The notes beneath the pieces are model-generated. The model was not told the DNA's origin. It searched no databases and saw only the letters and a list, made by a program, of their open reading frames with translations. DNA of 64,000 nucleotides from Neopararhizobium haloflavum (GTDB lineage: Bacteria > Pseudomonadota > Alphaproteobacteria > Rhizobiales > Rhizobiaceae), in the NCBI RefSeq assembly GCF_002750855.1, contig NZ_NWUC01000002.1:558001-622000 (forward strand), in the 5' to 3' direction. Made by a program: the position numbers and the translations under genes. Below are positions 1-64,000 of the stretch, one piece after another. Every line of letters begins with the position of its first letter. Within the stretch, counting starts at the first letter, position 1.

Positions 1-1
1 G

Positions 2-508
2 TCGGGTGCCGGATCGCTCTTCATGCGTCAGTTTGCCAATCGTGGTCTTGGCGAAGCAGGCATCCGGTTGATCGCCACCGGTGACGTCACCGACGACGAC
101 ATTCTGAACGAAATGGGCGATCCGGCACTCGGTGCCATAACCGGCCATTTCTATTCCGCTGCGCATGACAGCCCTGAGAACGAGGCGTTCGTCTCTGCCT
201 TCAAGGAGGCGAATGATGGCATGCGACCGAACTTCATGGCGATCGGCGGCTATGACGGCATGCAAGCGTTGTACGCTGCGCTGGAGAAGACCGAAGGCGA
301 CACGAGCGGCGACGCGCTGATGGAGGCGCTGAAGGGCCTTTCTTGGACAAGTCCCCGCGGTCCGGTCTCGATCGATCCTGAAACGCGCGACATCGTGCAG
401 AACATCTACATGCGCGAAGTGAAGTCGGTGGATGGCGAACTCTACAATGTCGAGTTCGAGACATATGAAGCCGTGAAGGATCCGGTCAAGGCGCAGGCCG
501 CCGATTGA
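2..508 (+). CDS. ABC transporter substrate-binding protein, C-terminal part (LivK/HBAAP type)
   Basis: Only the last 168 residues are present; the gene begins upstream of the window. The reading frame is open from base 2 and ends in TGA at 508. The protein resembles the C-terminal lobe of periplasmic type-I binding proteins (Peripla_BP_6), with a typical MAIGGYDGMQALYAALE stretch and a final section reading SPRGPVSIDPETRDIVQNIY, common in binding proteins of the branched-chain amino acid/aromatic-compound class. It is followed directly by two LivHM permeases and two ATPases, so it delivers ligand to that transporter. The ligand cannot be read from the sequence. The nearby LigM-like demethylase makes a methoxylated aromatic acid a possible ligand, which is inference only. 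Confidence 0.9.
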   Translation, partial: SGAGSLFMRQFANRGLGEAGIRLIATGDVTDDDILNEMGDPALGAITGHFYSAAHDSPENEAFVSAFKEANDGMRPNFMAIGGYDGMQALYAALEKTEGDTSGDALMEALKGLSWTSPRGPVSIDPETRDIVQNIYMREVKSVDGELYNVEFETYEAVKDPVKAQAAD

Positions 509-518
509 TGCAGGCTCA

Positions 519-546
519 GGGAGGCGACGCGGGCGCATCGTCTCCC
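519..546 (+). other. Stem-loop after the binding-protein gene
   Basis: GGGAGGCGA (519-527) can pair with TCGTCTCCC (538-546) with one G-U pair, 10-nt loop. It lies between the binding-protein stop and the first permease. No convincing T-tract follows, so it may act as an mRNA-stabilising or partial attenuating structure rather than a full terminator. Confidence 0.4.
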
Positions 547-569
547 CTTGATGACGTTCGAGCGATATC

Positions 570-1430
570 ATGCTGACCATACTGTTCGACGGCATCGCCT
601 ACGGGATGCTTTTGTTCATCCTGGCCTGCGGCCTGACGATCACGCTCGGACTGATGAACTTCATCAACCTGGCACACGGCGCGTTCGCGATGGCAGGCGG
701 CTACATCACGGTAGTCCTGCTGAACCGGTATGGCGTTTCGTTCTATCTTTGCCTGCCGATCGCATTTTTCGCTGTCGCGGCGGTGGGCGCACTGCTGGAG
801 CGCACGCTCTATCGACACCTCTACGACGCCCCTCACCTGGATCAGGTTCTCTTTTCCGTTGGGCTCGTCTTCATGGCGATCGCCGCAGCCGATTATTTCA
901 TGGGCGGCCAGCAGCAACTGATCAATCTGCCGGACGAATTGCGTGGTCGGTTCGAGTTCATGGGTGCAGATATCGGGCGCTACCGCCTCTTTATCATCGG
1001 GTGCTGTGCGGTCCTTGCCATCGCACTGCAGCTGGCGCTGACAAGGACGCGATTCGGCAGCCAGTTGAGAGCAGCTGTGGACGACGGCCGGGTGGCGCGC
1101 GGCCTTGGCATCAACGTGCCGCTGGTTTTCGCCCTGACATTCGCGCTGGGCTCGGGACTGGCCGGTCTCGGCGGCGCGATCGGAGCCGAGATGCTCGGAC
1201 TCGATCCGAACTTTCCGCTGAAGTTCATGATCTACTTCCTGATCGTCGTGTCCGTCGGCGGCACGTCATCGATCACCGGACCGTTCCTGGCGGCGCTTCT
1301 GCTCGGCATTGCAGACGTCGCGGGCAAATACTATGCGCCGCAGGTCGGCGCCTTCGTCATCTATGCCGTCATGGTGCTGGTCCTGATTGTCCGTCCGCAT
1401 GGCCTGTTTTCGCGCGAGGGCGGGCGATGA
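570..1430 (+). CDS. livH: Branched-chain-type ABC transporter permease LivH
   Basis: A 286-residue hydrophobic protein with the LivH/BPD_transp_2 pattern: about eight membrane segments, an N-terminal GIAYGMLLFILACGLTITLG segment followed by MNFINLAHG, and the EAA-like cytoplasmic loop around RTRFGSQLRAAVDDGRVARGLGIN. It forms the inner-membrane pore together with the LivM partner. The stop overlaps the start of livM in ATGA (1427-1430), indicating translational coupling. Family and operon position are clear. The substrate is not, because this family serves amino acids, amides, urea and aromatic acids. Confidence 0.93.
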   Translation: MLTILFDGIAYGMLLFILACGLTITLGLMNFINLAHGAFAMAGGYITVVLLNRYGVSFYLCLPIAFFAVAAVGALLERTLYRHLYDAPHLDQVLFSVGLVFMAIAAADYFMGGQQQLINLPDELRGRFEFMGADIGRYRLFIIGCCAVLAIALQLALTRTRFGSQLRAAVDDGRVARGLGINVPLVFALTFALGSGLAGLGGAIGAEMLGLDPNFPLKFMIYFLIVVSVGGTSSITGPFLAALLLGIADVAGKYYAPQVGAFVIYAVMVLVLIVRPHGLFSREGGR

Positions 1431-2425
1431 GCGAGACGCGGACATCCAGCACTGCCGCCGCCGACCAGCTTGTCAGCCGGACGCGGTGGCGCGCTTTCGA
1501 AGTCGCCCTGTGGCTCAGCGCCGTCGCCGTCATCTTTCTATTGCCTTCGAAGATGCTGCTCTTCACGGAGATCGCGATCCTCGCGCTTTTCGCCATCTCG
1601 CTCGATCTAGTGCTCGGTTATGCGGGCATCGTCTCGCTAGGCCATGCCGCTTTTTTCGGCCTCGGCGCCTACAGCGCCGGACTTTTTGCAAAGCATGTCT
1701 TCGGCGATCCGACTCTCGGTCTGCTCGTCGCGGGCTTGGCGTCCGCCGCCTTCGGGTTCCTGACGAGCTTTCTCGTCCTGCGCGGATCCGACCTCACACG
1801 ATTGATGACGACACTCGGTATCGCCCTGATGCTGGGAGAACTCGCAAACCGCCTGGATAGCGTGACGGGCGGCGCCGATGGTCTGACCGGGGTGACGATG
1901 CGTCCGATCCTCGGCCTGTTCGAATTCGATCTCTGGGGACGCAACGGCTATATCTACAGCCTCATCGTGCTTTTTGTTCTGACGATGCTGGCGCGCCGGA
2001 TCGTGCATTCACCCTTCGGCCTTTCCTTGCGCGCCATCAAGAGCAATCCCGTGCGTGCGGCGATGGTGGCCGTCCCCTCCAACAAGCGTCTTGTCACCAT
2101 CTACACCGTAGCGGCGGCCTATGCCGGGATCGCCGGAGCGCTGCTTACCCAGACGACCGGGTTCGTGTCGCTCGACGTTCTGGCATTCCATCGCTCCGCC
2201 GATGTTCTTCTTGTCCTGGTTCTTGGCGGCGTCGGCTATCTCTATGGCGGCATCATCGGGGCCATCATCTTCACACTGCTGCGCGACGTCCTGTCGGAAC
2301 TCACACCGCAATACTGGATGTTCTGGATTGGCCTGATACTCGTTGCGATCGTTCTGACCGGCCGGGACCGCCTGACGCGGCTTGGCAGTTGGCGTCCAGC
2401 CCGCCAGGCTGGGGGAACGCGATGA
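1427..2425 (+). CDS. livM: Branched-chain-type ABC transporter permease LivM
   Basis: A 332-residue second permease of the Liv-type importer. An upstream in-frame extension exists but would run through livH. The ATG at 1427, overlapping the livH stop, is the natural start. The sequence shows a short polar N-terminus, then membrane segments including a typical LDLVLGYAGIVSLGHAAFFGLGAYSAG segment split over residues 55-85, and the conserved cytoplasmic loop SPFGLSLRAIKSNPVRA. Its stop overlaps the livG start (ATGA, 2422-2425). Confidence 0.93.
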   Translation: MSETRTSSTAAADQLVSRTRWRAFEVALWLSAVAVIFLLPSKMLLFTEIAILALFAISLDLVLGYAGIVSLGHAAFFGLGAYSAGLFAKHVFGDPTLGLLVAGLASAAFGFLTSFLVLRGSDLTRLMTTLGIALMLGELANRLDSVTGGADGLTGVTMRPILGLFEFDLWGRNGYIYSLIVLFVLTMLARRIVHSPFGLSLRAIKSNPVRAAMVAVPSNKRLVTIYTVAAAYAGIAGALLTQTTGFVSLDVLAFHRSADVLLVLVLGGVGYLYGGIIGAIIFTLLRDVLSELTPQYWMFWIGLILVAIVLTGRDRLTRLGSWRPARQAGGTR

Positions 2426-3168
2426 CGCTGGCGTTGGAAACCATCGGTCTTACCAAGTCGTTTGGCGGGTTCCAGGCGACGAAGGATGTCAATCTGAAGG
2501 TCGAAACCGGCGCGCGCCATGCGTTGATCGGTCCCAATGGCGCCGGCAAGACGACGCTGATCAATCTGATCACCGGCGTCCTGAAACCCAGCGCCGGTCG
2601 CGTTCTCATCGCAGGCGAAGACATCACCGCGATGGCCGGCCACCAGCGGGTGCGCCGCGGCCTTTCGCGCACCTTCCAGATCAACCAGCTCTTTGCAGAA
2701 TTCACCATATTGGAAAGCCTCGTCCTTTCCATTTCGGAACGCGAGAAGCACGGAGCCCGCATGTGGGCGCCCCTTTCGAGCGAGCGCGCAGTCGTCGACG
2801 AAGCGGCGGCGCTTCTCGATCGTTTCGGTCTTGCCGACGTCATGGGCGACAAGGCGCAGCACCTGCCCTATGGTCGGCGCCGGCTTCTGGAAATCGCCAT
2901 CGCTTTTGCCAGCCGGCCGAAGGTTCTTCTGCTCGACGAGCCTGCCGCCGGCGTTCCGGAAGAGGAACGACGCGACGTTCTGGCAATCGTGCGAGCCCTG
3001 CCGGCGGACGTCACCGTGATCCTGATCGAACACGATATGGATCTGGTGTTCTCCTTCGCCGACCGAATTTCCGTCCTGGTGGGAGGCAGCCTTTTCGCAG
3101 AAGGTTCGGTGGACGAGGTCGCCGCCGACCCCCGCGTCAAATCCGTCTATCTCGGAGAGGGACCGTGA
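2422..3168 (+). CDS. livG: ABC transporter ATP-binding protein LivG
   Basis: A 248-residue ATPase. Walker A is GPNGAGKTT near residues 34-42, the Walker B region ends in LLLDEPAAGVPEEE, and the switch histidine follows in LIEHDMDLVF. The usual signature sequence is altered to LPYGRRRLLEIAIA, where LSYGQQRxLEIARA is standard for LivG. The ATG at 2422 overlaps the livM stop, so a start 33 bases upstream is not needed. The stop overlaps the livF start as TGATG. It energises the importer with LivF. Confidence 0.93.
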   Translation: MTLALETIGLTKSFGGFQATKDVNLKVETGARHALIGPNGAGKTTLINLITGVLKPSAGRVLIAGEDITAMAGHQRVRRGLSRTFQINQLFAEFTILESLVLSISEREKHGARMWAPLSSERAVVDEAAALLDRFGLADVMGDKAQHLPYGRRRLLEIAIAFASRPKVLLLDEPAAGVPEEERRDVLAIVRALPADVTVILIEHDMDLVFSFADRISVLVGGSLFAEGSVDEVAADPRVKSVYLGEGP

Positions 3169-3899
3169 TGGCTGCGCCGCTCCTTAAACTTGACGGACTG
3201 ATGGCGGGATATGGCGAAGCGCGCGTCCTCAATGGTGTCAGCTTCACACTGGACGACGGCAAGTCCCTGGCTCTTCTCGGACGCAACGGCAGCGGAAAGA
3301 CGACGCTGCTGGATACCGTCGTCGGCGTGACCAGTTGGCACGCAGGGTCGATCGCGCTTTCTGGCGTGGATATCACACGGATGCGTCCCGAACGGCGCGC
3401 GGCGGCCGGCATCGGCTGGGTGCCGCAAGAGCGCAACATCTTTCGTTCACTGAGCGTTGAGGAGAACCTCACCGCCATCGCGCGACCCGGCCCATGGACT
3501 GTCGAGCGTATCTACGCCATGTTTCCGCGCCTGAAGGAACGCAGGCGCAACCTCGGCAATCAACTCTCCGGCGGCGAGCAGCAGATGCTGGCAGTCGGCC
3601 GCGCATTGGCGCTCAATCCGAAACTGCTGCTTCTCGACGAGCCGTTGGAAGGGCTTGCTCCGATCCTCGTTACCGAACTTCTCGACGCCTTGCGACGGGT
3701 GGTCACCGAGGAAGGCATGTCGGCGATCATCGTCGAACAGAAGGCCAGCAAGATCCTCCCGCTGACAGACGACGCGATCGTTCTGGAGCGCGGCGCGATC
3801 GTTCACGCCTCCGACAGCGCCGCGTTGCTAGCCGACCCCGCACGGCTTGAGCGGCATCTTGCGGTTGGTGAAAAGGCATCAACCGCGAAAGCCGAATGA
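3168..3899 (+). CDS. livF: ABC transporter ATP-binding protein LivF
   Basis: A 243-residue ATPase of the LivF subfamily. Walker A GRNGSGKTT lies around residues 37-45, the LivF-typical GIGWVPQERNIFRSLSVEEN follows, then signature LSGGEQQMLAVGRAL and Walker B LLLLDEPLEGLAP. An open frame extends upstream through livG, but the ATG at 3168, sharing its A with the livG stop, is the coupled start. It is the last gene of the importer operon. The 181 bp to the next gene contain two operator-like palindromes, so the demethylase gene probably has its own promoter. Confidence 0.94.
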   Translation: MAAPLLKLDGLMAGYGEARVLNGVSFTLDDGKSLALLGRNGSGKTTLLDTVVGVTSWHAGSIALSGVDITRMRPERRAAAGIGWVPQERNIFRSLSVEENLTAIARPGPWTVERIYAMFPRLKERRRNLGNQLSGGEQQMLAVGRALALNPKLLLLDEPLEGLAPILVTELLDALRRVVTEEGMSAIIVEQKASKILPLTDDAIVLERGAIVHASDSAALLADPARLERHLAVGEKASTAKAE

Positions 3900-3901
3900 T
3901 C

Positions 3902-3912
3902 TGTATACATAA
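3902..3912 (+). promoter_or_regulatory. Operator-like site TGTATACATAA, copy 1
   Basis: The 8-base palindrome TGTATACA (3902-3909) followed by TAA, two bases after the livF stop. An identical 11-mer occurs at 4029. The TGTATACA core resembles operators of GntR-type regulators. The pair brackets the presumed promoter of the O-demethylase gene. Confidence 0.45.
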
Positions 3913-4005
3913 CGGCCGAACGCTATCCGCGATCGGGCTGCACCTCACGTCTCATCCTCACGGTTATGCCGATTCACCATGCTCTCGCAAAACGGCTCGG
4001 CTTGA

Positions 4006-5484
<1,479 letters not shown>

Positions 5485-5497
5485 TCGCCAAAAGGCA

Positions 5498-6766
5498 TCA
5501 GGAGCGCTCCTTCATGCCGGAGGCGATCGGAGAGGGAAAGATGAAGGGGGCAGCGGCGATGAGAAGGCAAAGCGCCGAAAAGACGAACGCCATATCGTAG
5601 CTGCCCGTCATTTGGTGAAGCAGCCCGGACACCCACGCGCCGAGCGCCGAGCCGAAGGACATCAGCATGAAGATGAGTCCGAAGATCGAGGCAGCCGGGC
5701 CGGAGCGGAAGATGCGGTTGGCGAGCGCGGAAACGATTGGCCCGCGCGCGCCCTGGCTGACGCCGAAGGCCAGAATGTAGACGGCCAGAAGCCCGGCGGC
5801 CGCCAGTTTGCCGGAAGCGTAGAGGGCCACCATGCCGCTCATCGTGCCTGCAAAGCTTGCAAGCGCCACGCGGCGATGGCCGAACCGGTCGGAAAGAACG
5901 CCGGTGGCCAGAACGCCGACGATCGACAGCATCCCCGCCGTTCCGAATGCGGCCGCTGCGTCGATCGCACGATAGCCGCTCTCCACCAGATAAGCGACCG
6001 TTTGAACGATGACGCAGTGCATGCCTGCGGCCGTGAAGAAGAAGACCTGGACCAGAAGCCAGAACGGACTGCTGCGCACGGCGCTGCGGATCGTCCAATG
6101 CAGATCCACCGGGGTCGGGCCCAGGTCCGTATCACTCTGTCGCGCAGAATCACCGCTCGCCAAGCCGCGGCCCTGGCTCAGGAGACGCCACGGCAGGAAT
6201 GCTACGATCGGGATCAGGACAAGCAGCGCTGCCGTCAACCAACGATAGGTTTCGCGCCAACCGATCGCATCGATCAGATATTGCGACAGCGGCACCATCA
6301 ACAATATGCCCGAGCCGAAGCCTGCATAAGCAAAGCCGAGCGCCGTCGAGAGGTTTCGATCGAACCAACGCCCGATGAGCGCGGCAGCGGGCACCATGCC
6401 GAGCGCTGAGCACGCCATGCCGGTGCCGAGCCCAAGGCTGAGATATATGCCCAGCAGCGAGTTGGCGAAGGACGCCGCGCACAACGACGCGGCGAGAAGA
6501 ACGAGCCCCACCAGATAGACCGCTCGCGGACCGAGCCGATCTATCAGCATTCCGGTCATGGGGGCACAAGCGCCCAATGTCAGCAGGTAGACCGAATAAA
6601 CGCCGGCGAGCGCGGCGTGCGACCAGCCGAAGGTTTTCTCGAAGGCGAGCATGAAAACGAGAAAACTGTCAGCAAGGCCGCGTGAGATGAAGTTGAACAA
6701 GAACGCCAGGGCAAGAACGGTCAGCGCCATGCTTCTGCGATCCGCCATTGCCGCCCCGGCAGTCAC
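5498..6766 (-). CDS. MFS transporter (monocarboxylate/OFA-like)
   Basis: A 422-residue, 12-span major facilitator. Near the N-terminus it carries FEKTFGWSHAALAGVYSVYLL and a first-half loop GMLIDRLGPRAV, typical of bacterial MFS proteins related to monocarboxylate transporters; the matching second-half loop is VLSDRFGHRRVA. The GTG at 6766 overlaps the stop of the flavin reductase gene (GTGA); an ATG six codons later (6748) is an alternative start. As the last gene of a four-gene minus-strand operon with oxidative enzymes, it probably moves their substrate or product, an organic acid. Confidence 0.85.
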   Translation of the reverse strand: MTAGAAMADRRSMALTVLALAFLFNFISRGLADSFLVFMLAFEKTFGWSHAALAGVYSVYLLTLGACAPMTGMLIDRLGPRAVYLVGLVLLAASLCAASFANSLLGIYLSLGLGTGMACSALGMVPAAALIGRWFDRNLSTALGFAYAGFGSGILLMVPLSQYLIDAIGWRETYRWLTAALLVLIPIVAFLPWRLLSQGRGLASGDSARQSDTDLGPTPVDLHWTIRSAVRSSPFWLLVQVFFFTAAGMHCVIVQTVAYLVESGYRAIDAAAAFGTAGMLSIVGVLATGVLSDRFGHRRVALASFAGTMSGMVALYASGKLAAAGLLAVYILAFGVSQGARGPIVSALANRIFRSGPAASIFGLIFMLMSFGSALGAWVSGLLHQMTGSYDMAFVFSALCLLIAAAPFIFPSPIASGMKERS

Positions 6767-7386
6767 TTCTTGTCCACGAACACACCCGGATCGGTCGGCC
6801 TGAGAAGTTCGAACAGTTCATCGACAAGGGCATAGTCGCGATAGCCGCAGCGGGCGATCGTCTGCGCCTTCACCGCATCAAAGCGGCCATCGGCTATAAA
6901 CGCCTCATCGATATGCACACCGACCACTTGCCCGACGACCAGGAAGCGATCGGTCTTCGCCCCCTCGATGTCTTCGAACTCGGTGAAATGGACGACCTTG
7001 CACTCCAGACAGGCCGGGCTGGCGGCGACGCGCGGCGCCCGGACATGACGCGACGGCGCCATTTCCAGTTCCGCGAACTCGAACTCGTTGGAGTCGTCAT
7101 CGAGTTCGGTCGACGTCTTGTTCATCGCCTCCATGAGCGGCAGCGTCGCCAGGTTGAAGACAAACTCGCCCGTATGGCGGGCATTGCGCGGGCTGTGCTT
7201 GAGGCCTTCACTGGTGAAGCCCACCATGTTGGGGCGGCTCGCCATGGCGTTGAAGAAGGAATAGGGCGCCAGATTGGCGCGCCCTTTCTGGTCGACGGTC
7301 GAAATCCAGCCGATCGGCCGCGGCGAGATGATTGCCTTGAAGGGGTCCCATGGGAGTCCGTGGCCGTTCGGCGTGTCGTAGAACAA
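6763..7386 (-). CDS. Flavin reductase-like domain protein (FMN-binding split barrel)
   Basis: A 207-residue protein of the flavin reductase/flavoredoxin family, beginning LFYDTPNGHGLPWDPFKAI and continuing SPRPIGWISTVD and NLAPYSFFNAMASRPNMVGF, the conserved FMN-binding core. A longer frame is open upstream, but it would overlap the dioxygenase gene. The TTG at 7386 sits four bases after AAGGAGGT (7391-7398 on the complementary strand) and gives the normal family N-terminus. It may reduce FMN or act as an FMN oxidoreductase on the substrate of the locus. Its operon partners are a 2-oxoglutarate-dependent dioxygenase and an Ldh-family dehydrogenase. Confidence 0.85.
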   Translation of the reverse strand: MFYDTPNGHGLPWDPFKAIISPRPIGWISTVDQKGRANLAPYSFFNAMASRPNMVGFTSEGLKHSPRNARHTGEFVFNLATLPLMEAMNKTSTELDDDSNEFEFAELEMAPSRHVRAPRVAASPACLECKVVHFTEFEDIEGAKTDRFLVVGQVVGVHIDEAFIADGRFDAVKAQTIARCGYRDYALVDELFELLRPTDPGVFVDKK

Positions 7387-7397
7387 TGCCACCTCCT

Positions 7398-8306
7398 TCA
7401 CACCATACGGTCGGCGCCAACGGCCTTGGCCATCGGCGACTGGAAAATCCAATCCGCCATCACCTGGCAGCGCTTGATGTAGCGATGCTCGTCAGGCCGG
7501 TAATCGGCGACGGCGTTGTGCAACGTGCCGATATTCTCCCACATCAGCACGTCGTTCTCGTTCCAAAGATGCTTGTACTGATATTTGGGGTCGAGTTGGT
7601 GCTTGAACAGGAAAGCAAGAATCTCGTCGCTCTCGGCCTGCGGCAGTTCGTTGATCTTCACGGTGTATCCCGGATTGGCATAGAGCACCTTCTTTCCGGT
7701 GATCGGATGCGTGAGGAAAACCGGATGTGACACCGGTGGCTTCTTGGCACGCTGCTCGGGTGTCAGCGGCGGGCGGGAAGAGCCTTTTTCGCGGCGCATC
7801 ATCTCCCAGAACTTGTTGAAGTCGTGGGTCGCCGTCATGCCGTCCAGACGTTCCTTGATCTCCTGAGGCAGATCCTCATAGGCGGCATGCATGTTGGCGA
7901 ATTCCGTGCAGCCGAGGGGCTGGCCGTTGCGGCGTGGGATCTTGATACCATAGAGCACGTTCGCAAAGGCGATCGTCTTGCTGTACGACATGTCGGTGTG
8001 CCAGTCCTGACCGGCGTCGGCGATCCCCAGCGGCTTGCCGTTCTCGACGATGTTGGACAGGATCATCACTTCCGGGTGGCCAGGCTCCTGATAGGAATTG
8101 GCGACGTTGATCTCCAGTTCGCCGAACCGGCTGGCGAAGTTCTTGAGCCCCGGCGCATCCAGATCCTGCTTGGGAAAGCAGACCACGCCATAAGCGCCGA
8201 GGGTCTTCAAGATCAGGTCGAAATCCTCATCCGTGAGCGGCCTCGACAAATCGATGCCCTCGATGCGTGCGCCAAGGATCTCCCCGCTTGGGACGACGTT
8301 GCTCAT
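7398..8306 (-). CDS. TauD/TfdA-family Fe(II)/2-oxoglutarate-dependent dioxygenase
   Basis: A 302-residue dioxygenase of the TauD/TfdA fold. The iron ligands can be placed: His103 and Asp105 in DWHTDMSY, and distal His263 in TLHNAVADYRPDEHRY, with an Arg about 15 residues later (RCQVM region) to hold 2-oxoglutarate. It couples oxidative decarboxylation of 2-oxoglutarate to hydroxylation of a small acid substrate, often giving C-S, C-O or C-N cleavage. The substrate is unknown. It is co-directional with the Ldh-family gene 32 bases upstream and the flavin reductase 11 bases downstream. Confidence 0.9.
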   Translation of the reverse strand: MSNVVPSGEILGARIEGIDLSRPLTDEDFDLILKTLGAYGVVCFPKQDLDAPGLKNFASRFGELEINVANSYQEPGHPEVMILSNIVENGKPLGIADAGQDWHTDMSYSKTIAFANVLYGIKIPRRNGQPLGCTEFANMHAAYEDLPQEIKERLDGMTATHDFNKFWEMMRREKGSSRPPLTPEQRAKKPPVSHPVFLTHPITGKKVLYANPGYTVKINELPQAESDEILAFLFKHQLDPKYQYKHLWNENDVLMWENIGTLHNAVADYRPDEHRYIKRCQVMADWIFQSPMAKAVGADRMV

Positions 8307-8338
8307 GAGATTTCTCCTTCCTGGAATGGTCTGTCGGG

Positions 8339-9460
8339 TCAGTTGACCGCTGCGTTCTTGTCGATGAGTTGAAATGGAACGCCGAGTTCGTCGGCGATTG
8401 CGGACAGTTGCTTGACGAGCGCTGGCGCGAGCGGCACGCCGTCCTTCAGCCTTTCGCCGCGCACGCGCTCTTCAAGATCGCCTGGCAGCATCACCGGCCG
8501 GTTGGGATCGACCGACGGGGTGGACTTGAGCGTCTCGGAAACATCTTCGACATCGGCGAGAAATGCATCGACGCCGCGGAACACCTCAGGGTCGATCGCG
8601 ATGAAAAAGTGACCGATATTGTCGCCCTCGGGCTTTCCCTCGCGGCCGTTCACCGATCCGGCGAAGGTACCGCCCGTCAATGCGCCCCCGAGAAAATGAA
8701 CGAGCAAGGCCAGGCCGTAGCCCTTGTGGCTGCCGAGATGGGGTGACGCGCCCAGTGGCGTCAGGCCGCCCTCGCCCGGCTCATAGACAAGCTTGTAGGC
8801 TTCATGCGGGTCCGTGACCGGCTGCCCTTGACCGTCGACCACCCAGCCCTCGGGTACGGGCAGAGATTTCAGGTGATGCATGCGCACCTTGTTGCCGGCC
8901 GCGGTCGACGTTGCCATATCGAAGACGATCGGCTCCGCATCCTTGCGCGGCACCGCATAGGCCAAGGGATTGGTGCCAAGGACCGGCTTCGAGGCGCCGG
9001 GCGGCACGAGGCATACGACCTTGGTCGACGTCGCAACGAGGCCGACCAGGCCGGCACGCCCGGCCAGGCGCGCATAGTAGCCTGCCGCACCGAAGTGATG
9101 GGAATTTCGCACACCCACTGCCGCGATGCCGGTCGCGCGTGCCTTTTTGACAGCCATTTCCACCGCCTGGACGGAAACGGCGAAGCCAAGCCCGCCATGC
9201 GCGTTGATCAAGCCATAGGACGGTCCGTCGCGTTCGATCTCCGGCTTGGCTGCAAGCGAGAAGCCGTCGCCACGAATCCAGCCGGCATAGAGCGCAAGCA
9301 GGGAGATGCCGTGCGTGTCGATGCCTCTCAGATCGCAATCCAGCAGAACCTCGGCCGTCACCGTTGCCGTCTCGGCATCCATGCCCCAGCCGACAAGGAT
9401 GGCCTCACACTGCGCCTTGATCGCCGCACCATCGACCCTGATCATTTCTACTTCGGACAT
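8339..9460 (-). CDS. Ldh/malate dehydrogenase-family (YlbC/YiaK-type) oxidoreductase
   Basis: A 373-residue NAD(P)-dependent dehydrogenase of the Ldh_2 family, which is not homologous to the classical Rossmann malate/lactate dehydrogenases. Family landmarks are DLRGIDTHGISLL near residues 44-56, NSHHFGAAGYYA, the cofactor-binding TNPLAYAVPR, and FDMATSTAAGNKV. It probably oxidises or reduces a 2-hydroxy/2-keto acid. It is the first gene of the operon that continues with the dioxygenase, flavin reductase and MFS genes. The start is ATG with VEMIRVDGAAIKAQCEAIL following. Confidence 0.88.
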   Translation of the reverse strand: MSEVEMIRVDGAAIKAQCEAILVGWGMDAETATVTAEVLLDCDLRGIDTHGISLLALYAGWIRGDGFSLAAKPEIERDGPSYGLINAHGGLGFAVSVQAVEMAVKKARATGIAAVGVRNSHHFGAAGYYARLAGRAGLVGLVATSTKVVCLVPPGASKPVLGTNPLAYAVPRKDAEPIVFDMATSTAAGNKVRMHHLKSLPVPEGWVVDGQGQPVTDPHEAYKLVYEPGEGGLTPLGASPHLGSHKGYGLALLVHFLGGALTGGTFAGSVNGREGKPEGDNIGHFFIAIDPEVFRGVDAFLADVEDVSETLKSTPSVDPNRPVMLPGDLEERVRGERLKDGVPLAPALVKQLSAIADELGVPFQLIDKNAAVN

Positions 9461-9568
9461 TTCTCGACGCTCTCCCGCGCTTGTATGATTATTTGTCTTT
9501 TTTGATCGACCGCTTCAGTGTTGCTCGGTGCCTTCAAGATACACACGAGACTATCAGCGCCCGGTATT

Positions 9569-9581
9569 CTTGGAAGCCAAG
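9569..9581. promoter_or_regulatory. Inverted repeat CTTGG-AAG-CCAAG upstream of the Ldh-family gene
   Basis: A perfect 5-base inverted repeat with a 3-base spacer in the 159-bp gap between the LysR stop and the dehydrogenase start. It is about 110 bases before the start codon, a plausible operator position for the four-gene operon. Nothing else stands out in this gap. Confidence 0.3.
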
Positions 9582-9619
9582 GCAGCTTCACTTGCTTGTT
9601 TCGCCAAAGGAAACACGGG

Positions 9620-10543
9620 TCACGCCGCCTTGACCGGCAAGGCCGACCAATCGACCTCGCTTCGCAGCCAGTTCTTCATGAAATCCAGAAAGAGACGCAC
9701 GCGCCTAGGCTGAAAGCGCCGCTGCGGGTAGAGCGCATAGATCGCAAGGCTTTCCGGCCGCCAGGCCGGCAGGACGATCACCAGACGACCCTCAACGATA
9801 TCGTCATCGACCATGTAGCTCGGATGCAGCGATATGCCCTCACCCATTACCGCGGCCTGGCGCAGGACCTCGCCGAAATCAGAGCGCAGGCCGCTTCCGA
9901 CCCGGACCGAGAGTGTCTCGTCCGGCCCTTCAAGCGTCCAATGGTCCACCGGCGATTTCAGTATGTGCACGAGACAGCGATGGGCTGCCAGATCGCCCGG
10001 AGATGCAGGCCGTCCGGCGCGGGCCAGATAGGTGGGGGCTGCGACGAGGAGTTGTGGAACACGCAGCATCAGCTGCGCGACATGGCTCATGTCACGCAGG
10101 CTCGGCGCAATCCGCAGCGAAAGATCGAAACCTTCCTTTACGATATTGCTTTCACCGTCGTCGATCAGCAGCGCGAATTCGATGCGTGGATGACGGATGC
10201 GAAATGCGGCGATCAACGGGACGAGATGCTGCGCCCCGAACGAGGGGGGCGACCCGATCCGGATCGTTCCCCGCAACTCATCGGTCTCTTCCGCCAGATC
10301 TTCGGTCAGGCGGTCGAGTTCCTGAACTATCCGACCACCATGTTCCAAGTAGGTGCGGCCGGCTTCTGTCAGGCTCACATTCTGCGTGTCGCGGTTGAGC
10401 AGCCGGGCACCGACGGCGCGCTCAAGTGCCGCGACATTCTTCGTGACGGTGGCACGCGAAACACCAAGCTGGCGGGCGGCGGCTGAAAAGCTCTCCGCGC
10501 GCGCGACCTCCAGGAATATCTCGATGTTGCGCAGCCTGTTCAT
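9620..10543 (-). CDS. LysR-family transcriptional regulator
   Basis: A 307-residue LysR regulator. The N-terminal winged helix-turn-helix reads MNRLRNIEIFLEVARAESFS followed by AAARQLGVSRATVTKNVAALE, and the remainder is the periplasmic-binding-like effector domain of the LTTR type-2 fold. The start codon overlaps the stop of the FAH-family gene (ATGA). It is therefore co-transcribed as the last gene of the TRAP/FAH operon, an unusual place for a LysR gene, which more often diverges from its target. Candidate targets are that operon and the dehydrogenase operon downstream. Confidence 0.92.
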   Translation of the reverse strand: MNRLRNIEIFLEVARAESFSAAARQLGVSRATVTKNVAALERAVGARLLNRDTQNVSLTEAGRTYLEHGGRIVQELDRLTEDLAEETDELRGTIRIGSPPSFGAQHLVPLIAAFRIRHPRIEFALLIDDGESNIVKEGFDLSLRIAPSLRDMSHVAQLMLRVPQLLVAAPTYLARAGRPASPGDLAAHRCLVHILKSPVDHWTLEGPDETLSVRVGSGLRSDFGEVLRQAAVMGEGISLHPSYMVDDDIVEGRLVIVLPAWRPESLAIYALYPQRRFQPRRVRLFLDFMKNWLRSEVDWSALPVKAA

Positions 10544-11445
10544 CGAGAGGCAGCAACCGGGTTCGTCAGCGCGCCCAGGCCCGGACTCTCCAAGCGCACT
10601 GTGTCACCAGCCTTCAGATAGACCGGGGGATCGCGGAAATGACCCACGCCGGAGGGCGTGCCCGTCGCGATGACATCACCTGGCTCCAGCGTGACGAAAC
10701 GGCTGATGTAGGACAGGATGTAGGCCGTCGAAAAGATCATGTCATGCGTATTGCCGTCCTGCATGAGGACGTCGTTGACGTAGCAACGCAGGTCATGGTC
10801 ACCGGCGCCGTCGAATGTATCGGCGGTGGCGAGCCAAGGCCCCATCGGCGTGAAGGTGTCCATGCTCTTGGCGAAGGTCGTCTGCGGCGGTGCGACGTCG
10901 AACTGATACTCGCGTGCTGAAATGTCATTCAGCAGCGTGTAGCCGGCGACATAGGCGAGCGCGTCGCCCGGCGCTACGTTCTTCATGGTACGGCCGACGA
11001 CCGCAGCAAGCTCGACCTCCCAGTCGAGCTTGACGATGCCCTTGGGGCAAATGATGGCCTCTTCCGGTCCGATCACCGAAGTCGCCATTTTCACAAAAAG
11101 GCGCGGCTCCTCCTGTCGGCCAAGCCCTCCCTCGGCGGCGTGCGCACCGTAGTTTCGGCCGACGCCTATGATCTTGCCGGGCCGCGATATCGGCGCGAGG
11201 ATGCGGACATCAGCCAGCGGCCGCACGGCACTGCCCGATGCCGCGGCCACGGCGGGCTCGAGAACCCGAAAATCGCCATCGCTCCAGGCGAGGAAGGCCG
11301 CCATGTCGGAGAACACGCTTTCCGCGTGCGGGGGCGCCCCGCTACCGGCGCTCAGCAAGGCCGCGCCGAGGTCGACGACGTCATCATCGCGGATCGCGCC
11401 GATCCTTACCGCCGCGTCGGCCTCAAAGCTGATCAACTGCATCAA
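10540..11445 (-). CDS. Fumarylacetoacetate hydrolase (FAH)-family protein
   Basis: A 301-residue FAH-fold enzyme. The C-terminal catalytic domain shows KIIGVGRNYGAHAAEGG, FVKMATSVIG, the metal-site segment KLDWEVELAAVVGR, YTLLNDISAREYQ and GDVIATGTPSGVG. Members hydrolyse or decarboxylate 2,4-diketo acids or hydrate 2-keto-pentenoates in the cytoplasm, usually in aromatic or sugar-acid degradation. The gene lies 34 bases after the TRAP large subunit, so the imported acid may feed this enzyme. The exact reaction cannot be assigned. Confidence 0.88.
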   Translation of the reverse strand: MMQLISFEADAAVRIGAIRDDDVVDLGAALLSAGSGAPPHAESVFSDMAAFLAWSDGDFRVLEPAVAAASGSAVRPLADVRILAPISRPGKIIGVGRNYGAHAAEGGLGRQEEPRLFVKMATSVIGPEEAIICPKGIVKLDWEVELAAVVGRTMKNVAPGDALAYVAGYTLLNDISAREYQFDVAPPQTTFAKSMDTFTPMGPWLATADTFDGAGDHDLRCYVNDVLMQDGNTHDMIFSTAYILSYISRFVTLEPGDVIATGTPSGVGHFRDPPVYLKAGDTVRLESPGLGALTNPVAASR

Positions 11446-11479
11446 AAGTCTCCATTTGAGATGTGCCGGCGCAAGCGCA

Positions 11480-12832
11480 TCACCACATCATGTCGGGAAG
11501 GAAAAGGACGATCTGGGGGAAGGCGATCATCAGCGCGAGGATCACGACCTCCATCGCGACGAACGGAAGAACACCCATGAATCCTTCCTTTGTGCTGACG
11601 CCGGTCGCCGAGGAAGCAATGAATATGTTGAGGCCCATCGGCGGCGTCACCAGGCCGATCTCGGCAGTCTTGACAATGATCACGCCAAACCAGATTCCAT
11701 CGAAGCCGAGGCCGGTCATCAGCGTGTAGGTGATCGGCACGGTGAGCACGATGATCGCGAACTGATCCATCAGCATCCCAAGGACGAGGTAGAAGCCGAC
11801 GATCATCAAGAGAACGACCATCGGTGACATGCCAGAATCGCGAATCCATTCCAGGAGGGCGGTGGTTACCTGGGTGTAGGACATGAAGTATCCGAACAGC
11901 AGGGCACCGAAGATGATCGTGACGATCATGGAAGACGTGCGCAGCGTGTTGCCAACCGCGGTGATGAATCCGGCACGCGTCAGGCGGCCGAGGGCGATGG
12001 CGATGATCAGTGCGCCGAAGGCACCGATGGCAGCCACCTCGGACGGCGTTGCAATGCCGCCGTAAAGGCAACCCAGCACGACCACGATCAGTCCGACGAC
12101 AGGCCACACCCGCCCGTGCTGCTCCAGCTTCACCGCACGCGCAGAGGAACGGTCTGCAACGGAGGCAGCCGAGAGGTTCGAGGGGGCAACGGCGTCGGCG
12201 CGCTCGCCGTCAGCCACGCTCATCGGAGCAAGATCGGGACGATACCAGACGCAAAGGGCGATCGTGACCATATAGCCCAGCGCGGTCAAAATGCCCGGTA
12301 CGAGGCCAGCCATGAACAGACGGCCGATCGATTCCTCGGTGATGATTCCGTAAATGATGAATGCGACCGACGGCGGGATGAGAATGGCCAGCGTCCCCGC
12401 GATCGAGATGGTGCCGACCGAGAAACCCTTGTGGTATCCAAGCGCCTTCATCGTCGGAAAGGCGGAGCTGGCAATGCTCGCAACCGATGCGGTGCTGCTG
12501 CCGGAGGCGGCCGCGAGGATCGCACCGGCGAGCACGCATGCCATTGCGAGCCCACCCCGCACCCGCCGCATGAGGCGATTGCAGGCGATCATCAGATCGC
12601 GCGCGATCCCGCCAGTGCCGAGGAACTCGGCCATGAGCACGAACATCGGAATGGTGAGCAGCACATAGTTCGACGCGGCGTGGTAGACGACCTGGTGAAG
12701 CAGTCCATAAACCACATTCGGATTGGCGATCATGAATAGGCTGATCGCGCCTGCGATCCCGAGCGCGAAGCCGACCGGGATGCCCAGCAGGATCAACGCC
12801 AAAAGCAGTCCGATGCCGATTGCGATATCCAT
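11480..12832 (-). CDS. dctM: TRAP transporter large permease (DctM)
   Basis: A 450-residue, about 12-span DctM-family subunit that carries the Na+-coupled translocation pathway of a TRAP importer. It begins with membrane segments MDIAIGIGLLLALILLGIPV and contains the conserved AASGSSTASVASIASSAFP and IPPSVAFIIYG repeats. A long central hydrophilic loop (around DLAPMSVADGERADAVAPSN) makes it slightly larger than usual. It follows the small-subunit gene after a 52-bp gap and precedes the FAH-family gene. Confidence 0.93.
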   Translation of the reverse strand: MDIAIGIGLLLALILLGIPVGFALGIAGAISLFMIANPNVVYGLLHQVVYHAASNYVLLTIPMFVLMAEFLGTGGIARDLMIACNRLMRRVRGGLAMACVLAGAILAAASGSSTASVASIASSAFPTMKALGYHKGFSVGTISIAGTLAILIPPSVAFIIYGIITEESIGRLFMAGLVPGILTALGYMVTIALCVWYRPDLAPMSVADGERADAVAPSNLSAASVADRSSARAVKLEQHGRVWPVVGLIVVVLGCLYGGIATPSEVAAIGAFGALIIAIALGRLTRAGFITAVGNTLRTSSMIVTIIFGALLFGYFMSYTQVTTALLEWIRDSGMSPMVVLLMIVGFYLVLGMLMDQFAIIVLTVPITYTLMTGLGFDGIWFGVIIVKTAEIGLVTPPMGLNIFIASSATGVSTKEGFMGVLPFVAMEVVILALMIAFPQIVLFLPDMMW

Positions 12833-12884
12833 AAATCCTCACTTCCAAGCGGCGGCTTGAAGCGCTTTTGCGATGATGACGCAG

Positions 12885-13400
12885 CTATTCGTGGGTGCCG
12901 ATGGGACGCAACTGCGGGGCGGTCGCGTCGACAACCAGCCGAAGGGCGAGCAATCCGCATCCGATCGGGATCCAGACCCACGACCACGCCACCGGCCAGT
13001 CGATGACGCCCATGACGACTTCGCCGCGCGTCAACGCCTGAATGAAAGCCTTGTAGCCCTGGTAGGCGAGCGCGCCGAGATAAACCGACGCCGCGATGAG
13101 GCCGATCCGTACCATCGGGTTCACGATCCGATCCGGCAGGACGGATGTGAGCAACTGGATCTGTATCGCCCCGCCATTCCGATAGCCCCAAGGCAACGCG
13201 AGCATGAGCATCGAGACGAGCAGATAGAACTGCACGAGGTGGAGTTGGAAGGTGAGCGGGTTGGAGAACACATATCGCATCACGACATCGATCGATACGA
13301 GGACCATCGTGCCGAGCATGGCGGCACCAGCGCCGATCGCAGCGACATTCTCGACAATAGCGAGACTGCGATCGATGCGTGCGTGCAATGCGTTCGTCAT
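12885..13400 (-). CDS. dctQ: TRAP transporter small permease (DctQ)
   Basis: A 171-residue four-span membrane protein of the DctQ family, partner of the DctM subunit encoded just downstream. The ATG at 13400 (MTNALHARIDRSL) is preceded by GGAGGGTGAG. The longer frame would need a TTG start five codons earlier that overlaps this ribosome site. The segment LGTMVLVSIDVVMRYVFSNP is the DctQ hallmark. It connects the periplasmic binding protein and the large permease. Confidence 0.9.
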   Translation of the reverse strand: MTNALHARIDRSLAIVENVAAIGAGAAMLGTMVLVSIDVVMRYVFSNPLTFQLHLVQFYLLVSMLMLALPWGYRNGGAIQIQLLTSVLPDRIVNPMVRIGLIAASVYLGALAYQGYKAFIQALTRGEVVMGVIDWPVAWSWVWIPIGCGLLALRLVVDATAPQLRPIGTHE

Positions 13401-13425
13401 CGCCTCACCCTCCAATTCCTACGGC

Positions 13426-14451
13426 CTATTCAGCGCCGAGCCTTGCGCTGTAATCCGCGAAAACTTCCTCTGCAGGCAGGCCGCGGTCGCTCAACCGCGA
13501 GACCCAGTCTTCGCTGACGGGGGCAAGCTTCTCGTTGATTGCGCCCATCTCCTCTTCGGTGAACTCGTAGACTTCCGCGCCGAGCTCAGCGAATTCCTCC
13601 GCCAGTTGGACGGCTTCCTCGTCCATGAAAGCGGCGACCGATTCCTCGGTTTTCGCTCCGCATTCGGTCATCGCTTGCTGCGTCTCCGGCGAAAGCGCTT
13701 CCCACCGATCGGTGCGAATGGAGAACACGTTGGAGAATGTGCCAAAGGCACCGTTCGTACTCGTTGCGCCCATGAGTTCATGCACGTTGAACGGCTTCAG
13801 GCTCGACAAAGCCGAAATGGTGCCGTCGGCCGTGCCGCGCTCGAGCGCCACATACATGTCGCCAACCGGGATTTCCGCGGGAGACGCGCCCAGGGACTGA
13901 ATGGCAAGGTTCATGCTGCCGCCTGCCGACCGGATGACCTTGCCCTGGAAGTCGCTCTCCGAGCGGATCGGCCCGTCCATCGACACCATCTGGTAAGGTG
14001 GAAACGCCATGACCCAGAGCGGCTTGATGTTGTTGCTGGCAAATTCCTCGGCCAGCGGCCCTTCCTTCACCGCTTCGGAGTAGGCGGTGATGATCTCCGT
14101 CGCGGTCGAGCCCAGACCCGGCAACATCGAAACGCCGTTGAGTGGCATCTTGTCGGTCACGTAGCCGATCGGGACCGGTGCGAGATCGGCTATGCCGGAA
14201 TTGAGCGAATTGAGCAGTTCCGGCGTGGCCGACAACTGACCGGCCGGATAGTAGCGGAATGTGACGTCCGATACCCCTGCCTCCTCCATGCAGGCCATCC
14301 AGACGTCGACGCCCTGGGCCGAGATGACGTGGCCGTTCGGGCTGCCGTGCACAACGGAAAGTTCCACGGCGTCCTGCGCTTTCGCCCCTTGGCAAGCAAG
14401 GGCGATCAGCGCTGCGGATGCCATCAGTATCTGTTTAGCATTGCTTCTCAT
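13426..14451 (-). CDS. dctP: TRAP transporter solute-binding protein (DctP)
   Basis: A 341-residue periplasmic binding protein with a clear signal peptide (cleavage near GAKA-QDAVELS, about residue 25). The DctP-family core includes the conserved ligand-binding arginine segment FQGKVIRSAGGSMN and ALERGTADGTISALSSLKPF. It starts the dctPQM set. The glutathione transferase gene ends 36 bases upstream in the same direction, so the operon may begin there. The ligand is an organic acid of unknown identity. Confidence 0.92.
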   Translation of the reverse strand: MRSNAKQILMASAALIALACQGAKAQDAVELSVVHGSPNGHVISAQGVDVWMACMEEAGVSDVTFRYYPAGQLSATPELLNSLNSGIADLAPVPIGYVTDKMPLNGVSMLPGLGSTATEIITAYSEAVKEGPLAEEFASNNIKPLWVMAFPPYQMVSMDGPIRSESDFQGKVIRSAGGSMNLAIQSLGASPAEIPVGDMYVALERGTADGTISALSSLKPFNVHELMGATSTNGAFGTFSNVFSIRTDRWEALSPETQQAMTECGAKTEESVAAFMDEEAVQLAEEFAELGAEVYEFTEEEMGAINEKLAPVSEDWVSRLSDRGLPAEEVFADYSARLGAE

Positions 14452-14487
14452 TCTTCTCTCCTCCCTTTCAGATTTCTTCGAAGTCCT

Positions 14488-15093
14488 TCAAAGACCGGCG
14501 TCGGGCGCGGTCCTTTTCATCGAGGGACGTTCACTGAAGCGACGATGCCAGTTTGCCAGATCCTCACGGCCCGCAAGCCAGTCGCGCTGCGGATGGCGGA
14601 AGCCGATCCAGAAAATCGCACACGCGGCCGCGATCGATGCCTGGTCTACCTCTCCATCAAGCTCATCAACGCAGTCTTGAAGGGCATCAAACCCGCGATC
14701 GACCGTTGCCAACTGCTTCTCGATCCAAGCCGGCGACTGCTCGTTCTCGGGCCGCATTCCTTCGAGACGGGCTGCCATTGCGGCATCCATCATGCCGTCT
14801 GCGAGGGCAACCAATGTCTTGATGCGCCAAATTGACGAGCCGCTTCCACCCAGTGTTCCCTCACCATACTGGTCGTCCAGATATTCGCAGATGACAGGTG
14901 AATCATAGATTACCTGACCGTCGCCTAGGGCCAGCGCTGGTATCTTTCCCACCGGATTCAAATCCCAGAACCCTGTTTCTGCGTCACGAGGGTTGGTTTC
15001 GACGAATTCAATCTTGTCGAATACTTCCAATTCAACAGCAACAACGCGAACCTTTCGCGCATAAGGCGAATTTGCAGAGCAATACAATTTCAT
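14488..15093 (-). CDS. Glutathione S-transferase family protein
   Basis: A 201-residue GST with an N-terminal thioredoxin-like domain (MKLYCSANSPYARKVRVVAV, then LNPVGKIPALAL and the glutathione gamma-glutamyl site DSPVICEYLDDQYG) and an all-helical C-terminal domain ending near SERPSMKRTAPD. A longer in-frame stretch exists upstream, but the ATG at 15093 gives the exact family N-terminus and follows GGGAGAGAGG. In catabolic operons such enzymes often do glutathione-dependent isomerisation, ether cleavage or dehalogenation. Here the neighbour is a TRAP/FAH operon, and the reaction is unknown. Confidence 0.9.
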   Translation of the reverse strand: MKLYCSANSPYARKVRVVAVELEVFDKIEFVETNPRDAETGFWDLNPVGKIPALALGDGQVIYDSPVICEYLDDQYGEGTLGGSGSSIWRIKTLVALADGMMDAAMAARLEGMRPENEQSPAWIEKQLATVDRGFDALQDCVDELDGEVDQASIAAACAIFWIGFRHPQRDWLAGREDLANWHRRFSERPSMKRTAPDAGL

Positions 15094-15170
15094 GTCGCAG
15101 TGTTTTCCTCTCTCCCAGTGACGCGATCTAAGCCCAGCGGAGAGCGGCAAACAATAGAAAAAGTTTTTAT

Positions 15171-15180
15171 GGATTAATCC
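15171..15180. promoter_or_regulatory. Palindrome GGATTAATCC in an AT-rich gap before the GST gene
   Basis: A perfect 10-base palindrome flanked by A/T runs between the SDR stop and the GST start. The AT-rich block (about 15155-15190) is a likely promoter region for the GST/TRAP operon, and the palindrome a possible operator for one of the LysR proteins. The A/T runs could also act as a weak terminator for the SDR gene. Confidence 0.3.
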
Positions 15181-15190
15181 AAAAAAATTA

Positions 15191-15943
15191 TCAGAGACGT
15201 CCACCACCAGCGCGCAAGACCGCCCCGGTAACGTAGGACGCCTGATCGGACAGCAGCCACAAGATGGGCTCGGCGATCTCATTCGGCGTTGCCATGCGAC
15301 CGAGTGGTATGGTCGCAAGCACCTTGTCGAAATCGGCGCGCACACCGGACGCGTGGATGCCCGTATCGGTCACACCCGGAGAAAGCGCGTTGACCCTCAC
15401 CCCGTCGCCCGCGACCTCGGCGGCAAGCCCTGCGGTAAAGGTGTCGACGGCGGCCTTGGACGCGCCGTACCAGACATAGGTGTTGGGCGAGCCGGTACGC
15501 GCTGCGCCGGACGATACATTGACGATGGCGCCGCCATTGCCACCACGGCTGGTCGCCATTCTCAAGGCCGCCCGCCGGCAACATTCCATCAGCGAGAAGA
15601 CATTGATCTCGAAGACCTCACGGATGGTTTGCGCCGATGTGGAGAGGAAGGAACCCGTGCGTCCGGTGATGCCGGCATTGTTGACAAGACCCGTGAGCCC
15701 TCCGAACCGGTCGACCGCCTCGAACAGCAGGTCGACGCCGCTCGGATCGGACAGATCCGCCGCCACGGCGAGACCGCGCCGTCCTTTATGCTCGATCGCC
15801 GAAACCAGTTCCTGGGCCGCCTCACTGCCGGTCCTATAGTTGAAGCAGACATCATAGCCGCGCTCGGCCGCCAGGAGGCAAACTGCGCGCCCTATGCCGC
15901 GCGTTCCTCCGGTAACGACGATCGTCTTTTGCCGATCACTCAT
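15191..15943 (-). CDS. SDR-family oxidoreductase
   Basis: A 250-residue classical short-chain dehydrogenase/reductase. The cofactor glycine motif is TGGTRGIG at residues 11-18, NNAG lies at 88-91, Ser144/145 precede the catalytic pair Tyr159 and Lys163 (YGASK), and a PG motif follows. It resembles FabG-like sugar or hydroxyacyl dehydrogenases, with substrate unknown. The start lies inside the end of the LysR gene (8-base overlap), so the two are co-transcribed and the LysR may control it. Confidence 0.9.
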   Translation of the reverse strand: MSDRQKTIVVTGGTRGIGRAVCLLAAERGYDVCFNYRTGSEAAQELVSAIEHKGRRGLAVAADLSDPSGVDLLFEAVDRFGGLTGLVNNAGITGRTGSFLSTSAQTIREVFEINVFSLMECCRRAALRMATSRGGNGGAIVNVSSGAARTGSPNTYVWYGASKAAVDTFTAGLAAEVAGDGVRVNALSPGVTDTGIHASGVRADFDKVLATIPLGRMATPNEIAEPILWLLSDQASYVTGAVLRAGGGRL

Positions 15944-16892
15944 CTTTGCTCCAATCCGTCAGTCCAGAAAGTTTGTGATCTTCCTGCGCGATCGTCAGCA
16001 GCCGGTGGATGAATGCCTCGGCCGCCGGCGCAAGCTTTTCCTCGCGCCGAACGATGATGCCGATCGGTCGTTCCAGCTTGCGGTCCCGGAATGGGACGGC
16101 ATCGAGCGAAAGCGCGGCCAGGATGTCCGGGTTGACCTTGGGCATCACTGTGGCGCCGAAACCTGCTGAAGCCAGCGCGAAAAGCGTCTGATATTGCAAC
16201 GCCTCGTATTTCGGCTGAACCGCGAGACCTTCGGCCAGCGTCGCCTGGTCAAGGACCTCACGGGCGGTGGAGCCGAAGGTCGACAGCAGCAGGTTGAGGT
16301 CGGCAAGATCACGCACACAGGCATGACCGCGTTTGGCGATCTCATGCGAGCGGTGCAGAATGAGGAAGAATTCCTGCTGAAAGATCGGCCGGAAATCGAG
16401 GCTGTTGGGAACGCGGCTATAGGGGCCGATGCCGAAATCGACACTGCCGGACTGAACGGCGGCGAACATCTCCGCACCAAGGTCCTCCCGCAACAGCACA
16501 CGAATTCCGGGATAGTCGCGTTCGAAGGCCGATAGCACCCTCGGGATGAGGCTGACGGCGATTGTCGGGGAGAACGACGCGACGACCTGGCCGATCGACA
16601 GCCCCTCCTGGGACTGGATGTCATTGATCAGCCGGCTCGTCTCCGCGAGCAGCTTCTTGGAACGTTCCAGCAGTTCCATCCCCGCCGGCGTCAGGCGTAC
16701 CTGCCGCGTGGAACGCACGAACAGCTTCACGCCAAGGAACTCTTCGAGCTGGTTGATCTGCGCGGTTACCGCAGGTTGGGACCGACCCACAGCTTCGGCT
16801 GCGCGCCTGAAATTGAGGATTTCGGCAACGGCCACGAAGGTCATCAACTGACCGAACATGCGTCGTGAAATGCGATGCGGCTCGATTGTCAA
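15936..16892 (-). CDS. LysR-family transcriptional regulator
   Basis: A 318-residue LysR protein. The HTH lies in residues about 17-55 (FVAVAEILNFRRAAEAVGRS, QPAVTAQINQLEEFLG) and the co-inducer-binding domain follows. It precedes and overlaps the SDR gene. The 137-bp gap upstream of it, down to the DUF1028 stop, must hold its promoter; no striking repeat is seen there. Possible targets are the SDR gene or the GST/TRAP operon further along. Confidence 0.92.
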   Translation of the reverse strand: MTIEPHRISRRMFGQLMTFVAVAEILNFRRAAEAVGRSQPAVTAQINQLEEFLGVKLFVRSTRQVRLTPAGMELLERSKKLLAETSRLINDIQSQEGLSIGQVVASFSPTIAVSLIPRVLSAFERDYPGIRVLLREDLGAEMFAAVQSGSVDFGIGPYSRVPNSLDFRPIFQQEFFLILHRSHEIAKRGHACVRDLADLNLLLSTFGSTAREVLDQATLAEGLAVQPKYEALQYQTLFALASAGFGATVMPKVNPDILAALSLDAVPFRDRKLERPIGIIVRREEKLAPAAEAFIHRLLTIAQEDHKLSGLTDWSKDE

Positions 16893-17029
16893 GGGTCAGC
16901 CGGCCTCCCAATACCAGCTCGGGGAACCGCCCTCATAGACCGAACCGCAGCCGGCGACCAGACCTCGCGATCGATGCGACAAGCCGTTCAATGGCCCGAG
17001 ACATATCGCGCGCGATGTCAGCACGCTCA

Positions 17030-17782
17030 TCAGGGATGCGCAGTGGCCAGGGATGCACTGGCCTGGCCAGCATCCCTGCGTTCCGCTTCAAGCTCCGCGA
17101 TTTTCCGATCGATCTCGCTGCGGTCCACCAAGCCGTGGGGGTTCTGCCGCGTGGGCATTGTCTCGGCGACGAGCAGATACCGTTCCTTCGCGACGCGATA
17201 GAGACGGCGCAGCTCTTCCAGCGGATCGCCGTGATCGTCGGCGCGAATGTCGAGCCAGGCATAATCCTGATCGCGGTAGATGACGAGCGCGGCGGATTGC
17301 TTGCCGCGCTTGTCGCCACCTGCATCCTCGCCCGCCTGCATCGCGAGCAGCAACCGCTCAGCGAGCGGCTTGTCCACCGCGGCCCGGTAGGTCCGCATTG
17401 TCTCAGCCACGACCTGCGGACCTGTCAGCATGTTTCCGGCGACGGAAACGCCTTCAGCGATTTCGTGCCCGGCCCAATCGATGCATTTGCCGCCCGTGAA
17501 GGCGGCGTTGCGGCCGCTCGCGTCGATCAGATGCATCTGACGTTGCGCGCTTCCGTCGTCGCGTCCGGTCAGCCGCTCGACGATCGCATCTGGTGCTTCC
17601 CCGCGCTCCAGCATGGCCAACCCGTTTGTGCCGTAGGTTGGATTGACGAAAGCCTGGGTGGCCACCGCCCCCACCCCTCCCCGAACATGCGGCACAACAC
17701 CGCCGACACAGAAGAACCGGCTGGCGACAGCAACTCCAAGATGTCCGGTCGCGGCATCGCGGGCGACGATCGAATATGTCAC
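17030..17782 (-). CDS. DUF1028 family Ntn-hydrolase-like protein
   Basis: A 250-residue DUF1028 protein, starting MTYSIVARDAATGHLGVAVA and containing GGVGAVATQAFVNPTYG and the later VAGNMLTGPQV. Structures of relatives show an Ntn-hydrolase-type fold, but the reaction is not established. There is no signal peptide. The gene lies four bases after the gamma-glutamyltransferase gene, itself an Ntn hydrolase. It ends a long operon with a GntR regulator and an oligopeptide-type ABC transporter. A role in hydrolysing amide bonds of imported peptides is inference. Confidence 0.87.
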   Translation of the reverse strand: MTYSIVARDAATGHLGVAVASRFFCVGGVVPHVRGGVGAVATQAFVNPTYGTNGLAMLERGEAPDAIVERLTGRDDGSAQRQMHLIDASGRNAAFTGGKCIDWAGHEIAEGVSVAGNMLTGPQVVAETMRTYRAAVDKPLAERLLLAMQAGEDAGGDKRGKQSAALVIYRDQDYAWLDIRADDHGDPLEELRRLYRVAKERYLLVAETMPTRQNPHGLVDRSEIDRKIAELEAERRDAGQASASLATAHP

Positions 17783-17786
17783 GACG

Positions 17787-19574
17787 CTACCTCCCGATCG
17801 CGTAGGCCTGCATCAGCCGTGGTGTGGCGGCCGCGCGCAGCAATCCATCCGCATCGCGCTTGGCGGCGGTCAGCCGGCCGACGGTCCACGGCTCGGCGGC
17901 TTTGACCTCGTGTCCCCGCGCGCGCAGGCTGGAGAGCGTCTCAGCGCCGATCGTCTCCTCCACCATTATGTGACCCGGCTGACGCGAACGCGGATAGAAG
18001 GAACTAGGAAAATGCGTCGTATGGAAAAGCGGCAGGTCGATCGCCTCCTGCAGATTGAGTCCGTGGTGGACGTGACGCAGGAAAAAGGCGAGTTGCCACT
18101 GGTCCTGCTGATCGCCGCCAGGCGTGCCGAATGCCATGGCAGGCCGTCCCTCGTGCAGTGCCAGAGAGGGCGTCAGCGTTGTCCGCGGGCGTTTGCCCGG
18201 CGCCAGCGAAGTCGGAAGCCCGTCTTCGAGCCAGAACATCTGGGCGCGCGAATTGAGACAGAAGCCAAGGCCCGGAATCGTTGGCGACGATTGCAGCCAT
18301 CCACCGGACGGTGTGATCGACACCATGTTGCCCTCGCTGTCGATGACGTCGATGTGGACGGTGTCGCCCCGCTTTTCGGACAGATGTGCCATTGTAGGCT
18401 CATAGACGTCCTGCCCGGTCGGGCTGTAGCGCTCCAGGATCGCCATCGCACGGGCGCGTTGATCTTCGAAACCGGCTACCGTTCCGGGGCGAAGATCGCG
18501 GCTGGCCTCGCGGCCGATCAGCTTGCGCCTCTCGTGATTGTAGGTTTCCGAAAGCAGACGATCGAGCGGCACCTCGGCAAAGTCCGGGTCGCCGTAATAG
18601 ACTTCACGGTCGGCATAGGCGAGCTTCATCGCTTCGACGACATGATGGACGAAGTCGGCGCTGTTGGTGCCCATGGCGCCAAGATCGATGCCCTTGAGGA
18701 TCGCCAGTGACTGGAGCAGCACTGGCCCCTGCCCCCAAGGACCCGTCTTGGCAACCGTCCAGCCGTGATAGTCGAGCGTCGTCGGTGCCTCGACCGTCGC
18801 CTGCCAGCTGGCAAGATCATCAGCCGAAAGCACGCCCTTGTGCCGGTGGCCACTGGCATCCATGACTTCGGCCGTCTCCAGGTAAGAGGCGATCTTTTCC
18901 GCCACGAACCCCTTGTAGAAAGCTGCACGGGCCGCCTCGATCTGCTCGTCGCGCCCCTGCCTTGCCTCTGCTTCGGCGACGATGCGCTTCCAGGTTTCGG
19001 CCAACACCGGGTTGCGGACATTCGCGTGCGGTTCCGGCGCCTTGCCGCCAGGCAGCCACGTCTCGAAGGATGACGGCCATTCGGTCTGGAAAAAGTCCGC
19101 CAGACCTGCGATCGTCGCTGCCACGCGGGGCAGCACGGGGTGGCCCTTTTCGGCATAGTGGATGGCTGGTTCAAGCACCGTGCGCAGCGGCAGGCGGCCA
19201 TAATCGCGCAACATCAGCATCCAGCCGTCGAAGGCGCCGGGAATGACGGTCGCCAACAGGCCATCGCCCGGAATGACGTCCAGCCCCTGCCCGCGATAGT
19301 GCTCGATGGTTGCCCCACGCGGCGCCGGCGCCTGCGCACAGATCACTTCGACCTTGTCGTGCTTCCTGGAATAGAGGACAGCCGGCATGTCGCCGCCCGG
19401 CCCGTTCAGGTGCGGCTCCAGCACCTGCAATGTGAGACCGGTGGCCACCGCCGCATCGAATGCGTTGCCGCCCGCCTCCAGCATCTTCATGCCGACGGCC
19501 GACGCGATCCAGTGCGTCGACGCGACGACACCGAATGTTCCGAGGATTTCCGGTCGTGTCGTGAATCTTGTCAT
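17787..19574 (-). CDS. Gamma-glutamyltransferase family protein
   Basis: A 595-residue GGT-family Ntn hydrolase. The N-terminal half shows VVASTHWIASAVGMKMLEAG and GNAFDAAVATGLTLQVLEPH; the likely autocleavage nucleophile is Thr405 in KRGDTVHIDVIDSEGNMVSI. The processed small subunit would begin there. No signal peptide is visible at the ATG at 19574 (MTRFTTRPEI), unlike secreted GGTs, so the enzyme is probably cytoplasmic. Frames upstream of this ATG overlap the permease gene. It sits 16 bases after the last ABC permease gene, suggesting it processes gamma-glutamyl compounds or other amides delivered by that transporter. Confidence 0.88.
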   Translation of the reverse strand: MTRFTTRPEILGTFGVVASTHWIASAVGMKMLEAGGNAFDAAVATGLTLQVLEPHLNGPGGDMPAVLYSRKHDKVEVICAQAPAPRGATIEHYRGQGLDVIPGDGLLATVIPGAFDGWMLMLRDYGRLPLRTVLEPAIHYAEKGHPVLPRVAATIAGLADFFQTEWPSSFETWLPGGKAPEPHANVRNPVLAETWKRIVAEAEARQGRDEQIEAARAAFYKGFVAEKIASYLETAEVMDASGHRHKGVLSADDLASWQATVEAPTTLDYHGWTVAKTGPWGQGPVLLQSLAILKGIDLGAMGTNSADFVHHVVEAMKLAYADREVYYGDPDFAEVPLDRLLSETYNHERRKLIGREASRDLRPGTVAGFEDQRARAMAILERYSPTGQDVYEPTMAHLSEKRGDTVHIDVIDSEGNMVSITPSGGWLQSSPTIPGLGFCLNSRAQMFWLEDGLPTSLAPGKRPRTTLTPSLALHEGRPAMAFGTPGGDQQDQWQLAFFLRHVHHGLNLQEAIDLPLFHTTHFPSSFYPRSRQPGHIMVEETIGAETLSSLRARGHEVKAAEPWTVGRLTAAKRDADGLLRAAATPRLMQAYAIGR

Positions 19575-19590
19575 CTGCGTTCCGTTCCTG

Positions 19591-20463
19591 TCAGTTTTCG
19601 CGCGGGTCGAGCGCATCGCGCAGACCATCGCCTAGAAGGTTGAATCCGATCACGACCATGAAGATCGCGATGCCCGGCCAAAGGGCCATCCAGGGCGCCT
19701 GGCTCAGAAAATTCTTCGCCGTGTTAAGCATCGATCCCCAACTCGGGGACGGCGGCTGCTGACCCAGGCCCAGAAAGGAAAGGCTTGCTTCGGCGATGAT
19801 CGCCGTCGCGACGGTCAAGGTGGCCTGCACGAGAATCGGCGGAAAGACGTTTGGCAGGATATAGCGACGGATGATCTTGCCGTGACTTAGACCAATCGCC
19901 CGGGCGCCCTCGACATAGTCCTCTGTCTTGACGGCAAGAACCTGTCCGCGCGTCAGCCGAATGAAAATCGGCATGGCAGACAGCCCGATGGCGATCATCG
20001 CGTTCGTCAGGCTGGGGCCGAGAAAGGCAGCAAGCGCGATCGCAAGGATCAGGAACGGCATCGCCAGCAAGGCATCGGTCATGCGCTGGATGATCTGGTC
20101 GGTCCAGCCGCCGAAGTAGCCGGAAATCAGACCAAATGGCACGCCGAGCGTGACCGCGATGGCGACCGAAACCACACCGGCCAGAAGCGACGCCTGCGCA
20201 CCCCAGATCATGCGTGAGAAGATGTCGCGGCCGATCTCGTCGGTGCCGAGCCAATGCGCAGCCGAAGGCGGCTGGCGGATCGCGGTCCAACTCGTCGCAT
20301 TCGGATCGGCAATGGGAAGGACCGGAGCAAGCACCGCGATGACAATGAAGAACATGACCATCGCGAAACCGAATATCGCGATCTTGTTCGACTTCAGCTT
20401 CTTCCAGGCGCGGCTTTCCTGTCGGCCCAGCGTTTCGGCGCCGGTTTCGGGGATCACGGTCAT
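19591..20463 (-). CDS. Oligopeptide-type ABC transporter permease (OppC/DppC)
   Basis: A 290-residue permease with about six membrane segments and a cytoplasmic N-terminus. It carries the OppC hallmarks HWLGTDEIGRDIFSRMIWGA near residues 70-90 and the EAA loop VEGARAIGLSHGKIIRRYILPN. The start overlaps the stop of the OppB/DppB-type gene (ATGA). It forms the membrane channel with that protein. Confidence 0.93.
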   Translation of the reverse strand: MTVIPETGAETLGRQESRAWKKLKSNKIAIFGFAMVMFFIVIAVLAPVLPIADPNATSWTAIRQPPSAAHWLGTDEIGRDIFSRMIWGAQASLLAGVVSVAIAVTLGVPFGLISGYFGGWTDQIIQRMTDALLAMPFLILAIALAAFLGPSLTNAMIAIGLSAMPIFIRLTRGQVLAVKTEDYVEGARAIGLSHGKIIRRYILPNVFPPILVQATLTVATAIIAEASLSFLGLGQQPPSPSWGSMLNTAKNFLSQAPWMALWPGIAIFMVVIGFNLLGDGLRDALDPREN

Positions 20464-21407
20464 AGCGCCTGCCTCATGCGGGGATTAAGCAGCACATACA
20501 GCACGTCGGCGACGAGGTTCATCAGGATGAAGCCGATCGCTGTGCAAAGAACGACTCCCTGCACGACGGCATAGTCACGATTGAAGACGGCATCGACGAT
20601 CAATTTCCCGAACCCAGGAATGGTGAATATCTGCTCCGTCAGCACGGCGCCGGCGAGGAGTTCGCCGAAAAGCAGCGCACTCAGCGTGACGATGGGCAGC
20701 ACGGCATTGCGGAAGGTGTGTTTCAGGATGACCGCTTTTTCTGAAAGTCCCTTGGCCCGGGCGGTGCGCACATAATCCGCCTGCAAGACGCCCAGCATGG
20801 CGGAGCGGGTGTGGCGCATCAGGGTGGCGGCAAGCGCGGTGCCGAGCACGAAGGCAGGCATGATCATGGTTTCGAGCGAACGGATGGGGTCGCGGAAGAA
20901 CGGTTCGTAGCCGGACGCCGGCAGCCAGCCGAGATTGACCGACACCAGCAGGATAAGCATGATTCCGAGCCAGAAGTTCGGGATCGAAAGCCCCGAAAGC
21001 GCGACGATATTCGCGACATAGTCGAGCACGGTACCCTTCTTCACTGCCGAGAGTATCCCCATCGGGATGCCGATCGCGAAAGCGAATATCATTGACATGA
21101 TGGCGAGTTGGATCGTGACCGGCAGCTTCGCGGCGATCAGTTGCGTCACCGGCTGGTTGGTCCTCAGCGATATGCCGAGATCGCCCTGAAGCGCGCCGCC
21201 GATCCAATAGAAATACTGATGAATGACCGGGTCGTTCAGCCGGTATTTCTCCCTTAGGTACTCAAGGGTTTCGGGGTTGCGATCCTCGCCGGCCATGGCC
21301 AACACCGGATCGCCGGGCAGGATTTTCTGCAGCGAAAAAACGAAGATCGAAACGATGATCAACGTCGGAATGGCGATCAAAAGCCGGCGGCCGATATAGG
21401 AGAGCAT
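20460..21407 (-). CDS. Oligopeptide-type ABC transporter permease (OppB/DppB)
   Basis: A 315-residue permease beginning MLSYIGRRLLIAIPTLIIVSIFVF, with the family's PGDPVLAMAG segment, a periplasmic loop after the first helix, and the EAA loop YVRTARAKGLSEKAVILKHT. It is separated from the binding-protein gene by 69 bp that contain a strong hairpin with a T-tract, so transcription reaching it from upstream may be partly attenuated. Confidence 0.93.
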   Translation of the reverse strand: MLSYIGRRLLIAIPTLIIVSIFVFSLQKILPGDPVLAMAGEDRNPETLEYLREKYRLNDPVIHQYFYWIGGALQGDLGISLRTNQPVTQLIAAKLPVTIQLAIMSMIFAFAIGIPMGILSAVKKGTVLDYVANIVALSGLSIPNFWLGIMLILLVSVNLGWLPASGYEPFFRDPIRSLETMIMPAFVLGTALAATLMRHTRSAMLGVLQADYVRTARAKGLSEKAVILKHTFRNAVLPIVTLSALLFGELLAGAVLTEQIFTIPGFGKLIVDAVFNRDYAVVQGVVLCTAIGFILMNLVADVLYVLLNPRMRQAL

Positions 21408-21427
21408 GCCCGAGCTCCAATAGGCGG

Positions 21428-21464
21428 AAAAAGCGCCGGGGCGACGATGGTCGTCACCCCGGCG
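21428..21464 (-). terminator. Hairpin plus T-tract between binding-protein and permease genes
   Basis: On the minus strand, CGCCGGGG-t-GACGA, a 3-base loop, TCGTC-g-CCCCGGCG (21464 to 21434), followed by CTTTTT. The structure is a good intrinsic terminator, but the permease genes continue 20 bases further in the same direction. It therefore probably works as an attenuator and 3'-end protector that keeps binding-protein mRNA above permease mRNA. Confidence 0.7.
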
Positions 21465-21476
21465 ACGGATGGACCG

Positions 21477-22985
21477 TTATTCGGCCATTGTCACGTTTTC
21501 CAGGCGGATCATGCCGTCCGGATAGGCGACGAAGCCTTCGATCGTGTTGTCGAGCGCCCAGATCCAACTCGGATGGTAGAGATAGATGATCGGCAAATCC
21601 TCATTGAGGATTGCCTGCGCCTCGGCATAGAGCGCCTTGCGCTCTTCCATCTCGTTAGTCTCGCGCGCGGCGTTGAGCAGGCGGTCGACCTCCTCGTTGC
21701 AGTATTTGGAATCGTTGATGCCGCCCTCGCAGGTGACGAACTGATGGATGTTGCCATCGGGATCGGTCCGGCCGGACCAGCCGACCTGGCTGAGCTGGTA
21801 GTCGCCAGCCGTCTGGGCGGAGAGCATGCTGGCGAATTCGGTCGCTTTCAGGCTCAGATCGAAGCCGGCTTCGGCGACCATAGCCTGAACCATCTGCATC
21901 ATCTGCTGCTGCACCGGATTGTTGGGCACCTGCGCTTCAACCGCCATGCGGTCGACACCGGCTTCCTCCAGAAGGGCGCGGGCGGCTTCGACATCGCGCT
22001 CGGGAACAGGAAAGTCCTGAACATACCAGGGGCTCGACGGCGGGACATGCTGGTTGCCGGGCGACGCGGTGCCCTGGAAGACGACCTCGTTTATGGCGTT
22101 GCGATCGATCGCCAGAGAAAAGGCCTGACGCAGCTTCGCCTCGTTGCCGAAGGGGTTGTCGCCGTTCGGTCCGTTGTCGATGTTGACCGTGATGCCCTGA
22201 TAGCCAAGGCCGACGATGTCCTCATAGATCAGGCTCTCATCCTGCTGCACGGCCGGCGCATCGCTCGGCGCTAGACGCTCCAGCATGTCGAGATCACCGG
22301 CCTGGAGGTTGGCGAGACGTACAGTCGTGTCGGGGATAGGCAGATATGTGACCCTGTCGAAATGGTAGTTGTCCGCATTCCAGTAGTCGGCGAACTTCTC
22401 AAGCACGATGCGATCCTGCTGAACGCGCTCGACGAACTGGTAGGGGCCGGAGCATACCGGGTTGTTGCCGAAATCCAGCCCGGCTTCTTCGGCAGCCGTC
22501 GGAGAAATCATCATGCCGGCACGGTCGGACAGCTGGGCCAGCAAAGTGGCGTCTGGCGCTTCGAGCGTGAAGACCACTTCGTACTCACCGGTCGCCTCCA
22601 CTCCCGTTACCGATGCCAGTTCGCTCTGGCGCCGGCTTTCGGGGAGGTTCTGCGAGCGGTCGATGTTGGCGACCACAGCCTCGGCATTGAACGGCGTACC
22701 ATCGTGGAACGTCGCGCCCTCACGCAACTGCATGGTCAACTGACGTCCATCCTCGGACCAGGACCATTCGGTCGCGAGTTGCGGCACGTATTCGAGGTCC
22801 GGCGTGATGTCGACAAGCTTGTCGCAGAGCGATGTGTAGACGATGCGGCCGACGAAAGTCCGCGACTGGTCAGGGTCAAGCACATCGGGATCTTCCTGAA
22901 GGCCGATCCGTAGATCGACCGCCATTGCCGAACCGGTCAGTGCGGCCGAGGCGAGCAGCGTCGCCATGAGACGTTTCAATGTCAT
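21477..22985 (-). CDS. Oligopeptide-type ABC transporter substrate-binding protein (DppA/GsiB-like)
   Basis: A 502-residue SBP_bac_5 family protein. The signal peptide MTLKRLMATLLASAALTGSA is cleaved about residue 22 (AMA-VDLRIG). The conserved LDPDQSRTFVGRIVYTSLCDKLVDI follows, together with a C-terminal YLYHPSWIWALDN segment. The ATG at 22985 gives this signal peptide. The frame is open further upstream but overlaps an ATPase gene there. It captures peptides, glutathione-like compounds or other solutes for the permease pair; the choice of ligand is not readable. Confidence 0.9.
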   Translation of the reverse strand: MTLKRLMATLLASAALTGSAMAVDLRIGLQEDPDVLDPDQSRTFVGRIVYTSLCDKLVDITPDLEYVPQLATEWSWSEDGRQLTMQLREGATFHDGTPFNAEAVVANIDRSQNLPESRRQSELASVTGVEATGEYEVVFTLEAPDATLLAQLSDRAGMMISPTAAEEAGLDFGNNPVCSGPYQFVERVQQDRIVLEKFADYWNADNYHFDRVTYLPIPDTTVRLANLQAGDLDMLERLAPSDAPAVQQDESLIYEDIVGLGYQGITVNIDNGPNGDNPFGNEAKLRQAFSLAIDRNAINEVVFQGTASPGNQHVPPSSPWYVQDFPVPERDVEAARALLEEAGVDRMAVEAQVPNNPVQQQMMQMVQAMVAEAGFDLSLKATEFASMLSAQTAGDYQLSQVGWSGRTDPDGNIHQFVTCEGGINDSKYCNEEVDRLLNAARETNEMEERKALYAEAQAILNEDLPIIYLYHPSWIWALDNTIEGFVAYPDGMIRLENVTMAE

Positions 22986-23035
22986 CTTGCTAGTTCTCCT
23001 GTCGTTTGCCGTTATCGTTGTCACTCTCGCGCGGT

Positions 23036-24121
23036 TCATCGCCGCGTCTTCCCTCCGCCAGTTTCGCTGAACTGGCGATAAAGCTCGAAACGTCGGATGG
23101 CTGCGTCGCTGCGCGAGGAGGTGTCCACCGCCGAGAAGTCCGGGCGCGGCAGTTCGCGCCAATAGTGGCAGGCAACGCGCCGCCCGCCTCCCGCGTCCTC
23201 GAGCATCGGCTTTTCCTGTGTGCACCGGTCTGCCGCATGGGGGCAGCGGGTGTGGAAACGGCAGCCCGATGGTGGGTTTGCCGGTGACGGAATGTCACCC
23301 GACAACGGCTCGCGGGTCACACGCGCCGCCGGGTCGGGCTTGGGGATCGCCTGCATCAGGGCTTGCGTATAGGGATGAAGCGGCTCGGCGTAGAGCGCAT
23401 CGGTTTCAGCCAGTTCAACGACTTCACCCAGATACATCACCGCGATCCGATCGCTCATGTGCCGAATGACGGCCAGATCGTGTGCGATGATGATCAGCGT
23501 CAAACCGAGTTCCGCCTTAAGGTCCTCGACGAGATTGACGATCTGAGCCTGGACTGACACGTCGAGCGCGGACACCGGCTCGTCGCCGATCAGCAGCTTC
23601 GGCTCCGATGCGAGCGCGCGGGCAATGCCGATGCGCTGGCGTTGGCCACCCGAGAACTCGTGCGGGTATCGGCTGGCATGCTCGGCGCGCAGCCCCACCT
23701 TCTCCAGCAGGTCTGCGACCCTGGCGCGGCGCTCAGCGGACGTCAGGGCCGCGTGAACCTCCAGCGGTTCGCCGACTATCTTTCCGACCGTCATGCGTGG
23801 ATTGAGCGACGAATAGGGATCCTGGAAGACGAACTGCATTTCACCGCGCAGCTGACGCAGAGATGCCGGATCGGCCTCAGTCAGGTTCCGGCCATTATAG
23901 ATGACATCCCCGGCACTGGGCTCGATCAGCCGCAACAACAGCCGGGCGAGTGTCGACTTGCCGCAACCACTCTCTCCGACAATGGCGAATGTCTCGCCTC
24001 GATGCACCGCCAACGATACGCCGTCGACCGCATGGATGGTGGTCTCCTTGCGAAGAAATCCTCCGCCGCTCTTGAAGTGCCGTTTAAGATCGCGGGTCTC
24101 GATGATGGTGTCTGCGCTCAA
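23036..24121 (-). CDS. Oligopeptide-type ABC transporter ATP-binding protein (OppF/DppF)
   Basis: A 361-residue ATPase with Walker [10 protein letters not shown], signature FSGGQRQRIGIARALA, Walker B LLIGDEPVSALDVS, and the C-terminal oligopeptide-transporter domain RCPHAADRCTQEKPML with its Cys residues. The start is taken as the TTG at 24121 overlapping the OppD stop (TTGA). No ATG gives a sensible N-terminus and longer starts run into the OppD gene. The C-terminal 50 residues, rich in Arg/Ser, extend beyond the usual family end. Confidence 0.88.
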   Translation of the reverse strand: MSADTIIETRDLKRHFKSGGGFLRKETTIHAVDGVSLAVHRGETFAIVGESGCGKSTLARLLLRLIEPSAGDVIYNGRNLTEADPASLRQLRGEMQFVFQDPYSSLNPRMTVGKIVGEPLEVHAALTSAERRARVADLLEKVGLRAEHASRYPHEFSGGQRQRIGIARALASEPKLLIGDEPVSALDVSVQAQIVNLVEDLKAELGLTLIIIAHDLAVIRHMSDRIAVMYLGEVVELAETDALYAEPLHPYTQALMQAIPKPDPAARVTREPLSGDIPSPANPPSGCRFHTRCPHAADRCTQEKPMLEDAGGGRRVACHYWRELPRPDFSAVDTSSRSDAAIRRFELYRQFSETGGGKTRR

Positions 24122-25149
24122 GCGGCTTCTCCCCCGACCAGCATTTCGAGCGGTGCCTTGAAACAGGCGAAGCCGTGGCCATCGGCCGTGACTGTGGTTT
24201 CGGGGCGATGAGTCCGGCAATGATCATCGGCAAAGGGACAACGGGTGGCGAAGCGACAACCGGCAGGCATCAAAGCGGGCGGCGGGACCGAACCGGCGAT
24301 CGTCATGAGGCGACCGCGACCGCCCGACAGCGAGGGCATGGAGCCCATCAAGCCAAGCGTATAAGGGTGTTGCGGGTCCGAGAACACCGCCTGCACAGTG
24401 CCCTTTTCGATCACCCGGCCTGCATACATGACGGCAACATCGTCGGCGATTTCACCGACCACGCCAAGGTCATGCGTGATCAGCAGAAGAGCGGCGCCGG
24501 TCTCTTCCTGAAGTTCACGCATCAGGTCGAGGATCTGCGCCTGAATGGTAACGTCGAGCGCCGTCGTCGGCTCGTCGGCGATCAGGAGCGCCGGGTCGTT
24601 GGCCAGAGCCATCGCGATCATCACTCGCTGACGCATCCCGCCGGAGAGTTGATGCGGATAGTCGTCGAGACGCTTCTCCGGGGCCGGAATGCGCACGCGA
24701 CGGAACATCTCCAGAGCGCGCTCGCGCGCCTCGCTCCTGGAACAGCGACGGTGACGCCGAACCGCTTCGGCCACCTGTTCCCCGACCGTGAAGACCGGGT
24801 TCAGCGACGTCATCGGCTCCTGGAAGATCATGGCCATATCGCCGCCGCGCAGCTTCTCCATCTCACGCGTGGAAAGCGCCAAGAGCTCCCGCCCCTTGAA
24901 ACGGACCGCCCCCTTTCTGATCGTGGCGGCCTTGCGTGAGAGAAGGCCCATAGCGGCCAGCGATGTCACGGACTTTCCGCAGCCGCTTTCACCCACGAGG
25001 CACAGGGTCTTTCCCTTCTCGATGGAAAAATCGACGCCATCGATCATGTCGATCGATTGGCCGTGGAACCGGATGGTCAGATCTTCGACAGCGAGAACCG
25101 GCTCAGCCGGCGCGCCGATCGATGCATCAGGCGACGTGTCAGCTTGCAT
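24118..25149 (-). CDS. Oligopeptide-type ABC transporter ATP-binding protein (OppD/DppD)
   Basis: A 343-residue ATPase. Walker [10 protein letters not shown], signature [16 protein letters not shown], Walker [15 protein letters not shown] and the C-terminal oligo_HPY domain with [14 protein letters not shown], which can hold an iron-sulfur cluster in relatives. Its start lies inside the end of the GntR gene (11-base overlap), so it is the first structural gene of the operon after the regulator. Confidence 0.92.
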
Positions 25150-25852
25150 CGCTCAGACTCTCCAGTGAGGTTTGGCGGATCAGATTGTCGTTGAGCGTCA
25201 TGAGGTGTTCGCGCATGCCGATCCCGGCAGCTACGGGGTCGCGCTTGCCGATCGCTTCGACGATCGCCTCGTGCTGATCGACGTAGGCGCGCATCGCGGC
25301 ATCGCTTCGGGCGCGGGCTCTTATGGTCTGCCAAGCCTGGTTCTGACGCACGCTGTCAACGATATCGAACAGCGTGAGCAGAACACGATTGCCGGCACTG
25401 CGGGCGATCTGGCGGTGCAGCGCACTGTCCCACAACTCGCGCTCGTCGGAATCACCGCTCTCCCTGAGGCGCTGGTTGATGTCACGCATGCGATCCACGG
25501 CGGCCGGCTTGGCCCGCAGCGCGGCAAGCTGCGCCAGTTGCGGTTCGATTCTCAGTCGCGCTTCCATCACCTCCATGAAATCGGTGTCGGCCGCAATCCG
25601 TCCGATCTCGGTCGCCACCGGTTCGGGCCGCGGACCGGCATAGGTTCCCGAACCCTGCTTGCGCCAGACCCGCCCCTCAGCTTCCAGAACCTCCAGCGCG
25701 CGTCGGACAGAGCGACGGCTGATGCCGAATTGGTCCGCCAGCGCCCGCTCGGTCGGAAGACGCCCCTCGCGCCCCGAGAATGCCCGGTTTACCAGCGCCC
25801 TCAGTCGCTCAAGCGCAATACTAGAGTTGTCGACGCCTTCTTGATCGCCCAA
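25139..25852 (-). CDS. GntR-family regulator (FCD/FadR subfamily)
   Basis: A 237-residue regulator with an N-terminal winged helix ([20 protein letters not shown], then [20 protein letters not shown]) and a C-terminal all-helical FCD ligand-binding domain (residues about 80-225). It heads the operon of the ABC transporter, GGT and DUF1028. No ATG fits, and TTG at 25852 is used provisionally. A palindromic region (25874-25890) immediately upstream is the likely autoregulatory operator. Expected behaviour: repression relieved by the imported compound. Confidence 0.85.
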
Positions 25853-25873
25853 GTGCCGGACCCAATGGTTCGT

Positions 25874-25890
25874 ACCAATTCAAATTTGGT
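25874..25890. promoter_or_regulatory. Operator-like repeat ACCAA-N7-TTGGT before the GntR operon
   Basis: ACCAATTCAAATTTGGT has 5-base inverted ends around a central palindrome CAAATTTG (25881-25888). It lies about 22 bases before the presumed TTG start of the GntR gene. FCD-type GntR regulators often bind TGG/CCA-based palindromes, so autorepression at this site is likely. Confidence 0.5.
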
Positions 25891-25997
25891 CCATTGAAGG
25901 GGCTGCACGTGAACTTGGCAAGAAGAAATTTTCGGCAAGAGCGATGAAGCTTTGTGCAACGCGCGCACAACCGCCGGCATCCAGACGACAGAATGCG

Positions 25998-26026
25998 TCC
26001 CGCTCCGCTGTTTCAGCGGAGCGGGA
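25998..26026. terminator. Strong hairpin downstream of dctM
   Basis: TCCCGCTCCGCTG, loop TTT, CAGCGGAGCGGGA: a 13-base-pair perfect stem. It is 30 bases past the dctM stop (minus strand) and about 145 bases upstream of the GntR start. No strong T-tract on either side, but the stem is very stable and probably ends the dctPQM transcript. The rest of the 203-bp gap holds only the GntR operator region. Confidence 0.6.
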
Positions 26027-26055
26027 GGTTTCTCGTCTTCATGGATCGGCGGCTA

Positions 26056-27363
26056 TTATCGGCCAGTGATGCCCGGGAAGATGATCAACATCGCCAGCGC
26101 CAGAGCCTGAAGCCCGATAAATGGCAACAACGAGCGGAAGATTTCTCCGAGCGAGATATCCTTGGGCGCCACAGACTTCAGGTAGAAGGCGGCCGGCCCG
26201 AAGGGTGGCGAGAGGAATGACATCTGCATGTTCATGCAGAACAGAACGCCGAACCAGACCGGATCGAAGCCGAGTTCCATGACGATCGGCACGAATATCG
26301 GCAGCGTCAGGAGCGCGATGCCCACCCAGTCGAGGAACATGCCGAGGACGAACAGAATGATCATCATGAAGATGAGGACGACATACCGGTTCTCGGAAAT
26401 GCCCGAGATCGCATTGCTGACGAAGTCGATGCCGCCCATCAGGTTGAACACGCCGATCAACGCGCTGGCACCAATGCCGATCCAGACGATCATGCCAACG
26501 GTCGACAGCGTCTGAAGCGCGGCGTTCTTCATGAGGGTCAGAGAGAATTCGCCGCGTACGATTGTCGACAATATGACCCCGAGCACCCCAATCGCCGAGG
26601 CCTCGGTGACGGAAGCGATGCCGCCATAGATTGACCCCAGAACGAATACCACTACGAGGATGGGAAGGATGACGCCCTTGAGCAGCGACAGCTTTTCGCG
26701 CGTCGTCATCTCGTTCGGCTCGGGTATCGGCGCCTTGGACGGGTCGAGGTACGCGCGGATTAGGACATATGCCACATAAAAGCTGGCCAGCATGAAGCCG
26801 GGTATGAAGGCGGCGGTGAACAGCGCCCCGATCGAAACGTTCGCCGTCAGGCCGTAGATGATGAGAACGATCGACGGGGGAACCATGGTGCCCAGCGCCC
26901 CACCGGCGCAGACGACGCCGATGGCAAGGCGCCGATCATACCCGAGCCGCAACATCTGCGGCAACGCGATGAGCCCCAGAAGCACGATCTCGCCACCGAT
27001 GATGCCGCTCATGGCGGCCAGAATGACCGCGACGAATATGGTTTGGATCGCCACCCCGCCACGCAGGCGGCCGCCGATCAGACGCATGGCGTCGAAAAGA
27101 TCGCGCGCTATCCCCGAGCGATCGAGGATGGCCGCCATCAAGACGAACATCGGCACGGAAACGAAAACGAAGGACGAGACGAACGAGTAGACGCGGCTGG
27201 TGATGAGCGGAACCGCCATCGGGCCGAACCAGCCGAGCGCGAAGATAAGTGCGACGAGCAGTGTGACGAAGGCAAGCGGCATGCCGGTGACCAGCAGCGC
27301 CAGCAGCAGGCCGAACATGGCCAGCGTACCGAACTCGATACCAAGTGCGGAAAGATCAAACAT
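26056..27363 (-). CDS. dctM: TRAP transporter large permease (DctM)
   Basis: A 435-residue DctM protein with about 12 spans. Repeated motifs include LDRSGIARDLFDAMRLIGGR, GGEIVLLGLIALPQMLRLGY and VPPSIVLIIYGLTANVS. Its ATG shares a base with the dctQ stop (TAATG). It forms the translocation unit of the second TRAP system in the window, in the hexonate locus with gluconokinase and LacI. Confidence 0.93.
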   Translation of the reverse strand: MFDLSALGIEFGTLAMFGLLLALLVTGMPLAFVTLLVALIFALGWFGPMAVPLITSRVYSFVSSFVFVSVPMFVLMAAILDRSGIARDLFDAMRLIGGRLRGGVAIQTIFVAVILAAMSGIIGGEIVLLGLIALPQMLRLGYDRRLAIGVVCAGGALGTMVPPSIVLIIYGLTANVSIGALFTAAFIPGFMLASFYVAYVLIRAYLDPSKAPIPEPNEMTTREKLSLLKGVILPILVVVFVLGSIYGGIASVTEASAIGVLGVILSTIVRGEFSLTLMKNAALQTLSTVGMIVWIGIGASALIGVFNLMGGIDFVSNAISGISENRYVVLIFMMIILFVLGMFLDWVGIALLTLPIFVPIVMELGFDPVWFGVLFCMNMQMSFLSPPFGPAAFYLKSVAPKDISLGEIFRSLLPFIGLQALALAMLIIFPGITGR

Positions 27364-27926
27364 TACGAGCGCCTTCCGCGACGGGCATAGTTGACAGCGA
27401 GAATGACGAACTGAAGCGCCATGACGACGAGCACGACCAAGAGGAACACCTTGAGCAGGGCCGGCGTCGGCGGATTCCAGGCGCTGCCCGTTCCTTCAAG
27501 GCGAATGCGCCCGTCCGGCGCCCAGACGGCGCGGCTGACCATGAGCCAGGCTGCGTAGGCGAAAAAGCCCGCCGAAAGACAACAGATCAGCGAGATGACG
27601 ATGTCCATCCATCGTCGCCCCCTGGCCTCGAGCTGGTCATAGATCAGGACCACGCGGATATGCTTGTCGTGGGCCACGCAATAAAGGCCGCCGAACACAA
27701 AGGCGACTGCGGAGAGGAAAATGCTGGTTTCGTGCGCCCAGAGGGTGGGTGACCCGAAACCGTAGCGCATCACGATCTCGAAGATCAGCACCGCCATGGC
27801 GAGCAGGATGCCGATCGCAAAGACGATGGCGATGCGGTCGATGACCCGGCCGAGCGGTCCGGCCTCTTCAATGGGACCCGTCGGCCCCTCCAGTTCCTCA
27901 ACCAGGTCCGCATCGTCCTTGGCCAT
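27363..27926 (-). CDS. dctQ: TRAP transporter small permease (DctQ)
   Basis: A 187-residue four-span DctQ protein with an acidic cytoplasmic N-terminus (MAKDDADLVEELEGPTGPIE) and the hallmark VLIFEIVMRYGFGSPTLWAHE. The ATG at 27926 follows GGGAGGCGACG; an alternative TTG six codons earlier lacks a ribosome site. It is separated from the binding-protein gene by a terminator-like hairpin. Confidence 0.9.
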   Translation of the reverse strand: MAKDDADLVEELEGPTGPIEEAGPLGRVIDRIAIVFAIGILLAMAVLIFEIVMRYGFGSPTLWAHETSIFLSAVAFVFGGLYCVAHDKHIRVVLIYDQLEARGRRWMDIVISLICCLSAGFFAYAAWLMVSRAVWAPDGRIRLEGTGSAWNPPTPALLKVFLLVVLVVMALQFVILAVNYARRGRRS

Positions 27927-27942
27927 CGTCGCCTCCCGCGTC

Positions 27943-27970
27943 AAAAAAGCCGGCGGGCAAGCCCGCCGGC
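27943..27970 (-). terminator. Hairpin plus six T between dctP and dctQ
   Basis: On the minus strand, GCCGGCGGGC, TT, GCCCGCCGGC (27970 to 27949) followed by TTTTTT. It begins 9 bases after the dctP stop and ends 17 bases before the dctQ start. It is a complete intrinsic terminator shape inside an operon, consistent with attenuation that leaves more dctP than dctQM transcript. Confidence 0.8.
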
Positions 27971-27978
27971 GGTTGGCA

Positions 27979-29004
27979 TCATTCGCCGAGCAGATTGTTC
28001 TCGCTGAGATAGGTCGTCAGCGTGTCGTAGACCTTCTGCGCATTCTCCGAGCCGGACGCCACCTTTTCCCACTCGCCGGTCGCGATCGAGCGGAACTTGG
28101 CGCGCTCTTCATCGGACCAGTCGTGAATGGTGATCTCGCCGCCTTCCTTGGCTTCGGCCACGGCCTTCTCATCGGCCTCGGCAAGTGCAGCAACCTGGCG
28201 CTGAGCGAAATCCTTGACGGTTTCTTCGAAGGCCTGCTTGATGTCGTCCGGCAGTTCGTCCCACTGCTGCTTGTTCATCGAAATCTCGACCAGCGGCATG
28301 GAGTGGAAGCCCGGATAGACCGGGTGCGGTGCCACATCATGAAGGCCGGCAGCCTGGTTGGTCGAGAACACCGTGTTGTCGGCAGCTTCGATCACGCCCT
28401 TGTCGATCGACGTGAAGACCTCCGAGCTCGGCAGGTTGACGGGCGCGGCGCCGGCAGCGGCGAAGACTTGCTGGACCAGCCCTTCCGGAGCGCGGACCTT
28501 GACGCCTTCAAGGTCGGCAACGGTATCGATCGGAACCGCGGAGACGAATGCTTCAAGACCAGGCGTCGTGGCGCCGATGAAGTGGAGACCGTACGGCTCC
28601 AGTATCTCGTTCATCAGCTCCTTGCCGCCGCCGTTCTCCATGAAGTCGAACATCTGCTGCGGGTCCGACCATGCGCCGACCGGGTTGGCGATCAGGCCGA
28701 ACGCCGGATCCTTGCCGGAGAAATAGGACGTATCGGTGATGTGACCGTCCAGAATGCCCGCTGCGACAGCGTCCTGCGTCTCGTTGTGCTCGACGACCGC
28801 CCCGACCGGCAGCAACTCGATTTCGACCTGGCCGTCGGTCGCTTCGCTGACCGCTTCCGCCCAGGTCTGCTGCAGTTCGAAATTCGGGTTGCCGGACGGA
28901 TCGCTCGACTGGAACTGGAATGAGTATTCCTGTGCATGTGCTGCCGCACCCAGGGCGACGAAAGCCGTCGATGCGATGAGAAGCGTCTTGAGGTTGTTTG
29001 TCAT
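27979..29004 (-). CDS. dctP: TRAP transporter solute-binding protein (DctP)
   Basis: A 341-residue periplasmic protein. The signal peptide MTNNLKTLLIASTAFVALGA ends near AAHA-QEYSFQF. The ATG at 29004 has GGAGGAGAG upstream; earlier in-frame codons overlap the gluconokinase gene. The DctP signature region is VADLEGVKVRAPEGLVQQVF, with SSEVFTSIDKGVIEAADNTV in the ligand domain. Given the gluconokinase upstream and the LacI regulator, a hexonate such as gluconate is the likely cargo (inference). Confidence 0.9.
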   Translation of the reverse strand: MTNNLKTLLIASTAFVALGAAAHAQEYSFQFQSSDPSGNPNFELQQTWAEAVSEATDGQVEIELLPVGAVVEHNETQDAVAAGILDGHITDTSYFSGKDPAFGLIANPVGAWSDPQQMFDFMENGGGKELMNEILEPYGLHFIGATTPGLEAFVSAVPIDTVADLEGVKVRAPEGLVQQVFAAAGAAPVNLPSSEVFTSIDKGVIEAADNTVFSTNQAAGLHDVAPHPVYPGFHSMPLVEISMNKQQWDELPDDIKQAFEETVKDFAQRQVAALAEADEKAVAEAKEGGEITIHDWSDEERAKFRSIATGEWEKVASGSENAQKVYDTLTTYLSENNLLGE

Positions 29005-29032
29005 GGTCTCTCCTCCGATTGTTATTGGTAGG

Positions 29033-29608
29033 TTACGCCCGAATGTTTTCGGACGCGGCATCCCCTCCGGACACAGACTGCTCCGCCCGGAAGGTATCGA
29101 CAAGACCGCGCAGAATGGCGGCCGGTGGATTGGCGATGTCGACGATCACGGCTTCCTGCGATGAGGGCGGCTCAAGATCGGCAAGCTGGCTGTCCAGCAT
29201 CGACAACGGCATGAAATGGTCGCGGCGGGCCGTCATGCGCTCGGCGATCAGGCTTCGCTCACCCGAAAGGTGAACGACGCGCAGCCCCGTAAGCTCGCCG
29301 TGCAGGATATCGCGATAGCTTCGCTTCAGCGCCGAGCAGGCAATGACCACCGGTCCGGCGCCGCTCGCACTCAGCCTTGCAGCCCTGGCGATCGCAACCA
29401 GCCACGGTTTCCGCATCGCATCAGTCAGCGGTTGTCCCGCCGACATGCGGGCGATGTTCTCCGCAGGGTGGAACGCGTCGCCCTCGATGAAGATGCCGCC
29501 CAGCGCGTCGGCAAGCGCATTGGCCAGCGAACTCTTCCCAGAACCGCATACACCCATGACAAGGATGAAGCGGCCGTCGCTCTTGGCGCCGGTGCCATGT
29601 CCTGCCAT
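29033..29608 (-). CDS. gntK: Gluconokinase (GntK/IdnK family)
   Basis: A 191-residue gluconokinase that phosphorylates D-gluconate to 6-phosphogluconate. P-loop GVCGSGKS at residues 19-26, then the family-specific EGDAFHPAENIARMSAGQPL and PWLVAIARA, ACSALKRSYRDILHG, and the DHFMPLSMLDSQLADLEPP region close to the end. The ATG at 29608 follows GGGAAG and gives a normal length. It is first in the minus-strand operon with dctPQM and diverges from the LacI gene across a palindromic operator. Confidence 0.92.
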   Translation of the reverse strand: MAGHGTGAKSDGRFILVMGVCGSGKSSLANALADALGGIFIEGDAFHPAENIARMSAGQPLTDAMRKPWLVAIARAARLSASGAGPVVIACSALKRSYRDILHGELTGLRVVHLSGERSLIAERMTARRDHFMPLSMLDSQLADLEPPSSQEAVIVDIANPPAAILRGLVDTFRAEQSVSGGDAASENIRA

Positions 29609-29652
29609 CTGTGACTTCCCTCCCAATAGCGATACCTGGTAGGCAGTGATGA

Positions 29653-29668
29653 ATGATAGCGCAATCAT
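29653..29668. promoter_or_regulatory. LacI-type operator ATGATAGCGCAATCAT
   Basis: A 16-base inverted repeat with one mismatched pair and a central GCGC, in the 105-bp divergent region between gluconokinase and the LacI-family gene. Its symmetry with a central CG step is typical of LacI-family sites, including those controlling gluconate genes. A half-site (TTATCAT) lies about 15 bases further on. Confidence 0.65.
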
Positions 29669-29713
29669 TTGTCAAGTTGCCGTTATCATGCTTTTCGCAT
29701 AAATTCGAATCGG

Positions 29714-30766
29714 ATGGGAAAGAAACAGCGACAAAACAAAGGCATAACGCTCTCCGACGTTGCGGCGCGCGCTGGTGTCAGCGCTATCACCGTTTCGCGG
29801 GTGCTTCGGCGACCGCAAATGGTGTCGCCGGATTTGCGCGAACGCGTGAAGGTGGCGGTGGAGGCGCTCAATTATCTCCCCGATCCGGCGGCAAGCGCCC
29901 TTGCCTCGAAACGTACCAACGTCGTTGGCGTACTGATCCCCTCCGTCACGAACCAGGTCTTCTCCGCCGTCTTGCGTGGCATCTATGATGCGACGGAGGA
30001 GACCTCGCTGGACATCCAGCTCGCCAATACCCGCTACCGGATCGCCGAGGAAGAAAAGCTGATCCGCATCTTCCGCAGCCAGAAGCCGGCCGGCATGATC
30101 GTCGCGGGTATCGATCAGTCCGAAGCAGGCAAAAGCATGCTTCAGGATCTGGATTGTCCGGTCGTCCAGATCATGGAGATCAGCCCGGATCCGATCGACA
30201 TGATGGTGGGTTTTTCGCATTTCGAAGCCGCTCGCACGGCGACGGATCATCTTGTGCGGAACGGATATCGCCGTGTGGGCTTTCTGGGGGCACGAATGGA
30301 TCCGCGCACGCAGCGCCGATACGAAGGCTATCGGGCCGCGCTGGCGGCTGCGGGGCTCGATCATCAGGGTCTGGCGATCACCACCGTCGCAGCGTCAAGC
30401 GTCACGCTGGGCGGGCAGATGCTCGGGGATCTCCTCAGTCAGTGCCCGGATGCCGATGCCGTTTTCTGCAACAATGACGACATCGCGCTTGGTGCGCTTT
30501 TCGAATGCCAGCGGCGCAGGCTAGGCGTGCCCGACGCGTTCGGCATTGCTGGTTTCAACGACATCGAGATGATGGCGTGCACCTATCCTTCGCTCACGAG
30601 CGTGCGAACACATCGCCATGAAATGGGGCGGCGTGCGGTCTCGCTCATCATCGACGCGCTTGACGGCAAGCGGCCGGAACATCCGGTCGTTGATCTCGGA
30701 TTCCAGCTCATGGAGCGTGACAGCACCAGGCGGTCCCGACGACTGGATATCGGCGTGCGCTCATGA
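29714..30766 (+). CDS. LacI-family transcriptional regulator (GntR/IdnR-like)
   Basis: A 350-residue LacI-family repressor. The N-terminal HTH is ITLSDVAARAGVSAITVSRV at residues about 11-30, with the hinge NYLPDPAASALASKRTNVVG, then a type-I periplasmic-binding-like effector domain. The ATG at 29714 gives a standard basic N-terminus (MGKKQRQNKG). It is divergent from gluconokinase/dctPQM and lies 110 bp before D-galactonate dehydratase. Its inducer is therefore probably a hexonate or its phosphorylated form. Confidence 0.9.
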   Translation: MGKKQRQNKGITLSDVAARAGVSAITVSRVLRRPQMVSPDLRERVKVAVEALNYLPDPAASALASKRTNVVGVLIPSVTNQVFSAVLRGIYDATEETSLDIQLANTRYRIAEEEKLIRIFRSQKPAGMIVAGIDQSEAGKSMLQDLDCPVVQIMEISPDPIDMMVGFSHFEAARTATDHLVRNGYRRVGFLGARMDPRTQRRYEGYRAALAAAGLDHQGLAITTVAASSVTLGGQMLGDLLSQCPDADAVFCNNDDIALGALFECQRRRLGVPDAFGIAGFNDIEMMACTYPSLTSVRTHRHEMGRRAVSLIIDALDGKRPEHPVVDLGFQLMERDSTRRSRRLDIGVRS

Positions 30767-30876
30767 TCGAGCAAACCAGCATCTCGCGGCGCCGTTGAAC
30801 GGATTGAATCTCAACTCCACGCACCCACGACCGCTCGCGTGGATGCGCAGACAGCATTGTTGAAACAGGACCTGAC

Positions 30877-32025
30877 ATGAAGATCACAAAGCTCACCACA
30901 TACATCGTCCCACCGCGCTGGCTGTTCCTCAAGATCGAAACGGACGAGGGCATCCACGGCTGGGGTGAGCCGGTGGTCGAAGGCCGGGCGCATACCGTTC
31001 AGGCGGCAGTGGACGAATTGTCGGACTATCTCGTCGGACAGGACCCCTTTCGCATCGAGGACCATTGGAACGTGATGTATCGCGGCGGTTTCTACCGCGG
31101 CGGCCCGATCACGATGAGCGCGATCGCGGGCATCGACCAGGCGCTCTGGGACATCAAGGGAAAAGCGCTCGGCGTGCCCGTATACGAGCTGCTTGGGGGG
31201 CGCTGCCGAGACCGTATCCGGGTTTATTCTTGGATCGGCGGTGACCGACCGTCTGATGTCGCCGCCAATGCCCGCGATGCCGTCGCGCGCGGCTTCACGG
31301 CAGTCAAGCTCAACGGGTCGGAAGAGATGCAGATCGTCGACAGCCACGCGCGCATCGACGCGGCCGTCGCGACAATCGCCTCCGTCCGCGAGGCCGTCGG
31401 TCCCCATATCGGCATCGGCGTCGATTTCCATGGCCGCATCCATCGGCCGATGGCGAAGATCCTGATCAAGGAACTGGAACCCTACCGGCTGATGTTCATC
31501 GAGGAGCCGGTGCTGAGCGAAAATCGGGAGGCACTGGCGGAAGTCGCGCGCGCCACCACGACGCCGATCGCGCTCGGGGAACGGCTCTACAGCCGGTGGG
31601 ACTTCAAGCCGATGCTTGCCGACGGCGTTGTCGACATCCTCCAGCCGGATCTTTCGCACGCAGGCGGCATCACCGAGTGTCGCAAGATCGCCGCCATGGC
31701 CGAAGCCTACGATGTTGCGCTGGCGCCGCACTGCCCGCTTGGACCGATCGCGCTCGCGGCGTCGCTGCAGATCGACGCTGTCAGCTACAATGCCTTCATC
31801 CAGGAACAAAGCCTCGGCATCCACTACAATCAAGGCAGTGATCTGCTCGACTACGTCGTCAACAAGGATGTCTTCCGCTACGAAGACGGCTATGTCGCGA
31901 TCCCGGACGGGCCCGGCCTTGGTGTCGAAATCGACGAGGCGTTCGTCAAGTCGCAGGCCAAGACGGGGCACCGTTGGCGCAACCCGCTCTGGCGACACCG
32001 CGACGGCTCTGTCGCAGAATGGTGA
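30877..32025 (+). CDS. dgoD: D-galactonate dehydratase
   Basis: A 382-residue enolase-superfamily enzyme, the same length as E. coli DgoD and very similar from its first residues ([20 protein letters not shown]). All catalytic positions fall on the known numbering: metal ligands Asp183, Glu209 and Glu235, and the general acid/base residues His185 and His285. It converts D-galactonate to 2-keto-3-deoxy-D-galactonate in the cytoplasm. No KDGal kinase or aldolase is found nearby, so the next steps must be encoded elsewhere. Confidence 0.95.
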
Positions 32026-32100
32026 GGACCGTGCCGGACCACCGCGCGCCCTCGGCATTGGTCGCACTGCTCGATGTTTCGTGCTACCAATGCCCTTCCA

Positions 32101-33318
32101 ATGGCCGCTCCACCTTACCAGCCTCCCGCACGCAACACCTATGACATCGTGATTGTCGGCGGCGCCGCGGTCGGCTCGTCCATTGCCTATTGGCTCAGCC
32201 AACAAACCGGCGAACGCCCTTCAATTCTGGTCGTCGAGCGGGATGCCAGCTACGCCTATTCATCCACCGCGCTTTCAACCAGCGCGATCCGTCAGCAATA
32301 TTCAAACCCGATCAATGTCCTGATCAGCCAGTTCGTTGTCGAGTTCATCCGCAATTTCGAAGAGCGGATGGCCCCATTCTATCCGGGCGAGCCCGCCCCC
32401 GATCTCGGCTTCAAGGAGCATGGATATCTTTACTGCTGGTCTCCGCAGGGCGTGGATGCGGCCCGCGAGCGCGTTGAGCGACAGCGCAGCCTTGGTGCCC
32501 ACACGGTGTTTCTCGAACCCGGCCCGCTGAAGGATCGCTTCCCCTGGATCAACGCCGATGATCTCGGGGGTGCCTCGTGGGGGGCGCGGGCAGAAGGGTG
32601 GTTCGATTCCATGGGGCTGCTCAACGGACTGCGCCGCGCCGCCCGCCGCAGTGGGGTCGATTATGTTGACAATGCCGTTACCGACATCGATCTGGAGGAC
32701 GGCAAGGTAAAGTCCGTGCGGCTCTCGACAGGCGATCGCGTGTCGTGCGGCGTGCTTGTCAACGCGGCTGGTCCGCGTGCGCGGCAGGTGGCTGAAATGG
32801 CCGGACTTTCCATCCCCGTCTTTCCGTTCAAACGGTACAGTTTCGTTTTCGCCAGCAGCATCGCCATTCCGGGTCCGATGCCAAACGTTATCGACCTGTC
32901 GGGCACCTTCGTGCGACCCGAAGGCTCGTTGTTTCTTGCGGGGAACACGCCACTCGACAACGGCCCCGCCGACTACGACGATTTCTCCATTCGTCATGAG
33001 GAATTCGATGACCGGATATGGCCGGCGCTGTGGCACCGCATCCCATCGTTCGAGGCCTTGAGGGTTCTGCGAAGCTGGACCGGCCACTACGAGTACAACA
33101 CGCTCGACCACAACGGCATTGTCGGCTTTCATCCCGAAGTCGCGAATTTCATGTTTGCCAACGGGTTCTCCGGGCACGGGCTTCAGCAGTCACCGGCGGT
33201 CGGCCGCGCGGTCAGCGAACTCATCCTGACCGGGCGATTCCAGACACTGGACCTTTCCCCCATGCGCTACGAGCGTATCCCGCTGAACCAGCCATTCATG
33301 GAAGAAGCGGTCATCTAG
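32101..33318 (+). CDS. FAD-dependent oxidoreductase (DAO/sarcosine oxidase-like)
   Basis: A 405-residue flavoprotein of the D-amino-acid oxidase family. The FAD-binding dinucleotide fold is YDIVIVGGAAVGSSIAYWLS near the N-terminus. STSAIRQQYSNPINVLIS, VNAAGPRARQVAEMAG and a C-terminal GFSGHGLQQSPAVGRAVSEL follow, as in sarcosine and glycine oxidase relatives. The start could be 32101 or 32074; neither has a strong ribosome site. It lies 75 bp after dgoD in the same direction. A link to sugar acids is contextual only; an amine or hydroxy-acid substrate is equally possible. Confidence 0.82.
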   Translation: MAAPPYQPPARNTYDIVIVGGAAVGSSIAYWLSQQTGERPSILVVERDASYAYSSTALSTSAIRQQYSNPINVLISQFVVEFIRNFEERMAPFYPGEPAPDLGFKEHGYLYCWSPQGVDAARERVERQRSLGAHTVFLEPGPLKDRFPWINADDLGGASWGARAEGWFDSMGLLNGLRRAARRSGVDYVDNAVTDIDLEDGKVKSVRLSTGDRVSCGVLVNAAGPRARQVAEMAGLSIPVFPFKRYSFVFASSIAIPGPMPNVIDLSGTFVRPEGSLFLAGNTPLDNGPADYDDFSIRHEEFDDRIWPALWHRIPSFEALRVLRSWTGHYEYNTLDHNGIVGFHPEVANFMFANGFSGHGLQQSPAVGRAVSELILTGRFQTLDLSPMRYERIPLNQPFMEEAVI

Positions 33319-33447
33319 GGCATTCCGGTCGGCTTATCGCTTCGGCCGAGAGCTTCTGCCGATGGAAATCCCTAGCCGGCAACGAGGACGGAATCCTGGC
33401 CGAGCCGCCTGAAAGCGAAGCCGTCGTGGGCACCTCGTTGCCTTCGC

Positions 33448-33915
33448 TCAGAGACCAGCGTGGCCTGGTGGCGTCATACGGCGACCGGTCACGCTCTCGA
33501 CGCGGATCAGGAAATAGAGCGGCGAAAGCTCTCGCTCCAGCCCACCCGTGACGGTTCGCGTGAAAGCTGGCTCCCACCAATTGGCCCGATGCTGCAGGAT
33601 ATCCCAGGCCACCTGGCGCTCGTTCTCATGGGCGTCGTCTGCCGGTATCTCTTCGAACCTCCCAAAGACGACAACGCATTCCCATTCGAGGCGGGTGCGG
33701 ATCTTGTCGACTTCAAGGCAGACCAATGGATTGTGCCGCATCCATTCCACCTTCTGTCCGAAGGTCGCGAAGGAGTAGATGATGCCCTCTTCGAAGACGT
33801 AGGACACCGGCACGACATATGGCTGGCCATCTTGGGCGCAGCCGAGCCGCCCGAGCGTCTCTCTTCTCAAGAGAGCATGGCACTGCTGCCGGTTCATTTC
33901 GTCGATCTTCGTCAT
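33448..33915 (-). CDS. Pyridoxamine 5'-phosphate oxidase-like flavin-binding protein
   Basis: A 155-residue split-barrel protein (Putative_PNPOx/PNPOx-like-2): RRETLGRLGCAQDGQPYVVP, VSYVFEEGIIYSFATFGQKV, MRHNPLVCLEVDKI, then a helical tail. Relatives bind FMN or heme, and several are induced under low oxygen or stress. The reaction is unknown. An FNR/FixK-type box (34026-34039) is the main feature of the 145-bp region upstream. It ends facing the FAD oxidoreductase gene across 129 bp in which I see no feature. Confidence 0.87.
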   Translation of the reverse strand: MTKIDEMNRQQCHALLRRETLGRLGCAQDGQPYVVPVSYVFEEGIIYSFATFGQKVEWMRHNPLVCLEVDKIRTRLEWECVVVFGRFEEIPADDAHENERQVAWDILQHRANWWEPAFTRTVTGGLERELSPLYFLIRVESVTGRRMTPPGHAGL

Positions 33916-34025
33916 GATATGGTGCCGTGTCGCCAGGCAGCCGCATCTCCTGCTGCCGGCTGGGTTCGATGAGAATGCTGATATCCGCCCGATCCCGCTT
34001 TATCAGTCCGCAACGGCAATGCTCG

Positions 34026-34039
34026 TTGATCCAAGTCAA
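34026..34039. promoter_or_regulatory. FNR/FixK-type box TTGAT-CCAA-GTCAA
   Basis: Matches the consensus TTGA[T/C]-N4-[G/A]TCAA with full dyad core TTGA...TCAA. Read toward the PNPOx-like gene it is TTGAC-TTGG-ATCAA, centred about 118 bases before that start codon. A second box of the same type precedes the next gene. Confidence 0.6.
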
Positions 34040-34060
34040 GCGGACGGCGTGGTTGACGTC

Positions 34061-34519
34061 TCACGGAACGATCGATGTACTGGCCGTGATCGCCTCGACC
34101 AGACGGGCATGGGGCAATTTGACGAAATCCTTCGGTATTTCGTCTGCCACCACGGCGGCAAGACGAGGGTCCAAGAACTCCCGGATATAGCCCAGCATGC
34201 GCGGTTCGGCAGCAATGATCAGACGGTCGAAGGCATCCCCGACGCGATGCCGGGCCAGTTGCTCAACCAGATGGCGCGCGAAATCGCGATGACGGTCCTT
34301 GACCGGGTCGGAGCCATATTCCATCGACGAGCGATGACGGCTCGTGGAGGAAAAGCTGCGACCGGGCCGGTCACTCATGATTTCCTGGAGAGGTTTTTGC
34401 TCGTGATGGAACAGAAGATCCGCAACGCGCTCGCCTGTCAGCCGATCAGGACGAAGTTGGCGGATCAGCCGCGCTGTGGATCCGTCTGCAAGAAGTATCC
34501 ATGTCCGTGACCGTCTCAC
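34061..34519 (-). CDS. Host attachment family protein
   Basis: A 152-residue member of the family annotated as protein required for attachment to host cells. It starts WILLADGSTARLIRQ, then the family's SDRPGRSFSSTSRHRSSMEY, DFARHLVEQLARHRVGDAFD, RLIIAAEPRMLGYIREFLDP and a C-terminal VADEIPKDFVKLP. The fold resembles the eRF1 domain-1 class. No signal peptide is seen, and the attachment role comes from genetics of relatives, not from this sequence. The start is GTG at 34519 after GCAGGGA. An FNR/FixK box lies about 67 bases upstream. Confidence 0.85.
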   Translation of the reverse strand: MRRSRTWILLADGSTARLIRQLRPDRLTGERVADLLFHHEQKPLQEIMSDRPGRSFSSTSRHRSSMEYGSDPVKDRHRDFARHLVEQLARHRVGDAFDRLIIAAEPRMLGYIREFLDPRLAAVVADEIPKDFVKLPHARLVEAITASTSIVP

Positions 34520-34579
34520 ATCCCTGCCCGCCTTTTGGGAGATCTCCTTCCAGCAGACATCCTTAAACGTTGAGACGCC

Positions 34580-34593
34580 TTGACGCGGATCAA
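34580..34593. promoter_or_regulatory. FNR/FixK-type box TTGAC-GCGG-ATCAA
   Basis: A consensus TTGAC-N4-ATCAA anaerobox, centred about 67 bases before the GTG of the host-attachment-family gene. This spacing would allow class II activation (site near -41.5) from a transcript start about 25 bases before the GTG. It is the best match of the two boxes. Confidence 0.65.
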
Positions 34594-34642
34594 TAGCCTG
34601 AAGCCTCGCAGCGTTTTCGTGCTCGCTGACAGACGGCCGACC

Positions 34643-35350
34643 CTAAGACTGATCCAGCGTTGCCATCACCGAAAAGAGCTCCGCGAAGCCAGCGATGATG
34701 GCATCGGGCGCAAGGTCACTGAGCTTGCGATCGCAATAGCCATCCTCAATGAGAACGCATCGCATGCCGGCAGCACGCGCTGCGTCGCGATCGGCGGCGC
34801 TATCGCCAACGAGCAGTATTTCTCCAGGCTCGAATGTCGAGTGTCTTGCCGCCGCCAGCAGCATGTCCGGCGCCGGCTTGCGTGCAAAGCCGCTGTCACC
34901 GCCGATGACCGTCGCCATCATGTCGAGGAGACCGAAATGGGCCAAAATGGCGCGCGAGAAGCCCTCGGGCTTGTTGGTAACGCAGCCAAGCACGAGCTTC
35001 CGATTTGCGCACTCTGTCACCGCCTCGCCGGCCCCTCGGCGAAGTCTCGTCTCCCCGACGAGGTTTGTCGCGTAGATTTCCATCATGGCATCGTACTGCC
35101 GCGTCAAAGCGTCCTCGCTCAGCACGATGCCATGCGCAGCGAAGGCGCGTTCCACCAATCGCATGATGCCATGGCCGATCATGCTTCTGACAGCCGGGAG
35201 ACTGTGCGGCGAAAGTCCGTTGTCCTTCATCAGGATATTCACCGAGCGCGCGATATCCGGCGCGGAATCGACGAGGGTCCCGTCGAGATCGAAAAGCACC
35301 ATCCCGACCGATCCGCTGCCATTCGTTCCGGGCCGGACGCCCACGGTCAT
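34643..35350 (-). CDS. cbbZ: Phosphoglycolate phosphatase (HAD superfamily)
   Basis: A 235-residue HAD phosphatase of the Gph/CbbZ group. The catalytic motif is FDLDGTLVD with Asp21 as nucleophile and Asp23 as acid/base; a cap domain follows, then [15 protein letters not shown] (motif II Thr), the KPAPDMLL lysine and [14 protein letters not shown]. It removes phosphate from 2-phosphoglycolate made by Rubisco's oxygenase reaction. The ATG at 35350 overlaps the epimerase stop (ATGA); a longer upstream frame is rejected. It is the last gene of the cbb operon. Confidence 0.92.
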
Positions 35351-36036
35351 GAAGCCTTCCGCATGGCGGCGGCAAGCCCCGCATCTCTCAAAGCCAATAT
35401 GTTTCCGGCGTAGGCTTGCTCCGTTCGTCCGGCGAAGACCGCCGAGCCGGCGACGAGCACGTTGGCACCCGCCGCGACGAGATCCGGCGCTGTTTCGGGC
35501 GTCACGCCACCGTCGACCTCGATATCGATCGGTCTGTTCCCGACAAGTGCGCAAGCCTGGCGCACTTTTTCGATCACGGGGCGAATGAGCGACTGACCGC
35601 CAAACCCCGGATTGACCGTCATGAGCAGGATCAGGTCGATATCGTCCAAGAGCCATTCGATCGCGCTGACCGGCGTCGCCGGATTCAAGGAGACGCCGGC
35701 CCGCTTGCCGAGAGCGCGGATCGCCTGCACCGCGCGATGGAGGTGCGGCCCAGCTTCCGCATGGACCGTAATGATGTCGGCTCCGGCCTCCGCGAAGGCG
35801 GCAATGTAGGGATCGGCCGGCGCTATCATCAAATGGCAATCGAAAACCTTTGCCGTTCGGTCGCGAACCGCCTTGATTACCGGCGCGCCGAACGTGATGT
35901 TCGGCACGAAATGCCCATCCATGACGTCGAGATGGATCCAGTCCGCACCAGCCCTTGCGACCGCATCAATCTCATCTCCGAGCCGGGAGAAATCGGCCGA
36001 AAGGATCGAGGGCGCAATCAACAGGTCGCGGCTCAT
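35347..36036 (-). CDS. cbbE: Ribulose-phosphate 3-epimerase
   Basis: A 229-residue TIM-barrel epimerase interconverting ribulose 5-phosphate and xylulose 5-phosphate. Conserved elements are [36 protein letters not shown] (metal His and catalytic Asp), [19 protein letters not shown] and [11 protein letters not shown] with the second catalytic Asp. It overlaps cbbX upstream and cbbZ downstream, both by four bases, so it is a regular member of the Calvin cycle operon. Confidence 0.96.
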
Positions 36037-36974
36037 GATGCCGATCCCGGTTCTTGGGAAGCATCGAAGACACGGCTTGCGCGAATGTCCTCGGCGCCGA
36101 TTTGCGAAAGCGCGCTGGCGTCGAGCGGTCCGTCAGAGTTTTCGAAAATGCGGTTGGCCTGGCGCAGTCGGGCCCTGTCAAGTGCATTGCGGACGGAGCG
36201 GGCGTTGGCAAAATGCGGCTGGTTGCGCCGCGCCTCGATATAATCGGCGAACACGTTCCTGGCCTCATCGGAGAAATGATAGCTCTGCTCGGAAAGCATG
36301 ATTTCCGCGATCCGAAGAAGCTCGTCATTCTCGTAATCCGGAAAATCGATGTGGTGGGCGATGCGTGAGCGGAAGCCGGGATTGGAGGCGAAGAACCTGT
36401 CCATACGGTCGCCGTAGCCCGCCATGATGACGACCAGGTCGTCTCGCTGGTTCTCCATCACCTGTAGCAGGATTTCGATCGCTTCCTGGCCGTAGTCCCG
36501 TTCATTTTCCGGACGGTAGAGATAATAGGCTTCGTCGATGAACAGGACGCCGCCCATCGCCTTCTTCAGGATCTCCTTCGTTTTCGGCGCCGTGTGTCCA
36601 ATATATTGCCCGACAAGGTCGTCGCGCGTCACCGAGACGAGATGACCCTTTCGAATATAGCCAAGCCGGTGCAGCAGATTGGCCATCTTCATGGCGACGG
36701 TCGTCTTGCCGGTGCCTGGGTTGCCCGTGAAGCTCATATGCAATGTGGGTGTGCGATGGTTCAGCCCCATCCGCTTGCGGGCTCGCTCGACGAGCAGCAG
36801 TGCCGCAGTCTCGCGGATACGCTTCTTCACCGGCTTCAAGCCGATCAGTTCGCGATCGAGTTCCTGCAGGACGTCCTTGACGCCGGAGCTTTCGTATTCG
36901 CTCTTCAGGTCGACGGCGCTGGGACGCTCTTCGACCGTTTCCGTCCCCTCGACGGGTTCGGGCCTGACATTCAT
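36033..36974 (-). CDS. cbbX: Red-type Rubisco activase CbbX (AAA+)
   Basis: A 313-residue AAA+ ATPase that remodels inhibited red-type Rubisco by pulling on the large-subunit C-terminus. Walker A GNPGTGKT at about residues 84-91, pore loop around [11 protein letters not shown], Walker [11 protein letters not shown] (Asp147-Glu148), and the sensor/arginine region [15 protein letters not shown]. The start at 36974 follows GGAG at the right distance; an ATG four codons earlier is possible. The N-terminus carries a variable VRPEPVEG stretch. It lies downstream of cbbLS as expected. Confidence 0.96.
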
Positions 36975-37041
36975 GGGGCGCTCCATTCACGGCTAACAGG
37001 TGCCGGCTGGCCGATCGGCCAGCCGGCATTGCTCAGTGCAA

Positions 37042-37461
37042 TCAGGCGTAGCGTTCGCCTGCCGGCCGATCCGATGAATAGGGCCGGATCGAATAGCGCT
37101 GTGCCCGTCCTCGGTGCTCCGTCCGTTCCATACGGAAGCCCGGCTCGTTCTCGGGCCTGTTGACCAGGAAGGACAGTCGAACCGATTCCCAGCCGTGCGT
37201 GGAATCGAAGGCGACGATGCGGATATAGCGGTTGCCATATGCCTTGCGGCAGGCGGTCAGTTCCATCATCACCGCCGCCGCGTCCGGGTTGTCGAACATT
37301 GGATGGCCGAACATGTCCCAGTAGGTGTTGCGGGGGTGCGGATCGTCGGTGAACTCGATCGAGACCGCCCAGCAATTGTCGATGCAATACTGCACCTGGG
37401 CACGGATCTGGTCGTCGGTGAGATCGGGCAGGAACGAGAATGTGCCCTGGGTGATGCGCAT
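37042..37461 (-). CDS. cbbS: Rubisco small subunit, red type (form IC/ID)
   Basis: A 139-residue small subunit. MRITQGTFSFLPDLTDDQIR, the YCIDNCWAVSIEFTDDPHPR segment, NTYWDMFGHPMFD and the extended C-terminal region (RMERTEHRGRAQRYSIRPY) that forms the extra beta-hairpin of red-type enzymes. It assembles with eight CbbL subunits. Start codon 11 bases after the cbbL stop. Confidence 0.97.
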   Translation of the reverse strand: MRITQGTFSFLPDLTDDQIRAQVQYCIDNCWAVSIEFTDDPHPRNTYWDMFGHPMFDNPDAAAVMMELTACRKAYGNRYIRIVAFDSTHGWESVRLSFLVNRPENEPGFRMERTEHRGRAQRYSIRPYSSDRPAGERYA

Positions 37462-37472
37462 GGTGGTTCTCC

Positions 37473-38948
<1,476 letters not shown>

Positions 38949-40028
38949 TCAGGCCGCCTTGGCGGATTGGGTCTGCGGGTCGAGCTTTCCGTCTGCGTAG
39001 CGCCTCGCCATGTCGTCGAGGCCGATCGGCTTGATCTTCGAGGCGTTGCCGGCCGTGCCGAACCGCTCGAACCGGTCCCGGCAGAGTTCGGCCAGTGCAT
39101 CCATGGCCGGCTTCAGGAACTTGCGGGGGTCGAATTCCTCCGGCCGTTCGGAGGCGACCTTGCGGATCTGGCCGGCCATCGCCATGCGGCAGTCCGTATC
39201 GATGTTGACCTTGCGGACGCCATGGCGGATGCCGCGTTCGATCTCCTCGACGGGTACGCCGAAAGTCTGCGGCATCGTCCCGCCGAACCGGTTGATGACG
39301 TCCTGCAGTTCCTGCGACACCGACGACGAGCCGTGCATGACGAGATGCGTGTTCGGCAGTTTGGCGTGGATCTCCTCGATTACCTTCATGGCGAGTATCT
39401 CGCCGTCGGGCTTGCGGGAGAATTTATAGGCGCCGTGCGAGGTGCCGCAGGCAATCGCAAGCGCGTCGACCTTTGTGCGCATGACGAAGTCGACCGCCTG
39501 GTCCGGATCGGTCAGGAGCTGTTCGTGCGACAGCTTGCCGGTCGCGCCGTGTCCGTCCTCCGCTTCCGCCTCGCCGCTTTCGAGCGAGCCGAGAACCCCG
39601 AGCTCGCCTTCCACCGAAACGCCGACCCAATGTGCCATGCGGGCAACGCGCTCGGTGATGGCGACATTGTATTCGTAGCTCGCCGGCGTCTTCATGTCGG
39701 CTTCAAGCGACCCGTCCATCATGACGGAGGTGAAGCCGTGACGGATTGCGCTCAGGCAGGTGGCTTCGTCGTTGCCGTGGTCCTGATGCATGCAGACGGG
39801 AATGTTGGGATACATCTCGACCAGCGCGTCGATCATCTTCGCCAGCATGATGTCGTTGGCATAGGAGCGCGCACCGCGCGATGCCTGCATGATGACGGGC
39901 GCGTCGCAGGCCTTGGCTGCCTCCATGATCGCAAGTCCCTGCTCCATGTTGTTGATGTTGAAGGCCGGCACGCCGTAGCCGCGCTCCGCGGCATGATCGA
40001 GCAGTTGGCGGAGTGTGATGCGGGACAT
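38949..40028 (-). CDS. cbbA: Class II fructose-bisphosphate aldolase
   Basis: A 359-residue zinc-dependent aldolase of the Calvin-cycle subtype. [12 protein letters not shown] near residues 19-30, the zinc site [38 protein letters not shown] and [14 protein letters not shown] are all present. It makes fructose 1,6-bisphosphate and sedoheptulose 1,7-bisphosphate from triose phosphates. Only three bases separate it from the Pgk-like fragment gene upstream, which must be co-translated with it. Confidence 0.97.
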
Positions 40029-40031
40029 GGG

Positions 40032-40550
40032 TCAGGACCTCCCTTCGAGTGAGAATTGCGGTTCGTCGGGCTCGGCCGGCGTCAGCACGGGCATCAGCCA
40101 AGGCAGCACGCGAGCCGAGGCGGCCGTTGCCGCTACCGGCCGCGATCGCGCATCGACGAAATAGTCGCCGAGAAGCGCGAGACGGTTGGCGAAGGCCCGC
40201 TCGCCGCGGGTCTCGCCGGGGTGGAAGCGCAGATTCTCCAGCAGCGCGATCGCGCCATGCGCGACATATCCGACGCCCGCTTCCGCGATCGCCCCGACGC
40301 AGTCGGAAACGAAGGTGACGGGTCGACCCGTCGCATCCTTGAGTTCCGGCGCGATCGAACCGAGGCTCAGCACCGGGTTGATATCGCCGCGCGGATCTCC
40401 CAGCCCCGACATCACGACCGCCCGCGCTTGCGCCGCCGTCAGCGCCTTCAGCATCGCGATCAGTTCGTTGCCGATGCCGAAGTCGAGATCGGCGAGGACC
40501 AGGACGGTCTTGCCGTTCAGATCCACAGAGGTCGTCTCGAATGCATTCAT
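40032..40550 (-). CDS. Phosphoglycerate kinase N-domain-like protein, truncated and degenerate
   Basis: A 172-residue protein that aligns by eye only with the first half of phosphoglycerate kinase: DLNGKTVLVLADLDFG for the usual DLxGKxVLVRVDLNVP, VVMSGLGDPRG for SHLGRPKG, SLGSIAPELKDATGRPVTFV, DCVGAIAEAG, and a well-kept LLENLRFHPGE. The substrate-binding residues in VDLN, SHLGRP and the later NDAFxxAHRAHAS block are changed (DARSRPVAATAAS), and the whole ATP-binding C-terminal domain is missing. Kinase activity is therefore very unlikely. The ATG at 40550 has GAGGAG upstream and the frame is intact between cbbP (11 bases) and cbbA (3 bases). It sits where transketolase (cbbT) commonly lies. 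Confidence 0.75.
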   Translation of the reverse strand: MNAFETTSVDLNGKTVLVLADLDFGIGNELIAMLKALTAAQARAVVMSGLGDPRGDINPVLSLGSIAPELKDATGRPVTFVSDCVGAIAEAGVGYVAHGAIALLENLRFHPGETRGERAFANRLALLGDYFVDARSRPVAATAASARVLPWLMPVLTPAEPDEPQFSLEGRS

Positions 40551-40561
40551 TCCGCTCCTCC

Positions 40562-41434
40562 TCACGACATGCGCCGCTTGCGTTCCATCAGCTTGTGGAT
40601 CAGCGGCGTCAGGATGAGTTGCATGGCGAGGTCGAGCTTGTTTCCGGGGACGACGATCGAGTTCGCCCGGGACATGAAGCTGTTCTTCAACATCGACAGC
40701 AGATAGGGAAAATCGATGCCGCGCGGGTTTGCGAAGCGGATGACGAGCATCGACTCGTCCGGCGTTGGTATCCAGCGGGCGATGAACGGGTTCGACGTGT
40801 CGACGATCGGCACGCGCTGGAAGTTGATGTCGGTCAGCGAGAATTGCGGCGTGATGAAGTGCACATAGTCCGGCATTCGCCGCAGGATCGTGTCCATCAC
40901 AGCTTCGGTCGAATAGCCGCGCGCCGCCTTGTCACGATGAATCTTCTGGATCCACTCCAGATTCATCACCGGCACGACGCCGATCTTCAGGTCGCAATGT
41001 TGCGCGAGATTGAGCACGTCGGTGACGACGCAGCCGTGAAGCCCCTCGTAGAAGAGCAGGTCGCTTTCGGGAAAGGCCTCCCAATCCGTGAACGTACCGG
41101 GGGGTGAGCCGAACGTCTCCGCTTCGCTGTCGTCATGGACATAGTGCCGGGTCTTCCCGGCACCCTTGCGGCCATACTCCTCGAAGACGGCTTCCAGCGT
41201 CTCCAGTTCGTTGGCTTCAGAGTGGAAATGCGTGAAGTTCGGATTCCCGCTCCGGGCCTCCCTTGCCACCTTTTCCCTCATAGCGACGCGATCATAGCGG
41301 TGAAAGGCGTCGCCCTCGATGAAGGCGGCATTGATGCCCTCGCGGCGGAAGATCTGCGCGAATGTGTGTTGCACGGTGGACGTGCCGGCGCCGGACGAGC
41401 CGGTAATCGAAATGATGGGATGCTTCGCCGACAT
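40562..41434 (-). CDS. cbbP: Phosphoribulokinase
   Basis: A 290-residue proteobacterial (class I) phosphoribulokinase making ribulose 1,5-bisphosphate. P-loop GSSGAGTS at residues 12-19, EGDAFHRYDR, FTHFHSEANELETLE, YEGLHGC with the catalytic-base region, and GYSTEAVMDTILRRMPDY. The ATG at 41434 gives MSAKHPIISITGSS, the family N-terminus; the long upstream frame overlaps cbbF and is rejected. Five bases separate it from cbbF. Confidence 0.96.
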   Translation of the reverse strand: MSAKHPIISITGSSGAGTSTVQHTFAQIFRREGINAAFIEGDAFHRYDRVAMREKVAREARSGNPNFTHFHSEANELETLEAVFEEYGRKGAGKTRHYVHDDSEAETFGSPPGTFTDWEAFPESDLLFYEGLHGCVVTDVLNLAQHCDLKIGVVPVMNLEWIQKIHRDKAARGYSTEAVMDTILRRMPDYVHFITPQFSLTDINFQRVPIVDTSNPFIARWIPTPDESMLVIRFANPRGIDFPYLLSMLKNSFMSRANSIVVPGNKLDLAMQLILTPLIHKLMERKRRMS

Positions 41435-41439
41435 CGTCT

Positions 41440-42489
41440 TCAAGCCCTGAACAGGCCGCGCTGGCCGAATAGCGGCGAGCGTTCGGCGATGAAGCTCGGC
41501 TCGGTGTGATAGCGGCCGATGCGGGCGACTTCCTTCGAGGCGCCGAAGACGAGCGGGGTTCGCTGATGCAGCGAGGCGGGCTGAAGGTCGAGAATACGGC
41601 TGACCGTGTCGGTTGCCGCACCCCCCGCCTGTTCGATCAGGAATGCGATCGGATTGGCTTCGTAGACGAGCCGGAGACGTCCGCTGCCGTAGCCCCGTCG
41701 CCCATCGGCTGGATAGAGGAAGACGCCGCCGCGGATCAGAATGCGGTAGGATTCGGCGACCAGAGAGGCGATCCAACGCATGTTGAAGTCCCGCTCCCGC
41801 GGACCTTCCGCACCCTTCAGGCAATCGTCGACATAAAGCCGAACCGCTTCATCCCAGTGCCGGTAATTGGCGGAGTTGATCGCGAACTCAACCGCGCGCG
41901 GCGGGATCATGCGGCTCGGGTAGGCTTCGACGAAGGTGCCGAGCCGGCTGGAAAACACGAAGATGTGCGTTCCGCTGCCGAATGACACGACGAGCGAAAG
42001 CTGCGGCCCGTAGATGAAGAAGCCGGCGGTGATCTGGCGATTTCCGGGCTGAAGAAACGTCGCGAGGGGCTGCTCATCGACCAGTCCGATCAGCGGCGAA
42101 ATCGAGAATATGGTGCCGATCGAAACGTTGGTGTCGATATTGGAAGAACCGTCGAGCGGGTCGATGGCGAGGGCCAGTTTGGCGTCACGATCGAGGATAA
42201 TGGGGTTTTCCAGTTCCTCCGAAGCATAGAGCGCAACAGGTGCCTTTCGCATGGCATCGAGGAAGACGTCGTCGGCATAAACGTCCAGATCGCGTTGCCG
42301 ATCGCCATCGGCATTTTGCGTCGAACGATTGGCGGCAAAGGCTTCGCCGAGCGCACCCTGATTGATGGTGTTTCGCATCTTGATTGCGGCGCTGGTGAGC
42401 GCTCGCACGATCTCTGTACTGTCGCGGCGCAGCGGCTCGGTTGCCGACGTCATCGTGTTCAGGAATGCGTCCAGCGTCGATGCGGCCAT
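41440..42489 (-). CDS. cbbF: Class I fructose-1,6-bisphosphatase
   Basis: A 349-residue FBPase. The metal site reads ALAIDPLDGSSNIDTNVSIG after YASEELENP; NSANYRHWDEAVRLYVDD and GGVFLYPADGRRGYGSGRLR contribute to the sugar-phosphate site. It dephosphorylates fructose 1,6-bisphosphate and probably sedoheptulose 1,7-bisphosphate. First gene of the cbb operon; ATG at 42489 after GGGAGGACGGGG. It is transcribed divergently from cbbR across an AT-rich operator region. Confidence 0.95.
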   Translation of the reverse strand: MAASTLDAFLNTMTSATEPLRRDSTEIVRALTSAAIKMRNTINQGALGEAFAANRSTQNADGDRQRDLDVYADDVFLDAMRKAPVALYASEELENPIILDRDAKLALAIDPLDGSSNIDTNVSIGTIFSISPLIGLVDEQPLATFLQPGNRQITAGFFIYGPQLSLVVSFGSGTHIFVFSSRLGTFVEAYPSRMIPPRAVEFAINSANYRHWDEAVRLYVDDCLKGAEGPRERDFNMRWIASLVAESYRILIRGGVFLYPADGRRGYGSGRLRLVYEANPIAFLIEQAGGAATDTVSRILDLQPASLHQRTPLVFGASKEVARIGRYHTEPSFIAERSPLFGQRGLFRA

Positions 42490-42560
42490 ACCCCGTCCTC
42501 CCATCGGCCGCCGAGGCGACCGTCTCCTGACCACGAGCAGACCGCGAGGAGGACAGTTAG

Positions 42561-42573
42561 TAAATTTTATTTA
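42561..42573. promoter_or_regulatory. Probable CbbR binding region
   Basis: TAAAT-TTT-ATTTA, a perfect inverted repeat, inside an AT-rich block (about 42555-42600) in the cbbF-cbbR divergent gap of otherwise GC-rich DNA. LysR-type CbbR proteins bind T-N11-A and TNA repeats in exactly this position, so this is the likely control site of the operon. Confidence 0.6.
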
Positions 42574-42609
42574 TTTTACAGCATAGCTAAGATTTTTTAA
42601 TGTCATGTC

Positions 42610-43557
42610 ATGCGAACGTTGAGCCTGCGCCAACTCAAGGCCGTCGAAGCGATCATGCGGGAAGGCTCGGTTGCCCGAGCCGCCAAGGCGTTGAGCCTGA
42701 CGGCCCCGGCCGTGACGCTTCAATTGAAACAGATAGAAGACGATGCCGGCCTCCCGCTTTTCGATCGGACGAGGGACGGCATGCGACCGACCGACGCAGG
42801 CCGCTTGGTCTTCGAGGCAGCGACCTTCGTCGACGAGCGGCTACGGCAACTGGATGAAGAACTGGACGCGCTCAAAGGCGTGCGCGCCGGTCATCTTCGT
42901 CTCGGTGCCGTTTCCACCGCCAAGTATTTCGCTCCAGCGCTCATGGCCGGCTTCAAGAAAGCCCATCCCGGCATCGAGATTTCGCTGATGGTGGGCAACC
43001 GCGAGGAGACTGTCTCCGCTCTGCGCGATCATCGCATCGACACGGCGTTGATGGGACGCCCACCAAAGACGTTCGCCGTGCGCGCGGCGCTATTCGGCGA
43101 CCATCCGCTGGTCATCGTCGCATCCGCAGGCCACCGCCTCGCGGGATGCCGCGACATCTTGAAGGAAACCATCGCCGCAGAACATTTTCTCGTCCGCGAA
43201 CCCGGGTCGGGCACCCGCATCTCGCTGGAGATCTTCCTGAGCGACATACCCGGCAGACTCGACTATCTGGGCCAGGAGATGGGATCGAACGAAACGATCA
43301 AGCAGGCAGTCATGGCCGACCTCGGCATCGCTTTCATTTCCGCCCACACGATCGCCCAGGAAGTGGAACTCGGCCGCCTCGTGATCCTTGACGTGGTCGG
43401 CATGCCGATCCGGCGCCAGTGGTATGCGGTCAGCCATGGGGACCGGACCTTTTCGCCCGCAATGCACGCCTTCGACACGTTTCTCGGCTCCGAAGGCGCC
43501 CGCTATCTGCCACTCGTATCGAAACCCTATCCCGCTGCGGCGTTCGGGTTATCCTAG
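42610..43557 (+). CDS. cbbR: LysR-family Calvin cycle regulator CbbR
   Basis: A 315-residue LysR protein starting MRTLSLRQLKAVEAIMREGS and VARAAKALSLTAPAVTLQLK, with the effector domain typical of CbbR (RLGAVSTAKYFAPALMAGFK, HPGIEISLMVGNREE, VREPGSGTR). It is divergent from cbbF, the standard arrangement. CbbR proteins respond to RuBP, phosphoenolpyruvate or NADPH depending on species. It ends 15 bases from the convergent RraA-family gene. Confidence 0.94.
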   Translation: MRTLSLRQLKAVEAIMREGSVARAAKALSLTAPAVTLQLKQIEDDAGLPLFDRTRDGMRPTDAGRLVFEAATFVDERLRQLDEELDALKGVRAGHLRLGAVSTAKYFAPALMAGFKKAHPGIEISLMVGNREETVSALRDHRIDTALMGRPPKTFAVRAALFGDHPLVIVASAGHRLAGCRDILKETIAAEHFLVREPGSGTRISLEIFLSDIPGRLDYLGQEMGSNETIKQAVMADLGIAFISAHTIAQEVELGRLVILDVVGMPIRRQWYAVSHGDRTFSPAMHAFDTFLGSEGARYLPLVSKPYPAAAFGLS

Positions 43558-43572
43558 CAGCACGCGCACAGT

Positions 43573-44244
43573 TTATTCGGCGCGGGTCTGGAGTGAATGA
43601 TAGCCGTGACGCGCGCGGGCTTCACCGAGTGCGACGCCATTGCGGATATCCCCGAGAATCGCTTCCTCCTTTTCGTCGATGGCAAGAGCGGTCGCCAGCA
43701 CAGCTTCTGCCTTTTGAAGCGGCACGACGACAACGCCGTTCTCGTCGGCGCAGACGACATCGCCCGGCGAGACAAGGACGGCTCCCAGGCACACCGGCAC
43801 GTTGATTCCGGCCAACATGACGCGGTCCTTGCCGGTGCGCATATAGCCGCGACGGGACCAGATCGGATAGGAGATGGCACGGCTTTCCGCCAGGTCGCGG
43901 TTGACGCCGTCGATCACCGTGCCCTCCACGCCCCGCATCTTGGCGACCTCCGTCATGATGTTGCCCCAGACCGTGCAGTCGGTGCGGCCGCGATTGTCAA
44001 TGACGACGATATCACCGGGACCCACCTGATCGAGGAAGTCGCCGACACTGCCACCATCGACGCCAACGGGCAGATAGGCGAGCGTGAAGGCCTGACCGGC
44101 AATGCTGGACGCTTCGTTCGTCGGGCCGAGCCCCTCCACGGTGCCGGCGATGCCGAGCCGATCCATTGCATCAGATACGGTCGAGGTGGAAAGGGCGCGG
44201 AACCGCTCCAGCGTTTCCTTCGGCAACCTCTGGCGTTCCGTCAT
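43573..44244 (-). CDS. RraA/HMG aldolase-family protein
   Basis: A 223-residue protein of the RraA/4-hydroxy-4-methyl-2-oxoglutarate aldolase family. GDIVVIDNRGRTDCTVWGNI, GVEGTVIDGVNRDLAESRAI and GDVVCADENGVVVVPLQKAE are present; the Arg-Asp pair in VNRDL corresponds to the catalytic pair of true aldolases. A pyruvate-releasing aldol cleavage or oxaloacetate decarboxylase activity is therefore possible, rather than only RNase E inhibition. It follows the GntR gene (63 bp gap) on the minus strand. Confidence 0.85.
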   Translation of the reverse strand: MTERQRLPKETLERFRALSTSTVSDAMDRLGIAGTVEGLGPTNEASSIAGQAFTLAYLPVGVDGGSVGDFLDQVGPGDIVVIDNRGRTDCTVWGNIMTEVAKMRGVEGTVIDGVNRDLAESRAISYPIWSRRGYMRTGKDRVMLAGINVPVCLGAVLVSPGDVVCADENGVVVVPLQKAEAVLATALAIDEKEEAILGDIRNGVALGEARARHGYHSLQTRAE

Positions 44245-44307
44245 GACGATGATCCTCCCTTAATCGGTATCAGTTCTTCTCATGCTGCGCCGTGGTCGGC
44301 GCGCGCG

Positions 44308-45093
44308 TTACAGATGGGTGGCCGGCCCGCCGACATGCGCGGTCCGGATCGCGAATTCCTTCTCGCGCGAAGCCGCAAAAAGATAGCGCTCGACCGATAC
44401 GAGATGCTGCAGCATGGCGGCGGCGGCGGCGGCCCGGTCACGCCTCTCGATCGCCTCGACGATCCGATCGTGTTCGTCGAACGAATGGTGATCGCGCGGC
44501 GGCCGGTCTGTCTCCTCTCGATCGAGACCCCAGACGACCGTGCGGCGGATGCCGCTCAGGACGTCGAACATTGCGGAAAGCACCTGGTTCTTCGCTGCGT
44601 CCGCGATGAGCTTGTGAAAGCGGTTGTCGAAGGCCTCGTAGTGCCGCCAGCTTGCCGCCTCGCGGCTGTTGGCGGTGCAGTTCTGCAGCGCGGCTATGTC
44701 GAGCGGGCTGCTGTGATGGGCCGCCTCGCCGGCCAGCACCGGCTCGATGGCGAAGCGCGCGCGCATCACCTCCTGCGGATTGGTTCGCTGGGCCACGGCG
44801 GCGAGATTGTATGTATCGGTAATGACCGCATCGCCGACGAAGGTGCCCTTGCCGACATGGCGCCAGACGGCCCCCTCTTCCTCGAGGATAGCGAGCGCCT
44901 TGCGCAACTCTCCTCGTGAGGCGCCGACGAGTTGACTAAGCTCGCGCTCGGGCGGCAGTCGCGAATTCACCTTCAGTTGGCGTTGCGAAAGGTAGGCCCG
45001 CAACTGGACCAATGCCCCGTGATGCTCATCCATGCGTTGATCGAACCAATTGAGACCAATGTCACTGGCCATAACATCATGATTTTCGGACAT
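44308..45093 (-). CDS. GntR-family regulator (FCD/FadR subfamily)
   Basis: A 261-residue regulator with an N-terminal HTH (LPPERELSQLVGASRGELRK, ALAILEEEGAVWRHVGKGTF) and a C-terminal FCD domain. The start is uncertain among ATG codons at 45093, 45072 and 45033, none with a strong ribosome site. It is divergent from tctC with a TTGG-N5-CCAA repeat in the gap, so it probably controls the transporter and, on its own side, the RraA-family gene. Confidence 0.85.
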   Translation of the reverse strand: MSENHDVMASDIGLNWFDQRMDEHHGALVQLRAYLSQRQLKVNSRLPPERELSQLVGASRGELRKALAILEEEGAVWRHVGKGTFVGDAVITDTYNLAAVAQRTNPQEVMRARFAIEPVLAGEAAHHSSPLDIAALQNCTANSREAASWRHYEAFDNRFHKLIADAAKNQVLSAMFDVLSGIRRTVVWGLDREETDRPPRDHHSFDEHDRIVEAIERRDRAAAAAAMLQHLVSVERYLFAASREKEFAIRTAHVGGPATHL

Positions 45094-45123
45094 CAAGCCA
45101 AATGCGTTGACCCATATTTTGAT

Positions 45124-45136
45124 TTGGTTTAGCCAA
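45124..45136. promoter_or_regulatory. Operator-like repeat TTGG-N5-CCAA between GntR gene and tctC
   Basis: TTGGTTTAGCCAA in the 151-bp divergent region. TGG/CCA palindromes are typical for FCD-type GntR regulators, and a further GCCAAA half-site lies about 30 bases away. It would allow coordinated control of both divergent transcripts. Confidence 0.5.
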
Positions 45137-45244
45137 TAGGGGTGCGGCGTGTCCGCACAAATGGGAGGTCGCCGGAAGGGCGGCGAAGAGCGAGGAGGCA
45201 TCGCCTATCGGCGATCAAGGCTCCTCGCGTGAGAGGAGGAAACA

Positions 45245-46213
45245 ATGAAGCACGTAGCTGCTGTGGCGCTCTGCGCCCTGATGACGTCGGCCGCCGGGTT
45301 GGCTCATGCCCAGGAATATCCCGATCGCACGGTGACGATCATCGTGCCCTATGCGGCAGGTGGTATCGCCGACATTGCGGCGCGCACCCTCGGCGAGGCC
45401 CTTAGCGAAAAGTGGGATCAGGAGGTGATCGTCGACAACCGGACCGGCGGCGCAGGCTTCGTGGCCGCAACGGCCGTCGCCAATGCCGATCCCGATGGCT
45501 ACACGCTCTTCGTCTCGGACATGGGGGTCAATGTCATCAACCCCTACCTGTTCGAAGACGTACCCTATGATCCGGCAGAGGATTTCCGGCCGATCACCAT
45601 GATCAGCGACACGCCGCTCGTGCTCGTCGCCAATTCCGAAACCCCCTTCGACACCGCCGCCGAATACGTCGAATACGCCAAGACCAATCCCGGCGAACTC
45701 AGTTTCGGCTCGGCCGGCATTGGCTCGCTCAACCACATCGTTCCGGAATGGATCAATGCGGAAATGGGGCTCGACACGGCACACATTCCCTATCGTGGCG
45801 GTGCCCCGGCAGCCACGGCTATCGCATCGGGCGAAGCCGAGGTGGGCGTTCTTGCCTTGTCATCGGTCGGGCCGTTCGTCGACAGCGGCGAACTCAAGAT
45901 TCTCGGCCTTGCGCGCGAGGAACGCGTCGAATCCCATCCCGACATTCCGACCCTTATCGAAAGCGGCATCCCGAACGTCGCGGCCGGCCAGTGGGCTGCG
46001 CTCTTTGCACCTGCCGAAGTTCCGGACGAGATCGTCGAGAAGATCGCAGCCGATTCCCTGGAGTTCTTGAACTCGGAGGAAGCACGCGAAACCTTCGGTG
46101 AACGCGGGGCTATCGTTGTGCCCATGGAATCCGATGAACTCGGTGCCATGCTCGACAATCTGCGCGAGCAGTTCTCCACGATCATCGTGGACGCCAACAT
46201 CCGCGCCAACTGA
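45245..46213 (+). CDS. tctC: Tripartite tricarboxylate transporter binding protein TctC (Bug family)
   Basis: A 322-residue periplasmic protein with signal peptide MKHVAAVALCALMTSAAGLA cleaved near AHA-QEYPDR. Family marks are YPDRTVTIIVPYAAGGIADI, VDNRTGGAGFVAATAVANA, PDGYT, and later AHIPYRGGAPAATAIASGEA and ESGIPNVAAGQW. It binds a di- or tricarboxylate for TctAB. Strong GAGAGGAGGA precedes the ATG. A perfect hairpin follows the stop. Confidence 0.93.
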   Translation: MKHVAAVALCALMTSAAGLAHAQEYPDRTVTIIVPYAAGGIADIAARTLGEALSEKWDQEVIVDNRTGGAGFVAATAVANADPDGYTLFVSDMGVNVINPYLFEDVPYDPAEDFRPITMISDTPLVLVANSETPFDTAAEYVEYAKTNPGELSFGSAGIGSLNHIVPEWINAEMGLDTAHIPYRGGAPAATAIASGEAEVGVLALSSVGPFVDSGELKILGLAREERVESHPDIPTLIESGIPNVAAGQWAALFAPAEVPDEIVEKIAADSLEFLNSEEARETFGERGAIVVPMESDELGAMLDNLREQFSTIIVDANIRAN

Positions 46214-46231
46214 TCCTGTCTCTTCGAGCAG

Positions 46232-46262
46232 CATTCGACCCGGCGCTGTGCCGGGTCGAATG
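46232..46262 (+). other. Perfect 13-bp stem-loop between tctC and tctB
   Basis: CATTCGACCCGGC, loop GCTGT, GCCGGGTCGAATG, starting 18 bases after the tctC stop. No T-tract follows, so it is more likely to block 3'-exonucleases and stabilise tctC mRNA than to stop transcription fully. An ATG at 46260 lies inside the stem. Confidence 0.65.
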
Positions 46263-46286
46263 TCAATCATCCAGCGGGAGCGGGCG

Positions 46287-46733
46287 TTGCACACAGTTCT
46301 GTCGAAGGATTTCCTGGCCGGCGTCGTGTCGATCGGCATCGGCCTGTTTCTGATCATCCACGGTATCGACTACGGTATCGGCACGCCGCAACGCATGGGG
46401 TCGGGCTTCTTCCCCGTCGGGCTTGGCGCATTGCTTGGCTTCATCGGGCTTGCCCTGCTCTGGGGCGCGCGACATACCCGCGAGCCCGTGGAGGGTTTCC
46501 GACTGCGGGCGCTCATCATCATACCGCTCGCCATCCTTTCTTTCGGCCTGCTTCTTCCGCGCGTCGGCTTCTTGCCCGCCGGAGCGTTTACCGTCGTGCT
46601 GGCCGGGATTGCCGACCGACGGTCGTCGGTTCCGACATTGCTGATCGTCGCTGCAGTCGTCGTCACCAGCTGCTGGCTATTGTTCTCGCAGGGCCTTTCG
46701 GTTCGCCTGCCTCTCGTTGCATGGGATCTGTGA
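46287..46733 (+). CDS. tctB: Tripartite tricarboxylate transporter small subunit TctB
   Basis: A 148-residue protein with four hydrophobic segments, TctB family: LAGVVSIGIGLFLIIHGIDY, GTPQRMGSGFFPVGLGALLG, then two further spans. The TTG at 46287 with GGGAG six bases upstream is preferred. An ATG nine codons earlier (46260) lies within the intergenic hairpin. It ends with TGATG overlapping tctA. Confidence 0.87.
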   Translation: MHTVLSKDFLAGVVSIGIGLFLIIHGIDYGIGTPQRMGSGFFPVGLGALLGFIGLALLWGARHTREPVEGFRLRALIIIPLAILSFGLLLPRVGFLPAGAFTVVLAGIADRRSSVPTLLIVAAVVVTSCWLLFSQGLSVRLPLVAWDL

Positions 46734-48250
46734 TGGACGTCCTGGCCAACATCCAGCTCGGCCTGCTGACGGCGGCGACGCTCGAAAATCTCGCCTACTG
46801 CTTCGTCGGCGTGACGGTGGGGATGATCGTCGGCGTCCTGCCAGGTATCGGCCATCTCGCGGCAATCTCGCTCCTGATGCCGCTTACCTTTCATGTTCCG
46901 GCGACGGCTTCGCTCGTGCTTCTCGCGGGCATCTATTATGGGGCCCAGTATGGCGGTTCCATCGCTTCCATTCTCCTGAACCTGCCCGGCACGGCCTCGT
47001 CAGCAGTTGCCTGCCTCGATGGTTATCCGATGGCGCAGAAAGGCCGCGCGGGCGCCGCGCTGATGATCACGACGATCGCCTCCTTCTTCGGTAGCTGCCT
47101 TTCGATCGTTGTGCTCATCCTCATGGCACCGCCGCTGGCGCAACTGGCCCTCGCCTTCCATTCCGCCGACTATTTCTCGATGATGGTGCTCGGCCTGGTC
47201 GCTGCCGGCTCGATCAGCCAGGGCAAACCGCTGATGGGTCTTGCCAGCGTCATCCTCGGCCTCGCCATCGGTCTTGTGGGCATAGACGTCAACACCGGGA
47301 GCATGCGCTTCACCTTCGGCACTCCCGAGCTCTTCGAGGGCGTCAGCATCATCGTGATCGCCATGGCCCTGTTCGGGGTCGTCGAGGTCATCTCGAGCAT
47401 TGGACGCACCGGCGAAGGCGCAAAGGTGCACGACGTGTCGTTCCGCTCGCTCATGCCGACACGCAATGAGCTGAGCCGGAGTTGGTGGCCCATGCTACGC
47501 GGCTCGGGGATCGGCGTCGGTGTCGGCGTTCTTCCGGGAACCGGCGGCGGGTCAATGGCATCTTTCATGGCCTATGCGGTCGAAAAACGGGTCTCGCGCA
47601 CGCCGGAGGAATTCGGCAAGGGCAGCATCGCGGGCGTTTCGGCGCCCGAAGCGGCGAACAATTCGGCCGCTCAGTCTGCCTTCATCCCCACGCTGACGCT
47701 CGGCATCCCGGGCGATGCGATCATGGCGCTGATGCTCGGGGCCCTCTTGATCCACGGCATCCAGCCGGGTCCGCGCGTCGTGACGGAAAGCCCGGAACTG
47801 TTCTGGGGACTGGTTGTCAGCTTCCTGATCGGCAATTTCTTCCTGCTGATCCTGAACATTCCGCTGATCAGGGTCTGGGTGCGCATCCTGCAGATACCCT
47901 ACAAGGTGCTGTTCCCTTCGATCATCCTTCTCATCGCCGTTGGCGTCTACAGCGTGAACAGATCCACCTTCGACGTCATGCTCGTGGCGGGACTCGCCTT
48001 CGTCGGATTCTTGATGATCCGCATAGGATTCGAGGCCGCGCCTTTGCTGCTCGGCTATATTCTCGGCCCGCTGCTGGAAGAGAACATGCGCCGCGCCCTC
48101 TTGGTCAGCCGAGGCGATTTCATGATTTTTCTCGAACGCCCGATCAGCGCCGTATTTCTCTTCTTTGCCCTGGCGATGCTCGCCTGGGTGGTATTTTCGT
48201 CACTTCGCACGCCGAAGCTCAATGAAACAAGTTCGGCCGAAAGCGGCTGA
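46733..48250 (+). CDS. tctA: Tripartite tricarboxylate transporter large subunit TctA
   Basis: A 505-residue, about 11-12-span TctA protein. Conserved VGMIVGVLPGIGHLAAISLL, GIYYGAQYGGSIASILLNLP, GTASSAVACLDGYPMAQKG and the second repeat GVLPGTGGGSMASFMAYAVE, EFGKGSIAGVSAPEAANNSA. It translocates the TctC ligand, driven by ion gradients. The ATG at 46733 shares a base with the tctB stop. Confidence 0.94.
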   Translation: MDVLANIQLGLLTAATLENLAYCFVGVTVGMIVGVLPGIGHLAAISLLMPLTFHVPATASLVLLAGIYYGAQYGGSIASILLNLPGTASSAVACLDGYPMAQKGRAGAALMITTIASFFGSCLSIVVLILMAPPLAQLALAFHSADYFSMMVLGLVAAGSISQGKPLMGLASVILGLAIGLVGIDVNTGSMRFTFGTPELFEGVSIIVIAMALFGVVEVISSIGRTGEGAKVHDVSFRSLMPTRNELSRSWWPMLRGSGIGVGVGVLPGTGGGSMASFMAYAVEKRVSRTPEEFGKGSIAGVSAPEAANNSAAQSAFIPTLTLGIPGDAIMALMLGALLIHGIQPGPRVVTESPELFWGLVVSFLIGNFFLLILNIPLIRVWVRILQIPYKVLFPSIILLIAVGVYSVNRSTFDVMLVAGLAFVGFLMIRIGFEAAPLLLGYILGPLLEENMRRALLVSRGDFMIFLERPISAVFLFFALAMLAWVVFSSLRTPKLNETSSAESG

Positions 48251-48272
48251 ACCTCTCGCAGGGAAAAGACAG

Positions 48273-48989
48273 ATGATGGGCAAGGCGGTCAGGACGATCG
48301 AGCGGGCGTCCGCTGAAACGGTGCGGGCGCTGGGCGAACAGGGCACGGCGACGGTGCATGAAGCACAGGGTCGCACAGGGCTGATGAAGCCACGTATCGG
48401 CGCCATCGTGCCGGGCGCCGCCATGGGCGGAAGTGCTGTGACGGCGCTTTGCGCACCCGGCGACAACTGGATGCTGCATGTGGCAATCGAGCTGATGCAG
48501 CCCGGTGACGTTCTGGTCGTCGCACCCACGTCGGAATGCCATGACGGCTATTTCGGCGACATCCTGGCCGAATTCGTCAGCCTGCGCGGCGGGGTCGGCG
48601 TGGTGCTCGACACGGGCGTGCGCGACGTTGCGGTCCTGCGCAAGCAGGGTCTGCCGGTCTTTGCCCGTGCCGTTTCGGCGCAAGGTACGGTCAAGGAAAC
48701 GGTCGGCTCGGTGAATGTCCCGATCGTGTGCGGCGGCGTCCTCGTGACACCCGGCGACGTCGTTGTCGGCGACGATGACGGCGTGGTGATCGTGCCCCGC
48801 CAGAGCGCCGACGACGTGCTTGCCGCGGCCAGGGCGCGCGTCGAAAAGGAAGATGCCATGCGCGAACGGCTGCGGGCCGGCGATGTCACGCTCGACATCA
48901 TCAATCTGCGCGAGAAGCTTGAGGCCCGCGGATTGCGCTATTTCGACGGCCCGCTCGACTGGAGTTCCAGCGATCCGACGAGGGATTGA
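48273..48989 (+). CDS. ligK: 4-carboxy-4-hydroxy-2-oxoadipate aldolase-like enzyme (LigK/GalC)
   Basis: A 238-residue RraA-fold aldolase with the strong CHA/HMG aldolase pattern: GTATVHEAQGRTGLMKPRIG, PGDNWMLHVAIELMQPGDVL, TSECHDGYFGDILAEF, the catalytic VRDVAVL Arg-Asp pair, AQGTVKETVGSVNVPIVCGG and DDDGVVIVPR. LigK/GalC cleave 4-carboxy-4-hydroxy-2-oxoadipate to pyruvate and oxaloacetate, the last step of the protocatechuate 4,5- and gallate pathways. The start ATG at 48273 is 23 bases after tctA. No ring-cleavage dioxygenase is present in the window, so the function could instead be cleavage of an imported aldol acid. Confidence 0.85.
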   Translation: MMGKAVRTIERASAETVRALGEQGTATVHEAQGRTGLMKPRIGAIVPGAAMGGSAVTALCAPGDNWMLHVAIELMQPGDVLVVAPTSECHDGYFGDILAEFVSLRGGVGVVLDTGVRDVAVLRKQGLPVFARAVSAQGTVKETVGSVNVPIVCGGVLVTPGDVVVGDDDGVVIVPRQSADDVLAAARARVEKEDAMRERLRAGDVTLDIINLREKLEARGLRYFDGPLDWSSSDPTRD

Positions 48990-48994
48990 AGCAA

Positions 48995-49981
48995 ATGGCT
49001 GATAGCAATGTGCCTGATAGATTAAACATCGCCGTTCTCGACGACTACGCCGGGGTCTCGCAACAACTCGCGGACTGGTCAGGGCTCGGCGACATCACTG
49101 TTTTCAACGATACGATCAAGGACGAGGCGCGCCTGATCGAATGGCTGAGACCATTTGACGTCATCTGCGTGATGCGCGAGCGCACGCCTATGCCGGCATC
49201 GGTCCTCAAGGCGTTGCCCAACCTCAAGCTGCTTGTCAGTACGGGCGTGCGCAACCTCTCCATCGATCTTGCCGCCGCCGCCGAGATGGGGGTCATCGTA
49301 TGCGGTACCGAGTTGCGTGGAAACGCCACGTCGGAACTGGCGATGGCGCTGATCCTGGCTGCCAACCGCAGGGTCATTGCCGAGGCGGACAGCCTTCGAG
49401 CGGGCGGTTGGCAAAAGGGCCTCGGCCGCGATCTGGCGGGCCAGACGCTCGGGCTCGTCGGCCTCGGCAAGATCGGGGCGCAAATGGCGGCGCACGCGCG
49501 CGGGTTCGGCATGTCGGTCGTCGCCTGGTCTCAAAATCTCACGCAGGAACGCTGCGATGCCATCGGCGTCGAGCGCTGCGCCGATCTCCCGACGCTCATG
49601 CGCGTCAGCGACACCGTGTCCATCCATCTCGTTCTGTCGGACCGCACCCGCGGGCTCATCGACCGTGACGCGCTCGCCGCCGCCAAGGACGGCGCCGTTC
49701 TCGTCAACACATCGCGCGGTCCGATCATCGATCAGACTGCGCTGCTTGATGGCCTGCGCGCCGGCCGCCCGGCGCTCGCCGCGCTGGACGTCTTCGACGA
49801 GGAACCCCTTCCGAAAGGTCATCCGATCCTGGATCCAGCGCTCATCGAAAGCGGCCGGCTCATTCTCACGCCCCATCTCGGTTATACCACTGAACAGACC
49901 TTCAGCCTGTTCTATCGCCAGACGGTAGAGGCGATCCGCGCATGGCGAGACGGAGCGCCGATACGCCAGATGGGTCTTTAG
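48995..49981 (+). CDS. D-2-hydroxyacid dehydrogenase family protein
   Basis: A 328-residue NAD(P)-dependent dehydrogenase. Rossmann glycine motif GLVGLGKIGAQMA near the centre, catalytic Arg in NTSRGPIIDQ, Glu in DVFDEEPLP, and His in LTPHLGYTT. It interconverts a 2-keto acid and a D-2-hydroxy acid, here probably a product of the adjacent aldolase or a compound brought in by TctABC. The ATG at 48995 has GAGGG upstream; the TTG at 48986 overlapping the aldolase stop is an alternative. Confidence 0.88.
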   Translation: MADSNVPDRLNIAVLDDYAGVSQQLADWSGLGDITVFNDTIKDEARLIEWLRPFDVICVMRERTPMPASVLKALPNLKLLVSTGVRNLSIDLAAAAEMGVIVCGTELRGNATSELAMALILAANRRVIAEADSLRAGGWQKGLGRDLAGQTLGLVGLGKIGAQMAAHARGFGMSVVAWSQNLTQERCDAIGVERCADLPTLMRVSDTVSIHLVLSDRTRGLIDRDALAAAKDGAVLVNTSRGPIIDQTALLDGLRAGRPALAALDVFDEEPLPKGHPILDPALIESGRLILTPHLGYTTEQTFSLFYRQTVEAIRAWRDGAPIRQMGL

Positions 49982-50053
49982 GATACTGCAGTGGCCGACC
50001 TCGTGGGAGAGAATGCTGGTTCAGGTCCGATAGCTCCAGGTGAACGGCCGTAG

Positions 50054-50863
50054 ATGGAAAAGAGTGGAGATTTTGTCGAGGGCTTGGCCAAGGGCCTCTC
50101 CGTTCTCGAAGTTTTCGACAGGGCGCGGCCCGAAATGACCCTGTCGGAAGTCGCACGCGCGACCGGGATGTCGCCGGCGGCCGCTCGCCGCAGCCTTCAT
50201 ACACTCGTGACGCTCGGCTATATGCGTCAGGTTCAGCGGAAATTCGTGTTGAGCGCTCGCGTACTCAAACTCGCCGCCTCCTATCTCGACGCAGCGAATA
50301 TCGAGGAGTTGCTGCTGCCAGAGCTGCGGCGGCTTGTCGGCTCGTTTGGCGACGCCGCTTCCGTCGCGGTCCTCGAGGGAGACGACGTTCTCTACGTCGC
50401 GCACTATTCGGAACAACGCGCCAGCCGCATGATCGCCTCCGTCGGCACCGTCTATCCCGCCTACGCGACGTCGCTCGGCAAGGTCTTGCTTGCGTCGCTG
50501 AGCCGGGAGGCGCTCGCAGCCTATCTCGACCGCGTGGTGCTGCGTCCGCTGACAGACAGGACGATCTGCGACAACGCATTGCTCCGTGAAACGGTAGACA
50601 CGGCGCGTACCGATGGCTTTGCGACTGCCCGCGACGAACTCGACTATGGCATCACGTCCCTTTCGGTGCCGGTGCGCGACCGGTTGGGCCGCACTGTCGC
50701 GGCGATCAACAGCTCCGGGTACACCGGGCGGCTGACGATCGACGAGATCGTTGCACGGCGACTGGATGGATTGCGCACCGCTGCGGCGCGCATCGGCCGG
50801 ACGCTGGACAGTTATCCACCGCTGCTGAATTCCTTCTTCAACCCCTCCATCTCCGAGCGATGA
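50054..50863 (+). CDS. IclR-family regulator, PcaR/PcaU-like
   Basis: A 269-residue IclR protein. MTLSEVARATGMSPAAARRS and LHTLVTLGYMRQVQRKF form the winged helix; the effector domain contains VGTVYPAYATSLGKVLLA, ARTDGFATARDELDYGITSL and SVPVRDRLGRTVAAINSSGY. The start EGLAKGLSVLEVFDRARPEM and the middle resemble PcaR/PcaU activators of beta-ketoadipate/protocatechuate genes, which suits a nearby aromatic pathway enzyme. Its stop overlaps the next gene (ATGA), so regulator and transporter are co-translated. Confidence 0.9.
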   Translation: MEKSGDFVEGLAKGLSVLEVFDRARPEMTLSEVARATGMSPAAARRSLHTLVTLGYMRQVQRKFVLSARVLKLAASYLDAANIEELLLPELRRLVGSFGDAASVAVLEGDDVLYVAHYSEQRASRMIASVGTVYPAYATSLGKVLLASLSREALAAYLDRVVLRPLTDRTICDNALLRETVDTARTDGFATARDELDYGITSLSVPVRDRLGRTVAAINSSGYTGRLTIDEIVARRLDGLRTAAARIGRTLDSYPPLLNSFFNPSISER

Positions 50864-52218
50864 ATGACCCGAGCGCGCTTGGCGCGGCCAGAACCATCAT
50901 CAACGGAATGATCGCCGTCACGGCACTCGTCCTTATTCTGGCGCAGATTCTTGCTCTGTCGCCTCCTCAGATCGTGTGGCCAAGCCTTTTCGCCATCTAT
51001 TTCAGCGTGAATGTGCGGGAGCTGAAAAAGAGCGGATCGGTCATCCTCGCCATTGCGGTGATGGCTGGCGGCGCGGCGGCCATCCTGAACAATTTCCGTC
51101 CACATTCGGCATTCGAGCAGACCGGGTTCTTCTTCGCGCTACTGGTCCTGCTGCAGTCCCTCGCCCGCATCGCAAGCCGATCTTCGGACGTGGTCCAAGG
51201 CGCCCAGTTCATCGTTTCGCGCGCGCCGGGACGGCGCTATCTCTTCGTCTCTCTCGGGACCCATCTGCTTGCGCTCTTCCTCCAGATCGGCAGCATGGTG
51301 CTGGTCATGTCGCTGCTGGCGGGCCGTTTTCGCGATGCCGGCGAGGCGTTGACGCGGTCCCTCGCCCTCGCCGCCATGCGAGGTTTCGCCTGCACAGCGA
51401 TGTGGTCGCCCCTTTCGATGTCGATCCTGGTGATCTTTTCGAACATCGACGGCATCAGCTTCTTGGAAATCCTGCCGTTCGGTCTTGCCGGCTCAGCGCT
51501 TTACATCATGGCGGGCTATCTTGCCGACAGGCGCGGGCCTCAAGGCACTGCGCCGCCGTCTGCGACAAGCGGCAACCAACGCGGCGCACTGCTGCGGGTC
51601 CTGGCCCGCATCCTGTTCCTTTTTGCCATCGCCGTTGTCGCGATCGCTCTCTTTGACCTTCCACTGATCGAGGGAATCTTTCTGGCAGTCTTCACCCTCA
51701 CCATTGCCTGGCGGCTGGCCGAATGGCTGACAAAGGGCGAGCGGCGATCGACCGTGCGGGAACTGTCGCTTTCAGCTGGCGCCATGGTGAACGAGCTCGC
51801 CATCATCTGTGGCGCCACCATGATCGGCGTGATCGCTGCCGATCTCGTTCAGAACCAGTCCGGCGTGGTTCAGGCACTGGGTTCGGGAGAGGCCGCCGCC
51901 ATCGTATCCTTCCTGCCCGGCATCGTTTTCGCCGGTGGGACCGCAGCCATCAATCCGCTGGCATCAGTGACCATCGCGGCGAGCATACTCGATCCCATCT
52001 GGCCGCCAGGCGCCAAGATATGGCTGGCGATCGCGTTGAGCTGGGGATGGACGATCACCGCGTGTGGCACGCCTTTCACCGCGAACATGCTCGTCTCGTC
52101 CCGATTGATCGGCCGCAGTTCGAGCGCGCTCGCCTATGGCTGGAATGGACGGTTCACGGCATACACGGTCCTCGCCGCGGGTATGCTCGCCGCCCTCGGT
52201 GTGCTCATCTACTCCTGA
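50860..52218 (+). CDS. Polytopic membrane protein, probable organic-anion transporter
   Basis: A 452-residue, very hydrophobic protein with about 11-12 predicted spans and a mid-protein cytoplasmic loop (DRRGPQGTAPPSATSGNQRG). I do not recognise a confident family. The two-half arrangement and segments such as MRGFACTAMWSPLSMSILVI and ISWGWTITACGTPFT-like SWGWTITACGTPFTANMLVS recall ion-transporter-superfamily carriers. Translational coupling to a PcaR-like IclR regulator suggests a regulated uptake or efflux carrier for an aromatic or carboxylic acid. Confidence 0.75.
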   Translation: MNDPSALGAARTIINGMIAVTALVLILAQILALSPPQIVWPSLFAIYFSVNVRELKKSGSVILAIAVMAGGAAAILNNFRPHSAFEQTGFFFALLVLLQSLARIASRSSDVVQGAQFIVSRAPGRRYLFVSLGTHLLALFLQIGSMVLVMSLLAGRFRDAGEALTRSLALAAMRGFACTAMWSPLSMSILVIFSNIDGISFLEILPFGLAGSALYIMAGYLADRRGPQGTAPPSATSGNQRGALLRVLARILFLFAIAVVAIALFDLPLIEGIFLAVFTLTIAWRLAEWLTKGERRSTVRELSLSAGAMVNELAIICGATMIGVIAADLVQNQSGVVQALGSGEAAAIVSFLPGIVFAGGTAAINPLASVTIAASILDPIWPPGAKIWLAIALSWGWTITACGTPFTANMLVSSRLIGRSSSALAYGWNGRFTAYTVLAAGMLAALGVLIYS

Positions 52219-52254
52219 AGCGCCATTTATTGCAGCCCACATCCTGGACACCGA

Positions 52255-53199
52255 ATGATCAACCTGACCGCATGCAGATATTTTCTGGAGGTGCTCCACC
52301 TCGGATCCATCCGGCTTGCTGCGGATCGCCTGCATATTTCTCCCTCGGCAATCAGCAGACAGATCGCAAAATTGGAGAGGGAGTTCGGCGACACATTGCT
52401 CGATCGGCGCGCGAACGGAGTCCAGCTGACCGAGGCGGGCAAACTGGCGGCAAACCATTTTGCGACCATCCTCGACCAGGTCGATCTTATCAGGGGCGAA
52501 ATCTCGGATCTGAGGAAGCTGAAATCCGGCAGCGTCTCCATTGCGACGGTCGATGGAATCACCGACCCCTATTTGTCGGAGCAGATCCTCGCATTTCGCA
52601 GGAAGTTCCCGGCCGTGGATTTTCGCATGCGCATCCGGGGGCGTGAGCGCGTTCTGGAGGCCCTCGAAAAACACATGTGCCAGATCGGGTTCGTCTACGA
52701 CCACTTCTCGCATCCCATGATCGAGATCGTGGGACAGTGGCGGCAACCGCTTCTCGCCCTGGTCCCTCCTTCTCATGCGCTTGCGGACGGCAGACCTTTG
52801 CAATTGTCGGACCTGGCCGGCTTCGATTGCGTGATACCCGACGACAGCTACGGCATCCATCATCTGCTCAACCGGGCCTTCCGGAAGTTCGCAGGCCGAA
52901 CCAGGCCGATCATGGTTGCGGATCAGCTGCACTTTCTGATCCGCCACGCGATACGTTCCAACGCGATTGTCTACGTTCCCCTTCAGGCCGCATTGCGTGA
53001 GGTGGAAGCAGGCGAACTCGTTCCGCTGAACCTGGATTGCCCGGATTTCGAGCATCGATTCATCTATGCGATCGTGCGCCGCGATCAGCGACGCTCGCCT
53101 GCATGCGACGCCTTCATCAACATGCTGACGTCCAATTTCTCCACGTACGAGAATTCGGATGCCAGCATGCTGGAACGTCTGCGGGCACGTCAGGCGTGA
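52255..53199 (+). CDS. LysR-family transcriptional regulator
   Basis: A 314-residue LysR protein: MINLTACRYFLEVLHLGSIR, LAADRLHISPSAISRQIAKLE, then the effector domain. It lies 36 bp after the membrane-protein gene and ends overlapping the 3' end of the convergent RidA gene by 10 bases. Because the RidA, amidase and TRAP genes are next, it is the likely regulator for that set. Confidence 0.9.
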   Translation: MINLTACRYFLEVLHLGSIRLAADRLHISPSAISRQIAKLEREFGDTLLDRRANGVQLTEAGKLAANHFATILDQVDLIRGEISDLRKLKSGSVSIATVDGITDPYLSEQILAFRRKFPAVDFRMRIRGRERVLEALEKHMCQIGFVYDHFSHPMIEIVGQWRQPLLALVPPSHALADGRPLQLSDLAGFDCVIPDDSYGIHHLLNRAFRKFAGRTRPIMVADQLHFLIRHAIRSNAIVYVPLQAALREVEAGELVPLNLDCPDFEHRFIYAIVRRDQRRSPACDAFINMLTSNFSTYENSDASMLERLRARQA

Positions 53200-53675
53200 A
53201 GCTCGATCGTGATGTCAGCTTCAACAGGAGCGTTCAGCCCTAGCTCGTGCTGGGTCAGCGCTGCGCGGGCGTGCTTGCCATTTTCTTCTCCCCATAGCTC
53301 CACGAAGAGATCGGACGCGCCGTTCAGCACGCGGTGCGGTTCGGTGAAACCCGAAGCGCAAGAGACGTATCCGATCATCTTCACGATCCTCTTCACTCTG
53401 TCGAGATCACCGAGGACCGCCTTCATCATCGCCAGGTGATTGATCGCCATCAGGCGGGCGGAGGCATACCCTTCTTCGATGGTCAGGTCCGATCCGACCT
53501 TGCCCACATATGGCAGCACATCGTTGTCGTTCTCGTCGGGCTGAGTGCCCAGCGTTCCCGATGTGTACAGAATGTTCCCGACCACGACCCCTGGAACGTA
53601 ATTGCCGATCGGCTTCGGCCTGCGGGGTAGAATGATCCCCATATCCTTGAGGCGTGCTTCCGTGGAATGCGGCAT
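53190..53675 (-). CDS. RidA/YjgF-family protein
   Basis: A 161-residue member of the longer RidA (YjgF/Atu1372-like) subgroup: PKPIGNYVPGVVVGNILYTS, GTLGTQ, VLGDLDRVKRIVKMIGYV, and LNGASDLFVELWGEENGKHA. Archetypal RidA hydrolyses reactive imine/enamine intermediates, but this long subgroup often lacks the key Arg and its role is uncertain. It is divergent from an amidase, a frequent pairing in catabolic loci for N-containing compounds. Confidence 0.87.
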   Translation of the reverse strand: MPHSTEARLKDMGIILPRRPKPIGNYVPGVVVGNILYTSGTLGTQPDENDNDVLPYVGKVGSDLTIEEGYASARLMAINHLAMMKAVLGDLDRVKRIVKMIGYVSCASGFTEPHRVLNGASDLFVELWGEENGKHARAALTQHELGLNAPVEADITIELHA

Positions 53676-53748
53676 CGATTAGGCTCCCATTTTTGCGTTG
53701 TGAGGACGGCAGCCTATGGAATCCGACGCTTGTGGCGAGCGCACAAAG

Positions 53749-53765
53749 GGCAACGCAGCGTTGCC
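53749..53765. other. Stem-loop GGCAACG-CAG-CGTTGCC in the RidA-amidase gap
   Basis: A 7-base-pair stem with a 3-base loop, extendable by an A/T-rich pair of arms. It lies 75 bases before the RidA start and 190 bases before the amidase start in the 281-bp divergent region. It may be an operator half-palindrome or mRNA leader structure. Nothing else recognisable is seen in this gap. Confidence 0.3.
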
Positions 53766-53956
53766 TTTCCGGCATCTTCGCTATTCGAGACCCTACCCAC
53801 GAATGACAAATATCCCTTTAAAAACAATGGCTAAACGAGGAACCGCGTTCGATGGTACACCTGATCGTTGCCGCACCTCCGTGCGCTCGCCAGTAGAAGG
53901 GCAGGAATATTCTCGTATGGTCACAGAACGGTGTCACAGCATCAGGGGCCTGCGAA

Positions 53957-55336
53957 GTGTTCTCAAAACCACTGTCGGAGATCGCAGCGGAGATTCGCGA
54001 CGGCGACACAAATCCTTCAGATTTGTTGCGCGCCGCGTCGGAGCGCTACGACGCGACAGAGGGGAGGCTGAACGCCTATCGGACCTGGGCCGGCGAACGC
54101 GCAGCAAAGCAGGCCATCGCCGTGGACACGCTGGTGGCGTCGGGCATTGATCTCGGCCCGCTGATGGGCATTCCGATCTCGGTCAAGGATCTCTTCGGCG
54201 TGCCGGGCCTTTCGACTTACGCCGGCACGAATGCGGCCTTTCCTCGTGAATGGGAAGCCGCCGGTCCGGTGGTTCGCGCCGTCCAGTCACAAATGGGGAT
54301 CGTGACTGGAAAGACGCACACGGTTGAATTCGCCTTCGGTGGTCTGGGCACGAATCCGCATTCCGGTACTCCGGTCAATCCGTGGTCAGCCCCCGATGCG
54401 CCGAGGATACCCGGCGGATCAAGCGCCGGGGCCGGCGTGTCGTTGGCGCAGGGTTCCGCGCTGCTCGCGCTCGGGACGGACACGGCGGGATCGGTCCGCA
54501 TTCCGGCGTCCTTCACCGGCCAGACCGCGTTGAAGGTCACGCATGGTCGCTGGTCGCTTCAAGGGATCATTCCCTTGTCGCCGTCGTTGGACACGCCCGG
54601 GCTCCTGGCGCGAACGATCGCGGATCTAGCCTACGGTTTCGCAGCGATCGACGTCGAGAGCGCGGCAGACATCGCCCCTATCCAGATGCATGGTCTTCGC
54701 ATCGGCGTCATTCAGAATATGGTCTGGGATGATATCGATTCCTCGATTGCCGAGAACACCCAGCGATCGCTTCAACTCGTCGAGAAGGCAGGGGCGCATC
54801 TGAGTAAGGCCAAGCTGGCGTGTGTGGATGAGGCGCTGACGATCTTTCGCGCAGGCGGCCTAGCGGCGCCTGAACTTCGCGCGTTTCTCGATCGCAATTT
54901 CCCCGAACGGATCGAGCAGCTCGATCCATCGGTGCTGGCACGCGTCGAAGCGGCGGATGGCATCACGGCCTCCGATTATCTGCAGCGCATCGTCAATCTG
55001 GCCCAGTATGCCCGGACGGCCGGGCAGGTTTTCGACACGGTCGACCTGCTCGTTTCCCCGACAATCCCGATTACCGCACCGACAATCGCCGATGTCGCGG
55101 ATCGGGACACCTATCAGCGGGCGAACATGATGGCCCTGCGCAACACAGCCCTCGTCAATCTTTTTGGATGGTGCGCCGTCACGCTGCCCACCGGGCTGGA
55201 CGCCTTTGGCATCCCGTCCGGACTGCAAGTCATCGCACCGCCCAAGCAGGAACACCGCCTTCTGTCAGCTGCGCTGGCGATGGAACACGTCATCGGATCC
55301 GGTCCGGAGATACTGGGGAAAGCGCCTTTGGCCTGA
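53957..55336 (+). CDS. Amidase-signature family enzyme
   Basis: A 459-residue amidase with the Ser-cisSer-Lys triad visible: Lys77 in GIPISVKDLFG, Ser155/156 in PGGSSAGAGVSLA and the nucleophile Ser179 in GTDTAGSVRIPAS. It hydrolyses a carboxamide to acid plus ammonia in the cytoplasm; the substrate is unknown. The start is GTG at 53957, preceded weakly by AGGGG. The TRAP binding-protein gene begins 36 bases after it, so the imported acid or amide is probably its substrate or product. Confidence 0.9.
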   Translation: MFSKPLSEIAAEIRDGDTNPSDLLRAASERYDATEGRLNAYRTWAGERAAKQAIAVDTLVASGIDLGPLMGIPISVKDLFGVPGLSTYAGTNAAFPREWEAAGPVVRAVQSQMGIVTGKTHTVEFAFGGLGTNPHSGTPVNPWSAPDAPRIPGGSSAGAGVSLAQGSALLALGTDTAGSVRIPASFTGQTALKVTHGRWSLQGIIPLSPSLDTPGLLARTIADLAYGFAAIDVESAADIAPIQMHGLRIGVIQNMVWDDIDSSIAENTQRSLQLVEKAGAHLSKAKLACVDEALTIFRAGGLAAPELRAFLDRNFPERIEQLDPSVLARVEAADGITASDYLQRIVNLAQYARTAGQVFDTVDLLVSPTIPITAPTIADVADRDTYQRANMMALRNTALVNLFGWCAVTLPTGLDAFGIPSGLQVIAPPKQEHRLLSAALAMEHVIGSGPEILGKAPLA

Positions 55337-55372
55337 TCCGCCCTTCGAAGCCCTAGAACCACAGGAGAGACC

Positions 55373-56359
55373 ATGAGACTTTTCAGCAAAGCGATCATTC
55401 TGGCCGTAGGCGCCTCGATCAGCGGCATGGCCCATGCCGCCGATTTCAGCTTCACCTTCGCTCACGTCCTCACTGAAGACACCCCCAACGCCCGCGCGGC
55501 CGTTGTGTTCAAGGAGGAAGTCGAAGAGAACTCCGATGGTCGGATCGAGATCAATATTCGCCCGGCCGCTCAGCTGGGCGGGGACGTCGAGATCATCGAA
55601 CAGACCCAGATGGGCCTCGTCCATATAGCAATACCGCCGACGGGCAATCTCGCGAACTTCAACGAGCAGATGTATCTGTTCGATCTGCCGTTCCTGCTCA
55701 GCGATGAAGCGGCCATGAAGCGGGTTCTCGACGGCGAAGTCGGAACCGAGCTGCTTGCGACGCTTGACGGAAACAACCTGCATGGCATCGCGATGTGGGG
55801 CGCCGGATTTCGGCATATGACCAACAACATTCGCCCGATCAACGGTCCGGACGACCTCAGCGGCATCAAGATGCGGACCTTGCAGGCTCCGACCATCCTG
55901 GCGACCTACCGAGCCTATGGCGCGAACCCGACCGCAATGGCCTATGTCGAAGTCTACAACGGCCTTCAGCAGGGCGTCATCGAGGGGCAGGAAAATCCCC
56001 TGGCCAACATCGCCTCGATGAAGTTCTACGAAGTGCAAGATTACATGACGCTGACTAGCCACGCGTACCACACCTACGCTGCGGTCATGAACAAGCAAGC
56101 TTGGGACAGTCTGCCCGAGGATCTACAGACCGTCGTTGAAGACGCGATGATTGTAGGCCGCGACGCCGCCCGCAAGTTCACCCAGGAAGACGAGTCCAAG
56201 ATCCTTGCGGACATCGAGGATCAGATCGAGATCCAGGAGCTTTCGGCGGAAGGTCGCGAGGCCTTCATCGAAGCCTCCAAGCCGATCTACGACGAGTTCC
56301 GCGAGAAGGTGACGCCGGCGCTGATGGACAAAGCGATCGCCCTGGCAAACGGCGAATAA
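55373..56359 (+). CDS. dctP: TRAP transporter solute-binding protein (DctP)
   Basis: A 328-residue periplasmic protein with signal peptide MRLFSKAIILAVGASISGMA cleaved near HA-ADFSFTF. DctP-family sites include GIKMRTLQAPTILATYRAYG (ligand-binding Arg) and PTAMAYVEVYNGLQQGVIEG with QENPLANI, and DLPFLLSDEAAMKRVLDG. This is the third TRAP system of the window and, unlike others here, has no hairpin after the gene; dctQ follows after 18 bases. Confidence 0.93.
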   Translation: MRLFSKAIILAVGASISGMAHAADFSFTFAHVLTEDTPNARAAVVFKEEVEENSDGRIEINIRPAAQLGGDVEIIEQTQMGLVHIAIPPTGNLANFNEQMYLFDLPFLLSDEAAMKRVLDGEVGTELLATLDGNNLHGIAMWGAGFRHMTNNIRPINGPDDLSGIKMRTLQAPTILATYRAYGANPTAMAYVEVYNGLQQGVIEGQENPLANIASMKFYEVQDYMTLTSHAYHTYAAVMNKQAWDSLPEDLQTVVEDAMIVGRDAARKFTQEDESKILADIEDQIEIQELSAEGREAFIEASKPIYDEFREKVTPALMDKAIALANGE

Positions 56360-56377
56360 GCGTAGGAGGGCGCGGAC

Positions 56378-56887
56378 ATGATCACCTGGCTGAATAAAAT
56401 CGTGGACGTGATCGAAAACACGCTCGTCACCGGATTGATACTGACCGCGACTCTCGTCGCAATCGCGCAAGTCATCGCACGCTACGTTTTCAACAACTCG
56501 CTCTACTGGTCGGAAGAGGTCATCCTCTACGCTTTCATCACGATGAGCTTCCTGACCATGGGAATGGGCGTGCGCTACGCCTCCCATATCAGCGTTGAGG
56601 CGGTCTATGCCTTCGTACCGCCGAGCGCTGTGAGAGCCCTTCAGATCGGGGCGGCCTGTCTCGGTCTGGTCTTTGCCGGCGTTCTTCTGTGGTACGGCAG
56701 CAAGCTGGTCATGAATACGGCCCGCATGGGTCAGCTCTCGCCGGCACTGCGTATCCCGGTCGGATATATCTATGCCGTGATCCCCATCTCCGGTGGGTTG
56801 ATGATCATGCGCTATCTGCTGGTTCTTCAGGAACTCATCGCAGGGCGCAGCTACACGCCACCCCAAGTCGACATCAAAACCAGCTGA
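56378..56887 (+). CDS. dctQ: TRAP transporter small permease (DctQ)
   Basis: A 169-residue four-span protein of the DctQ family, with VAIAQVIARYVFNNSLYWSE as hallmark and LTMGMGVRYASHISVEAVYA in the second half. TAGGAGGG precedes the ATG. It bridges binding protein and large permease in the amidase-linked operon. Confidence 0.92.
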   Translation: MITWLNKIVDVIENTLVTGLILTATLVAIAQVIARYVFNNSLYWSEEVILYAFITMSFLTMGMGVRYASHISVEAVYAFVPPSAVRALQIGAACLGLVFAGVLLWYGSKLVMNTARMGQLSPALRIPVGYIYAVIPISGGLMIMRYLLVLQELIAGRSYTPPQVDIKTS

Positions 56888-56897
56888 GCATGCTTCC

Positions 56898-58172
56898 ATG
56901 GTAGGCGCACTCGTACCCGTATTCTTTGGCCTGCTTCTGTTCGGCCTCCCGATCTTCGGAGCACTGGCCCTGTCAGTGGCGGCCGTGCTCTATTTCTGGG
57001 GTGGCATCGACCCCGTCCTCGTGCCGATGCGCATGTTCTCGGGCATGAACAATTTCTCGCTGATGTCGATCCCGTTCTTCATCCTGGCGGCCGAACTCAT
57101 GCGTATTGGCGGCCTGTCGGAGCGGCTCATCAACCTTGCGCGGGCCGTCGTCGGCTGGCTGCCGGGGGGGCTGGCAGCAGCGGCAATCGTCGCCTGCCTG
57201 ATGTTCGGATCCATCTCGGGTTCAAGCCCCGCGACCGTGATCGCCATCGGATCGATCCTTTACCCTGCAATGGTGGACGCGGGCTATGACAAGTACTTCT
57301 CGATCGGGCTGATAACGACCGCCGGGACGCTTGGGCCAATCGTGCCGCCTTCGATCGCACTCATCATATACGGGTCCGTCACCGGAACCTCCGTGGGTCA
57401 ACTCTTCGCCGCAGGCTTGCTGCCCGCCCTGCTGATCGGCGTCATCCTGATCACCTATGCAAGCTGGTACTCCGCACGGAAGGGATATCCTCGTGACGCC
57501 ATGCCAAGCGTCTCGAGTGTCGTGACCGCGGTAAAGCAGGCGGCTTGGGGCCTCGGCCTGCCTGTCATTCTGCTGGGCGGGATCTATTCGGGCGTCTTCA
57601 CGCCAACCGAGTCCGCCGCAGCAGCCTGTCTTTACGGCTGGCTCGTCGGCGCAGTCGTCTATCGCAGCATTTCATTTCGCGACACGCTGACCGTGCTGCG
57701 CAACACGGGGCTCATCTCAGGCCCCCTCCTCCTCATCACTGCAGGCGCCTCAGCCTTCTCCTGGCTCCTTGCCAGTACGGGCGCACCCTCGCAATTGGCC
57801 AGCTTTATTCTCAGCGATACCAGCAACGGCATTGTGGTCCTGCTGCTCTTCAACCTGATCCTGCTGGTTGCCGGCTGTTTCCTGGACAGTGCCTCTGCCA
57901 TCATCATTCTCGGCCCGCTGATGATGCCGATCGCATCGCAGGTCGGCGTCGACCCGATACATTTCGGTGTGATCATGCTGGTGAACCTTTCGGTCGGGAT
58001 GCTGACACCGCCGGTCGGCCTCAATCTCTTCGTCGCGATGGGTGTCGCGAACATGAAACTGGGCGAGGTATTCCGTGCCACGCTGCCCACAATCGTCCTG
58101 ATGCTGATCGCGCTCGCGATTTTGACCTATGTGCCGGTCATCAGCATGCTGCTTCCGAGCACATTGTTCTAG
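56898..58172 (+). CDS. dctM: TRAP transporter large permease (DctM)
   Basis: A 424-residue DctM subunit with about 12 spans: MSIPFFILAAELMRIGGLSE, CLMFGSISGSSPATVIAIGS, VPPSIALIIYGSVTGTSVGQ and the C-terminal NLSVGMLTPPVGLNLFVAMG. It is the last gene of the RidA-divergent amidase/TRAP operon and is followed by a convergent hairpin terminator. Confidence 0.94.
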   Translation: MVGALVPVFFGLLLFGLPIFGALALSVAAVLYFWGGIDPVLVPMRMFSGMNNFSLMSIPFFILAAELMRIGGLSERLINLARAVVGWLPGGLAAAAIVACLMFGSISGSSPATVIAIGSILYPAMVDAGYDKYFSIGLITTAGTLGPIVPPSIALIIYGSVTGTSVGQLFAAGLLPALLIGVILITYASWYSARKGYPRDAMPSVSSVVTAVKQAAWGLGLPVILLGGIYSGVFTPTESAAAACLYGWLVGAVVYRSISFRDTLTVLRNTGLISGPLLLITAGASAFSWLLASTGAPSQLASFILSDTSNGIVVLLLFNLILLVAGCFLDSASAIIILGPLMMPIASQVGVDPIHFGVIMLVNLSVGMLTPPVGLNLFVAMGVANMKLGEVFRATLPTIVLMLIALAILTYVPVISMLLPSTLF

Positions 58173-58183
58173 GATCACCCGCC

Positions 58184-58216
58184 GCCAAGCCAGCGCGCTT
58201 CATCACTTGGCTTGGC
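58184..58216. terminator. Bidirectional hairpin between dctM and the buf operon
   Basis: GCCAAGCCA pairs with TGGCTTGGC across a 15-base loop, located in the 75-bp convergent gap between dctM (+) and bufD (-). Position and symmetry suit a shared transcription stop for both operons, although T-tracts are weak. Confidence 0.5.
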
Positions 58217-58247
58217 GGGCATCTGATGTGACGTCTGCCCTGCCCGC

Positions 58248-58724
58248 CTAAACGGTCCCTCGCCTCGACAACCCGTGATCGATCGAAAACCGTCCGGGCC
58301 CGTGCTTGATCAGCAGCAGGAGACACACCGCCCAGAGCCCATGGATCTGCCAGGCTTCCGGGTAGACGAAGACCTGAATGATCAGGGTCATGAGAAGCAG
58401 GGCAAACGCGGAAAGGCGCGTGGCAAGGCCGATGACGAGCAGGATCGGAAAGAAGTGCTCTGCGACGGTCGCCATCACGGCAGCCAAACGAGGGTCGATC
58501 AACGGCAACGCGTATTCGTGCTCGAACAGGAAATAGGTCTGCGGCTTGATCGTCAGGCCATCGATCTTCGTGCGGCCGGACGCCCAGAACACCGAGGCGA
58601 TAACCAACCGGGCTGCCAGCGATAGCAGGGAACTGGGTACGCTTTGCGCAACGCCGCGGCCCCGGCTGGACAGCATGCGAATGCGCGAGCCCCAATCCGA
58701 GGCTGTCGGAATCAACTGCGTCAT
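58248..58724 (-). CDS. bufD: DoxX-family membrane protein (bufD-like)
   Basis: A 158-residue four-span DoxX protein with [20 protein letters not shown], the [20 protein letters not shown] segment, [20 protein letters not shown], and a C-terminal [10 protein letters not shown]. In bufferin operons a DoxX protein follows BufC and is thought to act at the membrane in maturation or redox support. The ATG at 58724 overlaps the bufC stop (ATGA) and follows GGGAGAC. Last gene of the operon. Confidence 0.85.
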
Positions 58725-59461
58725 TGCCTTGTCTCCCGGCTGTCCTTTATGAGCGCGCCCCAATTGGCGAGTTGACCGATCACGGCAACGTCCCCGATCT
58801 CTTCGCCGTTGAGAGCCCGGCGCGGCAGCGCGTCGAACACATCGGCAACGACCTCTTCGATGAGGTGGAGATTGACGGTCATCGCCGGCCGCGCGATCAG
58901 CACGGTCTCAGCCTTTGTGGCGCGGATGCGCTCGGGCAACGAACCGGGCTGATTGGCAAGCCAGATGGTGAAAACGGGGAAGCGGGAGCGCAGCACCATC
59001 GCAGCCGGGTGGGGCCGCAGGCGGGGCCGGGCCTTGGCCAGATGCAGCATCGCTTCCGAAGACGTCAAAGGCACGGCATCGGCTGCATGATAGGCGTGAA
59101 CGCGCAGCACTTCGAGCGTCGCGACATCCGCGAGATATGGGAGAGCCGATGCGGGTGGAAATCGCTGGATGAATCCGGGAAACCCATCACCGTACCGCAT
59201 CAGGGCCGGCGACCGCGGCGGAGTTGCGAGCACGAAAGCGCGTGCCATGGCGCGGAAGAAATCAGCGCCGACCAATCGCCGAACGACAGGAAAGCTGGCC
59301 GCCAACTGTTCGACCAGTCCGGAGACGACGTTGTTTCGATGGACCGCGAAACGCTCCGCCTGCTGGCCGCCCGGGTCGGCGAGAACGCCTGCGGGCAATG
59401 CAACGTCCGGCCCAATGACGGCCGCGGCGAAGGCTGCTTGAACATCAGCAAAGGACGGCAT
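58721..59461 (-). CDS. bufC: DUF2063/HvfC-like bufferin maturation partner
   Basis: A 246-residue protein with an N-terminal DUF2063 domain: [91 protein letters not shown]. In studied systems this partner binds the precursor peptide and presents it to the DUF692 oxidase. The start lies inside the 3' end of bufB (17-base overlap), indicating coupled synthesis of the two. Confidence 0.88.
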
Positions 59462-60335
59462 GTGTTTCACCCACCTTGTTCGACGTTTCAGCATGACGTC
59501 CCGCCCGGTCCATGACGTTGGCAGCCCGTTGCGCCTCGCCGAACAGGATCGGCCATTCGGGCACGTCGTTGTCCCACTCGATAAGCGTCGGCAGCGCTCC
59601 GCATTGCGCGATGATCGTTTCGAACAGGTCCCAGACCGGATCGGCAACCGCAGCGGAATGCGAGTCGATCAGAAGCGTGGCGCCGTCCGACAGGCGATCG
59701 GCGTGATGTCCGCCAAGATGGACCTCACCCACCGCGCGGAGCGGGATGGCGGAAAGATACTCGCGCGCCGCTGTGCCATGGTTGACGGCACTGACGAAAA
59801 CGTTGTTCAGATCAAGCAGCAATCCACAGCCGGTGCATTCGACAACCGCGCCGAGAAAATCGGTTTCGGTCATCGTGCTGTCGTTGAAGCTGAGATATGT
59901 CGACGGATTCTCGAGGAGCATCTGGCGACCGAGCAGATCCTGCACCTCGTCGATATGGGCCGAGACCCAATCGAGGGTTTCCGCCGTATAAGGCAGGGGC
60001 AACAGGTCGGCAAAATGGTTCTCGCCGTGGCTGGACCAGGCGAGGTGCTCGGAAAAACTCGCCGGCTGGTAGCGATCGCAAAGACGCTTGATACGCTGGA
60101 GATGGGAACGATCAAGAGGCGCCGGCGCACCGATATTCAATCCCACCCCGTGGATCGACAGAGCGAGGTCTTCGCTCAGACGCGATAGTTGCGCGTGTGG
60201 CGGTCCACCCTCGCCCAAGAAGTTCTCGGCGTGCACTTCGACGAAGGCAAGGTTGGGCCTCGTCCCGATAATGTCGGCGAAGTGTCGGGCCTTGAAGCCG
60301 ACACCGACGCCCAACGGCAATGCAGCGGGTATCAT
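59445..60335 (-). CDS. bufB: DUF692 multinuclear iron oxidase (MNIO), BufB/HvfB
   Basis: A 296-residue DUF692-family TIM-barrel enzyme. GVGVGFKARHFADIIGTRPN, FVEVHAENFLGEGGP, LSIHGVGLNIGAP, QPASFSEHLAWSSHGENHFA, LLENPSTYLSFNDSTM, DLNNVFVSAVNHG, EVHLGGHHADRLSDGATLLI and LIEWDNDVPEWPIL supply the His, Glu and Asp iron ligands expected of MNIOs. Such enzymes oxidise Cys of the precursor to thiooxazole rings in bufferins. The ATG at 60335 follows GGGAGAA. The precursor gene ends 63 bases upstream. Confidence 0.92.
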   Translation of the reverse strand: MIPAALPLGVGVGFKARHFADIIGTRPNLAFVEVHAENFLGEGGPPHAQLSRLSEDLALSIHGVGLNIGAPAPLDRSHLQRIKRLCDRYQPASFSEHLAWSSHGENHFADLLPLPYTAETLDWVSAHIDEVQDLLGRQMLLENPSTYLSFNDSTMTETDFLGAVVECTGCGLLLDLNNVFVSAVNHGTAAREYLSAIPLRAVGEVHLGGHHADRLSDGATLLIDSHSAAVADPVWDLFETIIAQCGALPTLIEWDNDVPEWPILFGEAQRAANVMDRAGRHAETSNKVGETHAVLC

Positions 60336-60398
60336 GATGCAATTCTCCCGATGGGGCGGGGCCACGCGCAAGCCGACGCGGCCCCTGCCGATCGCGTG

Positions 60399-60680
60399 TC
60401 AGGCGTCCCGCTCGATCGGCTCGAGCGAGCCCATACCAAGTGGCGTCTCGATATCGGCGCAGGTGCCGGCCGGAACCAGCGTCCACGCATTGCCCTGATA
60501 GTCGGTCGTGGAGGTGCCGGCGCAGGTCGTGCCCGGTCCTGCGGCGCAGTCGTTCTCGCCAGCAAGCGAAACGCCGTAGCATTTCTCCATGTCCTCCTGG
60601 GCCATGCTGGGCGTGGCGGAAAGTGCCATGGCGACGGTGAGCGAACCAACGGCGACAAGTATGCGATAATCTGGCTTCAC
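60399..60680 (-). CDS. bufA: DUF2282 bufferin-type precursor peptide (BufA1)
   Basis: A 93-residue secreted precursor. Signal sequence to about Ala27 (SMA-QED). The mature part has four Cys: Cys34 in [11 protein letters not shown], Cys45 in NDCAAGPG, Cys53 in TTCAGTS and Cys74 in PAGTCADI, with the family block [17 protein letters not shown]2282 peptides with this layout become bufferins, RiPPs whose Cys are turned into thiooxazoles and which bind copper. The start is GTG at 60680 after GGAGAGA; an in-frame ATG 11 codons earlier gives no signal-peptide-like start. An ECF-type promoter lies 50-80 bases upstream. Confidence 0.88.
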
Positions 60681-60730
60681 GGGTCTCTCCTTCGGAAACG
60701 AACGACGCGGCAAACCCGCGACATCTGCGT

Positions 60731-60758
60731 TTTCGTCGAAGATGGCGCCGGTGTTACA
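60731..60758 (-). promoter_or_regulatory. ECF (SigF-type) promoter of the buf operon
   Basis: On the minus strand TGTAACA (60758-60752), 16 bases, CGAAA (60735-60731). The same -35 and -10 elements with the same spacing occur before sigF on the other strand. Predicted transcript start about 60724 gives a 44-base leader to the bufA GTG. GTAAC/CGAA is the pattern known for SigF-like ECF factors of Caulobacter. Confidence 0.8.
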
Positions 60759-60800
60759 GCGCTCACGGCTTCGTGTTTTTCAAGTGATGCCTGGTGCGGA

Positions 60801-60828
60801 TGTAACAATCCGGTACGCGGCAGCGAAA
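60801..60828 (+). promoter_or_regulatory. ECF (SigF-type) promoter of sigF (autoregulation)
   Basis: TGTAACA (60801-60807), 16 bases, CGAAA (60824-60828), identical core and spacing to the divergent buf promoter. The -10 element ends only 8 bases before the sigF ATG, so a transcript from it would be almost leaderless. Confidence 0.75.
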
Positions 60829-60836
60829 GGAAGGCA

Positions 60837-61394
60837 ATGGTGGCCTTGGACGAGACGCGCCTGGCAGATCTTCTGCGCCGTGCAAACCGCGGCGATGCTG
60901 CCGCATACGCGGATTTCTATCGCACGCTACTTCCCGCCCTGAGGCAGATCGCCCACGGTGTGGTGAGAACTGTCGGTGGCCGCCCGTCGGACGTAGAGGA
61001 CGTGGTGCAGGAAACGATGATCGCAATCCATCTCAAACGTCACACCTGGCGTGAGTCCGAAATGGTCGGACCGTGGATACGCGCGATATCGCGCTACAAG
61101 TCGGTCGATGTCATGAGGCGTCGCGGACGCCACGGCGCGTCGGTGGACATAGACGTCGTTACGGAAACACTCGCTGCGCCGACGATCGAGGACCCGACAG
61201 CACGAACCGACCTGGAACGCTATGTCTCAAGACTGGGCGGCAAGCCGGGAGCGATAGTCAAGGCCATCGGTCTCGATGGCCAGGAGATTGTCGAGGTCGC
61301 CAGGCGGATGTCGATGAGCGAGGGCGCCGTGCGCGTTGCGCTCCATCGTGGGCTGCGCAAACTTGCGGCGCTCAGAACACAGGAAGCGGATTGA
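60837..61394 (+). CDS. sigF: ECF RNA polymerase sigma factor, SigF-like
   Basis: A 185-residue ECF sigma factor. Region 2 covers YADFYRTLLPALRQIAHGVV to SEMVGPWIRAISRYKSVDVM with the -10 helix DVEDVVQETMIAIHLKRHTW. Region 4 is IVEVARRMSMSEGAVRVALH followed by RGLRKLAALR. The ATG at 60837 (or GTG one codon later) is taken; upstream in-frame sequence crosses the promoter. The NrsF-like anti-sigma gene starts 3 bases after it. By analogy with Caulobacter SigF it should respond to oxidants or metals and switch on buf genes and itself. Confidence 0.9.
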   Translation: MVALDETRLADLLRRANRGDAAAYADFYRTLLPALRQIAHGVVRTVGGRPSDVEDVVQETMIAIHLKRHTWRESEMVGPWIRAISRYKSVDVMRRRGRHGASVDIDVVTETLAAPTIEDPTARTDLERYVSRLGGKPGAIVKAIGLDGQEIVEVARRMSMSEGAVRVALHRGLRKLAALRTQEAD

Positions 61395-61397
61395 ACC

Positions 61398-62036
61398 ATG
61401 GAGACGGAAAAGCTGATCGCGGCACTTTCGCAGGATGCCGCATTGCCGCAACGCTCCCTTGTGCAGCGCCAGCTTGCTGCCGGATCGATCGCCGTTGTCG
61501 TTGCCTTCTGCGCGTTCGCACTTTTCGTCGGTCCGAGAAGTGACATCGCCTCAGCGCTTGAGACGCCACGATTCTTGCTGAAGCCGGTATTGACGCTGCT
61601 GCTTTTCGCAGCCGCATTTTTCGCCCTCGCACGCGCGATACGGCCCGGCTCCAAGCCCGGATCGGCGCAAGCCGCGCTGCTGATCGCGCCCGTTTTTCTT
61701 GGCATCGCAGTCATCACGGAAATGACGATTGTCCCATCGGCCCAATGGGGCGAGAAAATGCTCGGTACGAACGCGATGCTGTGCCTGACCGTCATGCCGG
61801 CGCTTTCGTTCGGACCGTTGATGGCCTTTCTCTGGTTCTTGCGGCAGGGAGCCCCGACCCATCCCGCCCGCGCCGGGGCGATCGCCGGCCTTGCCGCCGC
61901 CGGGCTCGGGGCCACCTTCTATGCGCTTCACTGCACCGACGACAGCCCGCTGTTCGTCACCGTATGGTATCCCATGGCAACAGCGATCGTCGTTACGGTC
62001 GGGTCACTGATGGGGCGGCGGTTGCTACGCTGGTAG
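61398..62036 (+). CDS. nrsF: NrsF-like membrane anti-sigma factor (DUF1109)
   Basis: A 212-residue protein with a short cytoplasmic N-terminus (METEKLIAALSQDAALPQRS) and six membrane segments, matching the NrsF/DUF1109 family. Two Cys, in NAMLCLTVMP and YALHCTDDSP, are at places where NrsF relatives carry conserved redox or metal-sensing Cys. It is expected to hold the sigma factor at the inner membrane until stress. Directly linked to sigF (3-base gap). Confidence 0.88.
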   Translation: METEKLIAALSQDAALPQRSLVQRQLAAGSIAVVVAFCAFALFVGPRSDIASALETPRFLLKPVLTLLLFAAAFFALARAIRPGSKPGSAQAALLIAPVFLGIAVITEMTIVPSAQWGEKMLGTNAMLCLTVMPALSFGPLMAFLWFLRQGAPTHPARAGAIAGLAAAGLGATFYALHCTDDSPLFVTVWYPMATAIVVTVGSLMGRRLLRW

Positions 62037-62321
62037 GCGGATGGGCAGGTAACCATCTCGGCGACACGGAGCCATTCCGCCGGTTGGATTTTGTGCTCAC
62101 ATCGGCACTGCCACATTTTGGCGTGCTGCCAACCCAATGATGCAATCAGGATGGGGGTTGACAGGTTCGTCATCCAATTTGGAATGATTGTTCCGGATCG
62201 GAAAGCGCTCGGCATGAGCGTCAAGCACGAGGGAGACCCGGCCCAGATCAGCCGGCGCCCTGGGCCGGAAGGTCGCGCATATGCGGGTCAACAAGCTAGC
62301 GTTGGAGCTTCAGAGCGGATT
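62037..62321. other. Non-coding stretch after nrsF
   Basis: About 285 bases between the nrsF stop and a hairpin beyond the 3' end of the small secreted protein gene. Short open frames are present but show no ribosome site, family resemblance or codon preference. A GGTAACC at 62049 lacks a matching CGAA at the correct spacing. I see no gene here. Confidence 0.5.
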
Positions 62322-62348
62322 GCATGGGCGAGACTTGCTCGCCCATGC
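62322..62348. terminator. Perfect 11-bp hairpin downstream of the small secreted protein gene
   Basis: GCATGGGCGAG, loop ACTTG, CTCGCCCATGC, 17 bases past the stop codon at 62366 on the minus strand. The stem is perfect but no T-tract follows on either strand. It probably ends or stabilises the short transcript from the ECF promoter at 62678-62704. Confidence 0.55.
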
Positions 62349-62365
62349 GTTGGCATCAGTCGAAT

Positions 62366-62617
62366 TCAGCGCAGTATCTGGGAACGCGGCGACGCGTCGC
62401 CGAAGCGATCATGACCTCGTGCGGTCATGCCGCCGCGAGCGGGATCGGCAATGCCAATCGCGGCGGTAGGGGTATAGTCGATGCCCGGAGAGACGGTTTC
62501 AAAATTCGGCGCCGCATCGCCGAAGCGATTGCTAGCACCATAGTCGCCGCTGTCCGAAGCGGAGACGCCTGCCAGTGGAATGGCTGCCAGGATCGTGGCT
62601 AGGATGATCGTTCGCAT
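62366..62617 (-). CDS. Small secreted Cys-free protein, predicted SigF regulon member
   Basis: An 83-residue protein not recognised as a known family. A clear signal peptide (MRTIILATILAAIPLAGVSA, cleavage after Ala20) leaves a mature chain of about 63 residues without any Cys. It contains two copies of RFGDA followed by Ala-Pro or Ser-Pro (residues 31-35 and 71-75), the second at the C-terminus in GHDRFGDASP. The ATG at 62617 is preceded by AGGAGAACC. An ECF promoter matching those of bufA and sigF lies 61-87 bases upstream, so it should be induced together with the bufferin. Its role is unknown. Confidence 0.7.
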   Translation of the reverse strand: MRTIILATILAAIPLAGVSASDSGDYGASNRFGDAAPNFETVSPGIDYTPTAAIGIADPARGGMTARGHDRFGDASPRSQILR

Positions 62618-62677
62618 GATGGTTCTCCTGAATTGGGTTGGCTTGTCAGAAGCGGTTGTCCCGCATCTGCTATGGTC

Positions 62678-62704
62678 TTCGCCCACCCTGGAGCGTTTGT
62701 TACC
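62678..62704 (-). promoter_or_regulatory. ECF (SigF-type) promoter of the small secreted protein gene
   Basis: On the minus strand GGTAACA (62704-62698), 16 bases, CGAA (62681-62678), then G. Core and spacing equal those of the bufA and sigF promoters. Predicted transcript start about 62671, giving a 54-base leader containing AGGAGAACC before the ATG. Confidence 0.7.
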
Positions 62705-62974
62705 TGCCGGAGATCACAGAGCAGTGAGCACGCGAAACGCTCTGTTCCGCAACCGGCGACACCACCGCATGCCTTCAGCCGAACGATGCGCTGGCAAACG
62801 CATAGATCGGCACGGGCCATTCTGGCCTTTCGAGGATTGCTGCCATCCAAGCGCAGCCGCACCGCACCGGCATGCGGCATCCGCCGCGAACGCGTGCGGG
62901 TCGTATCACCTGTCCCGCGAAACCCGAGGCCGGGGCCCTGCCATATCTTGAGCGTGCTTACCCGCCGTACAGAG
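62705..62974. other. Non-coding stretch between ECF promoter and IclR gene
   Basis: About 270 bases downstream of the IclR stop and upstream of the ECF promoter. A minus-strand open frame of 93 codons (62599-62880) crosses the promoter and has no ribosome site or family resemblance. I see no convincing gene, repeat or RNA here. Confidence 0.5.
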
Positions 62975-63745
62975 TCAGTCTTCTGAGAAACTTAACTGCG
63001 AAAGCTCATTCGCTGCATTTCGCAATTGCGGCAGATAGGATAGCGCCTTTGCCGCGTCGAACCGCTGAACCGGGGCATGAAAGGAAAGCGTTGCAAAGAG
63101 CCGGCCGTGGCTATCCTCAATCGGAACGGCAATGGCAATCATGCCGTCCATGAATTCCTCGTTGTCCGTAGCATAACCGTTCTCTCGGATCTCTTGGATC
63201 GCGCTGCGAAGTCGGTCAGGTTCACTGATGCTTCTGCTTGTTCGTGCCCGCATATCGGCATTTGCAAGATACCGATCCAGATGCGGCTCGGGCAGCGATG
63301 AAAGGTACATCTTGCCGCTCGCAGTGCAGTAGAATGGCACCCGTGTTCCCGATGGCAACTGAATGCGAAGGGGCCATTCGGTTTCGACACGTTCGAGATA
63401 GACCATCATGTCGCGCTCCGGCAGAGCAATGTTGCAGGTTTCGCCAACCTCACTTGCCAGCCGTGTCAGGATGGCGAGCCGCGCAGTGCGAATTCGCAAA
63501 GATGACATGATCCCGCCAGCAAGCTCACGCGCCCGCCTGCCGGCTGAATACGACCGTCCGTCGATGTCCCTTTGGACGAAGCCCTCTTCTTCCAGCGTCG
63601 CGAACAACCGATGGATTGTTGGCTTGGGTAAGCCAAGCACGCGGTTAACGTCGCTCGGCGTCACAGGAACGCCGGCTTTTGCCATTTCCTCCAACACAAG
63701 AAGCAGACGCAAATTGGTCGGGATTGCGGGCGGGGCTTCGTTCAT
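62975..63745 (-). CDS. IclR-family transcriptional regulator
   Basis: A 256-residue IclR protein with N-terminal winged helix (NLRLLLVLEEMAKAGVPVTP, PKPTIHRLFATLEEEGFVQR) and effector domain (VPFYCTASGKMYLSSLPEPH, ENGYATDNEEFMDGMIAIAV). The start at 63745 follows AGGAG. It diverges from a GMC oxidoreductase gene, the presumed target, across a 176-bp region with a 14-base palindrome. Confidence 0.92.
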   Translation of the reverse strand: MNEAPPAIPTNLRLLLVLEEMAKAGVPVTPSDVNRVLGLPKPTIHRLFATLEEEGFVQRDIDGRSYSAGRRARELAGGIMSSLRIRTARLAILTRLASEVGETCNIALPERDMMVYLERVETEWPLRIQLPSGTRVPFYCTASGKMYLSSLPEPHLDRYLANADMRARTSRSISEPDRLRSAIQEIRENGYATDNEEFMDGMIAIAVPIEDSHGRLFATLSFHAPVQRFDAAKALSYLPQLRNAANELSQLSFSED

Positions 63746-63874
63746 CACCACTCCTGGCAAGCGACATCTCCAATCGAGGCCTTCTCCTACGGCAAGCCGA
63801 GATAAGCATCAACGGCCCATTGTTCAGCTATCCGGCCGACTCGATCGCTTAAAATGATACTTGATGTCTCATTT

Positions 63875-63888
63875 ATTATCGCGATAAT
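63875..63888. promoter_or_regulatory. Palindrome ATTATCGCGATAAT in the IclR-GMC divergent region
   Basis: A perfect 14-base palindrome, 34 bases before the GMC oxidoreductase ATG. IclR regulators commonly bind palindromes of about this size overlapping the target promoter. It is the best operator candidate for this pair. Confidence 0.55.
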
Positions 63889-63921
63889 CCCATGCTGATC
63901 AGAGGGAAGCGGGATGGGAAC

Positions 63922-64000
63922 ATGAGGGCTGATTATGTGATCGTCGGCGCAGGCTCGGCGGGATGCGTTCTCGCCAGCCGCTTGACCGAAGACACCGAAA
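63922..64000 (+). CDS. GMC-family oxidoreductase, N-terminal fragment
   Basis: Only 26 codons are inside the window. They read MRADYVIVGAGSAGCVLASR followed by LTEDTE, the FAD-binding GxGxxG start of GMC oxidoreductases such as choline or alcohol dehydrogenases. The gene runs off the right end. It is probably controlled by the divergent IclR regulator. Substrate unknown. Confidence 0.85.
   Translation, partial: MRADYVIVGAGSAGCVLASRLTEDTE

Follow-up and report, generated by a model that had tools for sequence, protein, structure and literature searches.

SigF-NrsF pairs that control bufferin genes form a known and widespread copper/envelope-stress switch. The SigF-NrsF regulon of Caulobacter crescentus is described as CC3252-CC3257, CC2907-2905 and CC2748; its sigF-nrsF operon is divergent from a DUF2282-DUF692-DUF2063-DoxX operon, GTAACC-N16-CGAA promoters precede both, and NrsF has two cysteines, features in which the locus described here is alike (PMC3511200). 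The same divergent layout is given for RpoE7-EcfR7 and SMb20530-SMb20527 of Sinorhizobium meliloti, where promoters were mapped before SMb20530 (TGTAACA-N16-CGAA) and before rpoE7 (TGTAACA-N15-CGAA) (PMC6180224); we found that pSymB carries both sequences in the corresponding divergent positions. For EcfF-OsrA of Bradyrhizobium japonicum, GTAAC(g/a)-N14-15-(c/t)CG(t/a) promoters, a transcript start 6 bp after the -10 box and the cysteines Cys129 and Cys179 are reported (PMC3420878). BcrS-AbcS of Brucella melitensis, which goes with bcrXQP, is an ECF16 sigma/NrsF-family pair with TGTAAC and GCGAA promoters at two divergent operons (PMC8315932). Buf1 bufferin clusters have the same DUF2282 precursor, MNIO, DUF2063 and DoxX genes as the locus studied here, and sigma factor and NrsF genes occur in them, according to the account in PMC12452194.

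We analyzed a window of 64,000 nucleotides from Neopararhizobium haloflavum and found a cluster of this type near its right end. From left to right, the genes are doxX, bufC, bufB and bufA (all on the minus strand), sigF and nrsF (plus strand) and ssp (minus strand). The features are as follows.

58248..58724, minus strand: doxX, DoxX-family membrane protein (Pfam PF07681, 63.1 bits)
58721..59461, minus strand: bufC, DUF2063 protein (PF09836, 95.2 bits)
59445..60335, minus strand: bufB, MNIO bufferin maturase, formerly DUF692 (PF05114, 344.7 bits)
60399..60680, minus strand: bufA, DUF2282 bufferin precursor (PF10048, 90.6 bits)
60731..60758, minus strand: predicted SigF-type promoter of the bufferin operon, TGTAACA-N16-CGAAA (matrix score 20.96)
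60801..60828, plus strand: predicted SigF-type promoter of sigF-nrsF, TGTAACA-N16-CGAAA (matrix score 23.44)
60837..61394, plus strand: sigF, ECF sigma factor of 185 aa (PF04542, 38.5 bits; PF08281, 28.1 bits)
61398..62036, plus strand: nrsF, anti-sigma factor, directly after sigF (PF06532, 179.7 bits; cut-off 26.8)
62366..62617, minus strand: ssp, exported protein of 83 aa with a signal-peptide-like start, AGGAGA before the ATG
62678..62704, minus strand: probable SigF-type promoter of ssp, GGTAACA-N16-CGAA (matrix score 16.99)

The bufferin genes fit the Buf1 type: the bufA product has a signal-peptide-like N-terminus and four cysteines (34, 45, 53 and 74), matching the Buf1 pattern of a DUF2282 precursor with paired cysteines, and reaches only 20 bits with the BufA2 model (cut-off 60), and BufB scores 366.3 bits with the NCBIfam MNIO_BufB model (cut-off 310), as a Buf1 maturase does. 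The sigF product consists of regions 2 and 4 only, with both domains over their cut-offs, and an adjacent DUF1109/NrsF anti-sigma gene, nrsF, is present as in group ECF16; against the NCBIfam equivalog PRK12512 the sigF product scores 183.4 bits, below the cut-off of 198. The two ECF16 cysteines (129/131 and 179/181) are found in NrsF as Cys129, shared by 27 of 27 aligned NrsF proteins, and Cys179, shared by 26 of 27. Since NrsF reaches only 96.8 bits with NF042994, the model of Caulobacter-type NrsF (cut-off 300), we file it as an NrsF-family protein and not as that equivalog. The genome has one NrsF gene and one MNIO gene.

The cluster begins right after a TRAP-transporter operon that is shared with a congener (G002) at 82% identity. 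Similarity to this congener ends at 58161, and from there to the contig end nothing matches the 40 kb taken from G002 for comparison. NrsF, the maturase and ssp are each absent from all three congeners; hence, in this small set of genomes, ssp and the cluster occur together. The break at the TRAP edge and the absence from the congeners show that the cluster is an accessory block, either gained here or lost in the congeners, and a sample of four genomes is too small to decide between the two. No tRNA adjoins it in the stretch scanned (L245).

A preliminary description of this DNA had placed three promoter-like sites here, each facing a gene, and a pattern search of the window agrees with it: KGTAACA-N16-CGAA lies at 60732-60758 (minus), 60801-60827 (plus) and 62678-62704 (minus), oriented toward bufA, sigF and ssp, respectively. 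The distance from CGAA to the start codon is 51 nt for bufA (GTG, 60680), 9 nt for sigF (ATG, 60837) and 60 nt for ssp (ATG, 62617). The first two sites carry the ECF16 pattern (T/C)GTAAC-N17-CGAA at sigF and at its target operon, and the third has G in place of T/C. The sigF-side CGAA ends 9 nt before the ATG (60801-60839), so transcription beginning 6 nt past the box would give a leader of some 3 nt, and the SigF-dependent sigF mRNA may be nearly leaderless. In the 19 fetched loci of relatives that have the sigF-side motif, the mechanically chosen sigF start is 0-20 nt past it, and a similar overlap is reported for B. japonicum ecfF (PMC3420878). Scans for sigma-70-like and terminator-like signals at these promoters gave only near-chance numbers.

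The preliminary description had also called for a scan of the whole genome, and we found that these three sites are the only matches to KGTAACA-N16-CGAA in 4,171,940 bases; this core pattern was chosen after the fact, and its reversed control has one match genome-wide. Within the window there are three exact matches, and 100 dinucleotide shuffles of it gave none (mean 0.00). If one mismatch is tolerated, the window has 10 matches versus 9.4 expected, which is no excess over chance; hence, the strength of the observation is in exact matches at one place and not in general enrichment. The looser GTAAC-N17-CGAA has 11 genome matches (eight outside these three; reversed control 31), and GTAACN{16,17}CGWA has 24 (21 outside these three; reversed control 146). 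Of these 21, 14 are placed inside ORFs by a mechanical rule that is crude, since it wrongly puts the bufA and sigF sites inside a read-through frame of 401 codons. The exact Caulobacter-type GTAACC-N16-CGAA is also present elsewhere in the genome, once within a gene. Near the two Oxidored_molyb genes, we found neither GTAAC-N16/17-CG(A/T)A nor the one-mismatch variants tried. Across 20 SigF-bearing genomes, the motif counts range from 2 to 21 per genome among the matches listed and are mostly not above the reversed control. Hence, the motif alone is not diagnostic, and we built no cross-genome regulon on it.

The promoters before bufA and sigF are conserved. NrsF is present in 25 of the 101 genomes searched (this one included), and the nearest SigF relatives among named genomes are Hyphomicrobiales. 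A CGAA-type match was found at 19 of 25 NrsF loci of relatives (own locus excluded) and none was seen at the other six. With CGTA allowed and longer stretches used, the sigF-side motif is present in 19 of 20 fetched loci, a fraction flattered by the five left-out loci (G023 twice, G044, G079 and G086), which had no CGAA-type match, and the divergent motif is present in 15 of 20. The motif precedes bufA in 11 of the 12 relatives' loci that carry bufA. One of these genomes (G047) has bufA 2.3 kb from sigF and retains a motif there; hence, the motif goes with bufA itself and is not just a property of the intergenic DNA shared with sigF. At some loci lacking bufA (L081 and L082), the divergent motif lies before the gene of a small methionine-rich protein that is exported. 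Among 80 loci from named genomes, NrsF directly follows SigF in 50; the motif lies within 160 nt upstream of sigF in 32 of these 50 and is missing in 18, and BufB is nearby in 26, 18 of which have the divergent motif.

The preliminary description had argued from the identical core and the exact 16-base gap of the three sites. This argument is right in effect, and identity is not what makes the sites work: neither feature is required, because the promoters of relatives vary in the sixth base (A in 17, G in 11 and C in 6 of 34 sites), in the gap (15 or 16) and in the -10 box (CGTA in 5 of 34, otherwise CGAA). Immediately before GTAAC, 31 of the 34 sites have T or C and one has G, the base found at the third site.

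We trained a weight matrix on the 34 sites of relatives, leaving this genome out, and found that its top three scores in the window are exactly these sites (23.4, 21.0 and 17.0; the next is 12.4). The best score in 400 kb of other DNA from this genome (20 stretches of 20 kb) is 13.9; the floor of the matrix is biased, since the pattern was also what selected the sites used for training. In leave-one-out scoring, four of the 34 promoters fall below the third site. Among the 21 pattern matches elsewhere, two score within 0.5 of the third site or above: L008 (17.6) and L250 (16.8). We rejected L008 despite its score as it spans a start codon. L250 is intergenic, 57 nt upstream of an ORF of 80 codons with no evident ribosome site, and the gene on its left points away; it is a possible SigF target that we did not count. 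L007 is palindromic and intergenic and was rejected with a score of only 13.9, as were L005 and L251, the two strands of one intergenic palindrome, with scores of 6.1 and 10.9. This palindrome, GGTAACCTTCTGGTTACC, lies between two divergent genes (G000:C5:11056-11091), has SigF-like matches on both strands and resembles an operator more than it does an ECF promoter. For finding SigF targets in relatives, the matrix is useful, as is the CGTA form of the -10 box.

The ssp gene is credible: AGGAGA, a good ribosome site, lies upstream of its ATG, the encoded protein begins like a signal peptide, and this genome has a paralogue (58% over 43 residues, E 5.4e-8). Its product has two RFGDA-x-P units flanking GIDYTPTAAIG and is probably disordered: AlphaFold2 returned no fold (mean pLDDT 52, pTM 0.13). 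With a profile that contains ssp itself, the family was found in 22 of 395 genomes of the bacterial family, with up to 12 copies in one (G048), and no match among Pfam or NCBIfam models was found. Small exported proteins of the ssp family with units IDYTATASIG and RxGDGSP occur in some genomes as tandem copies (L102, L100-L110, L122-L129). The ssp homologues of one genus (L105, L106, L107 and L129) share TGAAACTT-N-CCCGTAAC about 72 nt upstream of the start; this reads GAAAC-N17-CGTA and differs from the SigF pattern by one mismatch. The genomes concerned lack NrsF, and the shared element is perhaps a promoter of another ECF sigma factor.

Taken as a whole, the best explanation is an ECF16-type SigF-NrsF stress circuit with bufABC-doxX, sigF-nrsF and ssp as outputs, to which we give a probability of roughly 0.77. 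Its starting points are direct observations: the sites, the genes, the conservation of the first two promoters and the conserved cysteines. NrsF would hold SigF at the membrane, and an envelope signal sensed via Cys129 and Cys179 would free it, as release in relatives suggests. Free SigF would start transcription at GTAAC-N17-CGAA promoters. The divergent output, bufABC-doxX, would make and mature a copper-chelating bufferin, if the chemistry follows that of relatives, and action of SigF on its own sigF-nrsF operon would provide feedback. The third promoter, about 640 nt beyond nrsF and facing back, would drive ssp, whose product, we guess, may assist the same stress response from the periplasm or after secretion.

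The preliminary description had tied the bufferin operon, the sigma factor and the small secreted protein into one stress response, which is plausible given that the Caulobacter SigF regulon is copper-induced and a sigF::Tn5 mutant is copper-sensitive (PMC8224329); the published signals differ among species. Chromium and cadmium, and not generators of reactive oxygen species, are the signals reported for Caulobacter (PMC3511200), hydrogen peroxide is the one reported for Bradyrhizobium (PMC3420878), and the S. meliloti fusions described in PMC6180224 responded to none of hydrogen peroxide, cadmium or chromate. By analogy, the signal here would be copper or another metal or an oxidant.

That the three matches are coincidental or bound by another factor, with no SigF regulon here, is very improbable. 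The chance level of the one-mismatch motif in the window and the placement of most other genome matches inside ORFs would fit that view, and it is opposed by the conservation, the mapped promoters in relatives and the matrix ranking. We conclude that the bufA and sigF sites are ECF16/SigF-type promoters by sequence, in the known SigF-NrsF/bufferin arrangement. A larger chance, still well short of even, goes to a second factor that also uses the sigF promoter, which would make co-regulation of the three genes only partial. Such shared use is reported for Caulobacter, where activity of the sigF promoter persists when sigF is mutated and autoregulation of sigF is not strong (PMC3511200). Against this, B. 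japonicum ecfF (PMC3420878) and S. meliloti rpoE7 (PMC6180224) appear autoregulated, and a second factor would modify the three-output circuit and not replace it.

The claim of a local SigF regulon holds for the bufferin operon and for sigF itself, where the ECF sigma factor and NrsF are present and the conserved promoters match those mapped in S. meliloti; the ssp part is drawn from sequence and position. Alternatively, the promoters of bufA and sigF may be the only real ones, with the third site a fortuitous match upstream of a small gene that has no connection with them. This site scores lowest of the three, two sites elsewhere are alike, and the full motif is found within 220 nt upstream of none of 17 ssp homologues (a one-mismatch version in five); these are the 23 ssp entries less four too near a contig end, ssp itself and the second entry of the paralogue in this genome, which has no motif upstream. 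NrsF occurs in only one of the 21 other genomes with ssp-profile hits, and the hit there is a 26-residue stretch within a 300-residue frame. No ssp-like gene was found in the 20 fetched relatives' loci or in the 50 named SigF-NrsF loci. Chance is nevertheless an unlikely source of the third site because of its position: about 0.003 equally good sites, calculated from the scores of matches elsewhere, are expected over the 5.8 kb that surround the cluster (0.03 if the plain pattern is used), and this is before requiring an intergenic place, the direction and a start codon 60 nt on, preceded by a ribosome site. The absence of ssp, NrsF and the maturase together from the congeners also speaks against chance, so that we consider a chance third site improbable, slightly more so than the second factor, and ssp likely to be a third SigF target. 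Since the ssp homologues lack the full motif and all but one of the other genomes with profile hits lack NrsF, the link, if real, is lineage-specific.

Tentatively, the three-output circuit may have captured as its third output a probably disordered exported repeat protein whose family is otherwise found in genomes without SigF-NrsF, often in tandem. If so, the copper/envelope stress response would have in ssp a new effector restricted to this lineage, one that might act in the periplasm next to bufferin, either as a partner or as a decoy for metal or oxidant. More generally, if ssp is truly driven by SigF, a family of tiny exported repeat proteins without a Pfam or NCBIfam model becomes a possible source of new stress effectors. 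We recognized no ssp-like SigF target in the literature searched, which does not prove absence.

Among the known systems, that of Caulobacter includes two more operons, a second bufferin-like one and one for YedY/MsrP (PMC3511200), whereas the present genome has a single maturase gene, no exact motif at its two Oxidored_molyb genes, and ssp instead. S. meliloti differs in a gap before rpoE7 that is one base shorter, and we found no match to the ssp protein among the plasmid records. The Brucella target is described as a methionine-rich peptide with MsrPQ and not a bufferin, and the methionine-rich protein at the L081 and L082 loci of relatives resembles this target, BcrX (PMC8315932). B. japonicum EcfF differs in a larger target set, reported as induced by hydrogen peroxide (PMC3420878), and ssp is not among the genes named for Buf1 bufferin clusters in PMC12452194. 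Hence, the bufA and sigF promoters repeat the known SigF-NrsF/bufferin system and add a well-conserved example of it. The regulon is compact, with probably three promoters in a stretch of less than 2 kb, and what is new in it is the third site, which likely serves ssp.
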